A stretch of 64,000 bases of DNA from Dyella sp. A6. Lineage in GTDB: Bacteria; Pseudomonadota; Gammaproteobacteria; Xanthomonadales; Rhodanobacteraceae. The DNA lies in contig NZ_CP132911.1 in the NCBI RefSeq assembly GCF_036320485.1, forward strand, positions 2,170,001-2,234,000, written 5' to 3'. Below, in pieces: positions 1 to 64,000 of the stretch. A program made the position numbers and the translations under genes. Positions within the stretch are counted from its first letter, which is position 1. Each line of letters opens with the position of its first letter. The notes under the pieces are model-generated. The model saw nothing but the letters and a program-made list of their open reading frames with translations, was not told the origin of the DNA and made no database searches.

Positions 1-2203
1 CGTCGACGCGCACCCGTGCGCCGTCGGCCAGGCCGAGTCGTTCCGCCACGGCAGGATTGACGCGTGCGGCCGGTGCGCGGTTCAGCGGATGCGCATTCAG
101 CGCGCCGGCACGGCGCAGCACCGCATCGCTGCGGTAGATCGGCCACGTCGCGAGACGGCTCAGGCCGGCGACCGGATGACGTTCGGCAAGCGCGTCGCGG
201 GTGGCCACTTCGCGCGAAACGATGCCGTCACGCAGGCCCGCCAGGTCATCGAACTCGAAGCCAGGCAACTGCATCGCGCCACCCAGGGCACGCAGCACCT
301 TCCAGCCCGGACGCGCCATGCCAGGCGCCTTCGCGCCCGCCTGGACGCTCTGCGCCAGACCATCGACATTGACCAGGGTGCCTTCCATCTCGGGCAGCAG
401 CGCGATCGGCAGGATCACATCGGCCACCTCGCGCAGCGAGGGGCTGGCGAAGGCGCTGAAGGCCACCACCTGCTGTGCCTGCGACAGTGCCTTGAGCACC
501 TGCGCGCCGTCGGCGAAATCGTGCGGCGGCTCCACACCGTAAAGCAGGTAGCTCTTGCGCGGCTGGGCCAGCATCGCCTGCGCGTCCAGCCCGCCATTGC
601 CCGGCACCACGCCGAGCTGGGCCAGACCCAGCGCGTTGGCGCCGACCGGCAGCTCGTTGTAGGCCGCGCCGGTCGCCTGGGCGATGAAGCGCGCGATCGC
701 ACGCAGCCACGAAGCCTGCGGATGGGTCGAGGCAGCCTCGCCGAGGATCACCACGGCCTTGCCGGACTTGAGCGCGGCCACCGTCGCGTGGTCGCCCGCG
801 TCACTGGACACGTTGCCGATCGCCGCGGCGAGTGCCGCCGGCGCGGCAGCACCTTCGGCCACTGCGGCCTTGGCTACGGCCAGCAAGGCATCGACCATGC
901 CCTGCGGCGGCACGATCTCGGCGCCAGCAAGCTTGTAGTTGAAACCGAAGTCGGCAGGATTGACCGCGTAGACCTTGGCGCCCTTCTTGCTCGCCTGGTG
1001 CAGGCGATGGTTGAGCAGCGGCATCTCGCGGCGCAGGTCGGAGCCGACCAGCAGCGCGGCCTTGACCTGGTCGACCTCGGCCACCGGCAGGCCGAAGCGG
1101 CTGGCCACGGCGTTGTCGGCGAAGTCGAGCTGGCGCAGGCGGTGGTCGACGTGGGCACTGCCCAGGCCGCGCGCCAGGCGCATCAGCAGGTCGGCTTCCT
1201 CATTGGTCGTGGCGGGGTTCACCAGCACGCCCAGTTCGCTGCCCGGCGCGGCCTTCAGCGCCTCGGCGGCCATGCCCAGCGCATCTTCCCAGGTGGTGGG
1301 CTGCCACTGGCCATTGCGCTTCACTTCGGGCGAGCCGATACGGTCGGCCGCGTACATGCCCTGGTAGCTGTAACGATCGCGGTCCGACAACCAGCACTCG
1401 TTGACCGACTCGTTGTCACGCGGCACGGTGCGCAGCACTTCGCCTCGGCGCGTGTGCAGCCACAGGTTGGAACACAGCGCGTCGTGATAGGCGATCGACG
1501 GCTTGGCGACCAGTTCCCAGGCACGTGCCTTGAACTGGAACGGCTTGTTGGTCAGCGCACCGACCGGGCAGACGTCGATGATGTTGCCCGACAGCTCGGT
1601 CTCGACGGTCTTGCCGATGTAGGTGCCGATCTGCAGGTTCTCGCCGCGGCTCATACCGCCCAGCTCGTAGGTGCCGGCGATTTCGCTGGTGAAGCGCACG
1701 CAGCGTGTGCACTGGATGCAGCGGGTCATCTCGGTGGCGACCAGCGAGCCCAGGTTCTCGTCGGCGATCACGCGCTTGCGCTCGGTGTAGCGCGACACGC
1801 TGCGACCGTAGCCCAGTGCCACATCCTGCAGTTCGCATTCGCCGCCCTGATCGCAGATCGGGCAGTCCAGCGGATGGTTGATCAGAAGGAATTCCATCAC
1901 GTCCTTCTGGAACTTCAGCGCCTTGTCCGAACGCGTGGTGACCTTCATGCCCTCGCCCACCGGCGTGGCACATGCCGGCTGCGGCTTCGGCATCGGCCGA
2001 CCGCCCATCTCGACGTCGACCAGACACATGCGGCAGTTGGCGGCAATCGGCAGCTTGCGGTGGTAACAGAAGCGCGGGATGGAAATGCCGACGGCATCAG
2101 CCGCCTCGATGATCATCGCGCCCTTGCGGATCTGCGTGGGCTTGCCGTCGATCTCGATGTTGACGAGATCGAGCGAGGCATTGCTGGTGGGCTGCGCACT
2201 CAT
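1..2203 (-). CDS. nuoG: NADH-quinone oxidoreductase subunit G (partial)
   Basis: This is the large iron-sulfur subunit of the peripheral arm of respiratory complex I. Reading down from ATG at 2203, the frame stays open for about 734 codons to the window edge, so the C-terminus is missing. The N-terminus shows a 2Fe-2S ferredoxin domain (Cys46, Cys57 and Cys60 visible), then [14 protein letters not shown] and CIQCTRC cluster motifs, followed by a molybdopterin-oxidoreductase-like body. The last visible residues resemble a molybdopterin dinucleotide-binding domain. The start overlaps the nuoF stop as ATGA, so translation is probably coupled. It is the last visible gene of nuoABCDEFG; nuoH and later genes should lie to the left of the window. 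Confidence 0.95.
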
Positions 2204-3540
2204 GCAGCGACTCCACGGTTGGCGGCAAGCTGGTCCTCGGTCATCGAGCGACCATGCTGCACGTAATATTCGAATTCGTTCCAGAACTTGGCGAGGAAGC
2301 CCTGCACCGGCCACGCGGCGGCTTCGCCGAACGCGCAGATGGTATGGCCCTCGATCTGGCCGGCGATGGCCTTGAGGCGATGCAGGTCGTCCTGCGTGCC
2401 CTTGCCTTCCACGATGCGTGTCAGCACGCGGAACATCCAGCCGGTGCCCTCGCGGCAGGGCGTGCACTGGCCGCAGGATTCGGCGTGGTAGAACTGCGCG
2501 ATGCGATGGCAGGCCTTCACCATGCAGGTGGTGTCGTCCATCACGATCACCGCGCCGGAACCCAGGCCCGAGCCCAGCTTCTGCAGGCAGTCGTAGTCCA
2601 TCGTGGCGGACATCATCTCCTCGGCGTTGAGCACCTTCATCGAGGAGCCACCCGGGATCACCGCCTTCAGCTTGTTGCCGTTGCGGATGCCGCCAGCCAT
2701 TTCGAGCAGGTCCGCAAACGGCGTGCCGAGGCGGATCTCGAAGTTGCCCGGCTTGGCCACGTGGCCGGAAACCGAGAAGATCTTCGGACCGCCATTGTTC
2801 GGCTTGCCGAGGTTGAGGAACCAGTCGGCGCCATTGCGCAGAATCGCCGGCACCGAGGCGTAGGTCTCGGTGTTGTTGATGGTGGTGGGCTTGCCGTACA
2901 GGCCGAAGTTGGCCGGGAACGGCGGCTTGAAGCGCGGCTGGCCCTTCTTGCCTTCCAGCGATTCCATCATCGCGGTTTCCTCGCCGCAGATGTAGGCACC
3001 GGCGCCCAGCGCGGCATAGATGTCCACATCGACGCCGGAACCCTGGATGTTCTTGCCCAGCAGACCGGCTGCGTAGGCCTCTTTCAGCGCTTCCTCGAAG
3101 TGCTCGTACGGTTCGTGGTGGAACTCACCGCGCAGATAGTTGTACGCCACCGAGGAACCGGTGCAGTAGCAGGCGATCGCCAGACCCTCGATCACCGAAT
3201 GCGGGTTGTAGCGCAGGATGTCGCGATCCTTGGCGGTGCCGGGCTCCGACTCGTCGGAGTTGCACAGGATGTACTTCTGCATGTCCCCCTTCGGCATGAA
3301 GGACCACTTCAGGCCGGTGGGGAAGCCCGCGCCGCCACGGCCGCGCAGGTTAGATTTCTTGATTTCCTCGATCAGGCCTGCCGGATCGGGCTTCTCGGCG
3401 AGAATCTTCTTCCACGCCTTGTAGCCGTCCATCTGGATGTAGTTGTCCATCGCCCACGGCTTGTCGAAATGCAGCGTGGTGTAGACGACCTGATGGTCCT
3501 GGGGTGCGGGTCCGACCGGACCGGTGGTGCTGTTCGCCAT
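2200..3540 (-). CDS. nuoF: NADH-quinone oxidoreductase subunit F
   Basis: The 446-residue NuoF carries FMN, the NADH site and the N3 4Fe-4S cluster of complex I, and so is the electron entry point. Visible motifs are the glycine-rich FMN/NADH segment [11 protein letters not shown] (residues 66-76), [10 protein letters not shown] near 181-190, and cluster ligands Cys356, Cys359 and Cys362 ([11 protein letters not shown]) with the fourth at Cys402. Length is normal for the family. The gene begins 4 bp after the nuoE stop and ends in a 4-bp overlap with nuoG, so it sits in one polycistronic message with the other nuo genes. Confidence 0.98.
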
Positions 3541-3544
3541 CGTC

Positions 3545-4072
3545 TTACTCCAGCCCGTCCAGGATTTCGTCGAGCTTCTCGGGCGTGAGCCGCTCGTGAT
3601 AATGCCCGTTGACCGTCATCGCCGGCGCGTACACGCAGGCAGCGATGCATTCCTCTTCCTTCTTCAGGTAGATGCGGCCGTCGGGGGTGCTCTCGCCAAG
3701 CTTGATGCCCAGCTTATCTTCACAGTGACGGACCAGATCCCCGGCGCCGTTGAGCCAGCACGAGATATTGGTGCAGATCGCCACGTTGTTGCGGCCGACC
3801 GGCTTGGTCTCCAGCATCGAATAGAAGCTGGCCACCTCGTAGGCCCACACTGCCGGCAGATCGAGGTATCTGGCCACCGCGGTGATCAGCTCGTCGGTGA
3901 GGAAGCCCTGGTTCTGCTCCTGCGCGGCGAACAGCGCCTGGATCAGCGCAGAGCGCCTGCGGTCCGGCGGAAACTTGGTGAGCCAGTGGTCGATGTGGTG
4001 ACGCGTATGCTCGGTCAGCACGACGAGTGGATCGACGTTTTTGACCTGATCGTAATGTCCGGTGGCTTTCAT
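3545..4072 (-). CDS. nuoE: NADH-quinone oxidoreductase subunit E
   Basis: The 175-residue NuoE is the thioredoxin-fold subunit of the NADH dehydrogenase module and holds the N1a 2Fe-2S cluster. The four ligands are visible as Cys100 and Cys105 (CTNISC) and Cys142 and Cys146 ([10 protein letters not shown]). Length matches the family. The gene lies between nuoD (21 bp upstream) and nuoF (4 bp downstream) on the same strand. NuoE docks onto NuoF in the peripheral arm at the cytoplasmic face of the membrane. Confidence 0.97.
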
Positions 4073-4093
4073 GCGTTTCTCCGTCGTGCCGGC

Positions 4094-5350
<1,257 letters not shown>

Positions 5351-5351
5351 G

Positions 5352-6080
5352 TCAGTTCCTGCGCCAGTCGTCGGAGGCCTCGGCCTTGGCCTGCAAGAGG
5401 TCGGCGTCGTCGCGGATGGTGCGCGGCACGAGCACGCGCGGCTCGATCGAGACAGGCTCGTACACCACGCGCTTCTGTTCGGGGTCGTAGCGGACCTCTA
5501 CGTTGCCGACCAGCGGGAAGTCCTTGCGGAACGGATGTCCCACAAAGCCGTAGTCGGTAAGGATGCGGCGCAGGTCGGGATGACCGTCGAAAATGATGCC
5601 GTACAGGTCGAACGCCTCGCGCTCGAACCAGTTCACGCCCGGCCAGATGCCGGTCACCGACGGCACCACCGGCAACGCGTCGTCGGCGCAGAACACGCGC
5701 AGGCGCAGACGCTGGTTGTTCTCGATCGACAACAGGTGCATCACCGCGGCGAAGCGGTTCGGCTGCTGCACGTCGCGCGGGCGGTCGGCCCAGTCGAAGC
5801 GACCCATCGCCTCGCCCTCGACGCCACGCGAGAAGCCCGTCCAGGAGACGTCGGTGGTGTCCCACTCGGTCTGACCGTAGCCGAGGTAGTCGATACCGCA
5901 CAGGTCGACCAGTTCGCCGAAGCGGAACTCCGGCTCGTCACGCAGCGCGGTGGCCACGGCGATCAGGTCGGCAGCGGCCAGTTCGGCCGTGGTCTCGTTG
6001 CGGACGGTGCTGATCTTCAGCGTCTCGCCGAACCGTGCGGCAAGGCGCCCGGCCAGCGAATTATTTTGCATGTCGGTCAT
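5352..6080 (-). CDS. nuoC: NADH-quinone oxidoreductase subunit C
   Basis: The 242-residue NuoC is the 30-kDa-type subunit of the complex I peripheral arm and binds next to NuoD. The family signature lies at about residues 153-189 ([20 protein letters not shown], then HPFRKDFP). The start is ATG at 6080 (MTDMQNN); a second ATG three codons in is possible. The gene ends 1 bp before nuoD, which implies coupled translation. The C-terminal tail past residue 190 is a little longer than the minimal domain. Confidence 0.97.
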
Positions 6081-6090
6081 GGCGACGCCT

Positions 6091-6638
<548 letters not shown>

Positions 6639-6648
<10 letters not shown>

Positions 6649-6995
6649 TCGAGTGCTCCCTTCTTCCAGACGTAGGCGAAACCGATCACCAGCAGCAGCA
6701 GGAACAGCGCCATCTCGATCAGCGCGGTCAGGCCGATCTGCTTGAACACCACCGCCCATGGGAACAGGAAGGCGATTTCCAGATCGAAGATGATGAACAG
6801 GATCGCCAGCAGGTAGTAGCGCACGTCGAAGCGCATGCGGGCGTCCTCGAAGGCCTCGAAGCCGCACTCGTAGGGCGACAGCTTCTCCGACTCGGGGCGA
6901 CGCTGGCCGGCAAGCATGCCGATCACCAGCAACGCGATACCCAGGCCGACGGCGACAAGGATGAAAAGCAGGACAGGCCAATATTCGGCAAGCAC
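6639..6995 (-). CDS. nuoA: NADH-quinone oxidoreductase subunit A
   Basis: The 118-residue NuoA is a small membrane subunit of complex I with three hydrophobic helices (about residues 6-27, 62-82 and 89-109). The segment [17 protein letters not shown] in the loop after helix 1 is the family hallmark. The start codon is GTG at 6995 (translated [10 protein letters not shown] after the initiator Met), preceded by a strong GGAGG. It is the first gene of the nuo operon; a putative promoter lies about 145 bp upstream. Confidence 0.97.
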
Positions 6996-7143
6996 GATGA
7001 AACCTACCTCCGCGCCGTCTGGCGCATCAGTGACCGTTGGGGAAAACGGCCCGTTACCTCGGGGCGGACCTTGCGGTCCAGGTCATCCGCACGACATGGT
7101 ACGGACGTCCGAATTTCCACGATGCGAGCTCGGGAACCGATAC

Positions 7144-7152
7144 ATTGTACCA
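7144..7152 (-). promoter_or_regulatory. Putative extended -10 promoter of nuo
   Basis: On the minus strand this reads TGGTACAAT, an extended -10 element (TGn plus TACAAT). The -35 region is weak (TTGTCG, at a 19-bp spacing). It would start transcription near 7138, giving nuoA a leader of about 143 nt. The rest of the 228-bp gap between nuoA and pilZ shows only a short inverted repeat (TGTGCC/GGCACA, about 7204-7219) just after pilZ, a possible weak terminator. Inferred from sequence pattern only. Confidence 0.45.
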
Positions 7153-7223
7153 GTGCGTATAGGTAGGACGACAAGCCTTGACGCCCGAAAAAGCGCCATA
7201 AATGTGCCCATGAGGCACAACAA

Positions 7224-7577
7224 TTACATGGTGAGCGTGGGTCGCTCGGAACCGAGCACGCCCGCCAGCAGCGCTTCGATGCGACTGCGGGCGACTTCGC
7301 CGTCGGGCGATTCGTTGAATTGCACGCCGATACCGGCGGTCCGGTTGCCCTGCGCGCCGACCGGAGTGACCCACACCACCTTGCCCGCCACCGACAGCCG
7401 CTCGCCAGCGTCGATCAGGTTGATCAGCAGCACGACCTCGTCGCCCAGCGCGTAGGTTTGCGCCGTTGGCGCGAACAGCCCGCCCTGCTTCAGGAACGGC
7501 ATGTAGGCACCGTAGAGCGCGGCGGCATCCTTGAACTTCAACGAAATGATGCCCTGTCGGGCGCTGACCGGGTTCAT
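7224..7577 (-). CDS. pilZ: PilZ-domain protein, type IV pilus-associated
   Basis: This 117-residue protein has the ITxG-type PilZ fold and closely resembles the Xanthomonas pilus protein XC1028 (both have ARQGI near the start, GDEVxLL, AGKVxW and GNRxAGIGVQF). Like XC1028 it lacks the N-terminal RxxxR arginine motif used to bind cyclic di-GMP, so it probably works through protein partners in type IV pilus biogenesis. ATG at 7577 is preceded by AGGGGAAG; longer starts upstream have no such site. In related genomes pilZ commonly follows holB; here a PIG-L gene lies between them. Confidence 0.93.
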   Translation of the reverse strand: MNPVSARQGIISLKFKDAAALYGAYMPFLKQGGLFAPTAQTYALGDEVVLLINLIDAGERLSVAGKVVWVTPVGAQGNRTAGIGVQFNESPDGEVARSRIEALLAGVLGSERPTLTM

Positions 7578-7674
7578 GCCCGCTTCCCCTGTATTGCTGT
7601 GCCGGACGGCATCCGCGCATCGTAGCGACGGGCGGCCCCGCGCGCAAAGCGGCAAGCGATCCTCCCTGCCCGGC

Positions 7675-8592
7675 TCAGACGCGACACCAGCCCCAGACGT
7701 CGAAAATCCACGGCGAGGGCCAGTCCAGGTGCAGCTTGGCGAAGCGCGAGCCGGATGCGCGACGGGCAAGCGACAGCCGATAGCCACCGTCGCCCGCAAC
7801 CACGACGTCACCCCAGGCGTGATCGGTCACGCCCGCGGCATCGGCCACCAGCACACGCAGGAAAGGCTGCAGCCATCGGGGTGGACACCATGGCAACGGC
7901 CCGGCCTCGGGCGTCGATGCCCCGGTCTCCAGCGGAACGAATTGCTCCGGGCGTGTCGCCAGGCGCAGCAGCCGGTCGCCGCTCAACGTCATCTGGGTAA
8001 CGTGCTCGCGCAGCGCATCCAGCTTGGCCTGCTGCTGTCCGGACGAGGCCGTGGCGAGCATGACCGCCCCGGGCAAAGGCTGACCGTGCACCGGATAGGC
8101 CAGCCCGGCAGGTGACAGGTCGCGCGCATCGAAAGCCAGCCGGCACAGCACATGGGCCGCACCATGGTCCGGGTGACGGTCCTCCAGAGCCGGCAGCGCC
8201 ACCAGGTTGGGCTCGAAGGCGTCGATCGCCGCACCGAGCACTGCCATGGCTCCAGCCGGGTCCTGCACGAGTTGCCCTGTCAGCCCCATGTCGGGCCAGC
8301 CCAGCGACTGCAGGGCGGACGCCGGCAAGCCGAGTTTCGCCACCGCCTGGGCAACCTCGGCCCGCCGTCGCCGCCCCCAGCGCAGGCGTTCCTGCGCGCC
8401 GATCCACCAGCGCCGCTCCAGCCAGCGCTGCGGCCACGGGTTGTTGTCACCGTCGGTCAGTTGCAGGATGTGCACCGTGCCACCCGCGTCGCGCACCTGC
8501 TGCATCAGTACGCCGCAGGCCAGCGTCTCGTCATCGGGATGCGGCGCCACCACCAGCAGGCGGGTCGAGGCGGAGAAGGTTGGCCACGGCAC
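7675..8592 (-). CDS. PIG-L family (LmbE-like) N-deacetylase
   Basis: The 305-residue protein has the zinc-binding PHPDDE motif at residues 17-22 and a later HPDHGAAH histidine segment, the marks of PIG-L/LmbE metal-dependent deacetylases. These remove acetyl groups from GlcNAc-containing lipids, thiols or antibiotics; substrate cannot be told from sequence. It has no signal peptide, so it is cytoplasmic. The start is GTG at 8592; I find no better ATG. The C-terminal 130 residues are not clearly conserved to my eye. It sits 24 bp after holB and 97 bp before pilZ, an unusual place. Confidence 0.87.
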   Translation of the reverse strand: MPWPTFSASTRLLVVAPHPDDETLACGVLMQQVRDAGGTVHILQLTDGDNNPWPQRWLERRWWIGAQERLRWGRRRRAEVAQAVAKLGLPASALQSLGWPDMGLTGQLVQDPAGAMAVLGAAIDAFEPNLVALPALEDRHPDHGAAHVLCRLAFDARDLSPAGLAYPVHGQPLPGAVMLATASSGQQQAKLDALREHVTQMTLSGDRLLRLATRPEQFVPLETGASTPEAGPLPWCPPRWLQPFLRVLVADAAGVTDHAWGDVVVAGDGGYRLSLARRASGSRFAKLHLDWPSPWIFDVWGWCRV

Positions 8593-8616
8593 GGGCGGCT
8601 CTGCAGCGGGCCGGGG

Positions 8617-9543
8617 TCAGCGCCAGCGACCGAGCAGGTCGAGCAGCAGCAGATCGCCGCGCAACGGTCCACGCAGGGCATCGCGAGCGCGGTTGGCGTG
8701 CTCGTACCAGCGGGCCAGCGCCTCTTCGTCCAGACCGCTGGAAAGGGGTGCCGGCTGGCCACTGGCGCGTGCACGCAGCTCGTCGACCGTCGCCTGGGCG
8801 GCAAACCACAAGCGCTGCTCGGGTTCGCTGTCGAGCCAGCGTCGCACCACCTCCATGGCCTCGCCACGGCCGGCCGCCAGCGCCGCCAGGTCCTTGCGCA
8901 CTTCCTGGCGACGGTCGAGTGCGCCGTGCTGCGCCCATGCGCGGGCCAGACCGGGGTTGCCGCCGGCCGCATCGAGCGCCGCCGCCGGCGACCCCACACC
9001 CTCGGCCTGCAGCCAGTCCAGCGCCTGCTCGCGTGCCGGCAAGGCGAACTCGATCCGCTGGCAACGACTGCGGATGGTCTGCGGCAAGCGCCACGGCGCA
9101 TCGGCGACGAGCACCAGCATGGTCTGCCGCGCCGGCTCCTCCAGCGTTTTCAGCAAGGCATTCGCGGCCGCGACATTCATGGCGTCGGCCGGGTCGATGC
9201 TCGCCACCTGCCAGCCGCCGAACTGACTGGAAGTCGCCAGTCGCGCCGAGAGCCCACGAATCTGGTCCACCACGATTTCGCTGCGCTGCACGCCATCCTT
9301 GCGCAGGCCGTAACTGAGCGTGACGCGGTCGGGATGGGTACCGGCATCAAGCAGCAGGCAACTGCGACACTGACCACACGCCTCGCCAGCGTCCGGCCGT
9401 TCGCACAGCAGTCCGCGCACGAAACGCTCCAGGAACGCACGCTTGCCCAGCCCGGTCGGGCCCGCCAAAAGCAAGGCATGCGGCAGGGCATCACGCGCAT
9501 GGGTGGCCTGCAGCCGGGCCCATGCATCGACATGCCAGGGCAT
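8617..9543 (-). CDS. holB: DNA polymerase III delta' subunit
   Basis: This clamp-loader AAA+ subunit (308 residues) opens with a P-loop-like GPTGLGK (28-34), has four zinc ligands (Cys47, Cys56, Cys59, Cys62) and an SRC motif (IRSRCQRIEF) that serves as an arginine-finger-type element towards the neighbouring subunit. ATG at 9543 begins MPWHVDAW; an in-frame GTG at 9552, three codons earlier, overlaps the tmk stop as GTGA and is an equally plausible start. It is in the same reading chain as tmk and mltG, as in many gammaproteobacteria. Confidence 0.93.
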   Translation of the reverse strand: MPWHVDAWARLQATHARDALPHALLLAGPTGLGKRAFLERFVRGLLCERPDAGEACGQCRSCLLLDAGTHPDRVTLSYGLRKDGVQRSEIVVDQIRGLSARLATSSQFGGWQVASIDPADAMNVAAANALLKTLEEPARQTMLVLVADAPWRLPQTIRSRCQRIEFALPAREQALDWLQAEGVGSPAAALDAAGGNPGLARAWAQHGALDRRQEVRKDLAALAAGRGEAMEVVRRWLDSEPEQRLWFAAQATVDELRARASGQPAPLSSGLDEEALARWYEHANRARDALRGPLRGDLLLLDLLGRWR

Positions 9544-9548
9544 GCCGC

Positions 9549-10187
9549 TCACGAGACGCTCCCCAGCAACGGCGTCACGGCCTGCCATGCCGACTGCAGT
9601 ACATCGGCCGGCGCGGCACTGGCGTCGATGACACGAAAGCGTGCCGGCTCCGCCGCGGCACGTGCGCGATAGGTCGAGCGCACCCGCTCGAAAAAGGCAT
9701 CCGCCTCGCTTTCGATGCGGTCGGCCTCGCCGCGACCCGCAGCGCGCGCGCGACCGGTCGCCACCGGCAGGTCGAGCAACAAGGTGAGGTCGGGTTTCAG
9801 CCCCTGACACGCCCAGGCTTCCAGGCCCGCGATGCGCTCGACCGGCTGCCCGCGCCCGCCACCCTGATAGGCGTAGCTGGCATCGACGTAACGGTCGCAC
9901 AGCACCCAGCGGCCTGCAGCGAGCGCCGGCTCGATCACCTCGCGCACCAGTTGCGCGCGCGAGGCGAACATCAGCAGCAGTTCGCTCTCGGCACACATGC
10001 CGCGGCCGGCCGGATCGAGCAGGATGCCGCGCACTGCTTCGCCCAGCGCGGTGCCGCCCGGTTCGCGGGTCAGCAACAGGTCCACGCCGTGCGCTTCCAG
10101 ACGTTCGCGCAAGCCCGCCAGCAAGGTGCTCTTGCCGGCACCCTCGCCGCCCTCCAGGCTGATGAACCGGCCGCGTGTTGCGTTCAT
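9549..10187 (-). CDS. tmk: Thymidylate kinase
   Basis: This 212-residue enzyme phosphorylates dTMP to dTDP for DNA synthesis. Visible motifs are the P-loop GGEGAGKST (13-21), the DRY motif (98-100, VLCDRYVDASYAYQG) and a lid segment rich in arginine at about 146-158 (RARAAGRGEADRI), which places it with the E. coli type that carries catalytic lid arginines. The start at 10187 overlaps the mltG stop as ATGA. The length is normal. Confidence 0.96.
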   Translation of the reverse strand: MNATRGRFISLEGGEGAGKSTLLAGLRERLEAHGVDLLLTREPGGTALGEAVRGILLDPAGRGMCAESELLLMFASRAQLVREVIEPALAAGRWVLCDRYVDASYAYQGGGRGQPVERIAGLEAWACQGLKPDLTLLLDLPVATGRARAAGRGEADRIESEADAFFERVRSTYRARAAAEPARFRVIDASAAPADVLQSAWQAVTPLLGSVS

Positions 10188-11224
10188 CGGCAACGCTTCA
10201 GCTGGTAGCAGTCCACATTGCGATCCTGCTCCTTCAGCGTATCGGCGAATGCGTGCGTGCCATCGCCTCGCGCCACGAAGTACAGGGCCGTGCCCGCTGC
10301 GGGGTGCAAGGCGGCCACGATCGCCGGCGTCCCCGGCAAGGCGATCGGCGTGGGCGTCAGGCCGGGATGCATGTAGGTGTTGTAGGGCGTATCCGTGGTC
10401 AGATCGACCCTGCGGATATCGCCGTGGTATTTCGCGCCCATGCCGTAGATCACGCTGGGATCGGTCTGCAGCAGCATGTGTTTTTCGAGTCGGCGCACGA
10501 ACACGCCGGCAATCCGCGCGCGCTCGTCGGCGCGACCGGTTTCCTTTTCCACGATCGAGGCCAGGATCAGCGCGTCGTAGGGGGTCTTCAGCGGCAGGTC
10601 CTTCGCACGTTTCGGCCACAGCGCCGCCAGCGTCTTCTGCATCGCCTGGTGCGCACGCCTGAGCACATCGAGGTCGGTGTCGCCCTTCACGTACGCATAG
10701 GTCTCGGGCAGGAACCAGCCCTCCGGCGCCATGCCCGGCGCGCCGAGACGACGCATGATGGTCGCATCGTCCATGCCCACGGTGTCGTGCTTCAGTTCCG
10801 GCGCCTTCTGCAGCTGCTGCAGCATCTGATTGAAGGTCCAGCCGTCGACGATGGTGAAATCGTGCTGCACGACCTTGCCGTCGGCCATGTTCTGCAGCAG
10901 CTGGCGCGGCGTGATGCCGGCCGGCAGTGCGTATTCACCCGCATGCATGCGTCCGGTCACCTGCATGCGCATGGCCAGCAGGCGCCAGGCCAGCGGCGAG
11001 GCATGCGTCACCCCGCGACTACGCAGACCCCTGACGATTTCCTTGAAACTGGTGCCACGGGCAATGTCGATCTGCTGCCCGGTCGCTCCTACCTGCAAGG
11101 GCGCGTCCGAGAAACGCGTCACCGCGTGCCAGCCCCAGCCCAGCGCACCGGCCAGCGCCAGTACCGCGACCAGCATCAAGGCGCGGATGTGCGCCTTCCC
11201 CCCGACTGTCTTGCGACCACTCAT
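10184..11224 (-). CDS. mltG: Endolytic murein transglycosylase MltG
   Basis: The 346-residue protein cleaves nascent glycan strands and so sets peptidoglycan chain length. It has one N-terminal membrane helix (about residues 13-32), then the periplasmic YceG domain. The catalytic glutamate is Glu226 in LASIVEKETGR; the downstream segment LLQTDPSVIYGMG is also conserved. The start at 11224 (MSGRKTVGGKAHIRALM) overlaps the pabC stop as ATGA. The pabC-mltG-tmk-holB order is the same as in E. coli. Confidence 0.95.
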   Translation of the reverse strand: MSGRKTVGGKAHIRALMLVAVLALAGALGWGWHAVTRFSDAPLQVGATGQQIDIARGTSFKEIVRGLRSRGVTHASPLAWRLLAMRMQVTGRMHAGEYALPAGITPRQLLQNMADGKVVQHDFTIVDGWTFNQMLQQLQKAPELKHDTVGMDDATIMRRLGAPGMAPEGWFLPETYAYVKGDTDLDVLRRAHQAMQKTLAALWPKRAKDLPLKTPYDALILASIVEKETGRADERARIAGVFVRRLEKHMLLQTDPSVIYGMGAKYHGDIRRVDLTTDTPYNTYMHPGLTPTPIALPGTPAIVAALHPAAGTALYFVARGDGTHAFADTLKEQDRNVDCYQLKRCR

Positions 11225-12036
11225 GCCTGCTCCAGCGGAAAACCCAGTTCGATCCAGTGTGCCTGCATCGCACGCGCGACCGGACCCGGACGATACACGG
11301 TAGCGCCCACGGACTGAACCGGCAGGATGCCGCGCACGCTGGAACAAAGGAACATTTCCGCGGCCTGCCGGCAGTCGTCAAGGGACAGTTCACGCACCCG
11401 CGCCTGCGGCAAGGCGTCGAGCACTTCGGCCCGGGCCACACCGGCGACGCCGCAACGCGCCACCGACGGCGTTACCGGCACACCGTCGATCACCGCGAAC
11501 AGGTTCGCCGACACCGCCGAAATCACCCGGCCGCTGCCGTCGCGCAGCAAGCCTTCATGCATCCGCGGGTCGTTCCATTCCGCGCGCGCCAGCACCTGCT
11601 CGAGCCGGTTCAGATGCTTCAGCCCTGCCAGCGCGGGCTGTTCGGCCAAACGGGTTTCGCAAAGATGAAGGCGCACCCCGTCGGCATACAGCCCGGTATC
11701 GACCACCGGCATGGGAAAGGCCGCCACGATACGGGTCGTCCGCGGCACCGAAGGCATGGCGTAGCCGCGTTCGCCGACACCGCGCGTCAGCGTGATGCGG
11801 ACCACCGCATGCGGCATGTCCGCCAGACTCGTCCGCGCCTCGTCCAACAGCTGCGCGGCCGCGGGTGCCGGCATGTGCAGCCGTGAGCAGCCCAGCTGCA
11901 GACGCTGCATGTGACGGTCCCACAACGGCGCATGTCCATCGACGAAGCGGATCGTTTCGAACAGACCATCGCCGTAACTCAGGCCACGGTCGTCCGCCGA
12001 GACGACATCCGCCGCCTGCCCGTTGACCAGCCTCAT
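11221..12036 (-). CDS. pabC: 4-amino-4-deoxychorismate lyase
   Basis: This 271-residue fold-IV PLP enzyme removes pyruvate from aminodeoxychorismate to give p-aminobenzoate for folate. Visible are YGDGLFET (21-28) and the PLP lysine Lys140 in GLKHLNRLEQ. Similar folds occur in branched-chain and D-amino-acid transaminases, but the pabB neighbour and length favour PabC. The start at 12036 overlaps pabB by 4 bp and the end overlaps mltG by 4 bp. Confidence 0.93.
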   Translation of the reverse strand: MRLVNGQAADVVSADDRGLSYGDGLFETIRFVDGHAPLWDRHMQRLQLGCSRLHMPAPAAAQLLDEARTSLADMPHAVVRITLTRGVGERGYAMPSVPRTTRIVAAFPMPVVDTGLYADGVRLHLCETRLAEQPALAGLKHLNRLEQVLARAEWNDPRMHEGLLRDGSGRVISAVSANLFAVIDGVPVTPSVARCGVAGVARAEVLDALPQARVRELSLDDCRQAAEMFLCSSVRGILPVQSVGATVYRPGPVARAMQAHWIELGFPLEQA

Positions 12037-13382
12037 GCGTCCGCCATGCCCAGCGCACGCAGCAGACCGCGTGCCTTGGCCCGGGTTTCGTCGAGTTCCT
12101 TCTCGGCCACCGAGTCGGCCACGATGCCGGCCCCCGCACGCAGGCTGACCGTGTCGCCGGCCAGCGTCAGCGTGCGGATCAGGATATTGAGATCGAGGTC
12201 GCCGCACAGGTCGAGATAGCCCAGCGCGCCGGTGTAGGCGCCGCGCGGCGCCTGCTCCAGCCCGGCCACGATCTCCATGCAGCGGACCTTCGGGCAGCCG
12301 GTGATGGTGCCACCCGGGAACACCGCGGCAATCGCCTCGCCCGGGGTCACCTCAGCACGCAGCCGGCCACGCACGTTGGAAACGATGTGGTGCACGTGGG
12401 CGTAGCTCTCCACCACCATCAGCTCGTCCACCTCGACCGTGCCAGGCACGCAGACGCGTCCCAGGTCGTTGCGTTCCAGATCAATCAGCATGACGTGCTC
12501 GGCGCGTTCCTTCGGATGCGCGTGCAGCTCGCGGATGCGCGCCACGTCGTCATCGCCGGCCAGTCGCGGGCGCGTGCCGGCGATCGGTCGCGTCTGCGCC
12601 ACGCCGTCGCGGACCTCCACCAAGCGTTCCGGCGAGGAGCTGATCACCGCCCACCCCGTCTGCTGCATCAGACCGGCGAAGGGTGCCGGATTGGCCTGGC
12701 GCAGCGCCTGGTACAACGCAGCCGCTGCCGGCGCCTCGGCATAGCGCGCACGCCATGCGCGCGACAGATTCGCCTGGAAGATATCGCCCGCATGCAGATG
12801 CTGGTGGATGCGGCCCACGCCATCGAGGAACTGCTGCGGCGGGTCTTCCTCGAACGCAAGCGGCGCGGGCAGCGGCAATGTCTCTGCCGCGATGGCAAGA
12901 TCGGCCTCCAGCGCATCCAGCAAGTGCGCGTGGCCGGCCTCGGCGACCAGCACGGTCTGCCCACTGGCGTGGTCGACGATGATGGCCGCCGGGCAACGCA
13001 GGGCCAGTGCCAGCGGCAGTTCGGCAGATGGCGTCAGCTGCAGCCGCGGCTCGACCTGCCCCACCAGTTCGTAGCTGAGCAGCATGACCCAGCCGCCGTG
13101 AAACGGCAGGCCATCCGTTGCCGCAGGACGGCGCTGCCCCTGCCAGTCGGTGTCCAGCACATCGAGAAATCGCCCTTCGCGCTCACGGCCCGAATCGTCT
13201 CGGACCAACCCATCGGCATCCAGCCGGAAGCTGTCCTGAGGAAACGCGAACAGGATGTCGTAACGCGCCTGCGGCGTGCCGGACTGCACGCTCTCCAGCA
13301 AGGCCGGATATCGGTCCGGAAACGCAGCGGCCGGCGCGAGCAAGTCGCGCCGGCCGCCGAGGATGCGGCAATGACAGGACAT
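12033..13382 (-). CDS. pabB: Aminodeoxychorismate synthase component I
   Basis: This 449-residue chorismate-using enzyme makes 4-amino-4-deoxychorismate. Conserved parts include PIAGTRPR (266-273), LIDLERNDLGR (299-309), FPGGTITGCPK (355-365) and the C-terminal RAGAGIVADS. In E. coli PabB the third residue of the PIxGT motif is a catalytic lysine; here it is alanine, as in anthranilate synthase TrpE. The pabC neighbour and the length still favour PabB. The start at 13382 follows the fabF stop by 5 bp with AAGG upstream; a longer upstream frame is a shadow of fabF. Confidence 0.9.
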   Translation of the reverse strand: MSCHCRILGGRRDLLAPAAAFPDRYPALLESVQSGTPQARYDILFAFPQDSFRLDADGLVRDDSGREREGRFLDVLDTDWQGQRRPAATDGLPFHGGWVMLLSYELVGQVEPRLQLTPSAELPLALALRCPAAIIVDHASGQTVLVAEAGHAHLLDALEADLAIAAETLPLPAPLAFEEDPPQQFLDGVGRIHQHLHAGDIFQANLSRAWRARYAEAPAAAALYQALRQANPAPFAGLMQQTGWAVISSSPERLVEVRDGVAQTRPIAGTRPRLAGDDDVARIRELHAHPKERAEHVMLIDLERNDLGRVCVPGTVEVDELMVVESYAHVHHIVSNVRGRLRAEVTPGEAIAAVFPGGTITGCPKVRCMEIVAGLEQAPRGAYTGALGYLDLCGDLDLNILIRTLTLAGDTVSLRAGAGIVADSVAEKELDETRAKARGLLRALGMADA

Positions 13383-13387
13383 CACCT

Positions 13388-14626
13388 TCAGAGGCGACGG
13401 AATGCCAGGGTGCCGTTGGTACCGCCGAAACCGAACGAGTTGGAGATCGCGATGTCGATCTTCGCCTCGCGCGCGGTGTGCGGCACGAAGTCCAGGTCGC
13501 AGCCTTCGCCGGGCTCGTCCAGGTTGATCGTGGGCGGCAGTACCTGGTCGCGCATGGCCAGGATGGTGAAGATCGCCTCGACACCGCCGGCCGCGCCCAG
13601 CAAGTGGCCGGTCACCGACTTGGTCGAGCTCATCGCCAGCTTGTAGGCGTGGTCGCCGAACACCCGCTTGGCCGCCAGCACTTCGCCAAGATCGCCCAGC
13701 GGCGTGGAGGTGCCATGGGCGTTGACGTACTGCACGTCGGACGGATTGATGCCGGCGTCCTTCAACGCCGCCTCCATGCAGCGCGCCGCACCCTCGCCAC
13801 CCTCGCTGGGTGCGGTGATGTGGTAGGCGTCGCCGCTCATGCCGAAACCGGCCAGCTCGGCGTAGATCTTCGCGCCGCGCGCCTTCGCATGTTCGTACTC
13901 TTCCAGCACCAGCACACCAGCGCCATCGGACAGCACGAAGCCGTCGCGGTCCTTGTCCCACGGACGGCTGGCCTTGGTCGGCTCGTCGTTGCGGGTGGAC
14001 ATGGCCTTGGCCGAGCAGAAACCGGCCATCGCCGTGCCGGTAGTGGCGAACTCAGCGCCACCGGCGATCATCACGTCGGCATCGCCGTACTGGATCATCC
14101 GCGCCGCCAGGCCGATGTTGTGCGTGGCCGTGGTGCAAGCGGTGACACAGGCGATGTTGGGCCCCTTCAGGCCATACATGATCGAAAGATGGCCCGAGAC
14201 CATGTTGATGATCGAGCTGGGCACGAAGAACGGCGACACGCGACGCGGCCCCTTCTCATGCAGCTCGATCGAGGTGCGCTCGATGGTGTGCAGGCCACCG
14301 ATGCCGGCAGCCACCGCCACGCCGATACGCGGCGCATTGGCCTCCGTTACCTCCAGCCCGGAATCGCGCAGGGCTTGCGTGCCCGCGGCGATGCCGTAGT
14401 GGATGAACGGATCCATCTTCTTCACCTCTTTCGGCGCGACCCATTCAGCCGGATCGAAACCGACAACCTGCCCGGCGATACGCGTGGCGTAGGTGCTGGC
14501 GTCGAAATGGGTAACCGACCCGATGCCGCTGACACCCTTCAGGATGCGCTCCCAGGCGGTGGTGATGTCATTGCCGACCGGCGAAACAATGCCGAGGCCG
14601 GTCACTACCACACGTCGTTTGCTCAT
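13388..14626 (-). CDS. fabF: 3-oxoacyl-ACP synthase II (KAS II)
   Basis: This 412-residue condensing enzyme elongates acyl-ACP with malonyl-ACP. The catalytic triad is visible: Cys164 (TACTTATHN), His304 ([11 protein letters not shown]) and His341 ([11 protein letters not shown]). ATG at 14626 ([10 protein letters not shown]) has AAGGAA upstream; a longer upstream start lacks homology. It is separated from acpP by 204 bp holding a terminator, so acpP and fabF levels can differ. It is followed within 5 bp by pabB. Confidence 0.97.
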
Positions 14627-14741
14627 GGATTGAAGTTCCTTCGTGCTTCGGGAAATACAACGGCCAAAGCCGCCATTCTCCCGCATTTCGCGGATGCCTG
14701 CCGAACCTGCACACCATACGGGATCGGACGTTGCAGATCGC

Positions 14742-14771
14742 AGAAACGAAAACTGCGCCCATATGGCGCAG
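14742..14771 (-). terminator. Rho-independent terminator after acpP
   Basis: The minus strand reads CTGCGCC, a 5-nt loop, GGCGCAG and then TTTTCGTTT, a perfect 7-bp stem with a T-rich tail, 60 bp after the acpP stop. It would cut off most acpP transcripts before fabF, which suits the very high demand for acyl carrier protein. Some read-through or a separate fabF promoter is then needed; I see no clear promoter in the remaining 115 bp. Confidence 0.75.
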
Positions 14772-14830
14772 CTTCCGATACCGTTACGCTGACGACAGCA
14801 CGGCGTACGTCGCCGACTGCCGCACGTCGA

Positions 14831-15070
14831 TCAGTCCTTGGTGTGGGCCTTGATGTAATCGACGGCCTGCTGCACGGTGGTGATCTTCTCGGCTTCTTCG
14901 TCCGGAATCTCGGTCTCGAACTCTTCCTCGAGAGCCATCACCAGTTCGACCGTGTCCAGCGAATCGGCGCCCAGATCGTCAACAAACGACGCGTTCGCCG
15001 TGACTTCGTCTTCCTTCACGCCCAGCTGCTCGATGACGATTTTCTTGACGCGTTCTTCGATGGTGCTCAT
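14831..15070 (-). CDS. acpP: Acyl carrier protein
   Basis: The 79-residue acidic carrier holds growing acyl chains on a phosphopantetheine arm. The attachment serine is Ser37 in [11 protein letters not shown]. It starts at 15070 with a strong GGAGG 9 nt upstream. Its usual neighbour fabG is not directly upstream; a GT39 gene and a 270-bp gap lie between them. A terminator follows 60 bp downstream. Confidence 0.98.
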
Positions 15071-15340
15071 GTTGCCAAACCTCCCACGGGGAATTGGTGT
15101 ATGCCAGCTGTGCCGGCCTTAAGACCGGCGAATTGTAGTGGCTAAAAGGCAAAGCCGCCACGTCGCACCGGCATCATCTGGATGCGCCGCCCTGCGGCAT
15201 GCGCGAAATGGCGATTGTCGCCTAAAAATCGAACGAAGGCGATAACCCCGCCCACAGTTCGCCATGCGGCATGCGCAATCCGTGCGCTGGAAGCCGGTTT
15301 GACACGGCGTGCAACGGCGCATTCGGGCCGCTGCGGACGC
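15071..15340 (-). promoter_or_regulatory. Gap upstream of acpP with putative -10 element
   Basis: This 270-bp gap between the GT39 stop and acpP holds no convincing gene; the short open frames lack start signals. On the minus strand a TACAAT (15132-15137) lies about 62 bp before the acpP start and could be a -10 box, though the -35 region is poor. A near-palindrome GCCGGTCTTAAGGCCGGC (about 15112-15129) sits where the transcript would begin. Confidence 0.35.
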
Positions 15341-16933
15341 TTATTCCGCGGCCTTCTCCGGTTGCGCCGGAGCCACCGCGGATGCCGGCAACACGGCGGC
15401 CCAGCCGTTGCCCACGGCTGTCGTCGACAAACCATTGTCCGGTCGCTTGCCGTGGCTGGCCCACATCAGCAGATAGCCCTGCGGATGGGCCTTGGCCCAG
15501 GCCTCGGGATCGTCCGTCACCGGCAGCGTTCGCGGCAACCGCCCCAGGAAATTGACCAGACCGGGCTCGCTCGCCTCGGCCGCCATTGGCACCTGCCGGG
15601 CCTGCAGCGCAGCCACGCGATGCGCCAGACCACGCAGGTCGCTGGCGCCAAGCACCTGTGTGCGCATCACCGGAAGCATGCCCAGTGCCAACAGCGCGGT
15701 AGCCACCGTGATGTGACGGGCGCCACCGGCCTGACCGGCATGCCACAGCACCACGGCCGCCGCCAACAGCAACAGTGCGGACAGGCCCAGCAGCCCATAG
15801 CGGGCCCCCTCGGTCATCGGCCACGGCTGCATGTCGCCCGGACGCAGCACGGCCCAGACCCAGAGCCCCACACACAGCAGCGCCAGCCACCACAACCGGC
15901 GCGGCGCCAGCAGTTCGCCGGGACGCCCGCCCAGCGAAGCCAGCAGCAAGGCCACGCCCGGCATGCAGGGCAACAGGTAATGCAGCTGCTTGCCGCTGAC
16001 CAGGCAGAAGCCGAGGAACGCCGGCAGGCTGGCGCACAAACCGAAACGCGCCATCATCGAGCTGCGCCATGTGGTCCGCCACGCAGCCAGGCGCTTCCAG
16101 CGCAGCACCAACGGCCACGGCAGCAGAATCGGCAGCAACCAGATCAGGTACCACCAGACCGGCCGGCGATGCGCGAAGCTGTGCACCACGCGCCCTGCGG
16201 TCTGCCGGACCAGCAGGTCACGCGCATCGGCCTCGCCCAGGCCATGCACGGCCGCAAGCGCCCACAGCAGCACCGGCAAGCCGCCCAGCAGCGCCATCAG
16301 CAACGGCCAGCCCAACCGCTTCCAGGAAACCCGGATCGACGGCGCCGCCCACCAGGGCGCCAGCAGGATCGGCCCGGCCAGATGCAGCAACATCACCGGG
16401 CCTTTCGCCAGCATGCCCAGGCTGCTGGCCACGAAAAGCAGCAGCAAGGCACGCCAGCCACCGCCCTGCACCCACCTCAGCACAGCCAGATAGGCCAGCA
16501 GCACGCAGCAGGTGAGCGTGATGTCGAACATCACCACGCCGGCGAACAGCAGGAAATAGACGAAACCCGGCAGCATCCAGGCCGCCGTGTTGCCGGCCCG
16601 GGCATCCAGTCGCCGGCTGATGGCCGCCAGCAGTGCAACGCACCCGGTCCCGGCCAGCACCGATACCAGTCGCGCCGACCACAGCGAGACGCCGAACATG
16701 CTCCAGGCCAGGTTCACCAGCCAGAACAGCAGCGGAGGCTTGTCGAAATAAGGCACCCCGTCGACATGCAGGGTGATCCAGGAACCGGTCTGGCGCATCT
16801 CCCAGGCGATGCTGAGGTAACGCGTCTCGTCCACCGGCACGGCAGGGAGAATCCAGAGTACGGGCAACAGCAGCAGCATGACCATCCATGGCTGCTCGTC
16901 GATCAGGGTCTGCAAACGTGACAGGAGCTTCAT
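15341..16933 (-). CDS. GT39-family (ArnT-like) membrane glycosyltransferase
   Basis: This 530-residue protein has about ten to twelve hydrophobic helices and the acidic motif of GT-C enzymes in its first periplasmic loop (PVDETRYLSIAWEM, about residues 32-45), followed by GVPYFDKPPLLFW (60-72). This matches the ArnT/PMT superfamily, which moves a sugar from a polyprenyl-phosphate donor to lipid A, glycan or protein on the periplasmic side. The acceptor is unknown. The C-terminal soluble part is short, unlike full ArnT. It is placed between fabG and acpP on the same strand, inside an otherwise conserved fatty-acid cluster. Confidence 0.88.
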   Translation of the reverse strand: MKLLSRLQTLIDEQPWMVMLLLLPVLWILPAVPVDETRYLSIAWEMRQTGSWITLHVDGVPYFDKPPLLFWLVNLAWSMFGVSLWSARLVSVLAGTGCVALLAAISRRLDARAGNTAAWMLPGFVYFLLFAGVVMFDITLTCCVLLAYLAVLRWVQGGGWRALLLLFVASSLGMLAKGPVMLLHLAGPILLAPWWAAPSIRVSWKRLGWPLLMALLGGLPVLLWALAAVHGLGEADARDLLVRQTAGRVVHSFAHRRPVWWYLIWLLPILLPWPLVLRWKRLAAWRTTWRSSMMARFGLCASLPAFLGFCLVSGKQLHYLLPCMPGVALLLASLGGRPGELLAPRRLWWLALLCVGLWVWAVLRPGDMQPWPMTEGARYGLLGLSALLLLAAAVVLWHAGQAGGARHITVATALLALGMLPVMRTQVLGASDLRGLAHRVAALQARQVPMAAEASEPGLVNFLGRLPRTLPVTDDPEAWAKAHPQGYLLMWASHGKRPDNGLSTTAVGNGWAAVLPASAVAPAQPEKAAE

Positions 16934-17065
16934 CGCGGTATTTTAGGCCATCGCACTCGTGACCTGCTCAATAGTTGATGCATCACATGCCGATGGATGC
17001 GAGCTGTCCGGCCGGGCGCTTCCGCATGCCGACAGCATGGATGCGCATGCGGACGACCAAGACAC

Positions 17066-17099
17066 AGCGGGCCCGCCATCAGAACATGGCGGGCCCGCT
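17066..17099 (-). terminator. Stem-loop downstream of fabG
   Basis: A perfect 14-bp inverted repeat (AGCGGGCCCGCCAT and its complement) with a 6-nt loop lies about 50 bp after the fabG stop, in the 218-bp gap before the GT39 gene. There is no clear T-run, so it may end transcription weakly or protect the fabH-fabD-fabG message from 3' decay. Nothing else is evident in the gap. Confidence 0.5.
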
Positions 17100-17151
17100 T
17101 GGATCACGCAGGCATGATCGCAGCTGCAGCAGACGACCGGGCGGACCCAGG

Positions 17152-17895
17152 TTACGGCATGTACATGCCGCCGTTCACGTGCAGCGTTTCGCCGGTGATG
17201 TAAGCCGCCGCGGGCGAAGCCAGGAAGGCCACTGCCTGCGCGATATCGGAGGCCTCCCCGAGGCGACCCAGCGCGATCTGTCCCAGCAGCGCCTCCTTCG
17301 CCGACTCCGGCAGGGCGCGGGTCATGTCGGTATCGATGAAACCGGGCGCCACCACGTTCACGGTGATGCCGCGCGAACCGATCTCGCGCGCCAGCGACTT
17401 GGAGAACGCGATGATGCCGGCCTTGGCCGCCGCATAGTTGGACTGCCCCGGGTTGCCGGTCAGGCCGATCACCGAGGCGATCGAGATGATGCGACCCTTG
17501 CGCGCCTTCATCATGCCGCGCATCACCGCCTTGCTGGTGCGGAACACCGAGCTGAGGTTGGTATCGAGGATGGCCTGCCAGTCAGCCTCGGGCATGCGCA
17601 TCAGCAACTGGTCGCGCGTGATGCCCGCGTTGTTGACCAGGATGCTCACGGCACCGAATTCCTTGGTGATGCCGTCGATCAACGCATCCACCGCGGCAGC
17701 ATCGGTCACATTCAGCATGCGGCCGTGACCGCCATGCGCGGCCAACCGATCGCCGATCGCCGTGGCACCAGCTTCGCTGGTGGCGGTGCCGATCACGGTG
17801 GCGCCCTGTGCGGCCAGCGTGTCGGCGATAGCCGCGCCAATGCCGCGGCTGGCGCCGGTAACGAGGGCGATCTCACCCTGCAGGATGTTGCTCAT
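17152..17895 (-). CDS. fabG: 3-oxoacyl-ACP reductase
   Basis: This short-chain dehydrogenase (247 residues from the chosen start) reduces 3-oxoacyl-ACP with NADPH. It shows the nucleotide motif TGASRGIG, the NNAG strand motif, catalytic Ser141, Tyr154 and Lys158 (YAAAK), and PGFIDTDM. Two ATGs are possible, 17901 and 17895; AAGGA is only 3 nt from the first but 9 nt from the second, so I prefer 17895. It follows fabD by about 50 bp. Confidence 0.95.
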   Translation of the reverse strand: MSNILQGEIALVTGASRGIGAAIADTLAAQGATVIGTATSEAGATAIGDRLAAHGGHGRMLNVTDAAAVDALIDGITKEFGAVSILVNNAGITRDQLLMRMPEADWQAILDTNLSSVFRTSKAVMRGMMKARKGRIISIASVIGLTGNPGQSNYAAAKAGIIAFSKSLAREIGSRGITVNVVAPGFIDTDMTRALPESAKEALLGQIALGRLGEASDIAQAVAFLASPAAAYITGETLHVNGGMYMP

Positions 17896-17949
17896 GCTCA
17901 TGCTTCCTTAGTCTCGTGTCTGTTGCTTGTCTGATGCGGCACGTGGAAA

Positions 17950-18897
17950 TCAGGCCCACCCGGCCTGCGCGCTTTCAAGCTCGGCAGGGGTGCCGATCGC
18001 GCGGGCCTCAATCGACTTGTCGATGCGCTTGGCCAACCCGGCCAGCACTTTGCCGGGCCCGCACTCGGCGAACCGCGTCGCCCCCCCGGCCTGCAGCGCC
18101 TGCACGCACTCGGTCCAGCGCACCGGCATGTAGAGCTGGCGCTGCAGCGCGCCGCGAATATCGTCCAGCGCGTCGTAGCTGCGCGCCTCGGCATTCTGTA
18201 CCACCGGCATCGACGGCAGCGCCCACTGCAACATAGCCATGCGCTCGCCCAGCCGGTCGGCGGCATCGCGCATCAACGCGCAATGCGAAGGCACCGACAC
18301 CGCCAGTTTCACCGCCTTGCGCACGCCCACGCTGGCCAGTTTCGCCAGGGCGCGGTCGACCGCTTCGGCGTCACCGGCGATGACCAGCTGACCGGGCGAG
18401 TTGTAATTGGCCGGCGCCACCACCTGGCCCTGTGCCACCTCGTCGCAGACCGCCGCGATCTGCGCATCGTCGCCACCAAGGATGGCCGCCATCGCACCGG
18501 TGCCTGCTGGCACCGCCGCCTGCATCAGGCGACCACGCTCGGCCACCAATGCTGCGGCATCATGCAGCGAGAGTGCACCCGCGCAGACCAGGGCGCTGTA
18601 TTCGCCCAGGCTGTGACCGGCCAGCTGCGCCGGCTGCGTCCCGCCCAGCTTGTTCCATACGCGCCACACCGCCACGCTGGCCGCCAGCAGTGCCGGCTGG
18701 GTGTTCTCGGTGCGGTTGAGCTGCTCATCGGGCCCCTGCTGGCTTAGCGCCCACAGGTCGACACCCGCCCCCTGCGAGGCTTCGTCGAAGGTCGCCTTCA
18801 CTTCGGCATGGGCTGCGGCCAACTCGGCCAGCATGCCTACCGACTGCGAGCCCTGACCGGGGAAAACGAAAGCAAGCGTGGATGCGGCGTCGCTCAT
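17950..18897 (-). CDS. fabD: Malonyl-CoA:ACP transacylase
   Basis: This 315-residue enzyme loads malonate from CoA onto acyl carrier protein. It has the N-terminal FVFPGQGSQSVGM and the nucleophile Ser96 in GHSLGEYSAL, with a conserved VPSHCALM histidine segment past residue 200. ATG at 18897 (MSDAASTLAF) is chosen because homology begins there; a longer frame upstream adds unrelated residues. It lies between fabH and fabG in the expected order. Confidence 0.96.
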   Translation of the reverse strand: MSDAASTLAFVFPGQGSQSVGMLAELAAAHAEVKATFDEASQGAGVDLWALSQQGPDEQLNRTENTQPALLAASVAVWRVWNKLGGTQPAQLAGHSLGEYSALVCAGALSLHDAAALVAERGRLMQAAVPAGTGAMAAILGGDDAQIAAVCDEVAQGQVVAPANYNSPGQLVIAGDAEAVDRALAKLASVGVRKAVKLAVSVPSHCALMRDAADRLGERMAMLQWALPSMPVVQNAEARSYDALDDIRGALQRQLYMPVRWTECVQALQAGGATRFAECGPGKVLAGLAKRIDKSIEARAIGTPAELESAQAGWA

Positions 18898-19032
18898 GTA
18901 TGCGGATGTTCCGTGAATTGAAACCGGCATCTTGCCAGCATTGACCTGCGTACGCAGCCGTATTCCCGACCGCACAAAGCACGATGCCGCCCGGTGGGCG
19001 GCATCGCAGCGTGCTCGAATGACGTCGAAAAC

Positions 19033-20007
19033 TCAGTAGCGCAGCAGCGCCGAAGCCCAGGTAAAGCCGCCACCGAATGCTTCCAGCAGCAGGTTCTGGC
19101 CACGCTTCACCTTGCCCGAGCGCACCGCGTAGTCCAGTGCCAGCGGCACCGAACCCGAGGACGTGTTGGCATGCTTGTCGACGGTCACGATGACCTGCTC
19201 CATCGACATGCTCAGCCGCTTGGCGGTCGCCTCGATGATGCGCAGGTTGGCCTGGTGCGGAATCAGCCAGTCCAGCTGGGAAGCTTCGAGGCCGGCTGCC
19301 TGCAAGGTCTGCTCGACCAGCGAATCCAGCGTCTTGACCGCGACCTTGAACACTTCACGCCCGGCCATCTTGATGCGCACGCCATGGTTTGGCTCGTCGC
19401 GGAATCCGGCCGAGACGCCGACCGGGTTCCACAGCAGTTCCTTGTAGCCGCCATCGGCGTGCAGGCAGGTGGCATAGATGCCCGGCTCGCTGCTGGCCTC
19501 CAGCACCACCGCACCGGCACCGTCGCCGAACAGCACGCAGGTTTCGCGCTCGTTCCAGTCGACCATGCGGGTCAGCGTCTCGGCACCGATCACCAGCACC
19601 TTCTTCGACTGCCCGCTCTTGATGAATTTGTCGGCGATGCCCAGGGCGTAGACAAAGCCCGAGCAGGCCGCATTGACGTCGAATGCGGCGCAGCCGTTGG
19701 CGCCCAGCCGGTCCTGCACCAGGCAGGCCGTGGACGGGAAAATGATGTCGGGTGTGGTGGTGCCCACCACGATCAGGTCCAGCTCCGATGCCTTGACGCC
19801 GGCCGCCTCGAGCGCGCGCTGCGCAGCCTCGAAGGCAAGGTCACCGGTGGTCTGCCCCTCGGCAGCGATGTGGCGCTGGCGAATGCCGGTGCGCGTACGA
19901 ATCCATTCGTCGCTGGTATCGACGATCTTTTCCAGATCGGCATTGGTGACCACGCGCTCGGGCAGCGCGCTGCCGGTGGCGATGATGCGTGAGTAGATCT
20001 GGGCCAT
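19033..20007 (-). CDS. fabH: 3-oxoacyl-ACP synthase III (KAS III)
   Basis: This 324-residue enzyme starts fatty acid synthesis by joining acetyl-CoA to malonyl-ACP. The catalytic residues are Cys115 ([11 protein letters not shown]), His251 (IPHQANLRI) and Asn281 (HANTSSGS). It begins at 20007 behind AGGTGA. In many gammaproteobacteria plsX separates rpmF from fabH; here only 154 bp lie between them. Confidence 0.96.
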
Positions 20008-20110
20008 TCACCTGTCCATCAGCGGAATTCTGGAGATACGCGCCCGCATCAGCCGCATGGCTACCGGGCGTGGGACGCAAAGGTACGCGCAAGCATGCCG
20101 CAAACGCAAA

Positions 20111-20130
20111 GCGGCGCGTCGCCGCGCCGC
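20111..20130 (-). terminator. GC-rich stem-loop after rpmF
   Basis: GCGGCGCG, a 4-nt loop and CGCGCCGC form a perfect 8-bp stem 32 bp after the rpmF stop; on the minus strand it is followed by TTTGCGTTT. It probably separates the yceD-rpmF message from fabH. The remaining 100 bp before fabH shows no convincing promoter. Confidence 0.55.
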
Positions 20131-20161
20131 CTCGCATGAACGTATACCGGCGCGAGGCCGA

Positions 20162-20356
20162 TCAGTCCTCGTCGACCACCGCGACGCTGGTCTGGATCAC
20201 CTTCTTGCCACGGTAGTAACCGTCGGCGGTGACGTGATGGCGCAGATGCACCTCGCCACTGGTCGGATCGGTCGACAGCTGCACGGTCTTCAGCTTGTCG
20301 TGGGCACGGCGCATGCCACGGGTGGACGGGGTACGGCGGCTCTTGGCAACGGCCAT
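20162..20356 (-). CDS. rpmF: 50S ribosomal protein L32
   Basis: The 64-residue ribosomal protein starts [20 protein letters not shown], the usual L32 opening. It has no cysteines, so it is the zinc-free form. It lies 18 bp after yceD, the standard partner, and both are probably on one message. Confidence 0.97.
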
Positions 20357-20374
20357 GATGGTTCTCCGGGTGAA

Positions 20375-20893
20375 TCAGTGATTCTTGAGTTCGCGCAGAA
20401 CCGCGAACGGGTTGTCGGTACGTTCCGGGATGGACGCATCGTCCGTACCGGAACCGGTTACTTCGTCGGGCAACACGCTGTCCGGATTGACCGGCACCAG
20501 TGGCAGCGCCAACAGTATTTCGTCCTCGATCACGTCGGCCGGAACCAGCTTGCCATCGGCCGCCACCAGCAGTGGCTCGCAACCCGGCGGCAGACCGGCC
20601 TCTTCGTGTTCGCGCCGGATCAGGCCAAGCCGCGTGTCCACCGCAATCGGCAACACGAACGGCTCCAGCGTCCGCTGGCATACCAGCGTCACAGGGGCCT
20701 GGGCACGCACATCCAGATAGGCCGCATCGAACTCGTCCCTGCCGAAGTCCAGCTCGAAACGCACCACCCCCTCGTTCGACGCCAGCGCCTCGCACAGGCG
20801 GGACATCGCGGAAACGGGCATGGAACCTTCGAATGAACGCCGCGCCGAGACCATGCGCCAAGCGTCCACGGACTCTGGCAGTGTCACGGACAT
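20375..20893 (-). CDS. yceD: YceD/DUF177 family protein
   Basis: This 172-residue acidic protein belongs to the DUF177 family found next to rpmF in most bacteria; homologues are linked to 23S rRNA accumulation. The core segment LVCQRTLEPFVLPI fits the family, although only one cysteine of the frequent CxR/CxxC pair is present. ATG at 20893 (MSVTLPESVDAWRMV) is favoured by homology; upstream codons are unrelated. It is probably the first gene of the yceD-rpmF unit. Confidence 0.88.
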   Translation of the reverse strand: MSVTLPESVDAWRMVSARRSFEGSMPVSAMSRLCEALASNEGVVRFELDFGRDEFDAAYLDVRAQAPVTLVCQRTLEPFVLPIAVDTRLGLIRREHEEAGLPPGCEPLLVAADGKLVPADVIEDEILLALPLVPVNPDSVLPDEVTGSGTDDASIPERTDNPFAVLRELKNH

Positions 20894-21026
20894 AATCGCG
20901 GAATGGTATGCATCAGCCCCGCCCAAGTCAACCCGCCACGGTGAGGCAAAGACCAGGCGCTGCCGGGCTTTTGCCTGAAACTGCGGCATGCGGCAGACTG
21001 CCTGTCCGTCGACTGAACCTAATTCC

Positions 21027-21482
21027 GTGGAAGCCTACCTGATGCTGGGCGTGGCCGCACTGATTGCGGCGCTGATCGCCATTCTGGCCGTTTACGTAAC
21101 CTTTCGCCTCCGGCTTGCCCGGCGCACCGCCAGTGTACGGCGCCTGCTGGAGCTGGCCGACCGGCTCGAGACCGACCTGAAATCCTGCCGCAACGGGCTG
21201 CGCCAGGCACATGCCGTGATGTCGCTGAACCCCGACCAGCCGGCCAGCGGCGAGCAGGAAGCCACCCAGGCGATCGACGCCGGACTGCGTTCGCTGTTGC
21301 AGCAGCGCATCTGGATCCGCGATCGCGCCTCGCGCGCCAGCCAGTCCGAACTGGATGCGGCCGCCCGCACCATGAATGAGGTGCGCGAGCGCCTGCATCC
21401 ACTGCTGCAGGCGCTCGGCCAGGCCCAGCAGGAACTGGACAGCGCCATGCGCGAACACATCCGGCGAGAACCCGAGGCATGA
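21027..21482 (+). CDS. Small membrane-anchored coiled-coil protein
   Basis: I do not recognise this family. From a GTG at 21027 it encodes 151 residues: one N-terminal helix (about residues 4-27) followed by a long charged segment with heptad-like pattern (ARRTASVRRLLELADRLETD onward), probably a cytoplasmic or periplasmic coiled coil. An alternative ATG start at 20988 adds 13 polar residues. No ribosome site is clear at either. Its stop overlaps the start of the Maf gene as ATGA, which supports real translation and a shared operon. Confidence 0.75.
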   Translation: MEAYLMLGVAALIAALIAILAVYVTFRLRLARRTASVRRLLELADRLETDLKSCRNGLRQAHAVMSLNPDQPASGEQEATQAIDAGLRSLLQQRIWIRDRASRASQSELDAAARTMNEVRERLHPLLQALGQAQQELDSAMREHIRREPEA

Positions 21483-22063
21483 GCGCCCCGCTGCTGATCC
21501 TGGGGTCCACTTCCCGCTACCGGGCGGAACTGCTGCGACGTCTGACCGACGACTTCCAGCAGGCCGCCCCGGGGACCGACGAAGCGGCCCTTGCCGGTGA
21601 AGGCCCGGCACAGCGCGCCCTGCGACTGGCAGTCGCCAAGGCTGGCGCGGTCGGCCAGGGCCGGGACGATGCTCTGGTCATCGGCTCGGATCAGGTTGCC
21701 GAACTGGATGGAGCGGTGCTGGACAAACCCGGCAGCGTCGCGCGCGCCCATGCCCAGCTTGTCGCTTCCTCCGGCCAGGTGGTGAACTTCCATACCGCGC
21801 TGTGCCTGCTCGACACCCGCAGCGGCGAAGTGCATACCCATGTCGACCTGACCCGGGTTCACTTCCGCAGCCTCGGCGAGGCTGAAATTGCGCGTTATAT
21901 CCAGCGCGAGCAGCCGCTGGACTGCGCCGGCAGCTTCAAGTGCGAAGGCCTGGGCATCAGCCTGTTCGAGCGTATCGAGAGTGCAGACCCCACCGCCCTG
22001 ATCGGCCTGCCACTGATCGCACTGGCCCGCCTGCTGCGCGCAGCCGGCATCGCGCTGCCCTGA
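21479..22063 (+). CDS. Maf-like nucleoside triphosphate pyrophosphatase, YceF type
   Basis: The 194-residue house-cleaning enzyme hydrolyses non-standard NTPs; the E. coli YceF subgroup acts on 7-methyl-GTP. It shows STSRYR (10-15), the catalytic Asp71 in IGSDQVAELDG, GSFKCEGLG and the YceF-like C-terminal ending LIGLPLIALARLL. In E. coli yceF lies beside yceD-rpmF, and here it lies just across a divergent promoter region from yceD, which supports the subgroup. Confidence 0.9.
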   Translation: MSAPLLILGSTSRYRAELLRRLTDDFQQAAPGTDEAALAGEGPAQRALRLAVAKAGAVGQGRDDALVIGSDQVAELDGAVLDKPGSVARAHAQLVASSGQVVNFHTALCLLDTRSGEVHTHVDLTRVHFRSLGEAEIARYIQREQPLDCAGSFKCEGLGISLFERIESADPTALIGLPLIALARLLRAAGIALP

Positions 22064-22069
22064 CAGCGC

Positions 22070-23692
22070 TCAGCGATAGCGCCGATCCGCAGCATAGGCC
22101 CGTTGCCAGATGATGCAGGCATTGCGCTGCGCAACCTGCGCCGGAAACGTTATCGGCGCATGCGCAGGCACCCGTCCCGCGTAGAACGCCACGCGGACGC
22201 GTCCCTGGTAAAGGTCCAGCCGGCGCAGCGCAACCGGATCATCAATGCGTGAACACAGCGCGCCCAGCCAGCCGGGCCGTTCGTGCACGTTTATGTCCAG
22301 CTCGTCGACCGCCAGCAACATCGGCGCCCCGGCATGCGCCATGCGCAGGGCATGACCGTCGCGCTTCCACACCACCAGCTGCGGCGCCCGTCCGTGAAAG
22401 GCGTTCAGCGGGCTGTCCAGCGCATACACCGGGACCCGCCCGTCCAGTTGGAAGTCGAGTTCGGCCGCCAGCTTGAAGTCATCGGCCACCAGCACCGTGC
22501 CGGGCGGCTGAGCGCGCAGCAAGTCACTGGCCGCCTTGCCGCTTTCGCGCCAGCCCACGAAATTGCCCGGAAAAGCCTTGACCCTCGCCATCACGCCGGC
22601 GGCACCAGGCATCGCAGCCATGCCCAGATAGCCAAACACCAGCAGTTGCCCAATGGCCGCCAGCGCAAAGGCCGTGGCGGCAAACCCTCGCCAGCGACGA
22701 CGCGCGGCCAGCGGTCGCCACAGCATCGGCAACGCCACCAGCAACGGCAGGTAACCCGGCAACGGCCAGTGTGCCCGGAAGCGCCGATCGTCGGCGAAGA
22801 GCCCGCCCAGGAAATAGCCGAGCACGAAGGTCAACGCCATCACCGCCAGCACGTCCCACGGCGAACCTTCCGCCCGGCGCTGCCAGCAGCGCCATGCAGC
22901 CCAGAGCAGCATCAGGTAGAGCAACGGCGTGCAGGTCAGCGCCTGTTCCAGTGGCTGCACCAGCGCACTGGCGTGAAACCGCCACGGATTGCGCTGCACC
23001 AGCTGGAACATCAGTCCGGCACCGTGCTGCTGCCAGTTCGAAACCAGTATCGGCAGCAGGCCGATCATGGCGACCGCCATGGCAAGCCAGAATCCACGGC
23101 ATCGCCACAAACGGCGGCCACGGGGCGTGAGCAGGCAAAGCAGCAGCCCGGCCAGCATCGGCATCGCCGCGCGGTAATGGCTCAACCATGCACAGGCCAG
23201 CGCCAGCCCCAGCAACAGCCAGTCCCGTAGTCGATCGGCATCCATCGCCCGCACCAGCGCAAGCAAGGCAAGCATGATTGCCACGGTAAGCGGCACATCC
23301 GGCAGCGCCAATACGCCAAGACTGCCGGCCAGCGGCAATACCAGGCAGCACAGCCCGGCCTGCCAACCTGCCCGGGCATCGAAGAGTCTGCGCGCCAACA
23401 GCACCACCAGCCAGGGCAGCGCACTGCCGATGACAAGAAAAGGCCAGCGCATGGCCAGCAGACCATGTCCGGCGACGCCATCGCCAAGGCGGATCAACCA
23501 GGCGGTCAGCGGCGGCAGGTCGCTGTAGCCCCAGGCAAGGTGGCGACTCTCCTGCCAGTAGAAAGCTTCATCCGCGAACGGGGCCAGCGTCGCCGCAATC
23601 GCCAGCTTGATCGACAGCTCGATGACGAAGGCCGTGACGAAGGCCGCTCGCCAGCGTGCGAACGGCATGGCTACACTGCCTTGGTCAGGCAT
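22070..23692 (-). CDS. GT39-family membrane glycosyltransferase
   Basis: This 540-residue protein has about nine to eleven membrane helices in its first 380 residues, the GT-C acidic motif FADEAFYWQESRHLAWGYSD (about 39-58) with DLPPLTAWLIR, and a C-terminal soluble domain. It resembles dolichyl-phosphate-mannose-mannosyltransferase-like enzymes that use polyprenyl-phosphate sugars on the outer face of the inner membrane. The acceptor is unknown. An ATG eight codons into the protein (MPFARWRAAF) is an alternative start. It converges on the Maf gene with only 6 bp between the stops. Confidence 0.86.
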   Translation of the reverse strand: MPDQGSVAMPFARWRAAFVTAFVIELSIKLAIAATLAPFADEAFYWQESRHLAWGYSDLPPLTAWLIRLGDGVAGHGLLAMRWPFLVIGSALPWLVVLLARRLFDARAGWQAGLCCLVLPLAGSLGVLALPDVPLTVAIMLALLALVRAMDADRLRDWLLLGLALACAWLSHYRAAMPMLAGLLLCLLTPRGRRLWRCRGFWLAMAVAMIGLLPILVSNWQQHGAGLMFQLVQRNPWRFHASALVQPLEQALTCTPLLYLMLLWAAWRCWQRRAEGSPWDVLAVMALTFVLGYFLGGLFADDRRFRAHWPLPGYLPLLVALPMLWRPLAARRRWRGFAATAFALAAIGQLLVFGYLGMAAMPGAAGVMARVKAFPGNFVGWRESGKAASDLLRAQPPGTVLVADDFKLAAELDFQLDGRVPVYALDSPLNAFHGRAPQLVVWKRDGHALRMAHAGAPMLLAVDELDINVHERPGWLGALCSRIDDPVALRRLDLYQGRVRVAFYAGRVPAHAPITFPAQVAQRNACIIWQRAYAADRRYR

Positions 23693-23733
23693 GCGCCACC
23701 GGCCATGCCATCCACTTCCGACTAAAAGTCATC

Positions 23734-24674
<941 letters not shown>

Positions 24675-24675
<1 letters not shown>

Positions 24676-25631
24676 TGCGCCCGGACCTGCGTCGCATGCA
24701 GCAGTGGGCCGAGCGCCGGCTGCCGGCGCTCACCCGTTATCGGCGTGCCGAACCGCTGCCGGTCGAACTGCATCGTCGACGCATCTACATCGTGCCGACG
24801 CGCTTTGGCCTGGGCTTCACCGTGCTGCTGATGGTGATGCTGGTCGGCGCGCTGAATTACTCGAACAACGCCGCGCTGCTGCTTACCTGCCTGCTGGGTG
24901 CGGCCTGCGCGGCCAGCATGCTGGTGGCCTTCCGCACCCTGGACGGTCTGGAACTGCAGCGCATCCACAGCGGGCACGCCGTGGCCGGCCAGCCGATCGA
25001 GATCCGCTTCGACTTCGCCGCACCTTCCGCCCGCTTCGCATTGCGCCTGGACATGGGCGAGAGCAGTACCAGCTTCGCCGTGGACCTCGCACACGACTCC
25101 GCCAGCGTCACGCTGCCGTTGCCGACCGTGTCCCGCGGCTGGCAAGCACTGCCGCGAGTGCGCGTCTGGACGACCTGGCCGCTGGGCCTGTTCCGTGCGT
25201 GGAGCTGGCTGCACCCCGAGCAGTCCGTGCTGGTCTGGCCACAACCCGAAGCCGCCGGTCCACCGCCCGAGGCGCGCGCCGACGACGACCAGCGCCGGCG
25301 CCTGCATCAAGGCGAGGATCCCGCCACCCTGCGCGACTATCGCCGAGGCGATCCGATCCGCCATGTCGCCTGGAAGGCCAGCGCGCGCCACCGCGATCTG
25401 CTGGTCAAGGATTTCGAGGCACCGGCATCCCGCCAGGACTGGCAACTGGACTGGCACCAGCTCGGGCAACTGGAGCACGAACATCGCATCGCCCGGCTCG
25501 CACGCTGGCTGGACGAGGCCGCCGCACATGGGCGACACCACAGCCTCGAGCTTCCCGGCGAAACGATCGAGAGGGGCAGCGGACCGGTCCACTACATGCG
25601 TTGCATGGACGCATTGGCGAAGTTGCCATGA
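24675..25631 (+). CDS. DUF58 domain protein
   Basis: This 318-residue membrane protein has two close helices (about residues 47-61 and 66-86) and the DUF58 signature DYRRGDPIRHVAWKASAR near residues 215-235. DUF58 proteins have a von Willebrand factor-like fold and are partners of MoxR ATPases; the exact job is unknown. It overlaps the moxR gene by one base and the transglutaminase gene by four bases, so all three are probably made together. Confidence 0.93.
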
Positions 25632-27592
25632 AGTACGCCGCGACTGCTGCCACACCTCCGCTCGGCGAACGCGCCTTTGGACTGCTGTGCCTCACCGTGG
25701 CCGTGGTGCTGGCATTGCATGCCCCGCATCTGCCGTGGTGGCTCACACTCTCGCTGGCCCCGGTGCTCGGCTGGCGCTGGTGGCAGCGCAGTCACCGGGC
25801 TGGACACATTCCGGCGTGGGTCAAGCTGCCGCTGCTCGGCGTACTGGCGCTGGCCATCCTGGCCGAATACGGCAATTTGTTCGGCCAGACACCGGGCACG
25901 GCACTGGCGATCGGCCTGCTGGTGCTGAAGACCCTCGAAAGCGAACGTCCGCGCGATGCCCGTGTCGGAGTCGGCTTCGCCTGTTTCGTACTCATGGCCG
26001 CCCTGCTGTTCAGCCAGAGCATGACCAGTACCGCCGTCGTCGCACTGGGCCTGCTGCCGGCACTCGCCACCCTGCGCGCGCTGGAACCCGCGCAACCGAC
26101 GCAAACCAGCCTGCCCCGTACCTTGTTGCCGGGCCTCGGTCTGCTGGCCGCGGCACTGCCGCTGGCGATGCTCGCCTTCGTGTTCGTGCCGCGCCTGGGA
26201 TCGCCGCTGTGGGGGGCCCCGAACGCACAACAGGAACTCACCGGCCTCAGCGATACGATGTCGCCGTCCGGCTTCACCCAGTTGCTGATCGACGACAGCC
26301 CGGCGATGCGGGTCAGTTTCGACGGCCCGCCGCCCCCGCCCGACCAGCGCTACTTCCGCGCCTATGTGATGGATCACTACGACGGCACGACGTGGCAGTA
26401 CCACGACGTCGTCAACCAGCCGCCGGCACCGCTGCAGGCCAGCCGCACCCTGCGCTACCGGATCAGCCTGGAACCCACCCACCAGCGCGTGCTGCCGACC
26501 CTGGACGTGCCGCTCGACGCGCCTGCTGGTGCACATCTCCGGCGCGACCGCGTGGTGATGGCCGACAAATCGGTGAACGACCTGCTCAGCTACAGCGTGA
26601 CTTCGGCCACGCAATACCGCCTGCAGCCTGTTCTGGGACCACACCGGCAACGCTGGCTGCAACTGCCGGCAGACTTCAATCCGCGCACGCTGGCACTGGG
26701 CCGCTCGTGGCGGCAGCGCTACGGCGACGACACCCCTGCCATCGTGCGCGCGGCCCTGACGCTGTTCCACGACGGCGGCTTCCGTTACACGCTTGCCCCG
26801 CCGCCGCTCGGGCGCAACGCGATGGACGACTTCCTGTTCGACACCCGCCAGGGGTTCTGCGAACACTACGCCTCGGCGTTCACCGTGCTGATGCGTGCCG
26901 CCGGCATCCCCGCCCGCGTGGTCACCGGTTACCAGGGCGGCTACTGGAGCTCGGCCGGGCATTATCTGCTGGTGCGCCAGTCCGATGCGCATGCCTGGAG
27001 CGAGGTCTGGCTGGCTGGCCGCGGCTGGGTCCGGGTTGACCCCACCGCCGCCGTGCGGCCGCAGCGTATCGACCTGGGTGCGGCGGCCGCCGCCGGCAAT
27101 CAGCTGCCATGGACCGAGAGCGGCTGGCTGCAGTCGCTGCGCAATCACTGGGACATCGTCAACCACTGGTGGAACGAAGGCGTTATAGGCTTCAACGCAC
27201 TGCGTCAGCGCGGCATGCTCACCTCGTTCGGGGTACGCCGCGCCGACCCGACGCTGCTGGCCGAATTACTGGCCGGCAGCTGTGCTCTTGCCGGTGCCCT
27301 TGGCCTGGCCTGGGCATTGCGACGCAAGCAACACGCCGACCCGGCACGTGCCGCACTGCGCGGGCTGGAGCGGTACCTGGCCCGGCAGGGCGTGGTCCGG
27401 CGGCTGGGCGAAGGCCCGCGACACTACCTGAGTCGCGCGGCCCGTGCTCTGCCAGGACGCCGTGCCGAGCTGACCGGCCTGATGGATTGCTATCTTGAGC
27501 TTCGCTATGCCCATGACGAACCACCACCTGAATCCCTCCGGCACTTTCTTCGCGCCGCAAGGAATTTTCGGCGCGTCCGCGTGGTCAAATGA
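25628..27592 (+). CDS. TgpA-like membrane transglutaminase
   Basis: This 654-residue protein has about seven N-terminal membrane helices, then a periplasmic transglutaminase-like domain and one more helix (about 545-563) before a short C-terminal tail. The catalytic triad is visible as Cys411 (GFCEHYASAF), His455 (DAHAWSEVW) and Asp471 (VDPTA). In Pseudomonas aeruginosa TgpA is an essential membrane protein of this type linked to peptidoglycan processes; whether this one is essential is unknown. The ATGA overlap with DUF58 suggests coupling. Confidence 0.93.
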   Translation: MKYAATAATPPLGERAFGLLCLTVAVVLALHAPHLPWWLTLSLAPVLGWRWWQRSHRAGHIPAWVKLPLLGVLALAILAEYGNLFGQTPGTALAIGLLVLKTLESERPRDARVGVGFACFVLMAALLFSQSMTSTAVVALGLLPALATLRALEPAQPTQTSLPRTLLPGLGLLAAALPLAMLAFVFVPRLGSPLWGAPNAQQELTGLSDTMSPSGFTQLLIDDSPAMRVSFDGPPPPPDQRYFRAYVMDHYDGTTWQYHDVVNQPPAPLQASRTLRYRISLEPTHQRVLPTLDVPLDAPAGAHLRRDRVVMADKSVNDLLSYSVTSATQYRLQPVLGPHRQRWLQLPADFNPRTLALGRSWRQRYGDDTPAIVRAALTLFHDGGFRYTLAPPPLGRNAMDDFLFDTRQGFCEHYASAFTVLMRAAGIPARVVTGYQGGYWSSAGHYLLVRQSDAHAWSEVWLAGRGWVRVDPTAAVRPQRIDLGAAAAAGNQLPWTESGWLQSLRNHWDIVNHWWNEGVIGFNALRQRGMLTSFGVRRADPTLLAELLAGSCALAGALGLAWALRRKQHADPARAALRGLERYLARQGVVRRLGEGPRHYLSRAARALPGRRAELTGLMDCYLELRYAHDEPPPESLRHFLRAARNFRRVRVVK

Positions 27593-27642
27593 CTGCGCAG
27601 TGCTTTGCACTGCACACTGGTCCTCCCATTGGAGATAACGTG

Positions 27643-28248
27643 ATGTCCCCCCGCTACCGAATCCTGATACTGGCCGCGGCAAGTGCCGCACTCGGCGCCT
27701 GCGCCACCATGCCGCAACCGCTGCAGGGCAATTATTCCAACGTGACCACGGCGGCGGCGCAGCAGGGCGGTGCCGGTGGTACCCAGGTGCGCTGGGGCGG
27801 CGAGATCATCAAGACCGAACCCGGTCCGCAGGAAACCTGCTTCTACATCCTGGCCCGCCCACTCGACAGCCAGGCCCGCCCCGAACTTGGCAATTCCGGC
27901 GCGAACATGGGCCGCTTCGTGGCCTGTCATGCCGGCTTCTACGACCCGGAAGTGTTTACCCGCGGACGTGAGCTGACCATCACCGGCACCCTGCACGGCA
28001 CGGTGTCGCACAAGGTGGGCAACTACGAGTATGCCTACCCGCGGGTCGACGCCAACGTGGTCTACCTGTGGCCGAAGCGGCCGATCTACGTGAACACGCC
28101 CTACCCGGCCTACCCGCCGGGTTTCTACGACCCGTTCTGGGGTCCAGGTTGGGGCGCCGCGTGGGGTTATGGCTACCCGTACCCGTACTGGGGTGGGCCG
28201 CGCGTGATCGTGGTGAACCGTCCGCCGCCCCCGCCGCCGAAGAAGTAA
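27643..28248 (+). CDS. Slp-family outer-membrane lipoprotein
   Basis: The 201-residue protein has a short signal peptide ending in the lipobox LGAC, so Cys20 would be lipidated. The body (about residues 35-145) matches the Slp family, starvation-linked lipoproteins of enterobacteria. The last 55 residues are unusual: rich in Pro, Tyr, Trp and Gly (PYPAYPPGFYDPFWGPGWG), ending PPPPPPKK. ATG at 27643 has GGAG 8 nt upstream. A strong hairpin follows 12 bp after the stop. Confidence 0.9.
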   Translation: MSPRYRILILAAASAALGACATMPQPLQGNYSNVTTAAAQQGGAGGTQVRWGGEIIKTEPGPQETCFYILARPLDSQARPELGNSGANMGRFVACHAGFYDPEVFTRGRELTITGTLHGTVSHKVGNYEYAYPRVDANVVYLWPKRPIYVNTPYPAYPPGFYDPFWGPGWGAAWGYGYPYPYWGGPRVIVVNRPPPPPPKK

Positions 28249-28260
28249 TCGGGCGGATCA

Positions 28261-28294
28261 ACGAAAACGCCGGCCCTGGGCCGGCGTTTTCGTT
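28261..28294. terminator. Bidirectional terminator between slp-like gene and hinT
   Basis: A 16-bp perfect inverted repeat (ACGAAAACGCCGGCCC and its complement around a single T) has an A-run on one side and a TTTTCGTT run on the other, so it should work in both directions. It separates two convergent genes, the Slp-like lipoprotein on the plus strand and hinT on the minus strand. Confidence 0.85.
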
Positions 28295-28310
28295 GCGCGG
28301 ATGGCAGCCA

Positions 28311-28655
28311 TCAACCCGGCGGCCAGTGCAATGGCCGTCCTGCCAGCAGGTGCACGTGCAGGTGGAACACGGTCTGCCCGCCATGCTCATTGCAATTGAT
28401 CACGGTGCGGTAGCCCTGCTCGGCAAATCCCTCCTGTTTCGCATAGTCGGCACAGGCCAGCAGCAGGCGGCCAAGCAGGCCAGCATCATCCGGCCCTGCT
28501 TCGTTCAGCGTGGCCAGGGGGCGCTTGGGAATGAACAGCACGTGCACGGGGGCCTGCGGATTGACGTCCCGGAAGGCCAGGATCTCATCGTTCTCGTAAA
28601 CGATATCCGCGGGAATCTCGCGCCGGATGATCTTGCCGAAAATCGTATCGCCCAT
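28311..28655 (-). CDS. hinT: HIT-family purine phosphoramidase
   Basis: The 114-residue protein opens MGDTIFGKIIRREIPADIVY and carries the histidine triad HLHVH (98-102), as in HinT, which hydrolyses AMP-linked phosphoramidates. ATG at 28655 has GGAG 8 nt upstream. It lies 13 bp after a GNAT gene and is at the end of the dnaX-ybaB-recR-GNAT-hinT run on the minus strand. Confidence 0.94.
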   Translation of the reverse strand: MGDTIFGKIIRREIPADIVYENDEILAFRDVNPQAPVHVLFIPKRPLATLNEAGPDDAGLLGRLLLACADYAKQEGFAEQGYRTVINCNEHGGQTVFHLHVHLLAGRPLHWPPG

Positions 28656-28668
28656 GCCATGTCTCCGT

Positions 28669-29088
28669 TTACAGACGCAGAAGCATACCGTGTGCGCCAG
28701 GCTCCACGCGTTTGAAACCGAACTGCTCGTAGAGTCGATAGGCCGTGCCGTCGGCGATCAGCCCCACCATCGTGCGCGGCGCGGCCCGCTCGTGCACCTG
28801 CGCCATAAGGGCCGCCATGATCTGTCGTCCAAGGCCCTGCCCCTGCCAGGCTGGCGTCACGGCGATGTCGACCACGAACAGGAACAGCCCGCCGTCGCCG
28901 ACCACTCGCCCCATGCCGATCAGTTCATCGCCGACACGCACGCACACCGCGCACCAGCTGGATGGCAGGCCGGTGGTCGCACCCTGCTCGCTCATCGCAC
29001 TGAGGCCTGCGGCGACACGTAGTGCGAGGTACTCGCCGACGTGCGGTATCTCGCGGCGAAGCTCGGGCATGTCGACCGCTGTCGTCAT
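28669..29088 (-). CDS. GNAT-family N-acetyltransferase
   Basis: The 139-residue protein shows the acetyl-CoA-binding motif of the GNAT fold at VTPAWQGQGLGRQIM and a C-terminal YRLYEQFGFKRVEP segment typical of the family. The substrate is not predictable. It starts 3 bp after the recR stop and ends 13 bp before hinT, so it is probably co-transcribed with both. Confidence 0.88.
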   Translation of the reverse strand: MTTAVDMPELRREIPHVGEYLALRVAAGLSAMSEQGATTGLPSSWCAVCVRVGDELIGMGRVVGDGGLFLFVVDIAVTPAWQGQGLGRQIMAALMAQVHERAAPRTMVGLIADGTAYRLYEQFGFKRVEPGAHGMLLRL

Positions 29089-29091
29089 GAC

Positions 29092-29694
29092 TCAGTCCAC
29101 CGCGAGGCGACCGCCGAAGGCGTGTGCCAGCGTGCCACGATCGACATATTCCAGCTCGCCGCCCAGCGGCACACCGTGCGCCAGCCGGGTGGGACGAATG
29201 CCCGCCGCGCGCGCCAGCTGCGCCAGATAGTGCGCGGTGGCCTCGCCCTCGACGGTGGGGTTGGTGGCAAGGATCAATTCCTGCACCTCACCCTCGGCCA
29301 GCCGCTCGCCGAGAAGCTCGAGCCCAAGCTCCTTCGGCCCCAGTCCGTCCAGCGGCGACAAGCGTCCCATCAGCACGAAATACTGTCCGCGGTAGCCGGT
29401 GGCCTGTTCGATCGCCGCCAGGTCGACCGGCGACTCGACCACGCACAGCAGATGCCGGTCGCGGCTGTGGCTGGCACAGATCGCACACACCGGCTCCTCG
29501 CTGAAATTGCGGCAACGGGAACAGTGACCGATCCGCTGCATCGCCTCGCTCAGGGCGCCGGCCAGCTTCAGGCCGCGCTCGCGCTCGCGTTCCAGCAAAT
29601 GGAACGCCATCCGCTGCGCGCTCTTGCCGCCCACGCCGGGCAGGCAGCGCAGGGCTTCGATCAGTTCGGCAAGCAGCGGAGAGCTCGAGGACAT
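29092..29694 (-). CDS. recR: Recombination mediator RecR
   Basis: RecR (200 residues) works with RecF and RecO to load RecA at gaps. It has a helix-hairpin-helix ([10 protein letters not shown], 17-26), a four-cysteine zinc finger (Cys58, Cys61, Cys70, Cys73) and a Toprim domain ([15 protein letters not shown]). The start at 29694 fits homology, although no clear ribosome site precedes it. It follows ybaB and dnaX as in E. coli, with a 107-bp gap that carries an inverted repeat. Confidence 0.96.
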
Positions 29695-29720
29695 GGGTGA
29701 TTCGCGTAATGGGGGAAGAG

Positions 29721-29786
29721 GAGTGAGAAGCGAGAGATAAGCAGGGGAATCACGCGGTATCGGCAATCGCCCATTCTCACTTCTCG
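29721..29786. repeat. Inverted AGTGAGAA element between ybaB and recR
   Basis: AGTGAGAA at 29722-29729 recurs inverted (TTCTCACT) at 29774-29781, each next to a CGAGAG or CGAGAA copy. The whole 107-bp gap has purine-rich and pyrimidine-rich blocks unlike the neighbouring coding DNA. It resembles short dispersed intergenic repeats that I associate with xanthomonads, but one copy in this window cannot prove that. Confidence 0.4.
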
Positions 29787-29801
29787 ACACTCACGCCTGC
29801 T

Positions 29802-30125
29802 TCAGAACGGCATCTTGAAGCCGGGCGGCAGGTTCATGCCCGAGGTCACGCCACCAAGCTTGTCCTTGCTCGCCTCGGCGACCTTGTTCACCGCATCGTT
29901 GACGGCAGCGGCCACCAGATCCTCGGCCATTTCCGGATCGTCGGCGAACAGCGCGCGGTCGATGGTGACCCGACGCACTTCGTGCGCCCCGGTCATCAAC
30001 ACGCTCACCAGGCCACCGCCGGCACTGCCGGTGACTTCCATCTTTGCGATCTCGTCCTGCGCGCGCTTCATTTCTTCCTGCATGCGCTGCGCCTGCTGCA
30101 TCAACTGGCCGATCTGACCTCTCAT
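29802..30125 (-). CDS. ybaB: YbaB/EbfC nucleoid-associated protein
   Basis: The 107-residue protein starts [19 protein letters not shown], the helix typical of YbaB, and ends in [12 protein letters not shown]. These dimers bind DNA and are almost always encoded between dnaX and recR, as here. ATG at 30125 has GGAG 8 nt upstream, 18 bp after dnaX. Confidence 0.96.
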
Positions 30126-30143
30126 GTCGCGTACTCCGATGGG

Positions 30144-31814
30144 TTACTGATGTTCAACGGGCTTGATCGAGCCGGGCACTACCCGCGCGCCAAAATCGCG
30201 CTTGAGGGCCTGCACTAGCGGATCGTCCTCGATCGCCTGCTCGGCGTCGGTCTGGGCGGCCTGGCGCGCAGTGGCTGCGCGGGCCGCGGGGGTGTGGGCG
30301 CCGCTTTCCTGGTCGCTCACGAAGCGCAGGCGCACCGGCTCGCCGAGCGCCTCGGCGATGCGGTCGGCCATCTGCCCCACCATCGGCTCCACCGCCAGGT
30401 GCATATGCGCCGGCTGCAGGGCCAGGATCAGGGTGTTGCCTTCGCGTCCACGCAGGGCCGAATTCTGTGCTAGCTGGCCCAACGGACCGCGCAGACCCGC
30501 CTGCTCGATCATCGCCGCCCAGTCGAACAGGCCATCGTTGCCGCGGGCGATGGGGGCCACGGGCGCCGCCGCTGCGGCGGGCGGTTCGGCATGTGGCGCC
30601 GGCGCAGGACGCGGCGCGGTGGCAACCGGGGGCTCGGCACGCGATGCCGGTCCTGCTGTGCGCGGGGGCGTCGCGACAGGCGGTGTGGCTCGCGGCCCGG
30701 CCGGCCGGGGCGGCGCGCGTACCGTATCGCCCTCGCCCGCCGGGCGGAACGCCAGCATGCGCAGCAGCGCCATTTCGAAACCGGTGCGCGCGTCCGGCGC
30801 CAGGGCCAGGTCGCGGCGCCCGGTGGTGGCGATCTGGTAGTACAACTGCACGTCTTCCGGCGCCAGACGCTCGGCCAGTACCGCGAGCTCCGCATCGCCG
30901 TCGTCCGGCCGATACCCCGGCACCAGCTGGATCAGCTGGATGCGGTGCAGCACGGCGGCGAGATCGTCGAGCACGCCGCCGAAATCGGGCGAGAACGATG
31001 CGATGCGCTCGCATTCGGCCAGCAGGCGCGCACCGTCGCCATCGGCCAGGGCCTCGAGCACGCCCAGCACCTGCCCGCGCTCCACGCTGCCCAGCATCGC
31101 GCGCACATCCTCGGCCTTGAGCTCACCGCCGCCGTAGGCGATCGCCTGGTCAAGCAGCGACAGGCCGTCGCGCATCGAGCCGTCGGCGCCACGCGCCAGC
31201 TCCTCGATCGCGGCGTCCTCGTAGGCAATGTTCTCGGCGCCGAGGATGTGCCGCATCTGGCCGGCGATCTGCTCGGGCAGCAGACGTTTCAGGTTGAACT
31301 TCAGGCAGCGCGACAGCACCGTCACCGGCAACTTCTGCGGATCGGTGGTGGCAAGCAGGAACTTCACATGCGGCGGCGGCTCTTCCAGCGTCTTCAGCAG
31401 CGCATTGAAGGCCGGCTTGGAGAGCATGTGCACCTCGTCGACCAGGTACACCTTGAAACGGCCGCGCGAAGGCGCGTACTGCGCGTTCTCGATCACCTCG
31501 CGCACATCGTCCACGCCGGTATTGCTGGCCGCGTCGATCTCGAGCAGGTCGACGAAGCGACCCGCGTCGACGGCGGTACATACCGAGCACTCGCCGCACG
31601 GGTCGGCCGACTCGCCACGCTCGCAGTTCAGCGACTTGGCGAAAATGCGCGCAATAGTGGTCTTGCCCACGCCGCGTGTGCCGGTGAACAGGTAGGCATG
31701 GTGCATGCGCCCGGTATCGAGTGCATTGGTGAGCGCGCGCACCACGTGTTCCTGCCCCACCAGCTCGGCGAACTTGCGGGGGCGCCATTTGCGCGCGAGA
31801 ACCTGATAGGACAT
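30144..31814 (-). CDS. dnaX: DNA polymerase III subunits gamma/tau
   Basis: The 556-residue clamp-loader ATPase has Walker A GTRGVGKTT (45-53), zinc ligands Cys64, Cys73, Cys76 and Cys79, Walker B DEVH (126-129) and an SRC arginine finger (LSRCLKFNL). A Pro/Ala-rich linker (about 365-425) leads to the C-terminal tau region that contacts the polymerase. I see no A-rich slippery heptamer like the one E. coli uses for its -1 frameshift, so a gamma form is not predicted by that route. The start at 31814 has AAGGT upstream. Confidence 0.96.
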   Translation of the reverse strand: MSYQVLARKWRPRKFAELVGQEHVVRALTNALDTGRMHHAYLFTGTRGVGKTTIARIFAKSLNCERGESADPCGECSVCTAVDAGRFVDLLEIDAASNTGVDDVREVIENAQYAPSRGRFKVYLVDEVHMLSKPAFNALLKTLEEPPPHVKFLLATTDPQKLPVTVLSRCLKFNLKRLLPEQIAGQMRHILGAENIAYEDAAIEELARGADGSMRDGLSLLDQAIAYGGGELKAEDVRAMLGSVERGQVLGVLEALADGDGARLLAECERIASFSPDFGGVLDDLAAVLHRIQLIQLVPGYRPDDGDAELAVLAERLAPEDVQLYYQIATTGRRDLALAPDARTGFEMALLRMLAFRPAGEGDTVRAPPRPAGPRATPPVATPPRTAGPASRAEPPVATAPRPAPAPHAEPPAAAAAPVAPIARGNDGLFDWAAMIEQAGLRGPLGQLAQNSALRGREGNTLILALQPAHMHLAVEPMVGQMADRIAEALGEPVRLRFVSDQESGAHTPAARAATARQAAQTDAEQAIEDDPLVQALKRDFGARVVPGSIKPVEHQ

Positions 31815-31890
31815 GAGCGACTACCTTGGGGCGAAGTCCGATTGTGCCAAGTCGCCACCGGCAAGTCAGTAACGCATGCCCCGAAATGGC

Positions 31891-32000
<110 letters not shown>

Positions 32001-32057
32001 ATGAACGTTGGGCTTTGATGCCCTGTGCGCCGGCCGCAGCCGTCGCGATCAATCAAT

Positions 32058-32150
32058 TGGCGGAGAGGGCGGGATTCGAACCCGCGATACGGGTATAAGC
32101 CGTATACACACTTTCCAGGCGTGCTCCTTCAACCACTCGGACACCTCTCC
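32058..32150 (-). tRNA. tRNA-Ser (GGA)
   Basis: This 93-nt gene has a GGAGAGG/CCTCTCC acceptor stem, a long variable arm (TATACGGCTTATACCCGTAT) and the T loop GTTCGAATC, all of the serine type. The anticodon in CTGGAAA is GGA, reading UCC and UCU. The 3' CCA is encoded after discriminator G. A promoter and a leader hairpin lie just upstream. Confidence 0.97.
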
Positions 32151-32198
32151 GCACGCAAAACCCTTCACCCGGGCAACCCGCCCCGGTGAAGAGGCGAA

Positions 32199-32227
32199 AG
32201 GATAGCGGCCAACATGGTGGCTGACAA
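32199..32227 (-). promoter_or_regulatory. Promoter of tRNA-Ser (and possibly SRP RNA)
   Basis: On the minus strand TTGTCA (32222-32227) and TATCCT (32199-32204) are spaced by exactly 17 bp, a good sigma-70 match. Start would be near 32192. The 42-nt leader before the tRNA contains an inverted repeat (TTCACC...GGTGAA, 32164-32190). This explains most of the 90-bp gap between the tRNA and the MBL gene. Confidence 0.65.
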
Positions 32228-32240
32228 GGGATACAGCGAC

Positions 32241-33002
32241 TCAGCCCGCATCGGCGCGCGGCGGCAGCGGCGCCTCCAGCGCCACCCGCTGCCCGGCCGT
32301 CACGACCCGGTAGCCACGCGCTGCCAGCGCCGCACCATCGGCAGCGCTGCCGTAGTGGTACAGCAGCAGCCGTGCACGCAGCGCCGCATCGTATTCGCGC
32401 TCGATATCGTCGATGCCGGTATGCGACGGGTTGCCGTGCAGGCCGCAGTCGTGCGCGATCAGCTCGCGTCCTTCGGCATAGCGGCCCAGCACTTCGGGAA
32501 TCGGCCGGGTATCGCCGGTGAATGCGAAGCTGCCGGCCAGAGCCAGCCCGAACGATGTATCCGGACGGTGATGCCGCGTGGCGAACACGTCGAACCACTG
32601 TCCGTCGAGCCAGAAGCCGCGTGAACACGGGACCAGCCGGAAAGCCTCCCAGTAATTGACGCCGCCCTCGGCAAGCACGCCCGGATAGTCGGCCACGCGC
32701 ATCTGCAGCCACGGCACCAGCGCTGCGTGGCAGAACACGCGCATACGTCCGCGCAGCGCCTCGTCGAACCATGTACGGGTGAACAGGCGCTCCATGCCGC
32801 CGACGTGATCCATGTGCGTGTGGGTGAGATACAGCGCCGTCGGCAGGCGTCCCGCGTAGGCCGCCTGGTAACGATCGAGGGTGTCGGGCCCGCAGTCGAT
32901 CAGCAGCAGCGGTTCGCCGTCGCGCTCCAGCACCGCCGACGACGAGCCCAGCTCCACCGCGTGCGCGGCACCGGTACCGAGGAAATGCAGATGCCAGTTC
33001 AT
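32241..33002 (-). CDS. MBL-fold metal-dependent hydrolase
   Basis: This 253-residue protein of the metallo-beta-lactamase fold has the metal motif HTHMDH (61-66), a further FTGDTRP and an AHDCGLHGNPSHTG segment. It resembles the PhnP/RNase Z-like group, which cleave phosphodiesters, but the true substrate is unknown. It starts in a 4-bp ATGA overlap with the upstream Kdo-kinase-like gene, so the two are probably co-translated. Confidence 0.9.
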   Translation of the reverse strand: MNWHLHFLGTGAAHAVELGSSSAVLERDGEPLLLIDCGPDTLDRYQAAYAGRLPTALYLTHTHMDHVGGMERLFTRTWFDEALRGRMRVFCHAALVPWLQMRVADYPGVLAEGGVNYWEAFRLVPCSRGFWLDGQWFDVFATRHHRPDTSFGLALAGSFAFTGDTRPIPEVLGRYAEGRELIAHDCGLHGNPSHTGIDDIEREYDAALRARLLLYHYGSAADGAALAARGYRVVTAGQRVALEAPLPPRADAG

Positions 33003-33787
33003 ACGGCGAAGGTCCGTTGATAAGCATTCAAAAGCGGCTGCCAGACATCGCGCTCGAACACCGCAAGCTCATGCCCCGGCCCGGCCACTTTCAGCAGCGA
33101 ACGACGCAGCCGGCGCAGGTTCGCCAGACGCCAGCGGGATGCCAGCGGACGCAGGCGACCACGGTCGAAATCGATCAGGTAAAGCCCGGCGGGCGTCACC
33201 AGCACGTTGTGTGCGTTGAGATCCGCGTGCCAGATGCCTTCGCGATGGAAGCGCGCCACCAGCACGCCCACGGATTCCGCCAGCGCGGCGTCGAGCCGAC
33301 CTTCGCCCTGATACTCGGCCAGGGTGCGCGCGGCATCGATCCGGCGCGTGATCAGGTCGGCCGTGTAGAAGCCACCGCGCCGACAGAAGCGCGCAGCCAC
33401 CGGCAGCGGCCCGGGCAACCCGCGCGCGACGATGGCGGCAAGCAGGCGAAATTCGGCGAATGGACGCGTACGATTCGCACCGCCCCAGCGGTAGCGGTCA
33501 CCGAGCAGGCGGGCCACCAGCCCCCCGCGACGGTAGTGCCGCAACACGCACTCGCCCGCCGGCGTGCGGATCAGCGCGACACCGCCGCGACCGCCCTGCT
33601 GCACGTGCAGGGCATCGCGCCCGCGCCAGTAGTCGGGGTCGAACCAGTCCGCGTCGACTTGTGGCGAGACCTCGGCGTCGAACAGAATCGTGCCATCGGC
33701 CTCTTCGCGCAGTTGCTCTTGCATCGGTGCGGGTCTGTCTCCGTCGGGGAAATCAAGGAACCGCCACCCCACATCGGCGGGAACCAT
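32999..33787 (-). CDS. kdkA: 3-deoxy-D-manno-octulosonic acid kinase
   Basis: This 262-residue protein is a lipopolysaccharide kinase of the Kdo/WaaP group. It has the kinase catalytic loop GIWHADLNAHNVLV and the metal-binding LIDFDRGRLR, plus VLRHYRRGGLVARLL near the N-lobe. It would phosphorylate Kdo in the lipid A-proximal core, at the cytoplasmic face. The start at 33787 is the longest; an internal ATG at 33724 (MQEQLREEA) would give 241 residues, closer to E. coli-type length. A heptosyltransferase-like gene lies divergently 64 bp away. Confidence 0.88.
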   Translation of the reverse strand: MVPADVGWRFLDFPDGDRPAPMQEQLREEADGTILFDAEVSPQVDADWFDPDYWRGRDALHVQQGGRGGVALIRTPAGECVLRHYRRGGLVARLLGDRYRWGGANRTRPFAEFRLLAAIVARGLPGPLPVAARFCRRGGFYTADLITRRIDAARTLAEYQGEGRLDAALAESVGVLVARFHREGIWHADLNAHNVLVTPAGLYLIDFDRGRLRPLASRWRLANLRRLRRSLLKVAGPGHELAVFERDVWQPLLNAYQRTFAV

Positions 33788-33851
33788 CGGGTCCCAGCTT
33801 TCATCGGGATGAGGTCACAATCAGAACATCATCGGCTCGCTGCGATTCTAC

Positions 33852-34895
33852 ATGTCCGTTCCCGCATCCATCTGTCTGCTTCGTGCTTCCGCCATCGGCG
33901 ACGTCACCCATGTCGTGCCGCTGGTACGCACCCTGCAGCGTGCCTGGCCGCAGACTGCCCTGACCTGGGTCGTAGGCAAGCTGGAGCGCAAGCTGGTCGG
34001 CGACCTGCCCGGCGTGGATTTCGTCACCTTCGACAAGAGCGCCGGCTGGGCCGGCATGCGGGCGGTGCACGCCGAACTGCGTAGCCGCCGCTTCGACGCG
34101 CTGCTGCAGATGCAGGTCGCGTTGCGGGCGAACCTGCTCAGCCTGGGCATCCATGCACGACACCGCATCGGCTATGACCACGCCCGCTCGAAAGACCTGC
34201 ACGGCCTGGTCATCAACCAGCGCATCCCGGCGCGTAGCGGCGAACATGTGCTGGACGCCATCGGCAGCTTCGTCGAGCCACTGGGCCTGACCCAGACCGA
34301 GGTGCGCTGGGACATCCCGGTTCCGGACGAGGCGAGCGACTGGGCCGCCGCGCAGCTGCCCGGCAACGCTCCGACCCTGCTGGTCAGCCCCTCGTCCAGC
34401 CATGCGCTGCGCAACTGGCGCGCGGAGCGCTATGCCGCGGCGATCGACCATGCACTTGCACGCGGCTGGCGCGTGGCCCTGATCGGTGGGCCATCGGCGG
34501 CGGAGCGCACGATGGCCGACGCCGTTCTGGCCGCCTGCAAGCGCGTGCCACTGGACCTCACCGGCAAGGACACGCTGAAGAAACTGCTCGCCCTGCTCGA
34601 CCGCGCACAGCTGCTGCTCACGCCCGACTCCGGCCCCATGCACATGGCCAACGCGGTCGGTACGAAAGTGCTGGGCCTGCATGCCGCCAGCAACCCGGAC
34701 CGCTCAGGCCCCTATTCGGACCGTCGCTGGTGCGTGAACCGCTATGACGATGCCGCCCGCACCTATCTGCACCGGCCGGCGGCCGAGGTCGCGTGGGGCA
34801 CCAAGATCGAACACGCTGGCGTGATGGACCTGATTTCCGTGGACGATGTCATCGAGCGCTTCGAGGCGGCTGCAGCCTTCCTGCAGGCGGACTGA
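33852..34895 (+). CDS. Glycosyltransferase family 9 (heptosyltransferase-like)
   Basis: This 347-residue protein has the GT9 N-terminal start ICLLRASAIGDVTHVVPLVR and the donor-binding C-domain TPDSGPMHMANAVGTKVLGLH. It resembles ADP-heptose:LPS heptosyltransferases WaaC/WaaF; which step it performs is unclear. The start ATG at 33852 lacks a ribosome site, and a GATTCT lies just upstream, so the message may be nearly leaderless. The divergent Kdo-kinase gene supports a role in LPS core. Confidence 0.88.
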   Translation: MSVPASICLLRASAIGDVTHVVPLVRTLQRAWPQTALTWVVGKLERKLVGDLPGVDFVTFDKSAGWAGMRAVHAELRSRRFDALLQMQVALRANLLSLGIHARHRIGYDHARSKDLHGLVINQRIPARSGEHVLDAIGSFVEPLGLTQTEVRWDIPVPDEASDWAAAQLPGNAPTLLVSPSSSHALRNWRAERYAAAIDHALARGWRVALIGGPSAAERTMADAVLAACKRVPLDLTGKDTLKKLLALLDRAQLLLTPDSGPMHMANAVGTKVLGLHAASNPDRSGPYSDRRWCVNRYDDAARTYLHRPAAEVAWGTKIEHAGVMDLISVDDVIERFEAAAAFLQAD

Positions 34896-34960
34896 TCCCG
34901 AGGCAACCGCTTTCCCAGCCGCGCCGTCAATGACACGGACCGCCACTAATGGCGTAGCGC

Positions 34961-35923
34961 TCAGGTACGCACCGGCGCCACACCATCGACCACGCGCAGC
35001 TCCTTGGGCAACGCGAAAACGATGTTTTCCGGCTCGCCATCCAGCTCGCGCACATCGCCGCCGCCCCACGACTGCAGGCGGGCGATCACGTCACGCACCA
35101 GCTTCTCCGGGGCCGAAGCACCGGCGGTCAGGCCGATGCGCTTGACGCCTTCGAGCCATGCGCGATCGATGTGGTCGGCACCATCGATCAGGTACGCGCG
35201 CACGCCCTGCTTCTCGGCCAGCTCGCGCAGGCGGTTGGAGTTGGAGCTGTTGACCGAACCGACCACGAGCATCAGGTCCACCGCATCGGCCAGCCGCCGC
35301 ACGGCGTCCTGGCGGTTCTGCGTGGCGTAGCAGATGTCGTCCTTGCGCGGACCTTCGATGTCAGGGAATTTCGCGCGCAGCGCGGCGATGATCGCCTTGG
35401 TGTCGTCCACCGACAGCGTGGTCTGCGTGACATAGGAAAGCAGGTGCGGAAACCTTGGCACCAGCGTGTCGACGTCTTCCACCGACTCCACCAGCAGGAT
35501 CTCGCCGGCATGCGCCGTGTTCCACTGCCCCATGGTGCCCTCGACCTCGGGATGCCCCGCGTGACCGACCAGCACCACGCTGCGACCCACGCGCCCCAGC
35601 CGCGCCACCTCCATGTGCACCTTGGTCACCAGCGGACAGGTAGCATCGAACACTTTCAGGTCGCGTCGCTCGGCCTCGTCGCGCACGGCCCGGGATACGC
35701 CGTGGGCACTGAAGATCACCGTGGCTCCGTCGGGCACCTCGTCCAGTTCCTCGACGAATACCGCGCCGTCGTGGCGCAACTTGTCCACCACGTAACGGTT
35801 GTGCACCACCTCGTGACGCACGTAGATCGGCGCGCCGTAGGCTTCCAGCGCACGGTCGACAATGGCGATGGCGCGGTCGACGCCAGCACAGAAACCGCGC
35901 GGATTGGCGAGAAGGATGTCCAT
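34961..35923 (-). CDS. ispH: 4-hydroxy-3-methylbut-2-enyl diphosphate reductase
   Basis: The last enzyme of the MEP isoprenoid pathway (320 residues) reduces HMBPP to IPP and DMAPP. The 4Fe-4S ligands are Cys12 (GFCAGVDRA), Cys96 (DATCPLVTK) and Cys198 (ICYATQNRQ); substrate residues His41, His74, His124 and Glu126 are present. ATG at 35923 ([11 protein letters not shown]) fits homology; upstream codons do not. It follows lspA, although the fkpB gene often found between them is absent; a plain 114-bp gap lies there. Confidence 0.96.
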
Positions 35924-36037
35924 GATTGAAGACCACGGCAGGAACAGGCCCGCCAGCAATGAAAACCGGAGGCCAGCGGGTCGATACCCGGAGCCCCGCC
36001 CTCCCTGCGCGTCCGCCGCACCGGGAGCAGGTCGCGA

Positions 36038-36538
36038 TTATCGCACGCCGTTTTCGGACTTGCCGCCGAACGTGCCGAACACCACCAGCATCACCGCACC
36101 TACCGTAATGCCGCAGTCGGCCAGGTTGAACACCGGGTAATGCCACTGCCGATAGTAGACGTCGATGAAGTCGGTCACCTGCCCGGCATGCAGGCGATCG
36201 ATCAGGTTGCCCAGCGCGCCGCCGATGATCAGCGCCAGCGGCATGGCAGTGCGCCATTCGCGTCGGGCGATGCGCGCCAGCCATACGATCAACAAGGCAG
36301 AGATGACCACCGCCAGCACCACGAACAGCCAGCGCTGCCAGCCGCTGTCATGGGTGAGGAAGCTGAAGGCCGCACCACGGTTGTAGACCAGTGTCCAGTT
36401 CAGGAACCCCGGGATCACCGCACGTGAAGCGCCTGCAACATGCAGCGCGTGCACCATCCACCACTTGCTCAACTGGTCGAGCGCAATGACCACGACGGAA
36501 AGCAGCAACCAGGGCAAGGCATTGGATTTGCGGATCAT
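36038..36538 (-). CDS. lspA: Prolipoprotein signal peptidase
   Basis: This 166-residue inner-membrane aspartyl protease removes lipoprotein signal peptides. It has four hydrophobic helices and the catalytic dyad Asp123 (VTDFIDV) and Asp141 (FNLADCGI). ATG at 36538 is preferred, with GAGTGAG just upstream; a GTG at 36547 three codons earlier has no such site. It follows ileS by about 96 bp, the common ileS-lspA-ispH order. Confidence 0.95.
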   Translation of the reverse strand: MIRKSNALPWLLLSVVVIALDQLSKWWMVHALHVAGASRAVIPGFLNWTLVYNRGAAFSFLTHDSGWQRWLFVVLAVVISALLIVWLARIARREWRTAMPLALIIGGALGNLIDRLHAGQVTDFIDVYYRQWHYPVFNLADCGITVGAVMLVVFGTFGGKSENGVR

Positions 36539-36634
36539 GAATCTCACTCAATGGATCGGTGCGAACCCGTACCGCACCGGAGCGCGGCCGGGCATGGGCG
36601 TGACTGACAGACCAGCCGGATGGCAAACCGTTCG

Positions 36635-39496
36635 CTAGAACCAGCGCCGCGTTTCGCCGGCGCCATCCACATTGCTGACGCAGCGACCGCAGAGTTCCGG
36701 ATGATCGGCGTGCTGACCGACATCATCACGGCGATGCCAGCAACGCACGCACTTGGCCGCCTCGCTGACCGTGGCCGAGACCCACACATCGGCACCTTCC
36801 AGCTCGGTAAGCACCGCGTCTTCGGGTTGACCGCCGGCCTTGTCCAGGCGCACGTCGGAAGTGATGAAGAAGAAGCGCAGCTCGTCCATCGCAGGCGCGT
36901 AACGGGCCACGGTGGCCTCGTCCGCATGGATGGCCAGCTTCGCCTCCAGCGCGGCGCCGATGCGTTCGGCCTTGCGCATGCCTTCGAGCACCCGTGCCGC
37001 GGTTTCGCGAACCGCCAGCAGATCGGTCCACCAGCGACGCTGGTCGGGCGATCCCTGCGTGGACACCAGACCGTCGTACCAGGTTTCGAACAGCACGCTC
37101 TCGCCGCGCTCGCCGGGCAGGTGACGCCAGATCTCCTCGGCGGTGAAGCCCAGGATCGGCGCCAGCCAGCGCACCAGCGCCTCGGCGATGCGGTACATCG
37201 CACTCTGCGCGCTGCGCCGGCCGTGGCTGTCGGTCGGCATGGTGTAGAGGCGGTCCTTGGTGATATCCAGGTACAGCGCGCCCATCTCGTTGGTGCAGAA
37301 GTTCTGCACGCGTGCCACCACTTCGGGGAAGTCGTAACGTTCGTAGGCGGCGACCACCGCCTGCTGCACATCGTAGGCCTGCTGTACCGCCCACTGGTCG
37401 AGCGGCAGGCTGTCCTCGACCTTCACCAGGTGCTTGGTCGGATCGAAGCCATCCAGGTTGCCGAGCAGGAAGCGCGCGGTGTTGCGCAGGCGGCGGTAGC
37501 TGTCCGACACGCGCTTGAGGATCTCGTCGGAGACGCTCATCTCGTTGCGGTAGTCGGCCGATGCCACCCACAGGCGCAGCACGTCGGCACCCAGCGTGTC
37601 CATCACCTTCTGCGGCGCCACCACGTTGCCGAGCGACTTCGACATCTTGCGACCCTGCGCATCCACGGTGAAACCGTGGGTGAGCACGTCGTCGTAGGGC
37701 GCGCGGCCATGGATCGCACTGGAAGTGAGCAGCGAGGACTGGAACCAGCCGCGATGCTGGTCCGAGCCTTCGAGATACATCACCTTGTATTCGTGCGCGT
37801 CGCCCTGCTGCAGTTCCGGTCGTTGGCCGATCACGCCGAAATGGGTCACGCCGGAGTCGAACCAGACATCCAGCACATCGGTGACCTTGTCGTAGTCCTT
37901 CGCCTGATCGCCCAGCAGCTCGACCGGGTCCAGGTCGTACCATGCGTCGATGCCGCCCTGCTCCATCCGCCCGGCTACCTGTTCCATCAGCGCCACGGAA
38001 TCCGGATGCGGCTCCTGCGTCGCCTTGTGCACGAACAGCGCGATCGGCACCCCCCAGGTGCGCTGGCGACTGATGCACCAGTCCGGACGACCGGCCACCA
38101 TGCCGGCGATGCGCTCTTCGCCCCAGCCCGGCACCCAGCGCACGTCCTTGATCGACTTCAGCGCGGTGGCGCGCAGGCCGGCCTGTTCCATGCCGATGAA
38201 CCACTGCGGCGTGGCGCGGTAGATCACCGGCGTCTTGTGGCGCCAGCAGTTCGGGTAGCTGTGCTCGATCTTCGCGTGCGCCAGCAGCACGCCGCGGGCA
38301 CGCAGCAGCTCGACGATGGCGTCATTGGCCTTCCAGATGTGCATGCCGGCCAGGTCGAGTTCGCCGGCCTTCGGCGTGTCCTCACGGTAGGTGCCGCGCG
38401 TGCCGATATAGTTGAGCAGGCCGATGCCGTTTTCGCGGCCGACCACGAAGTCTTCCACGCCATGGTCGGGCGAGGTATGTACCGCACCGGTACCGTCCTC
38501 GGCGCTGACGTGGTCGCCAAGGATGACCGGAACGATGCGTTCGTAGAACGGATGACGAAGCTGCACGCCGTCGAGTGCGGCGCCGACCGCATGTCCCAGC
38601 ACCACGGGCGACTCGATGCCATAGCGCTGCAGCGCCTTGTCCACCAGCGCGGCGGCGACCACCAGCAGCACGCGACGACCGTCGCGCGCGGGACCTTCCA
38701 CCAGCGCGTATTCCAGCTCGGCACCCAGCGACACGGCCTGGCTTTCCGGCAGCGTCCATGGCGTGGTGGTCCAGATCGGGATGGCGACGATAGCATCACC
38801 GGCATCCACGCCGAACTTCGCCGCCAGGGCCTTGGCGTCGACCGCATCGTAGGCCACGTCCACCGCCGGCGAGGTCTTGTCGCCGTACTCGATTTCCGCC
38901 TCGGCCAGCGCCGAGCCGCAGTCGAAACACCAGTACACCGGCTTGGCGCCGCGCACCACATGACCATTGCCGACGATACGTGCCAGCGCGCGCACCATGG
39001 ACGCTTCGTACTTGAAGTCCATCGTGCGGTACGGGTTCTCCCAGTCGCCCAGCACACCCAGTCGCTTGAACCCGGCACGCTGGGTATCGACCTGCTCGGC
39101 GGCGTACTCGCGGCACTTCTGGCGGAAGGCACGGGCATCGAGCTTTTCGCCCGGCTTGCCATGCTGCTTTTCCACGGCGATTTCGATCGGCAGACCGTGG
39201 CAGTCCCAGCCCGGCACGTACGGCGCGCGATAGCCAGCCATCAGCTTCGAGCGCACCACCATGTCCTTGAGGATCTTGTTGACGGCATGACCGATATGGA
39301 TGGCCCCGTTAGCATAGGGCGGGCCGTCATGCAGCACGAAAGCCTTGTCGCGACCGGCAGTCTCCGCCTGGATCTGCGCATAACGCCCCACCTGCTCCCA
39401 CTCGGCCAGCCAGCCCGGCTCGCGCTTGGGCAGGTCGCCGCGCATCGGGAAATCCGTCTGCGGCAGGTTGATGGTGCTCTTGTAGTCCTTGGTCAT
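36635..39496 (-). CDS. ileS: Isoleucyl-tRNA synthetase
   Basis: This 953-residue class I synthetase charges tRNA-Ile. It has [11 protein letters not shown] (60-70), a KMSKS loop (617-621), a CP1 editing domain, and two C-terminal zinc-finger pairs (CVRCW, CGRC). I chose ATG at 39496 ([20 protein letters not shown]), where the E. coli-like start lies; ATG at 39511 adds MAPEA. It is preceded by an isoleucine-rich leader ORF and a hairpin pressed close to the start, which suggest regulation by charged tRNA-Ile. Confidence 0.96.
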
Positions 39497-39516
39497 CGCT
39501 TCGGGTGCCATCTGTG

Positions 39517-39634
39517 GGCCGTCGCCATGACGGCCTCGTCGTTGTCTCGCCCCGATGCCCTCGACCGGACCCCGAAGCGCCGTTCTACCGCCCGACGCGC
39601 GCGGCGACAGGCGCTCGCGCTGCGGGCGGATGCC
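39517..39634 (-). promoter_or_regulatory. Possible attenuator-like structures between leader ORF and ileS
   Basis: After the leader ORF, CCGCCCG (39623-39629) can pair with CGGGCGG (39588-39594). Alternatively GAGCGCC (39610-39616) can pair with GGCGCTT (39574-39581), which would disrupt the first. A third hairpin GGCCGTC/GACGGCC with a 5-nt loop (39517-39535) ends 5 nt before the upstream ileS ATG. No T-run follows any of these, so control would be by translation or Rho rather than by an intrinsic terminator. Base pairings are seen; function is inferred. Confidence 0.5.
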
Positions 39635-39715
39635 TCAAATAATAATGATCGTCACGACGGCGCGGACGCGGCCATCGTTGGCGTATTTCGGATTGGACGT
39701 GTCGCGGGTAGTCAT
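39635..39715 (-). CDS. Putative isoleucine-rich leader peptide of ileS
   Basis: This 26-codon ORF lies between ribF and ileS. ATG at 39715 overlaps the ribF TGA as ATGA, so it needs no ribosome site of its own. The peptide starts MTTRDTSNPK and ends AVVTIIII directly before TGA. The four isoleucine codons are ATC ATT ATT ATT; ATT is uncommon in this GC-rich window, where ATC dominates. Stalling there when charged tRNA-Ile is scarce could change folding of the 118-nt RNA before ileS. It may instead be a chance AT-rich patch. Confidence 0.6.
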   Translation of the reverse strand: MTTRDTSNPKYANDGRVRAVVTIIII

Positions 39716-40665
39716 GCGCGGGCCAGTACCGGATTCATGCCCAGGATTTCCCGGGCCGAGCGCGCATCATGATCCATCTGCGCCTTCAATGCATCCAGCC
39801 CGTCGAATTTCTGCTCGTCGCGCAGCTTGGCCACAAACTCCACCGCCATGCGCCGGCCATACAAATCGCCGGCGAAATCGAACAGGTGCACTTCCAGCAG
39901 TGGCTCGCTGACCTGGTTCACGGTGGGACGCACGCCCAGGCTGGCCACACCCGGCCAGCTGCATTCGCTTTCGCCCAGCCCAACGCGCACCGCGAAAATG
40001 CCCTGTACCGGGCTCACCCGGTCATGCAGGTGGATATTGGCGGTGGGAAACCCCAGCGTGCGACCGAGCTGGTTACCCCGCTCGACCCGGCCCTCGATCA
40101 CGAACGGGCGCCCCAGCAGAGCCGCCGCCCCGGCAAACTCGCCAGCGGCCAGCAGCAGGCGCACCCGGCTGGCCGAGACGCGGCTGTCATCCAGCAGCAC
40201 CGACGGCATCGTTCGCGCGGTGAAGCCGAGCTCACTGCCCAGCCGCTCCAGCATCGCCACGTCACCGGCACGGCCGTGGCCGAAACGGAAATCGGCACCC
40301 ACCCAGACCTCCCGTGCAGCCAGGCGCCCGACCAGCACCTGCCGCACGAAGTCCTCGGCGGACATCGCGGTCAGCGCGGCATTGAAGCGCAACAGCAGGG
40401 TCTGCTCGATACCTGCGGCGCCGAGCCCCTGCAGCTTTTCGCGCACGCTGGAAAGGCGCGGCAACGGCTCGCGCGAGAAAAAGGCGCGCGGCAACGGCTC
40501 GAAACTCACCACCACCGGTGCGCAACCCAGCTCGGCCGCGCGCACGCGCACCTCGGCCAGCAAGGCCTGGTGTCCTCGGTGCAGGCCATCGAAAGCGCCA
40601 ACCGCGATCACGCTGCCGCGCGGAGCCAGGCATGGCCCCGCGGTATCCCGGGCAAGTCTCATCAT
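39712..40665 (-). CDS. ribF: Bifunctional riboflavin kinase/FAD synthetase
   Basis: This enzyme turns riboflavin into FMN and then FAD. The N-terminal nucleotidyltransferase motif GAFDGLHRGHQALL is present, and the C-terminal riboflavin-kinase domain holds GRTLGFPTANI. ATG at 40665 (317 residues) and the next codon at 40662 are equal candidates. No ribosome site precedes them, but TATACT lies about 7 bp upstream (40672-40677, minus strand), so the message may be almost leaderless. The stop overlaps the leader ORF. Confidence 0.94.
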   Translation of the reverse strand: MMRLARDTAGPCLAPRGSVIAVGAFDGLHRGHQALLAEVRVRAAELGCAPVVVSFEPLPRAFFSREPLPRLSSVREKLQGLGAAGIEQTLLLRFNAALTAMSAEDFVRQVLVGRLAAREVWVGADFRFGHGRAGDVAMLERLGSELGFTARTMPSVLLDDSRVSASRVRLLLAAGEFAGAAALLGRPFVIEGRVERGNQLGRTLGFPTANIHLHDRVSPVQGIFAVRVGLGESECSWPGVASLGVRPTVNQVSEPLLEVHLFDFAGDLYGRRMAVEFVAKLRDEQKFDGLDALKAQMDHDARSAREILGMNPVLARA

Positions 40666-40754
40666 GGCGTGAGTATAACGGGCCGCCCCGTCAGGCGCCG
40701 ACACTCATGCGCCGACACGGGGCGAGCGTACGGGCCGACTGCGGGCCTTCGGGG

Positions 40755-42362
40755 TCAACTGGCGCGCAGGTCGCGCAGGCGCAGGCCAGAGACGAAAAGC
40801 CCTGCCACATAGGTCGCGCCACCGGTCAGCACCAGCACCGCCAGGTGCCACACGCGCGTCCACACCGGCACCGTGGTCCAGTGCGGCCAGCACCAGCGCC
40901 CGACCAGCAGCACCGCCACCATTGCCGCGCAGGCAAAGCCCAGGCGTGACCAGTGCCGCAGCCAGCCCGGCTGCGGGTCGTAGACACCGGCACGCTTCAG
41001 CCAGTACCAGAGCTGCGCGAACTGCAGGTAATTGGAAAGCACGCTGGCGATCGCCAGACCCACGTGCAGTCCGGGCACATGGGCCAGACCATGCAGCCAG
41101 CCATCCTGACGCTGGACCGGGGTTGTCCATAGCTCATAAAGCAGGCCCACCAGCAACACGTTGAAGACCATGTTGCTGACCAGCGACACCACCGCCGCGC
41201 GGACTGGCGTGCGCGTATCCTGGCGCGCGTAAAACGCCGGCAACAGCACCTTCACCAGTGCGTAGGCAGGCACGCCACAGCACAACGCCATGGTCGACCA
41301 CGAGGTCATGCGGGTATCGAACGCGGTGTAATGCCCGTTCTGGAAGAACGTGCTGACCAGCGGCTCGGCCAGCAGCAGCAGTGCGCAGGTCGCCGGCACC
41401 GCAATCAGCAGGGTCATGCGCACCCCCCAGTCCAGCGCCTTCGAGAAACCCGCACGATCGGTGCCGACATGGTGACGCGACAGTGCCGGCAGGATCACCG
41501 CCCCAAGCGCTACTCCGAACACACCAAGCGGCAGTTCGAGGAAACGGGTGGATTGATACATCCAGGTCTGCGAACCGGTGACCAGCAGGGTGATCAGAAT
41601 GGTATCCAGCAGCAGGTTGAGCTGGCCTACCGAGGCCCCGAACAGGGTCGGCACCATCAGACGCATGATCCGGCGCACCAGCGGGTGCCGCCAGCCCCAG
41701 CGCGGCAGACTCAGCAGATTCAGTCCGCGCAATGCAGGCAGCAGGAACAACAGCTGCAGCACCCCCGCCACCAGCACGGCCCAGCCGAGCGCCATGATCG
41801 GTACCTGCAGCCGTGGCGCCAGCCACAACGCCCCCGTGATCATGCAGATGTTCAGGATCACCGGCGCCATCGCCGGCAGACCGAAGCGGTGGAAACTGTT
41901 CAGCGCGCCGCCGGCCAGGGCCGTCAGCGAGACGAACAGCAGGTACGGGAACGTCAAGCGCAACAGGCTGACGATCAGCCCGAACTTATGCGGGTCGTGC
42001 ACGTCGCCCGGCGCGAAGACCGCGGCCAGTTCCGGCGCGAACAGCATGCCCAGCGCGGTGACGACCAGCAGTACGCCGCCGAGAGTCCCCGCCACCCGCG
42101 CCGTGAGTTCCTTCAACTCGGCATGACTGCGTGTTTCCTTGACCTCGGTGAATACCGGCACGAAGGCCGTGGAAAAGGAGCCTTCCGCGAACAGGCGGCG
42201 CATGAAATTGGGGATACGAAAGGCGATGACAAAGGCATCGGTCGCCGCCGAGGCGCCGAACACGTGGCTCATTGCGATGTCGCGTGCCAGCCCCAGCACG
42301 CGTGAAACCATGGTCATGCTGCTGAACGAGAGCAGCCCGCGGAGCATGCTGGGGGACTTCAT
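40755..42362 (-). CDS. murJ: Lipid II flippase MurJ (MviN)
   Basis: This 535-residue MOP-superfamily protein moves lipid II across the inner membrane for peptidoglycan synthesis. It has about 14 membrane helices and the usual opening LLSFSSMTMVSRVLGLARDI, with the ATDAFVIAFRIPNFMRRLFAEG segment that follows in all MurJ. ATG at 42362 fits homology; a longer frame upstream is unrelated. It precedes ribF by 89 bp, as in many gammaproteobacteria, and is divergent from rpsT. Confidence 0.95.
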   Translation of the reverse strand: MKSPSMLRGLLSFSSMTMVSRVLGLARDIAMSHVFGASAATDAFVIAFRIPNFMRRLFAEGSFSTAFVPVFTEVKETRSHAELKELTARVAGTLGGVLLVVTALGMLFAPELAAVFAPGDVHDPHKFGLIVSLLRLTFPYLLFVSLTALAGGALNSFHRFGLPAMAPVILNICMITGALWLAPRLQVPIMALGWAVLVAGVLQLLFLLPALRGLNLLSLPRWGWRHPLVRRIMRLMVPTLFGASVGQLNLLLDTILITLLVTGSQTWMYQSTRFLELPLGVFGVALGAVILPALSRHHVGTDRAGFSKALDWGVRMTLLIAVPATCALLLLAEPLVSTFFQNGHYTAFDTRMTSWSTMALCCGVPAYALVKVLLPAFYARQDTRTPVRAAVVSLVSNMVFNVLLVGLLYELWTTPVQRQDGWLHGLAHVPGLHVGLAIASVLSNYLQFAQLWYWLKRAGVYDPQPGWLRHWSRLGFACAAMVAVLLVGRWCWPHWTTVPVWTRVWHLAVLVLTGGATYVAGLFVSGLRLRDLRAS

Positions 42363-42515
42363 GCGGTCGTGGACACCTTCAGGATGCGGCGCGTGCGCGC
42401 AAAGGCCGGTAGTTTGACAGCCCGCAGGCGTCCTGTGTCGGGCCAGACCGTGGCACAATAGGGACGCTGTATCCCGGAGCCTTTGGCCCGGCCTGTATCT
42501 GGCGCACCCAAGTGC

Positions 42516-42544
42516 TTGACGTGCCAGATCATTGCACGCATAAT
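42516..42544 (+). promoter_or_regulatory. Promoter of rpsT
   Basis: TTGACG (42516-42521) and CATAAT (42539-42544) are exactly 17 bp apart. The -10 box is framed by GCACG and CGTGC (42534-42538 and 42545-42549), an inverted repeat of five bases with the hexamer in its centre. Start would be near 42551, giving a 37-nt leader with GGAG (42577-42580) before the start codon. Confidence 0.75.
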
Positions 42545-42587
42545 CGTGCGTCTTTTTCCACACCTCAAGCCATTCCGGAGTTCTACC

Positions 42588-42851
42588 TTGGCCAACATCA
42601 AGTCCGCGAAGAAGCGTGCGCGCCAGTCCGAGCAGCGCCGCCTGCGCAATGTCAGCGCCCGCTCCATGGTGCGCACCGCGCTCAAGAAGGTCGTCAAGGC
42701 CATCGAGGCCAAGGACAAGGCTGCGGCCGTCGAGGCCTTTGCCGCCGCCCAGCCGGTAATGGATCGCTATGCCGCCCGCGGCCTGATCCACAAGAACAAG
42801 GCTGCTCGCCACAAGAGCCGCCTGAATGCGAAGATCCGCGAGCTGGCGTAA
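42588..42851 (+). CDS. rpsT: 30S ribosomal protein S20
   Basis: The 87-residue S20 ([19 protein letters not shown]) binds 16S rRNA early in 30S assembly. It begins with TTG at 42588, 7 nt after GGAG; no ATG or GTG gives a proper S20 start. The E. coli gene also uses UUG, which there is tied to autogenous control of S20 translation, and the same may hold here. The gene is divergent from murJ and ends 22 bp before a strong terminator. Confidence 0.97.
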
Positions 42852-42873
42852 GCCGTCCGGTCATCGCATGCAG

Positions 42874-42899
42874 AAAAGCCGGCGCATGCGCCGGCTTTT
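42874..42899 (+). terminator. Rho-independent terminator of rpsT
   Basis: A perfect palindrome AAAAGCCGGCGCA/TGCGCCGGCTTTT followed by TTC gives a long GC stem with a T tail, 22 bp after the rpsT stop. Its A-run on the far side could also act on the minus strand. Confidence 0.9.
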
Positions 42900-42933
42900 T
42901 CGTTGCGGCGACGACACCCGATGCATCGTCACG

Positions 42934-44094
<1,161 letters not shown>

Positions 44095-44142
44095 TTACCC
44101 GGAAACGGCGGACTCCCCGCTCCCGGCATTCCGCACCGCCTC

Positions 44143-44173
44143 AAAAAACAAAAGGCCCCGCCGGAGCGGGGCC
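44143..44173 (-). terminator. Terminator/attenuator between rpmA and obgE
   Basis: On the minus strand GGCCCCGC, a CGGA-type loop and GCGGGGCC are followed by a run TTTTGTTTTTT, a strong intrinsic terminator 23 bp after rpmA. It would set obgE expression well below that of the two ribosomal genes, relying on read-through unless obgE has its own promoter. Confidence 0.85.
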
Positions 44174-44195
44174 CTTGCAGCAACGCGACAGGAAC

Positions 44196-44453
44196 TCAGC
44201 CCTGCACGACGTCGACAAACTTGCGGCCCTTGTCGCCACGGGTCTTGAATTCGACCTTGCCGTCGACCAGGGCGAACAGCGTGTGGTCACGACCCAGGCC
44301 CACGCCGGTACCGGCATGGAACTTGGTGCCGCGCTGACGCACGATGATGTTGCCGGCTTCGACCGCCTGGCCGCCATAGATCTTCACGCCGAGGTATTTC
44401 GGGTTCGAATCGCGACCGTTGCGGCTGGAACCTACGCCTTTTTTATGTGCCAT
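44196..44453 (-). CDS. rpmA: 50S ribosomal protein L27
   Basis: The 85-residue L27 starts [20 protein letters not shown], the normal basic N-terminus that reaches toward the peptidyl-transfer centre. It lacks the cleavable extension seen in Firmicutes. GGAG lies 9 nt before ATG at 44453. It follows rplU by 19 bp. Confidence 0.98.
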
Positions 44454-44472
44454 GACTCAATGCTCCAGTTGC

Positions 44473-44787
44473 TCAGGCGTTGATGCCCGTGATCTCGACT
44501 TCGGTGAAGTGCTGGCGGTGGCCCTGCTGCTTCTTGTGATGCTTGCGGCGGCGGAACTTGATGATGCGCACCTTGTCGGCACGACCATGCTTGCGCACGG
44601 TGGCGGACACGGTGGCGCCGGCCACGGTCGGCGCACCGACGGTGATCGACTCGCCTTCGCCGACCAGCAACACCTGATCGAAGCTCACGGAAGCGCCTTC
44701 GTCGGCGTTCAGCAGCTCGACGCGCAGGACGTCGCCCTGCTGCACCCGGTACTGCTTGCCGCCGGTCTTGATGACTGCGTAACTCAT
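44473..44787 (-). CDS. rplU: 50S ribosomal protein L21
   Basis: The 104-residue L21 starts [19 protein letters not shown] and contains the KRRKHHKK-like basic stretch ([16 protein letters not shown]) that binds 23S rRNA. It is the first gene of rplU-rpmA-obgE, behind a strong promoter and a hairpin in the leader. AAGG lies 8-10 nt before ATG at 44787. Confidence 0.98.
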
Positions 44788-44820
44788 GGGAATGACCCTT
44801 CTGTCGTTATTCTCTTGGGA

Positions 44821-44848
44821 TTCAACCCGGGCTTTGTGCCCGGGTGAA
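44821..44848 (-). promoter_or_regulatory. Stem-loop at the 5' end of the rplU transcript
   Basis: TTCACCCGGGC and GCCCGGGTTGAA form an 11-bp stem with one bulged base and a 5-nt loop. The predicted transcription start (about 44848) falls on its first base, so the message would begin with this hairpin, about 33 nt before the start codon. It has no T-run, so it is not a simple terminator. It could protect the 5' end or be a ribosomal-protein leader; the second is inference. Confidence 0.6.
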
Positions 44849-44854
44849 CTCGGG

Positions 44855-44884
44855 ATTCTAACGACAAACCACCGGCGTGGTCAA
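44855..44884 (-). promoter_or_regulatory. Promoter of rplU-rpmA
   Basis: On the minus strand TTGACC (44879-44884) and TAGAAT (44855-44860) are separated by 18 bp, a strong sigma-70 match. It lies in the 149-bp gap between the rplU start and the stop of the upstream DUF2059 gene. Confidence 0.75.
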
Positions 44885-44936
44885 TCCTTGACCAGTCCAG
44901 GGAACTGCCAACCCACCCCGGTGGCAGCCCGATCGC

Positions 44937-45449
44937 CTAGTTGCCTTTCAGGGACGACGCGCCGGCGGAAGGGCTGGCCGGGCAACGGCCCTGGGCGTTC
45001 ACCTTCCCCTCCTTCTGCAGTTCGCCCATCATCTGCAGGGCCCGCTCGCGTCCCCACTGGCGCCCGATCTGCATGCCTTCGGCCATGGTCTCGGGCATCA
45101 CTGCGATGACCTTCTGACCCAGCGGCGAGTGGTAGAACTTGAGCAGCCCCGCCACGTCCTTGGCCGTGAATTGCTTCTGGTAGACGGGAATCATGCGATC
45201 GGTCAGCTGCTTCACACCCTGCGCGTCGATGAAGTTCTGCCAGTAACTGGCCGGCACGCATGGCAGCTGCTGACCCATCACGCCTGCCATCTGCGCATTC
45301 ATCTGGCTGAACATCTTGCCCACGTTGAATACCTGCATCAGCTGCCGCACCTGTTCCGCACTGGGCTGCGCGGCCATCGCCGCCTGCCCCATACCGCACG
45401 TCAACAGCAACCCGGCACTCATTGCCACTGCCCATTTGCGCATCGTCAT
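44937..45449 (-). CDS. DUF2059 domain secreted protein
   Basis: This 170-residue protein has a signal peptide (about residues 1-26, ending AAMAA) and a helical DUF2059 domain (FTAKDVAGLLKFYHSPLGQKV, YxSPxGxK-like). The family is widespread in proteobacteria with unknown function; it is probably periplasmic. Two ATGs (45449, 45443) are possible; AGGAG is 3 nt from the first and 9 nt from the second. It is divergent from uvrA. Confidence 0.88.
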   Translation of the reverse strand: MTMRKWAVAMSAGLLLTCGMGQAAMAAQPSAEQVRQLMQVFNVGKMFSQMNAQMAGVMGQQLPCVPASYWQNFIDAQGVKQLTDRMIPVYQKQFTAKDVAGLLKFYHSPLGQKVIAVMPETMAEGMQIGRQWGRERALQMMGELQKEGKVNAQGRCPASPSAGASSLKGN

Positions 45450-45559
45450 ACTCTCCTTTCTCCCGTTGCTGCAGCCTGGATAGGGGCTGCCGAACCTTCA
45501 TTATTCCTCATTGCATCCTACCGGGCATATACAGGCACGCACGATGTATGACGACAAAT

Positions 45560-45576
45560 AACTGTCCTGCACGGTT
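45560..45576. promoter_or_regulatory. Interrupted palindrome at the uvrA promoter
   Basis: AACTGT, five bases and ACGGTT form an inverted repeat with one mismatch per half. TATAGT at 45580-45585 follows 3 bp later and could be the uvrA -10 box, so a protein bound here could block the promoter. uvrA is an SOS gene in many bacteria, but this does not match the E. coli LexA box. The remaining 163-bp uvrA-DUF2059 gap shows nothing else clear. Confidence 0.4.
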
Positions 45577-45612
45577 TGATATAGTTCGCTTTTCCCCTGC
45601 GACCCCCTCCGC

Positions 45613-48539
<2,927 letters not shown>

Positions 48540-48543
<4 letters not shown>

Positions 48544-49073
48544 GCACCGCCGACAGCACACCACCCAAGCCCACCCGCCGCCGCAAGGCCGCGACGCCCG
48601 CGGCGAAAGCCAGCGCCTCGCCGGCCACGACGCAACCAGCCGCTGTCGCAGCGGAAGCAGCCACGCAAGACAACACCGCGAAACCCTTGTACGTGGCCGA
48701 GCTGACCGCACGCTGGCGTGACCTGGATGCCTTCAACCACGTCAACAACTCGAACTACCTGACCTACCTGGAAGAGGCACGTCTGCAGTGGCTGAGCCAC
48801 GTGCCCGGCCCATGGTTCGACGATCACGCGATGCCGGTGATGGCCGCTGCCCAGCTCAATTACCGCCGTCCGATCGAGTGGCCCGCGCAACTGCAGGTGG
48901 AGCTGTTCTGCGAACGCATGGGCAACAGCTCGATGACGATTGCCCATCGACTGGTCGATGCCGAAGATAGCGAGCGCCTGTACTGCGACGGCCACGTGGT
49001 GATGGTGTGGATGGACCCGGCGACCGGCCGCCCCGTGCCGCTGCCCGAATCCATCCGCGAAATTGCCGGCTAG
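48540..49073 (+). CDS. 4HBT-family acyl-CoA thioesterase
   Basis: The 177-residue protein has a hot-dog domain from about residue 48 with the 4HBT motif [22 protein letters not shown], as in YbgC/FcbC-type thioesterases; the Asp in [10 protein letters not shown] is the likely catalytic residue. The first 45 residues are an Ala/Lys/Thr-rich, probably disordered tail, unusual for the family. ATG at 48540 overlaps the uvrA stop, so the two are coupled. It converges on the GH20 gene. Confidence 0.88.
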
Positions 49074-49103
49074 CCAGCAGGGCCTTACGTCCTGCCCTGT
49101 CGC

Positions 49104-51368
49104 CTACTTCACGACGATCTCGTCCGCGAACAGCCAGATGTCCGCCGCGCCGCCCGGAAAGCCGGACGGCAGCGTCGCATCCGTGTAACGGTCGGCGGCC
49201 AGGCGCAGATAGCGCGCCGCGAACGGACGTCGCGGCCGGTATGCGAATCGGTAGATCACGGTGCGCCGACTGGACAGGTCGGCCCCGGGCTGTTCGGTCA
49301 GCAAGGTGTGCCAGTGACGACCGTCGTCCGACGCCATGAAGCGCAGCCGTTGCGGCGGCAGGATGCGCGAACCGACGGCCTGCATGAAACGCGTGCGGAT
49401 TTCGTGAACCGGCATGACGCGCCCCAGGTCGATGGTGGCGTCGAGATCATCGTTGTGCCATGCCGCCCAGCGACCATCGTGGAAATCATTGCTGCCGAGA
49501 ACCCCGTCCACCAATACACGACCCGGCGCATAAGGCGCCGACGCCGGTTGCGCAAAGGTGATCGGCTTGCCGACCGCCAGGCTATCCAACAGCTGGAAGC
49601 GCACCGGGTTGTCGTAGGGCATACCATGCCGGAACGGCACCACCTTCAGCATGCCGGCCCGATGCAGCACCACCGTATCGGTGAACGCAGGCGATGCCGC
49701 GATCGGCGTGCGCCCATCCAGGGTGTAGTGGTTGACCAGGTCGGCGAATCCGCGCCGCGCATCGAGTCGCCAACCGCCGCCGTCAGGCAATTCGGCGATG
49801 GCATAGCTGACCACCGGCTGGTCTTGCGGGCCATAGGCCACACGCCAGGCATCCAGTCGCGGATACTGCGCCTGCAGACGTTGCTGGAAGTCCGTCCACG
49901 CGCGATCGCCGCGGCCGCCACCACTCCAGAGGTTTTCCGCGAACGCCAGCAGCCGCGGATAGAGCTTCGACTCGGCGTTGCGCGGATTGGCGTGCTCGCT
50001 CCACAGCGGTGCCTCGCCACCCAGGATCTGTGCGCGATGTGCGCGGAACACGGCGTCGTTTACCTGTCGCTGCGTGGCCGTCGCCGAACGCGTGTCGCTG
50101 GCGATGTCGATGCGATAGACATCCTGCGTCGTCAACGTGTCGAGGGGTCGGTCCAGATAGAACGGCCCGGCCACCACGACGCGATTGCCGTTGCGCAAGG
50201 CCTTGGCCTCCTCGTCCGGGCCGCGCCAGGACTCGATGATCGCGTGCGTGTCGGCACCGCCTTCGAGAATTTCGTCCCAGCCCATCAGGGTTTTCCCGCG
50301 ACGTTCGAGGTCGCGCTGGATGCGCCGGATGAAATAACTCTGCAGACCGTCTTCGTTCTTGAGTCCTTGCGCATGCATCAGGCGCTGGCACGATGCGCAG
50401 TCATGCCACTGGTCCTTCGGGACTTCGTCGCCGCCGATATGCACATAGGGCGACGGAAACAGCGACGTGACTTCATCGAGCACGCGGCGCAGGAAGACGA
50501 AGGTCCCCGGTTTGCCCACGCAGTCGATGCTGTCGAACACGCCCCAGCTCGTCGGCACCATGCGAGGCGGTTTGCCGCAGGCCAGTTCGGGATAGGCGAC
50601 CAGTGCCGCCGAGCTGTGCCCAGGCATCTCGATCTCGGGAATCACCGTGATATTGCGTTGACGCGCATAGGCCACCACCGCGCGGATCTGCGCCGTCGTG
50701 TAATAGCCTCCGTAGCGCGTGCCATCGCTTTCGGTACGCCAGGCGCCGATGCGGGTGAGCTTCGGATAGCGCGGCATCTGGATGCGCCAGCCCTGGTCGT
50801 CGGTGAGATGCCAGTGGAAGGTGTTGATCTTATAGTAGCTGAGCAGGTCGAGCTGCTTTTCGATGAAGCTCACCGGATAGAAATGCCGGCTGACGTCGAG
50901 CATGACACCGCGATAGGGATAGGCCGGCGCATCGTCGATGCGCAACGACGGCAGCTCGACGGGCGCATGCGCATGCGGCGGCAACAACTGGCGGAACGTC
51001 TGCACACCCCAGAACAGTCCCTTGTCGGTGGACGCCGCGATCACGACGCCGGCCGGGTCGATCGTCAGCCGATAGGCTTCATCGCCGCGGATGGACGCAT
51101 CGAGCCGCAGCACGATACGCCCGGGGTGTCGACCACGCACCAGGTCGATACCGACCTGCGCCCGCACGGCCTTGCGCAGGAAGCTGGCCACCTCGTGCGT
51201 ACGCGCGTCGCCGTGCACCTGCAGACTGGTGCCGGCCGCAAGCCGGAAATGCCCCGCTTCCATCGTCAGATGCTGGGGCCTGGGCAGAATGTCCACGCCG
51301 GTAGCCATGCACGTGGCGGACACGATCAACAGGGCCTGCACGCACATGGCCCAGAACAGTTTTGACAT
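49104..51368 (-). CDS. Beta-N-acetylhexosaminidase (GH20)
   Basis: This 754-residue protein has a signal peptide (about 1-22) and the GH20 layout: GH20b domain to about 145, then a TIM barrel with HWHLTDDQGWR (185-195) and the catalytic pair Asp314-Glu315 in VHIGGDEVPKDQW, and a C-terminal beta-rich part (about 610-754) resembling a discoidin-like carbohydrate-binding domain. It removes terminal GlcNAc or GalNAc from oligosaccharides in the periplasm or outside. It follows the TonB receptor gene by 95 bp on the same strand. Confidence 0.94.
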   Translation of the reverse strand: MSKLFWAMCVQALLIVSATCMATGVDILPRPQHLTMEAGHFRLAAGTSLQVHGDARTHEVASFLRKAVRAQVGIDLVRGRHPGRIVLRLDASIRGDEAYRLTIDPAGVVIAASTDKGLFWGVQTFRQLLPPHAHAPVELPSLRIDDAPAYPYRGVMLDVSRHFYPVSFIEKQLDLLSYYKINTFHWHLTDDQGWRIQMPRYPKLTRIGAWRTESDGTRYGGYYTTAQIRAVVAYARQRNITVIPEIEMPGHSSAALVAYPELACGKPPRMVPTSWGVFDSIDCVGKPGTFVFLRRVLDEVTSLFPSPYVHIGGDEVPKDQWHDCASCQRLMHAQGLKNEDGLQSYFIRRIQRDLERRGKTLMGWDEILEGGADTHAIIESWRGPDEEAKALRNGNRVVVAGPFYLDRPLDTLTTQDVYRIDIASDTRSATATQRQVNDAVFRAHRAQILGGEAPLWSEHANPRNAESKLYPRLLAFAENLWSGGGRGDRAWTDFQQRLQAQYPRLDAWRVAYGPQDQPVVSYAIAELPDGGGWRLDARRGFADLVNHYTLDGRTPIAASPAFTDTVVLHRAGMLKVVPFRHGMPYDNPVRFQLLDSLAVGKPITFAQPASAPYAPGRVLVDGVLGSNDFHDGRWAAWHNDDLDATIDLGRVMPVHEIRTRFMQAVGSRILPPQRLRFMASDDGRHWHTLLTEQPGADLSSRRTVIYRFAYRPRRPFAARYLRLAADRYTDATLPSGFPGGAADIWLFADEIVVK

Positions 51369-51412
51369 CGGGTCGTTCCGAAGCGATCGGGGATTCGAAG
51401 CAAGCCACTCGC

Positions 51413-51454
51413 GAAAGCGGGCGGAACCGTTGAGGGCCGGCTCCGCCCGCTTTC
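51413..51454 (-). terminator. Stem-loop between TonB receptor and GH20 genes
   Basis: GAAAGCGGGCGGA and its perfect 13-bp complement are separated by 16 bp in the 95-bp gap. No T-run follows, so it may weaken read-through into the GH20 gene or protect the receptor message from 3' decay rather than end transcription. Confidence 0.5.
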
Positions 51455-51463
51455 ACGCGTGGA

Positions 51464-54394
51464 TCAGTCGATCTTCCAGTCGAGCGTCATGAACACTTCG
51501 CGCCCGGTGTAATCCTCACCCATTCCGCGCGGAATGAATTCGAAGCCGCCCGCGTAATACGGAATCTGGCCCACCCGATTGAAGATGTTCGACACATTGA
51601 GGCCCAGCTTGAGCTTGGGCGTGAGGCGATAGGAGACCGCGCCGCTCCACACGATCCACGGCGCCAGATGCCCGTAGAACATCACGCATTGCGGGTCGCC
51701 CACCCCCGGCTGGATGCCGTTGGGAAGCACCTCGCAACCGCCATAGTTGTTGGCACGCACGCCACCCGTGCGACGTTCGGCCAGCGTGGCGTCCCACGGC
51801 CCCTTGCGCCAATGCAGGCTGGCGACGATCTTGCTCGCCGGGAAGTTGTAGCGCGTGTTCTGCAGCGGATCGGATAGTCGCGTGCGCTCCTTGTAGGAAA
51901 GGTTGTCGGTGTAGTTCAGGTCGAACGCGAACGCACCCCAGTGATCGGTCATCTTCTTGTAGGTCAGATCGCCATCGACGCCGCTGACGTAGAGCGAAGC
52001 CTGGTTGATCGGGCCGGTGGTGACGCTGAGGATGTTGCCGCTGGCATCACGCCGCACATTGGCGATGGCCTCGCGGCAGTATTCCGACCCCAGCGGATGT
52101 GCCGTGTAGGCGCCGCCGCTGGTGGTGAGACCCGTGAGGCAGCCCGCCTCGTCGGTCAGCGCAGTGCCCAGGTCGATCCAGTTGATCGCGTTGTCGATGC
52201 CCATGTGCCAGTAGTCGGCCGACACGGTCAGGCCGCTCACCCACGGAATGTCCCAGACGAAACCATAGGTCCACGAATGACCGGTTTCCGGCAGTAGGTT
52301 GCGGCTGCCGCCCGAGTACTGGGTGAAGTAGGTCGAATGCTGGTAGTTCTGGCAGGAACGGTCGCCGGTCTTGATGCACTGCAGGGGATCGGCATAGTCA
52401 CCGACGGTCTGCTGCGACGCCTGCAGGTAGATCGCCTGCATGTCCGGCGCATGGAAGTTGGTGCCGTAGGTGCCGCGGATCAGCAGGCCGTTGACTGGGC
52501 GCCATTCGATACCGGTGCCCCAGGTACGCGCGATGTCGGCGATGCTGGCGTCACGGTAGCGGTCGAGGCGACCCGAAATGCTCCAGGTCAGCGTGTCAGC
52601 CAGTGGCACGCGGAACTCGGTGGCGACCGAGAGACGGTTACGGGTACCGCCGCCGGTGATGTAGTTCTGCCACGGGTTGCCGAACGTCGTGGTGTTGCCG
52701 CGCGGATCGGGCGAGAGCAGGAAACCCTGGTGGTTGGCCTCCAGCACTCCAGCGAAGCCGATCGGCTGGCCGGTCCAGGTATTGAACAGGTCGCCATTGA
52801 CGTTGAACTCGGCCGAATTCATCCAGGTCGACGCACTGTTCACGCCCCACACGGCGAACGAGCGGTAATCGGAAACCGACATCGGTTGCCAGTACCGGTT
52901 GCTGTTCAGCGCGTACACCGGATAGGTCGTGCCATTGATGGTGGTCGTGCCCTGCTGCTGCCCGAAGAAGTAATTGAACATGCCCTGTTCGTTCAGGCCG
53001 GTGTAGTGCTCGTGGACGATGTACTTGTTGCTGCCGAGGTTCAGGTCCCAGGCGAAGCGGTCGTCCATGAACGTGCCCTTCAGGCCGGCATGGATATCCC
53101 AGTTCTGTTCGTAGTCGCGCGTATTGGCGTAATCGCCGATCTCCTGTGGCGTGATCTGGCGCCCATAGCTGGTGATGACCTGCCCCGTGGTCTTGTCGTA
53201 GAAATTGTTGGGCAGGCCCGCCATCGGATACAGGTAGGGCAACTGGCTGTTGGAAATGCCGACGGTGTCCCACAGGCCGACCGATGCATACGCCTCGAGG
53301 TTGTCCTTGAAGTCGTAACCGCCCGCCACGTAGAGGTCGTCGTTGCGCAGGCCCGGCGTCAGCACCCAGTTGCCATAGACCTGCTGCTCGGTACACGAGA
53401 CGCCTTGATCGGTGATGTTCGAGGTGTCCACCGTGTCGCCGCTGGTGGCCACCGTCTTGTGATCCTGGCGCATGAAGTTATTGCCGAAACCGCTGCAGGC
53501 ACCGACCGGCGGCGTGATGTAGTTGCCGCTGCCATTCTGCAGCTGCAGGCCGTCCGCGCGCACGTAGCCGAACATGCGCTGGCTCGGGTTCCAGGCACCG
53601 TAGCCAGCATCCGCATCGGACGCGGTATACGGCCGGTCGCGCCCCCACAGCGGCGAGCGGTTGGTGTGCTGCAGGTTGTAGATGACATGCCAGTTGTCGC
53701 CCGAACGGCCACCCACGAAATTGAAGTTGTCGTAGTTGCGGCCGCCGCGCGTGGCGCCGCCACCGGTCACTTCCAGATGGTCGCCCTGGTAGCGCTTTTT
53801 CAGGATCACGTTGACCACGCCGGCCACCGCGTCCGAACCGTAGATCGACGATGCGCCGCTGGCCAGCACCTCGATGTGGTCGATCATGCCGGTCGGGATG
53901 TTGTTGAAGTTCTGGAAGGTGCTCTGGCCGCCATTGCCTGGCATCGGGTAATCCGCCACGCGCCGGCCGTTGATCAGCAGCAGGCTATGGTCCGCACCCA
54001 GGTTGCGCAGGTTGATCGGCCGCGCGTTGACGGCCGTGTTGCCCCAGGTCGATTCACGCGTGCGCCAGTCGGGCGGCGCCACCTGCGGCAGGGCGTCCAG
54101 GAACTCGTACAGCGTGGTGAAACCCTGTGCCTTGATCTGCTGGGCGGTGATCACGACCACGGGCGCGGCGCCCTCGATCTGCGAACGCGGAATCAGCGAG
54201 CCGGTGACGATGACCTTCTTGAGCTGTATCGCCTTCTTCGTGCTCGGCGCACTGCTGGACGCCGGTTGCGTGGCCGAAGGCGTCGTGTCCTGGGTCGCCG
54301 TGCCAGCCGATCCCTGTGCGAATGCCTGCGGTGCCATCAATGCCAGGGCCAGCGAACTGGCCAGCAGACTGCGATGAAAATCTTCACTGCGCAT
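51464..54394 (-). CDS. TonB-dependent outer-membrane receptor
   Basis: This 976-residue protein has a signal peptide (about 1-27, ending QAFAQ), an N-terminal region with a TonB-box-like KKVIVTGSLIPRSQIEG (59-75), a plug domain (INLRNLGADHSLLLINGRRV) and a C-terminal beta-barrel ending FMTLDWKID with a near-terminal aromatic. It belongs to the large xanthomonad/caulobacter receptor group used for plant and amino-sugar oligomers. The next gene is a GH20 hexosaminidase, so GlcNAc-containing glycans are a reasonable guess for the ligand. Confidence 0.94.
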   Translation of the reverse strand: MRSEDFHRSLLASSLALALMAPQAFAQGSAGTATQDTTPSATQPASSSAPSTKKAIQLKKVIVTGSLIPRSQIEGAAPVVVITAQQIKAQGFTTLYEFLDALPQVAPPDWRTRESTWGNTAVNARPINLRNLGADHSLLLINGRRVADYPMPGNGGQSTFQNFNNIPTGMIDHIEVLASGASSIYGSDAVAGVVNVILKKRYQGDHLEVTGGGATRGGRNYDNFNFVGGRSGDNWHVIYNLQHTNRSPLWGRDRPYTASDADAGYGAWNPSQRMFGYVRADGLQLQNGSGNYITPPVGACSGFGNNFMRQDHKTVATSGDTVDTSNITDQGVSCTEQQVYGNWVLTPGLRNDDLYVAGGYDFKDNLEAYASVGLWDTVGISNSQLPYLYPMAGLPNNFYDKTTGQVITSYGRQITPQEIGDYANTRDYEQNWDIHAGLKGTFMDDRFAWDLNLGSNKYIVHEHYTGLNEQGMFNYFFGQQQGTTTINGTTYPVYALNSNRYWQPMSVSDYRSFAVWGVNSASTWMNSAEFNVNGDLFNTWTGQPIGFAGVLEANHQGFLLSPDPRGNTTTFGNPWQNYITGGGTRNRLSVATEFRVPLADTLTWSISGRLDRYRDASIADIARTWGTGIEWRPVNGLLIRGTYGTNFHAPDMQAIYLQASQQTVGDYADPLQCIKTGDRSCQNYQHSTYFTQYSGGSRNLLPETGHSWTYGFVWDIPWVSGLTVSADYWHMGIDNAINWIDLGTALTDEAGCLTGLTTSGGAYTAHPLGSEYCREAIANVRRDASGNILSVTTGPINQASLYVSGVDGDLTYKKMTDHWGAFAFDLNYTDNLSYKERTRLSDPLQNTRYNFPASKIVASLHWRKGPWDATLAERRTGGVRANNYGGCEVLPNGIQPGVGDPQCVMFYGHLAPWIVWSGAVSYRLTPKLKLGLNVSNIFNRVGQIPYYAGGFEFIPRGMGEDYTGREVFMTLDWKID

Positions 54395-55294
54395 GGTTGA
54401 ACCTCCCCGTGAAAACCCTGTGTTTTGATGTCCGGCATCCCGACCCGGGTGCCGCTCCCTGCCAACTCGTCCAATGGGCTGGACGGAACTTCACGACGTC
54501 ATCTAAATCGATTCAAATCCTGCTTTTCACATGTTTCGCACGGGACTGGCCTGGAGATCCCCGCGCGTCTTCTGCCGACTTCCGAAATGCCGGTCTGCCC
54601 CTAACCGCGGTACCGCCGCACGCACGCACTCCCCTGCGCACGCCCTGGTGACACCGCGCTCCACTGCAACTGCATCTGATGGCCTCCTGTCCCGATGCGA
54701 TAGGCGCAGGCATGCAGATCTTCCGGCTATGCCGGAAGCGTCAGCTGCAAACCCTCCGCCTGTTGCGAAAACGCCACGGCCTGACCGATGGCTAGCAGCG
54801 TCACTGTTTTTGCATTCATATCCGCACTGATCGAGTGGACGACTGTCCGGCTCGATGCCGGCAAGCCAGGTTCGATGCCATCCGGGCCGGAACGCCGGCC
54901 ACTCATGGCATGCCCCCTGCGTGCACGAAGTCCTGCAGCGATGGCCCGAGGCGCCACATCCGGCTCCGCCGTCCGGGACGCGCATCGATGCAGCATCATG
55001 CGCCACGCTCGGCGTTTGCCGCGGCACCGGGCATACCCGTGATCAGCTCGATCAGTCGCCCCCACTTCCGCATGAGTTCTCCCCGGGCTCCCGTATGCCC
55101 ATATGCCACGCGAACCCGCATCCCCTTCGCGAGCCTATGCTTCCCGCAAATTTAGATCGTGACAAGTTGCATCGCAACATACTGCACTTAGCTGTCACGA
55201 CATGCGCTTTGTGTGTGCCGTGGGACCTGTGGTGTTCACAGGAGTGACCGTGCCCGCCGGCTATGATGGGCTGTCCCCAGGATGGAGCACACCC
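54395..55294. other. 900-bp non-coding region between receptor and DUF4139 gene
   Basis: I see no convincing gene here: open frames up to 166 codons exist on both strands but have no ribosome site, odd composition and no recognisable domain. It holds the upstream DNA of two divergent genes: the operator-like palindrome at 54501-54518 and a GTTGC-ATC-GCAAC inverted repeat near 55165-55177. GC content looks somewhat lower than in coding DNA in places, for example 54495-54540. Confidence 0.5.
54501..54518. promoter_or_regulatory. LacI-type operator-like palindrome upstream of TonB receptor
   Basis: ATCTAAAT-CG-ATTCAAAT is an 18-bp imperfect palindrome with 6 of 8 positions matching in each half around a central CG, about 107-124 bp before the receptor start. 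LacI-family operators have this form, and such regulators often control glycan-uptake genes. No regulator gene is in the window. Weak evidence. Confidence 0.35.
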
Positions 55295-56752
55295 ATGTCG
55301 AGTTCACCACGCATGACCATCGCCCTGACCTGCATCGCCCTGTTCAGCGGTGCGGCGCTGGCGCAAAACACCACCGGGCCGAGCATCACGCTCTACCGCA
55401 GCGACAATGCGGCGCTCTACACCAGCAGCGGCCAGGGCGATGTCGACGGCGGTTATGCGGTGATCCGCGAGCAACGCATGCTGACACTGCGTTCCGGCAC
55501 CCACGACCTGGTGCTGGACAACCTGCCCGACCAGGTCGATGCCGAGGCGATGGCACTCGGCTTCCCCGGCGGCGACGCCCAGGTACTGTCGCAACGACTG
55601 CTGCTGGCCCAGGGCAACGATGCGGCCCTCGCCGGCCTGGTCGGACACCAGGTGCACGTGCTTGGCAGCAACGGTACGACGCTGGCCGACGGTACCCTGC
55701 TCAGAGCGGGCGATGGCCTGCTGGTCCATGGCACCCTGGGCACGACCCTGGTGCGTCACTACGCAGCGGTGCGTACCGACGGCGGCAGTTTCCCCACTGG
55801 CTCGCGGCTCGAGCTGCGCGTGGATGCAAGGCATGGCGGCCAGGCACGAGCCATCCTCAGCTACCCGACCTCCGGGCTCGGCTGGCGCGCCGCCTACGTG
55901 GCTACGTTGATGCCGGGCAACACCTGCCGCATGCGCTTCGAGTCACGCGCCAGCATCGCCAACCGCAGCGGCCGCAACTGGAACGACACGCACCTCACCC
56001 TGATCGCTGGCGAGCCGAACTTCGCCAGAAACTCGGGCCCGCGCCCGATGATGATGCAGGCCAAGGCAAACTTTGCTGCGGCGCAGGCCATGCCGCAGCA
56101 GTCGCAGCTCGCCGACTATCGCAGTTTCACCCTGCCCGGCCGTGTGAATCTGCCGGACGGCAGCGTCAGCCAGGTACCGCTGTATACCGACCATACGATC
56201 GGCTGCGAGCGCACCGCGCTGTACGAGAACGGCGGCAGCTGGACGCCACCGCAGCCGATGCTCAACCGCGACTACGGCAGCGGTGGCGGCAACACCATCA
56301 TCGACACGCTGAAATGGAAGGCATTCGATAGCCTGCCGGCGGGCTACCTGCGTGTGCTCACCGCCGACCGGAACGGTGTACCCCAATTCATCGGCGAAGG
56401 TCGCCTCGGTGATACGCCCAAGGGCAGCGAGGCCGCGATCACCCTGGGTACCACATTCGACCTGCGCGCCGAACGTGAACGCACCGCGTTCCATGTCGAC
56501 GCTGCGGGCCGCACCCTGGACGAAGCCTTCCGCATTACCCTGACCAATGCGGGCGACGCCTCGCGCATGGTGACCGTGCGCGAACACCCGAATCGCTGGC
56601 GCGAGTGGACCCTGGCTTCATCCAGCCAGGCCCCGAGCCGACAGACCACCAACCTGCTGGAGTTCCGCGTGGCCGTACCGGCGCATGGCAAGGCCGTGCT
56701 GAACTATGCGGTGCGCTACCACTGGTCCGCCGACGTCCAGCCACGCCCCTGA
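55295..56752 (+). CDS. DUF4139 domain secreted protein
   Basis: This 485-residue protein has a signal peptide (about 1-23, ending AALAQ) and a DUF4139 domain through most of its length (segments SYPTSGLGWRAAYVATL and LKWKAFDSLPAGYLRVLT). The N-terminal DUF4140 part usually found with it is not evident. Function is unknown; members are probably periplasmic or surface proteins. ATG at 55295 has GGAG 7 nt upstream. An isomerase gene follows by 15 bp. Confidence 0.88.
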   Translation: MSSSPRMTIALTCIALFSGAALAQNTTGPSITLYRSDNAALYTSSGQGDVDGGYAVIREQRMLTLRSGTHDLVLDNLPDQVDAEAMALGFPGGDAQVLSQRLLLAQGNDAALAGLVGHQVHVLGSNGTTLADGTLLRAGDGLLVHGTLGTTLVRHYAAVRTDGGSFPTGSRLELRVDARHGGQARAILSYPTSGLGWRAAYVATLMPGNTCRMRFESRASIANRSGRNWNDTHLTLIAGEPNFARNSGPRPMMMQAKANFAAAQAMPQQSQLADYRSFTLPGRVNLPDGSVSQVPLYTDHTIGCERTALYENGGSWTPPQPMLNRDYGSGGGNTIIDTLKWKAFDSLPAGYLRVLTADRNGVPQFIGEGRLGDTPKGSEAAITLGTTFDLRAERERTAFHVDAAGRTLDEAFRITLTNAGDASRMVTVREHPNRWREWTLASSSQAPSRQTTNLLEFRVAVPAHGKAVLNYAVRYHWSADVQPRP

Positions 56753-56767
56753 ATCCCGGAGTACCAC

Positions 56768-57526
56768 ATGCTCGACATCATCCGCCACGAGGCTGTTACC
56801 GAGATCCGCCTTGCCCGGCCGCCGGTCAACGCACTCGACCTCGAACTGCTGCGCAAGCTGCGCGAGAGCATTGACCAGGCCGTCCAGAGCGGCGCGCGCG
56901 GCATCATCCTGTCCGGTGCGCCCGGCATGTTCAGTGCGGGAGTCGACGTACCGGCCCTGCTGTCACAGGACCGCGCCGGCGTGCATGCCTTCTGGCGCAG
57001 CTTCTTCGAGACCTGCAGCACGCTGGCGCGTTCGCCGATACCCGTGGTTGCGGCGATCAGCGGACACAGCCCGGCAGGCGGTGCGGTACTCGCGCTGTTC
57101 TGCGATTACCGGGTGATGGCCGAAGGCGCGTACAAGATCGGCCTCAACGAAGTCCAGGTAGGGCTGACCGTCCCCGACTGCATCCAGTTCGCGCTGCGCC
57201 GTGTGGTCGGCACCTACCGCGCCGAACGCCTGCTGGTGGCCGGCGCCATGATCGATGCCGCCGAGGCGCTGCGCTGTGGCTTCGTGGACGAGATCACCGC
57301 GGTCGACCTGGTCGTCACCCGTGCCCGCGTGTGGCTGGACGACCTGCTGAAGCGTCCTTCGCACGCGATGCTTGCCACCCGCCGGATCGCCCGCGCCGAC
57401 CTGGTCGACGTCTGGGCGAACGTGGATGCGCTGCCGATCGACGACTTCGTCGAAGGCTTCTTCCATCCGCAGACCCAGACCACACTGCAGGGCCTGGTGG
57501 CCAAGCTCAAGAGCAAAAGCAGCTGA
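56768..57526 (+). CDS. Enoyl-CoA isomerase-like crotonase-family protein
   Basis: The 252-residue protein has the crotonase fold, with FSAGVDVPALL and SPAGGAVLALFCDYRVMAEG. The segment YKIGLNEVQVGLTVP is like mitochondrial delta3-delta2-enoyl-CoA isomerase, where the glutamate of this GLNE motif is catalytic, rather than like enoyl-CoA hydratase. It would help oxidise unsaturated fatty acids. It follows the DUF4139 gene by 15 bp although the functions appear unrelated. Confidence 0.85.
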   Translation: MLDIIRHEAVTEIRLARPPVNALDLELLRKLRESIDQAVQSGARGIILSGAPGMFSAGVDVPALLSQDRAGVHAFWRSFFETCSTLARSPIPVVAAISGHSPAGGAVLALFCDYRVMAEGAYKIGLNEVQVGLTVPDCIQFALRRVVGTYRAERLLVAGAMIDAAEALRCGFVDEITAVDLVVTRARVWLDDLLKRPSHAMLATRRIARADLVDVWANVDALPIDDFVEGFFHPQTQTTLQGLVAKLKSKSS

Positions 57527-57570
57527 GCGAACCGGGCATCACGGGGACCGGGCGTGCCTTCGCGGCTCGC

Positions 57571-58410
57571 CTAGGCCTCGCCGGTGGCTATCGGTCGTGC
57601 CGGATCGCTGACCCAGCCGCTCCATGACGGCGCGTAGAGGCCTGACCCGGTCAGTCCCGCGTGTTCCATCGCCAGCAGGTTGTGACCGGCAGTGACGCCA
57701 GAGCCGCAGGAATGCAGGACAACACCCGGTTCGCGCTCGCCCAGCAGGCCCAGAAAGTCGCGGCGCAGTTCGTCCGCCGGCCTGAAACGGCCATCCGCGG
57801 CAAGGTTGTCGGCGAACGGCCGGTTGAGCGCGCCGGGAATGTGCCCACCTACCCGGTCCAGCGGCTCCGTATCGCCACGGTAACGCGGCGCGGCGCGGGC
57901 ATCGATCACCAGCCGCTGCGCCAGCGCCGCATGATCGAGCACAAACATGGCCGGGTCGTAGTGCACATCCACCTGCGTGCTCGCGCGATCGGGCACGCCA
58001 GTTTCGAGCGGCAGCCCCGCCGCCAGCCACGCGGCCAGGCCACCATCGAGCACCGCGACCGCAGGCGCGCCGATCGAGCGCATCATCCACCACAGCCGCG
58101 CAGCGGCCAGTGCGCCGCCGGCGGCATCGTAGGCCACGACCTGCAGCCCGGGTCGCCAGCCCCAGCGCCCCAGCACGGCGGCAAAATCCGACTCGAGCGG
58201 CAACGGGTGACGCCCCAGACCCAACGACTGGCGGGACAGATCCGACAGGTCACGATCGAGACTGGCATACAGCGCACCGGGCAGATGTCCCGCGCGGTAG
58301 TCGCGCTCGCCCTTGCCCGGGTCGGACAGATCCTGACGACAGTCGATGACCAGCACATCGCCAGGCGGCCATGCCGCCAGTTCGGTCGCCGAAATCAGCG
58401 TGGTCTTCAT
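57571..58410 (-). CDS. 3-mercaptopyruvate sulfurtransferase-like rhodanese
   Basis: This 279-residue protein has two rhodanese domains (about 1-130 and 150-279). The nucleophile is Cys235 in SCGSGVT, the loop typical of 3-mercaptopyruvate sulfurtransferase (SseA) rather than thiosulfate rhodanese. The start overlaps the nudL stop by 4 bp, so it is the last gene of a DUF1289-nudL-sulfurtransferase run. It converges with the isomerase gene. Confidence 0.93.
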   Translation of the reverse strand: MKTTLISATELAAWPPGDVLVIDCRQDLSDPGKGERDYRAGHLPGALYASLDRDLSDLSRQSLGLGRHPLPLESDFAAVLGRWGWRPGLQVVAYDAAGGALAAARLWWMMRSIGAPAVAVLDGGLAAWLAAGLPLETGVPDRASTQVDVHYDPAMFVLDHAALAQRLVIDARAAPRYRGDTEPLDRVGGHIPGALNRPFADNLAADGRFRPADELRRDFLGLLGEREPGVVLHSCGSGVTAGHNLLAMEHAGLTGSGLYAPSWSGWVSDPARPIATGEA

Positions 58411-59000
58411 GCGCGTCCCATCCTCTGCAGCAGATTCAGCAACATGGCCGCGGTGGCCCCCCAGATGCGATGCCCGCCGTGCAGGAATTCGACCATCTCG
58501 CGCCGGTGACCACGATAGTCCATCACGTAGTGGCGCAGGTTGGCCGGCTCCAGGAAAAATGCCAGCGGCACTTCGAACACTTCGTCCACCTCATCCGGCG
58601 ACGGCCGCAGGCGCGCATCCGCATCGACCCGTGCGACCACCGGCGTGATCTGGAAGCCGCTGACCGTTTCGAACACGTCGAGAAACCCGAGCGGCGAGGC
58701 CAGCCTGCGGTCCAGCCCGATCTCTTCCTCGCTTTCACGCAGCGCGGTGGTCACCGCATCGTGATCGGCGTCATCGCGGGCGCCCCCGGGAAAGGCCACC
58801 TGCCCGGCATGCGCGTTGAGCTGGCCATTGCGCACGGTCAGGATCACCCGGGGTTGCACACCCTCGCGCAGACCAACCAGCACCGATGCAGGCTTCCTCG
58901 GAACATCGCCGAGCAAGTCGGCCATGGACGCGTGGTTCCAGCCCGGTCCGGGCGGCGGTTCGCTCAACGGAATCAGGGCGCGCTGAAGCTCATCGATCAT
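58407..59000 (-). CDS. Nudix CoA pyrophosphatase (NudL-like)
   Basis: The 197-residue protein has the NudL form of the Nudix box (FPGGARDDADHDAVTTALRE then SEEEIGL), with FETVSGFQITPVV and a conserved tail IWGATAAMLLNLL. It would hydrolyse CoA and similar dinucleotides. The glutamate normally placed eight residues before the box RE is replaced by histidine, as is often variable in this subgroup. It overlaps both neighbours by 4 bp. Confidence 0.9.
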   Translation of the reverse strand: MIDELQRALIPLSEPPPGPGWNHASMADLLGDVPRKPASVLVGLREGVQPRVILTVRNGQLNAHAGQVAFPGGARDDADHDAVTTALRESEEEIGLDRRLASPLGFLDVFETVSGFQITPVVARVDADARLRPSPDEVDEVFEVPLAFFLEPANLRHYVMDYRGHRREMVEFLHGGHRIWGATAAMLLNLLQRMGRA

Positions 59001-59185
59001 GCCGGCGGTCGCATGGGCAGCACCTCGTCCATCCAGCGACGTCGTTCGTCGTCGCTCAGGTCACGCCAGCCGGCGATCTCGTCGCCGGTTCGCCGGCAGC
59101 CCAGGCACAGGCCGGCCGAGTCCAGCCGGCAAATACCGATGCAGGGCGTGAGCAGGGACGGAGAAGCGAGGGGAACGTTCGACAT
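58997..59185 (-). CDS. DUF1289 small cysteine-rich protein
   Basis: This 62-residue protein shows the family pattern TPCIGICRLD...GLCLGCRRTGDEI, with Cys15, Cys19, Cys27 and Cys30 as likely iron-sulfur or zinc ligands, followed by the usual W(R)DLSDDERRRWM helix. Function is unknown. ATG at 59185 (MSNVPLASPS) begins just before homology; upstream codons are unrelated. It overlaps nudL by 4 bp. Confidence 0.9.
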   Translation of the reverse strand: MSNVPLASPSLLTPCIGICRLDSAGLCLGCRRTGDEIAGWRDLSDDERRRWMDEVLPMRPPA

Positions 59186-59216
59186 GCCGCCGCATGCTAC
59201 CACCGCACGGTCCGGC

Positions 59217-59951
59217 TCAGTGGCTTCCCGGGCTGGATTTGATGGCGAGCAGCTCGATGTCGAACACCAGCGCCTCGTTGGGGCCGATCCGCGGCAGCGC
59301 ACCGCGTTCGCCATAGGCAAGCTGCGGCGGGATCACCACCTTCCAGCGGTCACCCACATGCATGCGCGGGATCACGTCCTGCCAACCCGGAATGACCTTG
59401 TCGACCGTGAAGCTGACCGGCTGACCACGCGCCCAGGTGCTGTCGAATTCGGTGCCGTCGGTGAGCATGCCGCGGTAATTCACGGTGACCGTGCTGGTTA
59501 CCGTGGGGCTGGCCTTGCCGTCGCCCTTCTTGATCACCTGGTACTGGATGCCGGAAGACAGCTGCACCACACCCGGACGCTTGGCGTTCCTGGCCATGTA
59601 GGCGCGGCTCTTGTCCAGGTTGACCGTTGCCATGTGTTTGAATTCGGCCACGGCACGCGCATGCATCTGCTGGTCGAGTTCGCGCAGCTGGGTGTGCATG
59701 TCTTGCATGGAGACCGAAGGCGGGCGTTTGGCATAGGCGTCGCGGATCGCCTGCTGCAGGGTGGCCAGGTCCACCTTGGGATCGCCATCGGCGAACTGGC
59801 TACCGATCTGGTAACCGATCGCGTACGACAACTTGTGCCGGTCCAGCTTGACCGATGACGGCCGCGATGACGGCGCGGATACCCGTTGTTGCGCCAGCGT
59901 CGCTGCCGCAACGAAAAGCAGGCCGAAGGCGAGCCAACGCAATCGTGTCAT
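59217..59951 (-). CDS. FKBP-type peptidyl-prolyl isomerase (Mip/FklB-like)
   Basis: From ATG at 59951 this encodes 244 residues: a signal peptide (about 1-20, ending TLAQ), an N-terminal helical dimerisation domain (YAIGYQIGSQF...), and a C-terminal FKBP domain with VTVNYRGMLTDGTEFDS, VIPGWQDVIPRM and IPPQLAYGERG. This is the form of Mip/FkpA, periplasmic folding factors. GGAG lies 6 nt before the chosen ATG; another ATG four codons upstream has a weaker site. Confidence 0.93.
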   Translation of the reverse strand: MTRLRWLAFGLLFVAAATLAQQRVSAPSSRPSSVKLDRHKLSYAIGYQIGSQFADGDPKVDLATLQQAIRDAYAKRPPSVSMQDMHTQLRELDQQMHARAVAEFKHMATVNLDKSRAYMARNAKRPGVVQLSSGIQYQVIKKGDGKASPTVTSTVTVNYRGMLTDGTEFDSTWARGQPVSFTVDKVIPGWQDVIPRMHVGDRWKVVIPPQLAYGERGALPRIGPNEALVFDIELLAIKSSPGSH

Positions 59952-60109
59952 TCCGGTCTCCATCGCACCAACACTCGGCGCAACATCCTAGGTGGTTCCG
60001 CAGCCGCGTGCAGCAAGCGCCGGCACATCCGGCGCACGGCACTGAGAAACCCCGCGGCGACAAAGGTTCCCGCTGCTACCATGCCTGTTTTGCCCGTCGG
60101 AGTCTTCCC

Positions 60110-60892
60110 ATGGCCTATCGCAACCTCGAAATCGGCAACCGCGGCGCGGTACGCACCATCACGGTGAACCGCCCGGACAAGCTCAACGCGCTCAATCGCG
60201 ACACCCTCAACGAGCTGATCATCGCCTTCACCCAGGCCGCGCAGGACGACGATGTTCGCGTCGTGGTTCTCGCCGGCGCAGGCGAGAAGGCCTTCGTGGC
60301 CGGCGCCGATATTGCCGAGATGAATGGCTACACTCCGGTCCAGGCGCAGGGTTTCTCGCGCACCGGACAGCGCCTCATGAGCACCATCGAGCGACTCGGC
60401 AAGCCGGTGATCGCGCGGGTCCAGGGTTTTGCCCTGGGCGGCGGCATGGAACTGGCAATGGCCTGTCACCTGCGCGTGGCCAGCGAGAAGGCCCGGTTCG
60501 GCCAGCCCGAGATCAACCTCGGCCTGATCCCCGGCTTCGGCGGCACCCAGCGTCTGCTGCGACTGGCTGGCCGCGCCGCGGCGCTGGAACTGTGCCTGAC
60601 CGGTGCACCGATCGGCGCGCAGCGTGCCTGGGAGCTGGGCATCGTCAATCGCATGGTGACACCCGAGACGCTGGACGAAACCGTCGATGCCCTGGCAGAC
60701 CAGCTGGCGGCCGCGGCTCCGCTGGCCGCCGCCAGCATTCTCGACGCCGTGCTGCAAGGTGGCGAGACCGCGCTGGACCAGGGGCTGGAGTTCGAGACGC
60801 AGGGCTTTGCCCTGATGTTTTCCACCGACGACATGCGCGAGGGAACCGGTGCGTTCCTGGAGAAGCGCAAGGCCAGCTTCAAGGGCAGCTGA
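60110..60892 (+). CDS. Enoyl-CoA hydratase
   Basis: The 260-residue crotonase has both catalytic glutamates, Glu114 (GGGMELAMACHLR) and Glu134 (GQPEINLGLIPGFGGTQRL), and the oxyanion motif FVAGADIAEM, so a hydratase is supported. It would act on short- or medium-chain enoyl-CoA. ATG at 60110 has GGAG 7 nt upstream. It is divergent from the FKBP gene; an SGNH gene follows by 54 bp. Confidence 0.92.
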   Translation: MAYRNLEIGNRGAVRTITVNRPDKLNALNRDTLNELIIAFTQAAQDDDVRVVVLAGAGEKAFVAGADIAEMNGYTPVQAQGFSRTGQRLMSTIERLGKPVIARVQGFALGGGMELAMACHLRVASEKARFGQPEINLGLIPGFGGTQRLLRLAGRAAALELCLTGAPIGAQRAWELGIVNRMVTPETLDETVDALADQLAAAAPLAAASILDAVLQGGETALDQGLEFETQGFALMFSTDDMREGTGAFLEKRKASFKGS

Positions 60893-60946
60893 CATATCGG
60901 CCCTGCCTGATTCATTCCATCCTGTCGTACCTGCTGAGGAGCCTGC

Positions 60947-61729
60947 ATGCCAACCAAACGCCTCGTCTTTCTTGCCGGCCTGTTCCTAGCCGTGACCGCC
61001 GCCCATGCGGACACGCCGGCCGTCGGCATTGTCGACCACCCCTGCGCCACCGAGCCGAGCATGCAGGAAGCAGGCGGCTGGAATCCGTGGCATGTCTGGC
61101 TCTATGCACACGACTACGGCCAGCTCTGCTATTACCGCCGACAGAATGCGGCCCTGCCCGCGCCCTCACCAGCCACGCCGCGTGTGGTGTTCATGGGCGA
61201 CTCGATCACCGAGATCTGGCACCAGCAGGACCCGCACTTTTTCACCGATGGCCGCATCGACCGCGGCATCAGCGGGCAGACGACCTCGCAGATGCTGGTG
61301 CGTTTCCGCCAGGACGTGATCGACTTGCACCCGGCCGTGGTGCACATCATGGCCGGCACCAACGACATTGCCGGCAATACCGGCAACCAGACGCTGGGAA
61401 TGGTGGAAAACCACCTCGCCACCATGGCCGAACTGGCTCATGCCCACGGCATCCGCATCGTCCTGGCCTCGGTCCCGCCCAGTGATCACATGAACTGGCA
61501 GCCGACGGTGAAACCAGCGCCGGTGATCCGCCGCCTGAACCGCTGGATCAAGGCCTATGCCGCACGCCACGGCTACGTCTATGTCGACTATTACCACGCG
61601 CTGACTTCAGCCGACGGCGGCATGAGGCCGGGCCTTTCATCCGATGGCGTGCATCCCACCAAAAAGGGCTACGCCATCATGGAACCGCTGACGCTGGCCG
61701 CGATCCGCAAGGCTCTGGCCAAGCACTGA
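60947..61729 (+). CDS. SGNH/GDSL-family secreted hydrolase
   Basis: The 260-residue protein has a signal peptide (about 1-22, ending AHA), then the four SGNH blocks: GDSITEIW (nucleophile Ser), a glycine block GISGQTTSQM, GTNDIAGN and DGVHPTKKGY. It is probably a periplasmic esterase or acetylhydrolase acting on carbohydrate or lipid; the substrate is not known. A strong hairpin follows 15 bp after the stop. Confidence 0.9.
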   Translation: MPTKRLVFLAGLFLAVTAAHADTPAVGIVDHPCATEPSMQEAGGWNPWHVWLYAHDYGQLCYYRRQNAALPAPSPATPRVVFMGDSITEIWHQQDPHFFTDGRIDRGISGQTTSQMLVRFRQDVIDLHPAVVHIMAGTNDIAGNTGNQTLGMVENHLATMAELAHAHGIRIVLASVPPSDHMNWQPTVKPAPVIRRLNRWIKAYAARHGYVYVDYYHALTSADGGMRPGLSSDGVHPTKKGYAIMEPLTLAAIRKALAKH

Positions 61730-61743
61730 TCAGCGCTGAGGCA

Positions 61744-61777
61744 GCCCCCCGGGTTCATGCACGATGAACCCGGGGGC
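61744..61777. terminator. Convergent-gene hairpin between SGNH and DUF1684 genes
   Basis: CCCCCGGGTTCAT and its perfect 13-bp complement with a 5-nt loop lie between the stops of two convergent genes. There is no T-run on either side, so termination strength is uncertain, though the stem is very stable. Confidence 0.6.
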
Positions 61778-61794
61778 GACCCGCACGGGGTGTC

Positions 61795-62715
61795 TTACTC
61801 GGACGTGTGGCGATAGACCTTTTCGCCGGCCGTGACCGCCAGATCGAGCCGGTTTTCCGGCGGCGCCAGCGGACAGGTGGCGAACGGCGTGAACGCACAC
61901 GGCGGGTTGTAGGCCTTGTTGAAATCCAGCACCAGCTTGCCCGGCTTGTCGAGCCCGCCCGCAGGCAGGGCGGCATAAAGGAAACGGGATGCCCCGTAGG
62001 TTTCCTTGCCGGACGTGCGATCGGCCATCACGAAAAACAGCTCGCCACCCGGTTCCTCCTGGAAGGGCAGCAGCGCGAAGGTATGGCCGTCGCGGTGGAA
62101 CACCGCCTTGCCGGGCACCTTCACCGTGTCGATGGTGCCGATCACCGAGCCCATCTGCAGGTCGTGCGGCGGATTGAACGGCACCCAGTCGGCCTCGATC
62201 CGCCATGAATGGTCGATCGGAAAATAATCGATGCCGTGGAAGTCGCGACGCGCCCTGGCATCGCTGTCCTTCACCCGCAACCCCATGCGACCGTCACGGT
62301 CAATGACATAGAAGCTGGCGTGGCCGAAGACCACGGTCGTCGGGTTGCCCGTACCCGCATGCACATCGTCGACCAAAGCCGCTTCGCGCACGGCCTTGCC
62401 ATCGATGGTGGCGCCGCTGTCTCGGTCGAACACCGCACTCACCTTGCCGTCGGCAGCCAGCGTCACCGTACCCAGATGCGCCGGCCCGGCCTTCAGCACG
62501 ATGTCGTTGTCGTCGGCACTGCCGACGCGATTGGCACCCGGGTGCAACCAGTCCAGACCGATCAGGCTGAGCCAGCCGTCGGGTGCGGTAAGCCGGGCCA
62601 CACGGGCGGCCCGCCACTGCTCGATCTGATGGACATAGGGCGACGGGGCTTCGGCGGCAGACACGGTGGCAACTCCAGAAATCAGGACAAACAGTAAAGC
62701 GGCGATTCGCGACAT
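61795..62715 (-). CDS. DUF1684 domain secreted protein
   Basis: This 306-residue protein has a signal peptide (about 1-21, ending SAAEA) and the DUF1684 signature at its end: FNKAYNPPCAFTPFATCPLA then NRLDLAVTAGEK. The family is common in bacteria with unknown function; the domain has a beta-rich fold and a conserved Cys pair. Convergent with the SGNH gene; a 121-bp gap with no feature separates its start from the mutL stop. Confidence 0.9.
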   Translation of the reverse strand: MSRIAALLFVLISGVATVSAAEAPSPYVHQIEQWRAARVARLTAPDGWLSLIGLDWLHPGANRVGSADDNDIVLKAGPAHLGTVTLAADGKVSAVFDRDSGATIDGKAVREAALVDDVHAGTGNPTTVVFGHASFYVIDRDGRMGLRVKDSDARARRDFHGIDYFPIDHSWRIEADWVPFNPPHDLQMGSVIGTIDTVKVPGKAVFHRDGHTFALLPFQEEPGGELFFVMADRTSGKETYGASRFLYAALPAGGLDKPGKLVLDFNKAYNPPCAFTPFATCPLAPPENRLDLAVTAGEKVYRHTSE

Positions 62716-62836
62716 GGGGACGATCCGCGGCGATGGAAGGCCGAGTATGGCCGTCCAAACGGGCGACCGACAACCGTGACGCCATGGTGGCAGCAGGCTG
62801 ACAGCGCGATTGCCGCCTGCACAGGCGTCGAGCCCT

Positions 62837-64000
62837 CTAACGACCCCGCATGAACAACCGGTCCAGCTCAGCCACGCTGAGCTGGGTCCAGGTGGGGCGA
62901 CCGTGATTGCATTGACCGGAACGTTCGGTCGCCTCCATCTCGCGCAGCAAGGCGTTCATTTCGGGAATACCCAGACGCCGGCCGGCACGCACCGAACCGT
63001 GGCAGGCCATGGTCGAAAGCAGTTCGTTTTCCAGCTCCTGCAGGCGACGCGAGCTGCCGTGCTGGGCCAGCTCGCCAAGCACGTCGCGGGTGAGCTGGCC
63101 GACATCCGCCCCTTCCAGCAAGGCCGGAATGCGCCGCACGACGACACTCGAAGGGCCGCTGCGCGAAAGCTCCAGCCCCCAGTCGGCCAGCGCCTCGGCA
63201 TGTTCCTCGGCCGCGGCCGCTTCTTTCGTGCTGACCGCCAGACTCAGCGGCACCAGCAGGAGCTGCGAGCGCAGATTGCTGCAGGCCCGGCCCGCCTTGA
63301 GCTTTTCGTAGGTGATGCGCTCATGCGCGGCGTGCATGTCGACCAGCACCAGGCCCTGCGCATTCTCGGCCAGGATGTAGATGCTCTTGAGCTGGGCGAC
63401 GGCGAAGCCGAGCGGCGGCGCCTCGCCGGGATCGGCATCGGGCAGCGGCAGCACTGCGGACACCCGCGGCGGCTCGCCGGCAAGGGCCGCATAGTCGGCC
63501 AGCGGTTGCTCACGCACACCCAGCGGCAGCCGGCTCTGTGGCGCATGCGCAGGCCACGACTGCATGGCCGGCAAGCCGGGTACCGGCGCACTCGACGTGG
63601 CCATGTGCAGACGGCCGTCGTCAGCCTGTGCCTGCGAGGCCACCTGCCCTGCGCGGGTCTGCGCCAGCGCCTCGTGCAGGGTGCGGAATAGGAAGTCGTG
63701 TACCAGCCGCTGCTCGCGGAAACGCACCTCGTGCTTGGCCGGGTGCACGTTCACGTCGACGCCGGCGGGATCCAGTTCCAGGTACAGCACGAAAGCGGGG
63801 TGACGACCGTGGAACAGCACGTCGGCATACGCCTGACGCACCGCATGCGCCACCACCCGGTCGCGCACCAGCCGGCCATTGACGTAGAAGTACTGCGAGT
63901 CGGCCTGCGCGCGCGAGGCGGTGGGCAAACCGACCCAGCCGGACAGGCGCAGACCGGCTGCCGCATGATCGACGCGCAAGCTTCGTTGCGGGAAATCGGC
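62837..64000 (-). CDS. mutL: DNA mismatch repair protein MutL (C-terminal part)
   Basis: The gene runs off the right edge; about 388 codons remain, covering the end of the N-terminal ATPase/transducer part ([34 protein letters not shown]) and the C-terminal dimerisation domain ending [17 protein letters not shown] [24 protein letters not shown]. No QXE endonuclease motif of the DQHAxxER type is seen; the homologous segment reads [13 protein letters not shown], as in the E. coli type. The start lies beyond 64000. Confidence 0.95.

Follow-up and report, generated by a model that had tools for sequence, protein, structure and literature searches.

RESULTS

Between ribF and ileS, six genera of one family of the Xanthomonadales carry a short open reading frame (ORF) that closes with a string of isoleucine codons, and the best explanation of this ORF and of the hairpins behind its stop codon, one that we consider fairly likely, is an intercistronic leader-peptide attenuator that controls the gene for isoleucyl-tRNA synthetase. 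The locus was analyzed in a 64,000-nucleotide stretch of Dyella sp. A6 (the window; Table 1) and in its relatives. According to this explanation, a ribosome would enter the leader ORF either from ribF, through an ATGA overlap, or at the ORF's own start site, and would have to decode a run of Ile codons written ATT just before the leader stop. If charged tRNA-Ile is scarce, the ribosome would stall on the run, leaving region 2 free to form helix 2:3, which would block hairpin 3:4 and raise the expression of ileS; if Ile-tRNA is plentiful, a ribosome at the stop would cover the foot of region 2, allowing 3:4 to form and ileS expression to fall. Hairpin 3:4 would act either on transcription (in which case without a U-tract and perhaps with Rho) or on the translation of ileS. 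Translation of the leader, stalling within it, and the exchange between 2:3 and 3:4 are steps that we infer.

Table 1. Features of the ribF-ileS region in window coordinates (A2, alignment of 33 sequences)
Feature	Position	Strand	Evidence or remark
ribF, gene upstream of leader	39712..40704	-	NF004159 (NCBIfam), 395 bits, cut-off 306
Leader ORF, 26 codons and TGA, MTTRDTSNPKYANDGRVRAVVTIIII	39635..39715	-	In-frame homologues in 36 genomes, including the window's own
Control codons ATC ATT ATT ATT (Ile x4), abutting the stop	39638..39649	-	Last three are ATT in 31, 33, and 31 of 33 sequences
Region 2, 5' strand of alternative helix 2:3	39617..39625	-	A2 columns 27-35; helix 2:3 with 82.2% of cells paired
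Hairpin Ib	39590..39612 (arms 39612-39604, 39598-39590)	-	A2 columns 40-48/55-63; 98.6% of cells paired; two pairs changed on both sides
Region 3, shared strand, partner of 2, 4, or 5	39572..39580	-	A2 columns 77-85
Region 4, 3' strand of hairpin 3:4	39548..39555	-	A2 columns 107-114; 92.2% of cells paired
Extra hairpin P4 (GGCCGTC/GACGGCC), before ileS start	39517..39535	-	A2, by eye; absent from some relatives
Region 5, CCCGAAGCG, directly before likely ileS ATG, candidate partner of region 3	39497..39505	-	Weak
ileS, likely start at second ATG (39496)	36635..39496 (first ATG, 39511)	-	TIGR00392, 886 bits, cut-off 621; start by conservation
lspA, neighbour	36038-36547		NCBIfam

A conserved leader ORF with isoleucine codons before its stop

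The original prediction had described a 26-codon ORF on the minus strand whose ATGA overlaps the ribF stop, and both its position and its reading agree with the window sequence, in which the ORF closes with GTC GTG ACG ATC ATT ATT ATT TGA. The rarity of ATT noted there is borne out by the adjacent genes, since the isoleucine codons of ileS and ribF together comprise 42 ATC, a single ATT, and no ATA; with ATT at 1 of 43, three consecutive ATT codons are therefore not ordinary codon use. The first ATG of ileS is present only in the window and one other sequence (L002 and L014, respectively) among the 33 aligned members, and the second is probably the true start, as judged by this comparison. Transcription of ribF together with the leader and ileS is probable. 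Elsewhere in the window, a small SRP RNA and a tRNA gene lie at 31896-31992 and 32061-32150 on the minus strand.

All 36 members (33 aligned and 3 with an insertion) have a ribF-proximal ATG in frame with the Ile run, and the ORF spans 22 to 34 codons in the 33 that are aligned. The start is an ATGA in each of the 20 members of the first set; the other 13 place the leader ATG at -4, +4, +9, or +11 nt from the end of the ribF stop, with no earlier ATG in the spacer between ribF and leader, and overlap with ribF is therefore not needed. Within the run, the codon second from the stop is invariant, and those on either side of it give way in two sequences each, to ATC at the codon next to the stop and to ATG at the third. 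The fourth codon is more variable (ATC in 26, GTC in 4, ATT in 2, and AAC in 1 of the 33), and the stop is TGA in 31 and TAA in 2. All four isoleucines are kept in 26 of the 33 aligned members, and every one of the 33 has at least three within its last five codons.

Upstream of the run, substitutions fall evenly over the three codon positions (84:83:79 among 25 close and non-independent pairs), and the peptide thus appears unconstrained in sequence, which is also the case for known leaders. By chance alone, an in-frame stretch would be open with a probability of about 0.28 per independent length, and the +2 frame is also open in 31 of 33 sequences, so that openness alone proves little. Judged by comparison of these sequences, the leader ORF is real and conserved. 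Its Ile codons suggest that it senses isoleucine shortage, and this sensing half of the attenuator is well supported. Both ATT and ATC are read by tRNA-Ile(GAU); charging alone would therefore not distinguish them.

That the frame from ribF to the run is maintained despite changes in length also argues against an incidental ORF overlying a DNA element (either a promoter -10 box serving ileS or a Fur-like site), an alternative that we regard as unlikely. It draws on the -10-like TATTAT within the run, on the retention of ATT even at the third codon position, and on the sister genus g23, in which the same gap contains a -10-like box with a GC-rich hairpin behind it. But neither a sigma-70-like site nor a sigma-70 promoter was found in the window, the sequence upstream of the patch is variable with no -35 seen by eye, and TATTAT is itself broken in two loci (L032 and L330, which read ATG ATT ATT); moreover, the stop is kept by means of either TGA or TAA, and ATT and ATC do exchange. 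A Fur box was rejected as an account of the AT-rich patch, in which, by eye, about half of the consensus 19-mer is present and the left half absent. The exact ATYATYATYATYTRA recurs at only one site elsewhere in the window's genome (G000:C1:2740035-2740049, minus strand; L170), which we take by eye to be a Fur-like box in front of a hemP-like ORF.

In g23, which includes Rhodanobacter glycinis, the motif TTCCGG-N15-19-TAA[CG]TT, with a short GC hairpin behind it, occurs in 8 of 15 ribF-ileS gaps (L048, L052, L053, L054, L063, L064, L069, and L070), and from its sequence it is perhaps a promoter of ileS that takes the leader's place.

The 3' end of ribF (window 39712-39920, minus strand) has low values at synonymous sites in the leader clade, 0.07 to 0.2 over the last 70 codons versus roughly 0.3 to 0.5 in the first half, in a comparison in which the other groups cover the last 47 to 108 codons only and also vary along the gene. 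From these sequences, the unusual conservation perhaps reflects an overlapping signal.

Matches to the leader are confined to a few genera

A first pass over the window's family, comprising 233 genomes, 40 fetched regions, and 80 named loci, had already placed the leader, besides the window's genus, in g7 (4 of 4), g14 (1 of 1), and g16 (1 of 1, Frateuria sp. Soil773). A covariance model built from the first 20 aligned sequences (alignment A1) and run in Infernal with stricter filters, at which weak matches are lost, matches 39 of the 233 genomes, 36 of them at ileS. The leader is thereby placed between ribF and ileS in 36 of the 38 genomes of six genera: the window's own (g1, 14 of 15) and, within the same family, g7 (4 of 4), g8 (15 of 16), g14, g16, and g26 (1 of 1 each). 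No ileS outside these genera was matched among the 233 genomes with these filters, and most relatives in the family are without the element. Partial matches in three genomes (G042, G153, and G227) and a second match in G091 have no ileS start that could be found beside them. A sample of 250 genomes from across the order yielded nine matches, all within g1, g7, g8, and g16. Because the matches are confined to a few genera, the element is clade-specific at this sensitivity. In the g1 genome without the leader (G006; 1.5 Mb in 210 contigs), a different sequence fills the roughly 160 nt of upstream DNA available on its contig.

When the 300 nt upstream of ileS were scanned for short ORFs having at least four Ile in six codons, the scan returned 18 of the 20 loci of the first clade set (0.0 expected from shuffles), missing only L015 (III) and L032 (IMII), and none of 51 sister Xanthomonadales loci. 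A further 61 named loci (L108-L168) likewise gave no hit, with 0.2 expected, and a sample of the phylum gave 5 of 40. The original prediction had looked to conservation across the Xanthomonadales for its support; the ORF frame, the Ile run, and ATT are indeed kept in the six genera, but neither the sister loci nor the bulk of the order sample extends this pattern.

On a tree of IleS N-terminal sequences, the presence or absence of the leader requires four changes, and the leader may have a single origin. The IleS N termini of g8 and g26 (L320-L330) sit on a long branch (0.53), apart from the other leader-bearing genera despite the common leader, which we read as replacement of ileS or as fast change.

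Hairpins behind the leader stop

RNAalifold, when given no structure, finds two hairpins in A2, namely, Ib (columns 40-48/55-63) and 3:4 (columns 79-88/103-113), and does not return helix 2:3 from these 33 sequences; applied to the 20 sequences of A1, it returns the outer part of 2:3 along with Ib and does not return 3:4. Pairs are exchanged within both A2 hairpins: in Ib, 42-61 is CG in 19, UA in 11, and UG in 2 sequences and 45-58 is CG in 26 and UA in 5; in 3:4, both 81-111 and 82-110 occur as UG, UA, and CG. Helix 2:3 has one pair changed on both sides in A2, and the window's own copy of Ib contains one U-U mismatch. Like the ORF, its run of Ile codons in ATT, and its position, conserved hairpins Ib and 3:4 can be read directly from the aligned sequences.

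Taken together, 2:3 and Ib have 90.3% of cells paired and a covariation score of 0.149 versus 0.110 in shuffled alignments, and 3:4 scores 0.272 versus 0.213; none of 500 shuffles reaches the observed score in either case. More conservative measures find no excess: the pairs changed on both sides (three for 2:3 and Ib, one for 3:4) are equaled in 86 and 48 of 500 shuffles, respectively, and the numbers of pair types in 474 and 495. Sliding the partner strands by one to three columns lowers pairing from 90-92% to 28-58%. Pairing is therefore well kept and covariation moderate, with a score perhaps inflated by the relatedness of the sequences. Strands 2, 4, and 5 are alike, each being complementary to strand 3 (e.g., CCGAAGC, GCTTCGG, and CGAAGC in g8 and CCGAGGCGC, GCGCCTCGG, and CGAGGCG in L036). 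For 3:5, 84.5% of cells are paired and the score is 0.064 versus 0.038 (5 of 500 shuffles), with region 5 shortened in 5 of 20 sequences. For the window's own stretch, predicted folding does not surpass that of shuffled sequences (z of 0.21). Two other candidates were rejected: an outer helix, P1 (A1 columns 22-29/56-63), whose covariation is not above that of shuffles, and a helix S between the 3' strand of 3:4 and the ileS start, which shows none.

In three g8 genomes (G084, G086, and G096; loci L333, L334, and L335), Ib is interrupted by a repeat that folds on itself and measures roughly 270 nt or more; it spares the leader ORF and strands 2, 3, and 4 and has a fold z of -19.6 with its flanks. 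The distance from the leader stop to the ileS ATG is 382 to 422 nt in these genomes versus 91 to 149 nt in the 33 other members. The repeat has 25, 11, and 32 matches (counted as matches and not as copies) in the three genomes and 18 in G092, and none in a plasmid search; its matches to miRNA-named Rfam families were dismissed as due to generic long hairpins.

Could the hairpins themselves be what matters, as the site of an RNA-binding protein or as a processing or stability element, the Ile codons merely keeping the region unstructured? The high conservation of Ib and its foot, and the retention of everything else by the three genomes with a repeat inside Ib, speak for this possibility, which we nevertheless find rather improbable, as it explains neither why Ile codons stand in frame at a stop before the isoleucyl-tRNA synthetase gene nor why Alphaproteobacteria present a parallel (see below). 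Translation coupling or reinitiation, with the ORF carrying ribosomes from ribF to ileS and sensing nothing, is suggested by the ATGA overlap with ribF in the window and many relatives and by a passage in Korolev et al. (PMC4833913) that proposes reinitiation for leader genes near the main start, but it seems very improbable given that the leader stop and the ileS ATG are 91 to 149 nt apart in 33 members versus a limit of roughly 12 nt in that passage, and it leaves the ATT-Ile run unexplained.

Predicted folding as the ribosome advances

We next consider how the predicted pairing would change under the attenuator. In the first folding, which stopped short of the ileS coding sequence, the RNA under the ribosome was removed to 11 nt past the codon in the A site. 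As this codon advances from the first Ile to the stop, the predicted 2:3/3:4 probabilities change from 0.89/0.11 to 0.32/0.68 in g8 (12 sequences) and from 0.87/0.13 to 0.02/0.98 in g16 (1 sequence). Those of g1 (14 sequences) go from 0.67/0.08 to 0.18/0.14, while 3:5 rises from 0.15 to 0.30, and no such flip of helices is seen in g7, g14, or g26. A stricter folding, with 12 nt of ileS included, produces the g8 switch only when the ribosome edge stands at +12 to +16; between edges 0 and +12, L036 and three g8 sequences, 4 of the 33 in total, are the only ones to switch fully, and the window's own sequence shows no switch. Since only part of the clade switches in these predictions, the switch is suggested for that part and not for the window, and as a modeled step it is plausible but uneven.

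Averaged over the sequences, the predicted accessibility around the ileS start hardly changes with ribosome position (0.42 to 0.45 and 0.33 to 0.44; 20 sequences each). By genus, the accessibility of the ileS ATG between edges 0 and +16 is predicted to rise from 0.09 to 0.38 in g8, from 0.17 to 0.95 in g14, and from 0.39 to 0.85 in g16, in the last of which that of the SD stretch falls from 0.30 to 0.06; in g1 and g7, the ATG is little changed. A start codon that opens once the ribosome has passed to the stop has the wrong sign for a translational mechanism in which stalling raises ileS, and a simple switch by SD sequestration was rejected for this reason (the sign being wrong in g8, g14, and g16) as well as for the flat mean. 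The same result slightly lowered our confidence in the attenuator as a whole. Of the proposed leader that would raise ileS when charged tRNA-Ile is low, the conserved ORF, the Ile run, and the hairpins stand, and it is the raising of ileS that the folding does not bear out. The direction of control is one that we infer by analogy.

No intrinsic terminator was found in window positions 39400-41200, and no T-run follows 3:4, by eye, in any of the 33 rows of A2. The output step toward ileS could be Rho-linked or translational.

A different ileS leader in Alphaproteobacteria

Alphaproteobacteria have a different short ORF upstream of ileS, with peptides, such as MSHVAAIIIRIISPAL, that end in RI..P(A/V) or similar. 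Its DNA is marked by CGAATTA-N4-CCCGG, often with the stop in the loop of a hairpin, and by a closing CCGGG strand. CGAATTA occurs in the last 330 nt before ileS in 29 of the 78 loci scanned (2.1 expected from shuffles) and is followed four bases later by CCCGG in 28 of these 29 (0.0 expected). Five extra loci (L215, L216, L221, L231, and L295) came from motif variants that were written after those loci had been seen. A clear short ORF is missing in a few of the resulting 34 loci (which include L212, L214-L217, L221, L224, L225, L229-L235, L237, L249, L250, L252, L257, L260, L279-L282, L287, and L295-L297, plus others). The RNA alpha_tmRNA is present in all 34 tested genomes of this leader group; among the controls, Caulobacter alone of 14 matched, and two genomes of the window's family had no match. 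A search of eight loci among 11 sources gave no credible Rfam match for the alphaproteobacterial leader and one chance match (E of 2.1).

The two leaders are alike in that a short ORF, Ile-rich in several alphaproteobacterial families, precedes ileS, with a hairpin around or behind the stop and no U-tract in the sequences examined. They differ in the RI..P(A/V) end, the CGAATTA-N4-CCCGG motif, and the frequent position of the stop in a loop, and they have no sequence likeness; the window's element has neither the RI..P end nor CGAATTA-N4-CCCGG. A passage in PMC4117421, a ribosome-profiling study of Caulobacter crescentus, names an "ileS leader CDS" in Caulobacter, CCNA_03934, which may belong to the alphaproteobacterial family. 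With this CDS named and the alphaproteobacterial leader found, the earlier remark that no such control of ileS was known in Gram-negative bacteria proves too strong. Among the matches listed in the open-access literature, no leader peptide for ileS was named in Xanthomonadales, and none in Alphaproteobacteria beyond the PMC4117421 CDS. We offer, as a tentative proposal, that Proteobacteria evolved at least twice (in the Rhodanobacter-Frateuria-like group and in Alphaproteobacteria) ribosome-read Ile leaders for ileS that have no intrinsic terminator and a translational or Rho-linked output.

DISCUSSION

The leader is probably a clade-specific form of leader-peptide attenuation, new as a variant and not categorically new, as the following comparisons make clear.

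(i) Attenuators of the Escherichia coli type. The trp, his, thr, leu, ilv, and pheST systems of E. coli are ribosome-mediated attenuators with leader peptides. The window's leader resembles them in having a run of control codons, cognate to the regulated gene, near its end and in the post-stop hairpins that would share a strand. It differs from them in lying inside an operon, where in many members its start overlaps the stop of the gene before it, in lacking a U-tract terminator, in a run that abuts the stop, and in that it would control ileS. The Leu_leader model (RF00512) has only subthreshold matches in the window's own genome.

(ii) T-boxes. In Firmicutes, ileS is controlled by a T-box, which the leader would resemble in sensing the charging of tRNA-Ile to control ileS, the difference being that the ribosome and not the RNA itself would do the sensing. 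No T-box was matched in the window (at the gathering score) or in six member loci (E of ≤1), nor was any other Rfam family found for the element in these sequences.

(iii) Leaders of other synthetase genes. Passages in PMC1262725 predict that trpS and leuS have attenuators in Streptomyces and that ileS has translational T-boxes in Actinobacteria, one in PMC2965389 predicts His leaders for hisS-like genes in Bacillus, and PMC4117421 includes a leader before trpS in Caulobacter. In all of these except the T-boxes, as in the window, a leader ORF precedes a synthetase gene, and for the Streptomyces and Bacillus cases, the same passages report cognate codons or classical attenuators. These leaders belong to other amino acids and other clades, and those of Streptomyces and Bacillus are predicted there to be attenuators with terminators.

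(iv) mgtQ. This small ORF between mgtC and mgtB of Salmonella is, as outlined in PMC8092293, also a leader within an operon with alternative stem-loops; there, acidic residues and not a Pro codon are needed for the translation of mgtB, and no charging run is involved.

According to Elf and Ehrenberg (PMC1183508), such control gains sensitivity when its control codons are infrequent in bulk mRNA, and this sensitivity requires that specific synonymous codons be chosen; the ATT run fits the first of these points.

If the attenuator reading is correct, an essential synthetase gene within an operon would respond to how fully its own tRNA is charged, by way of a ribosome that stalls at synonymous codons seldom used in the adjacent genes, and no terminator of the usual kind would take part. 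The leader would then offer a testable case of an attenuator that works without a U-tract. It would also suggest that, in lineages lacking T-boxes, control of ileS by tRNA charging has arisen more than once, and if Proteobacteria did evolve such leaders more than once, the two together would constitute the proteobacterial answer to the ileS T-box.
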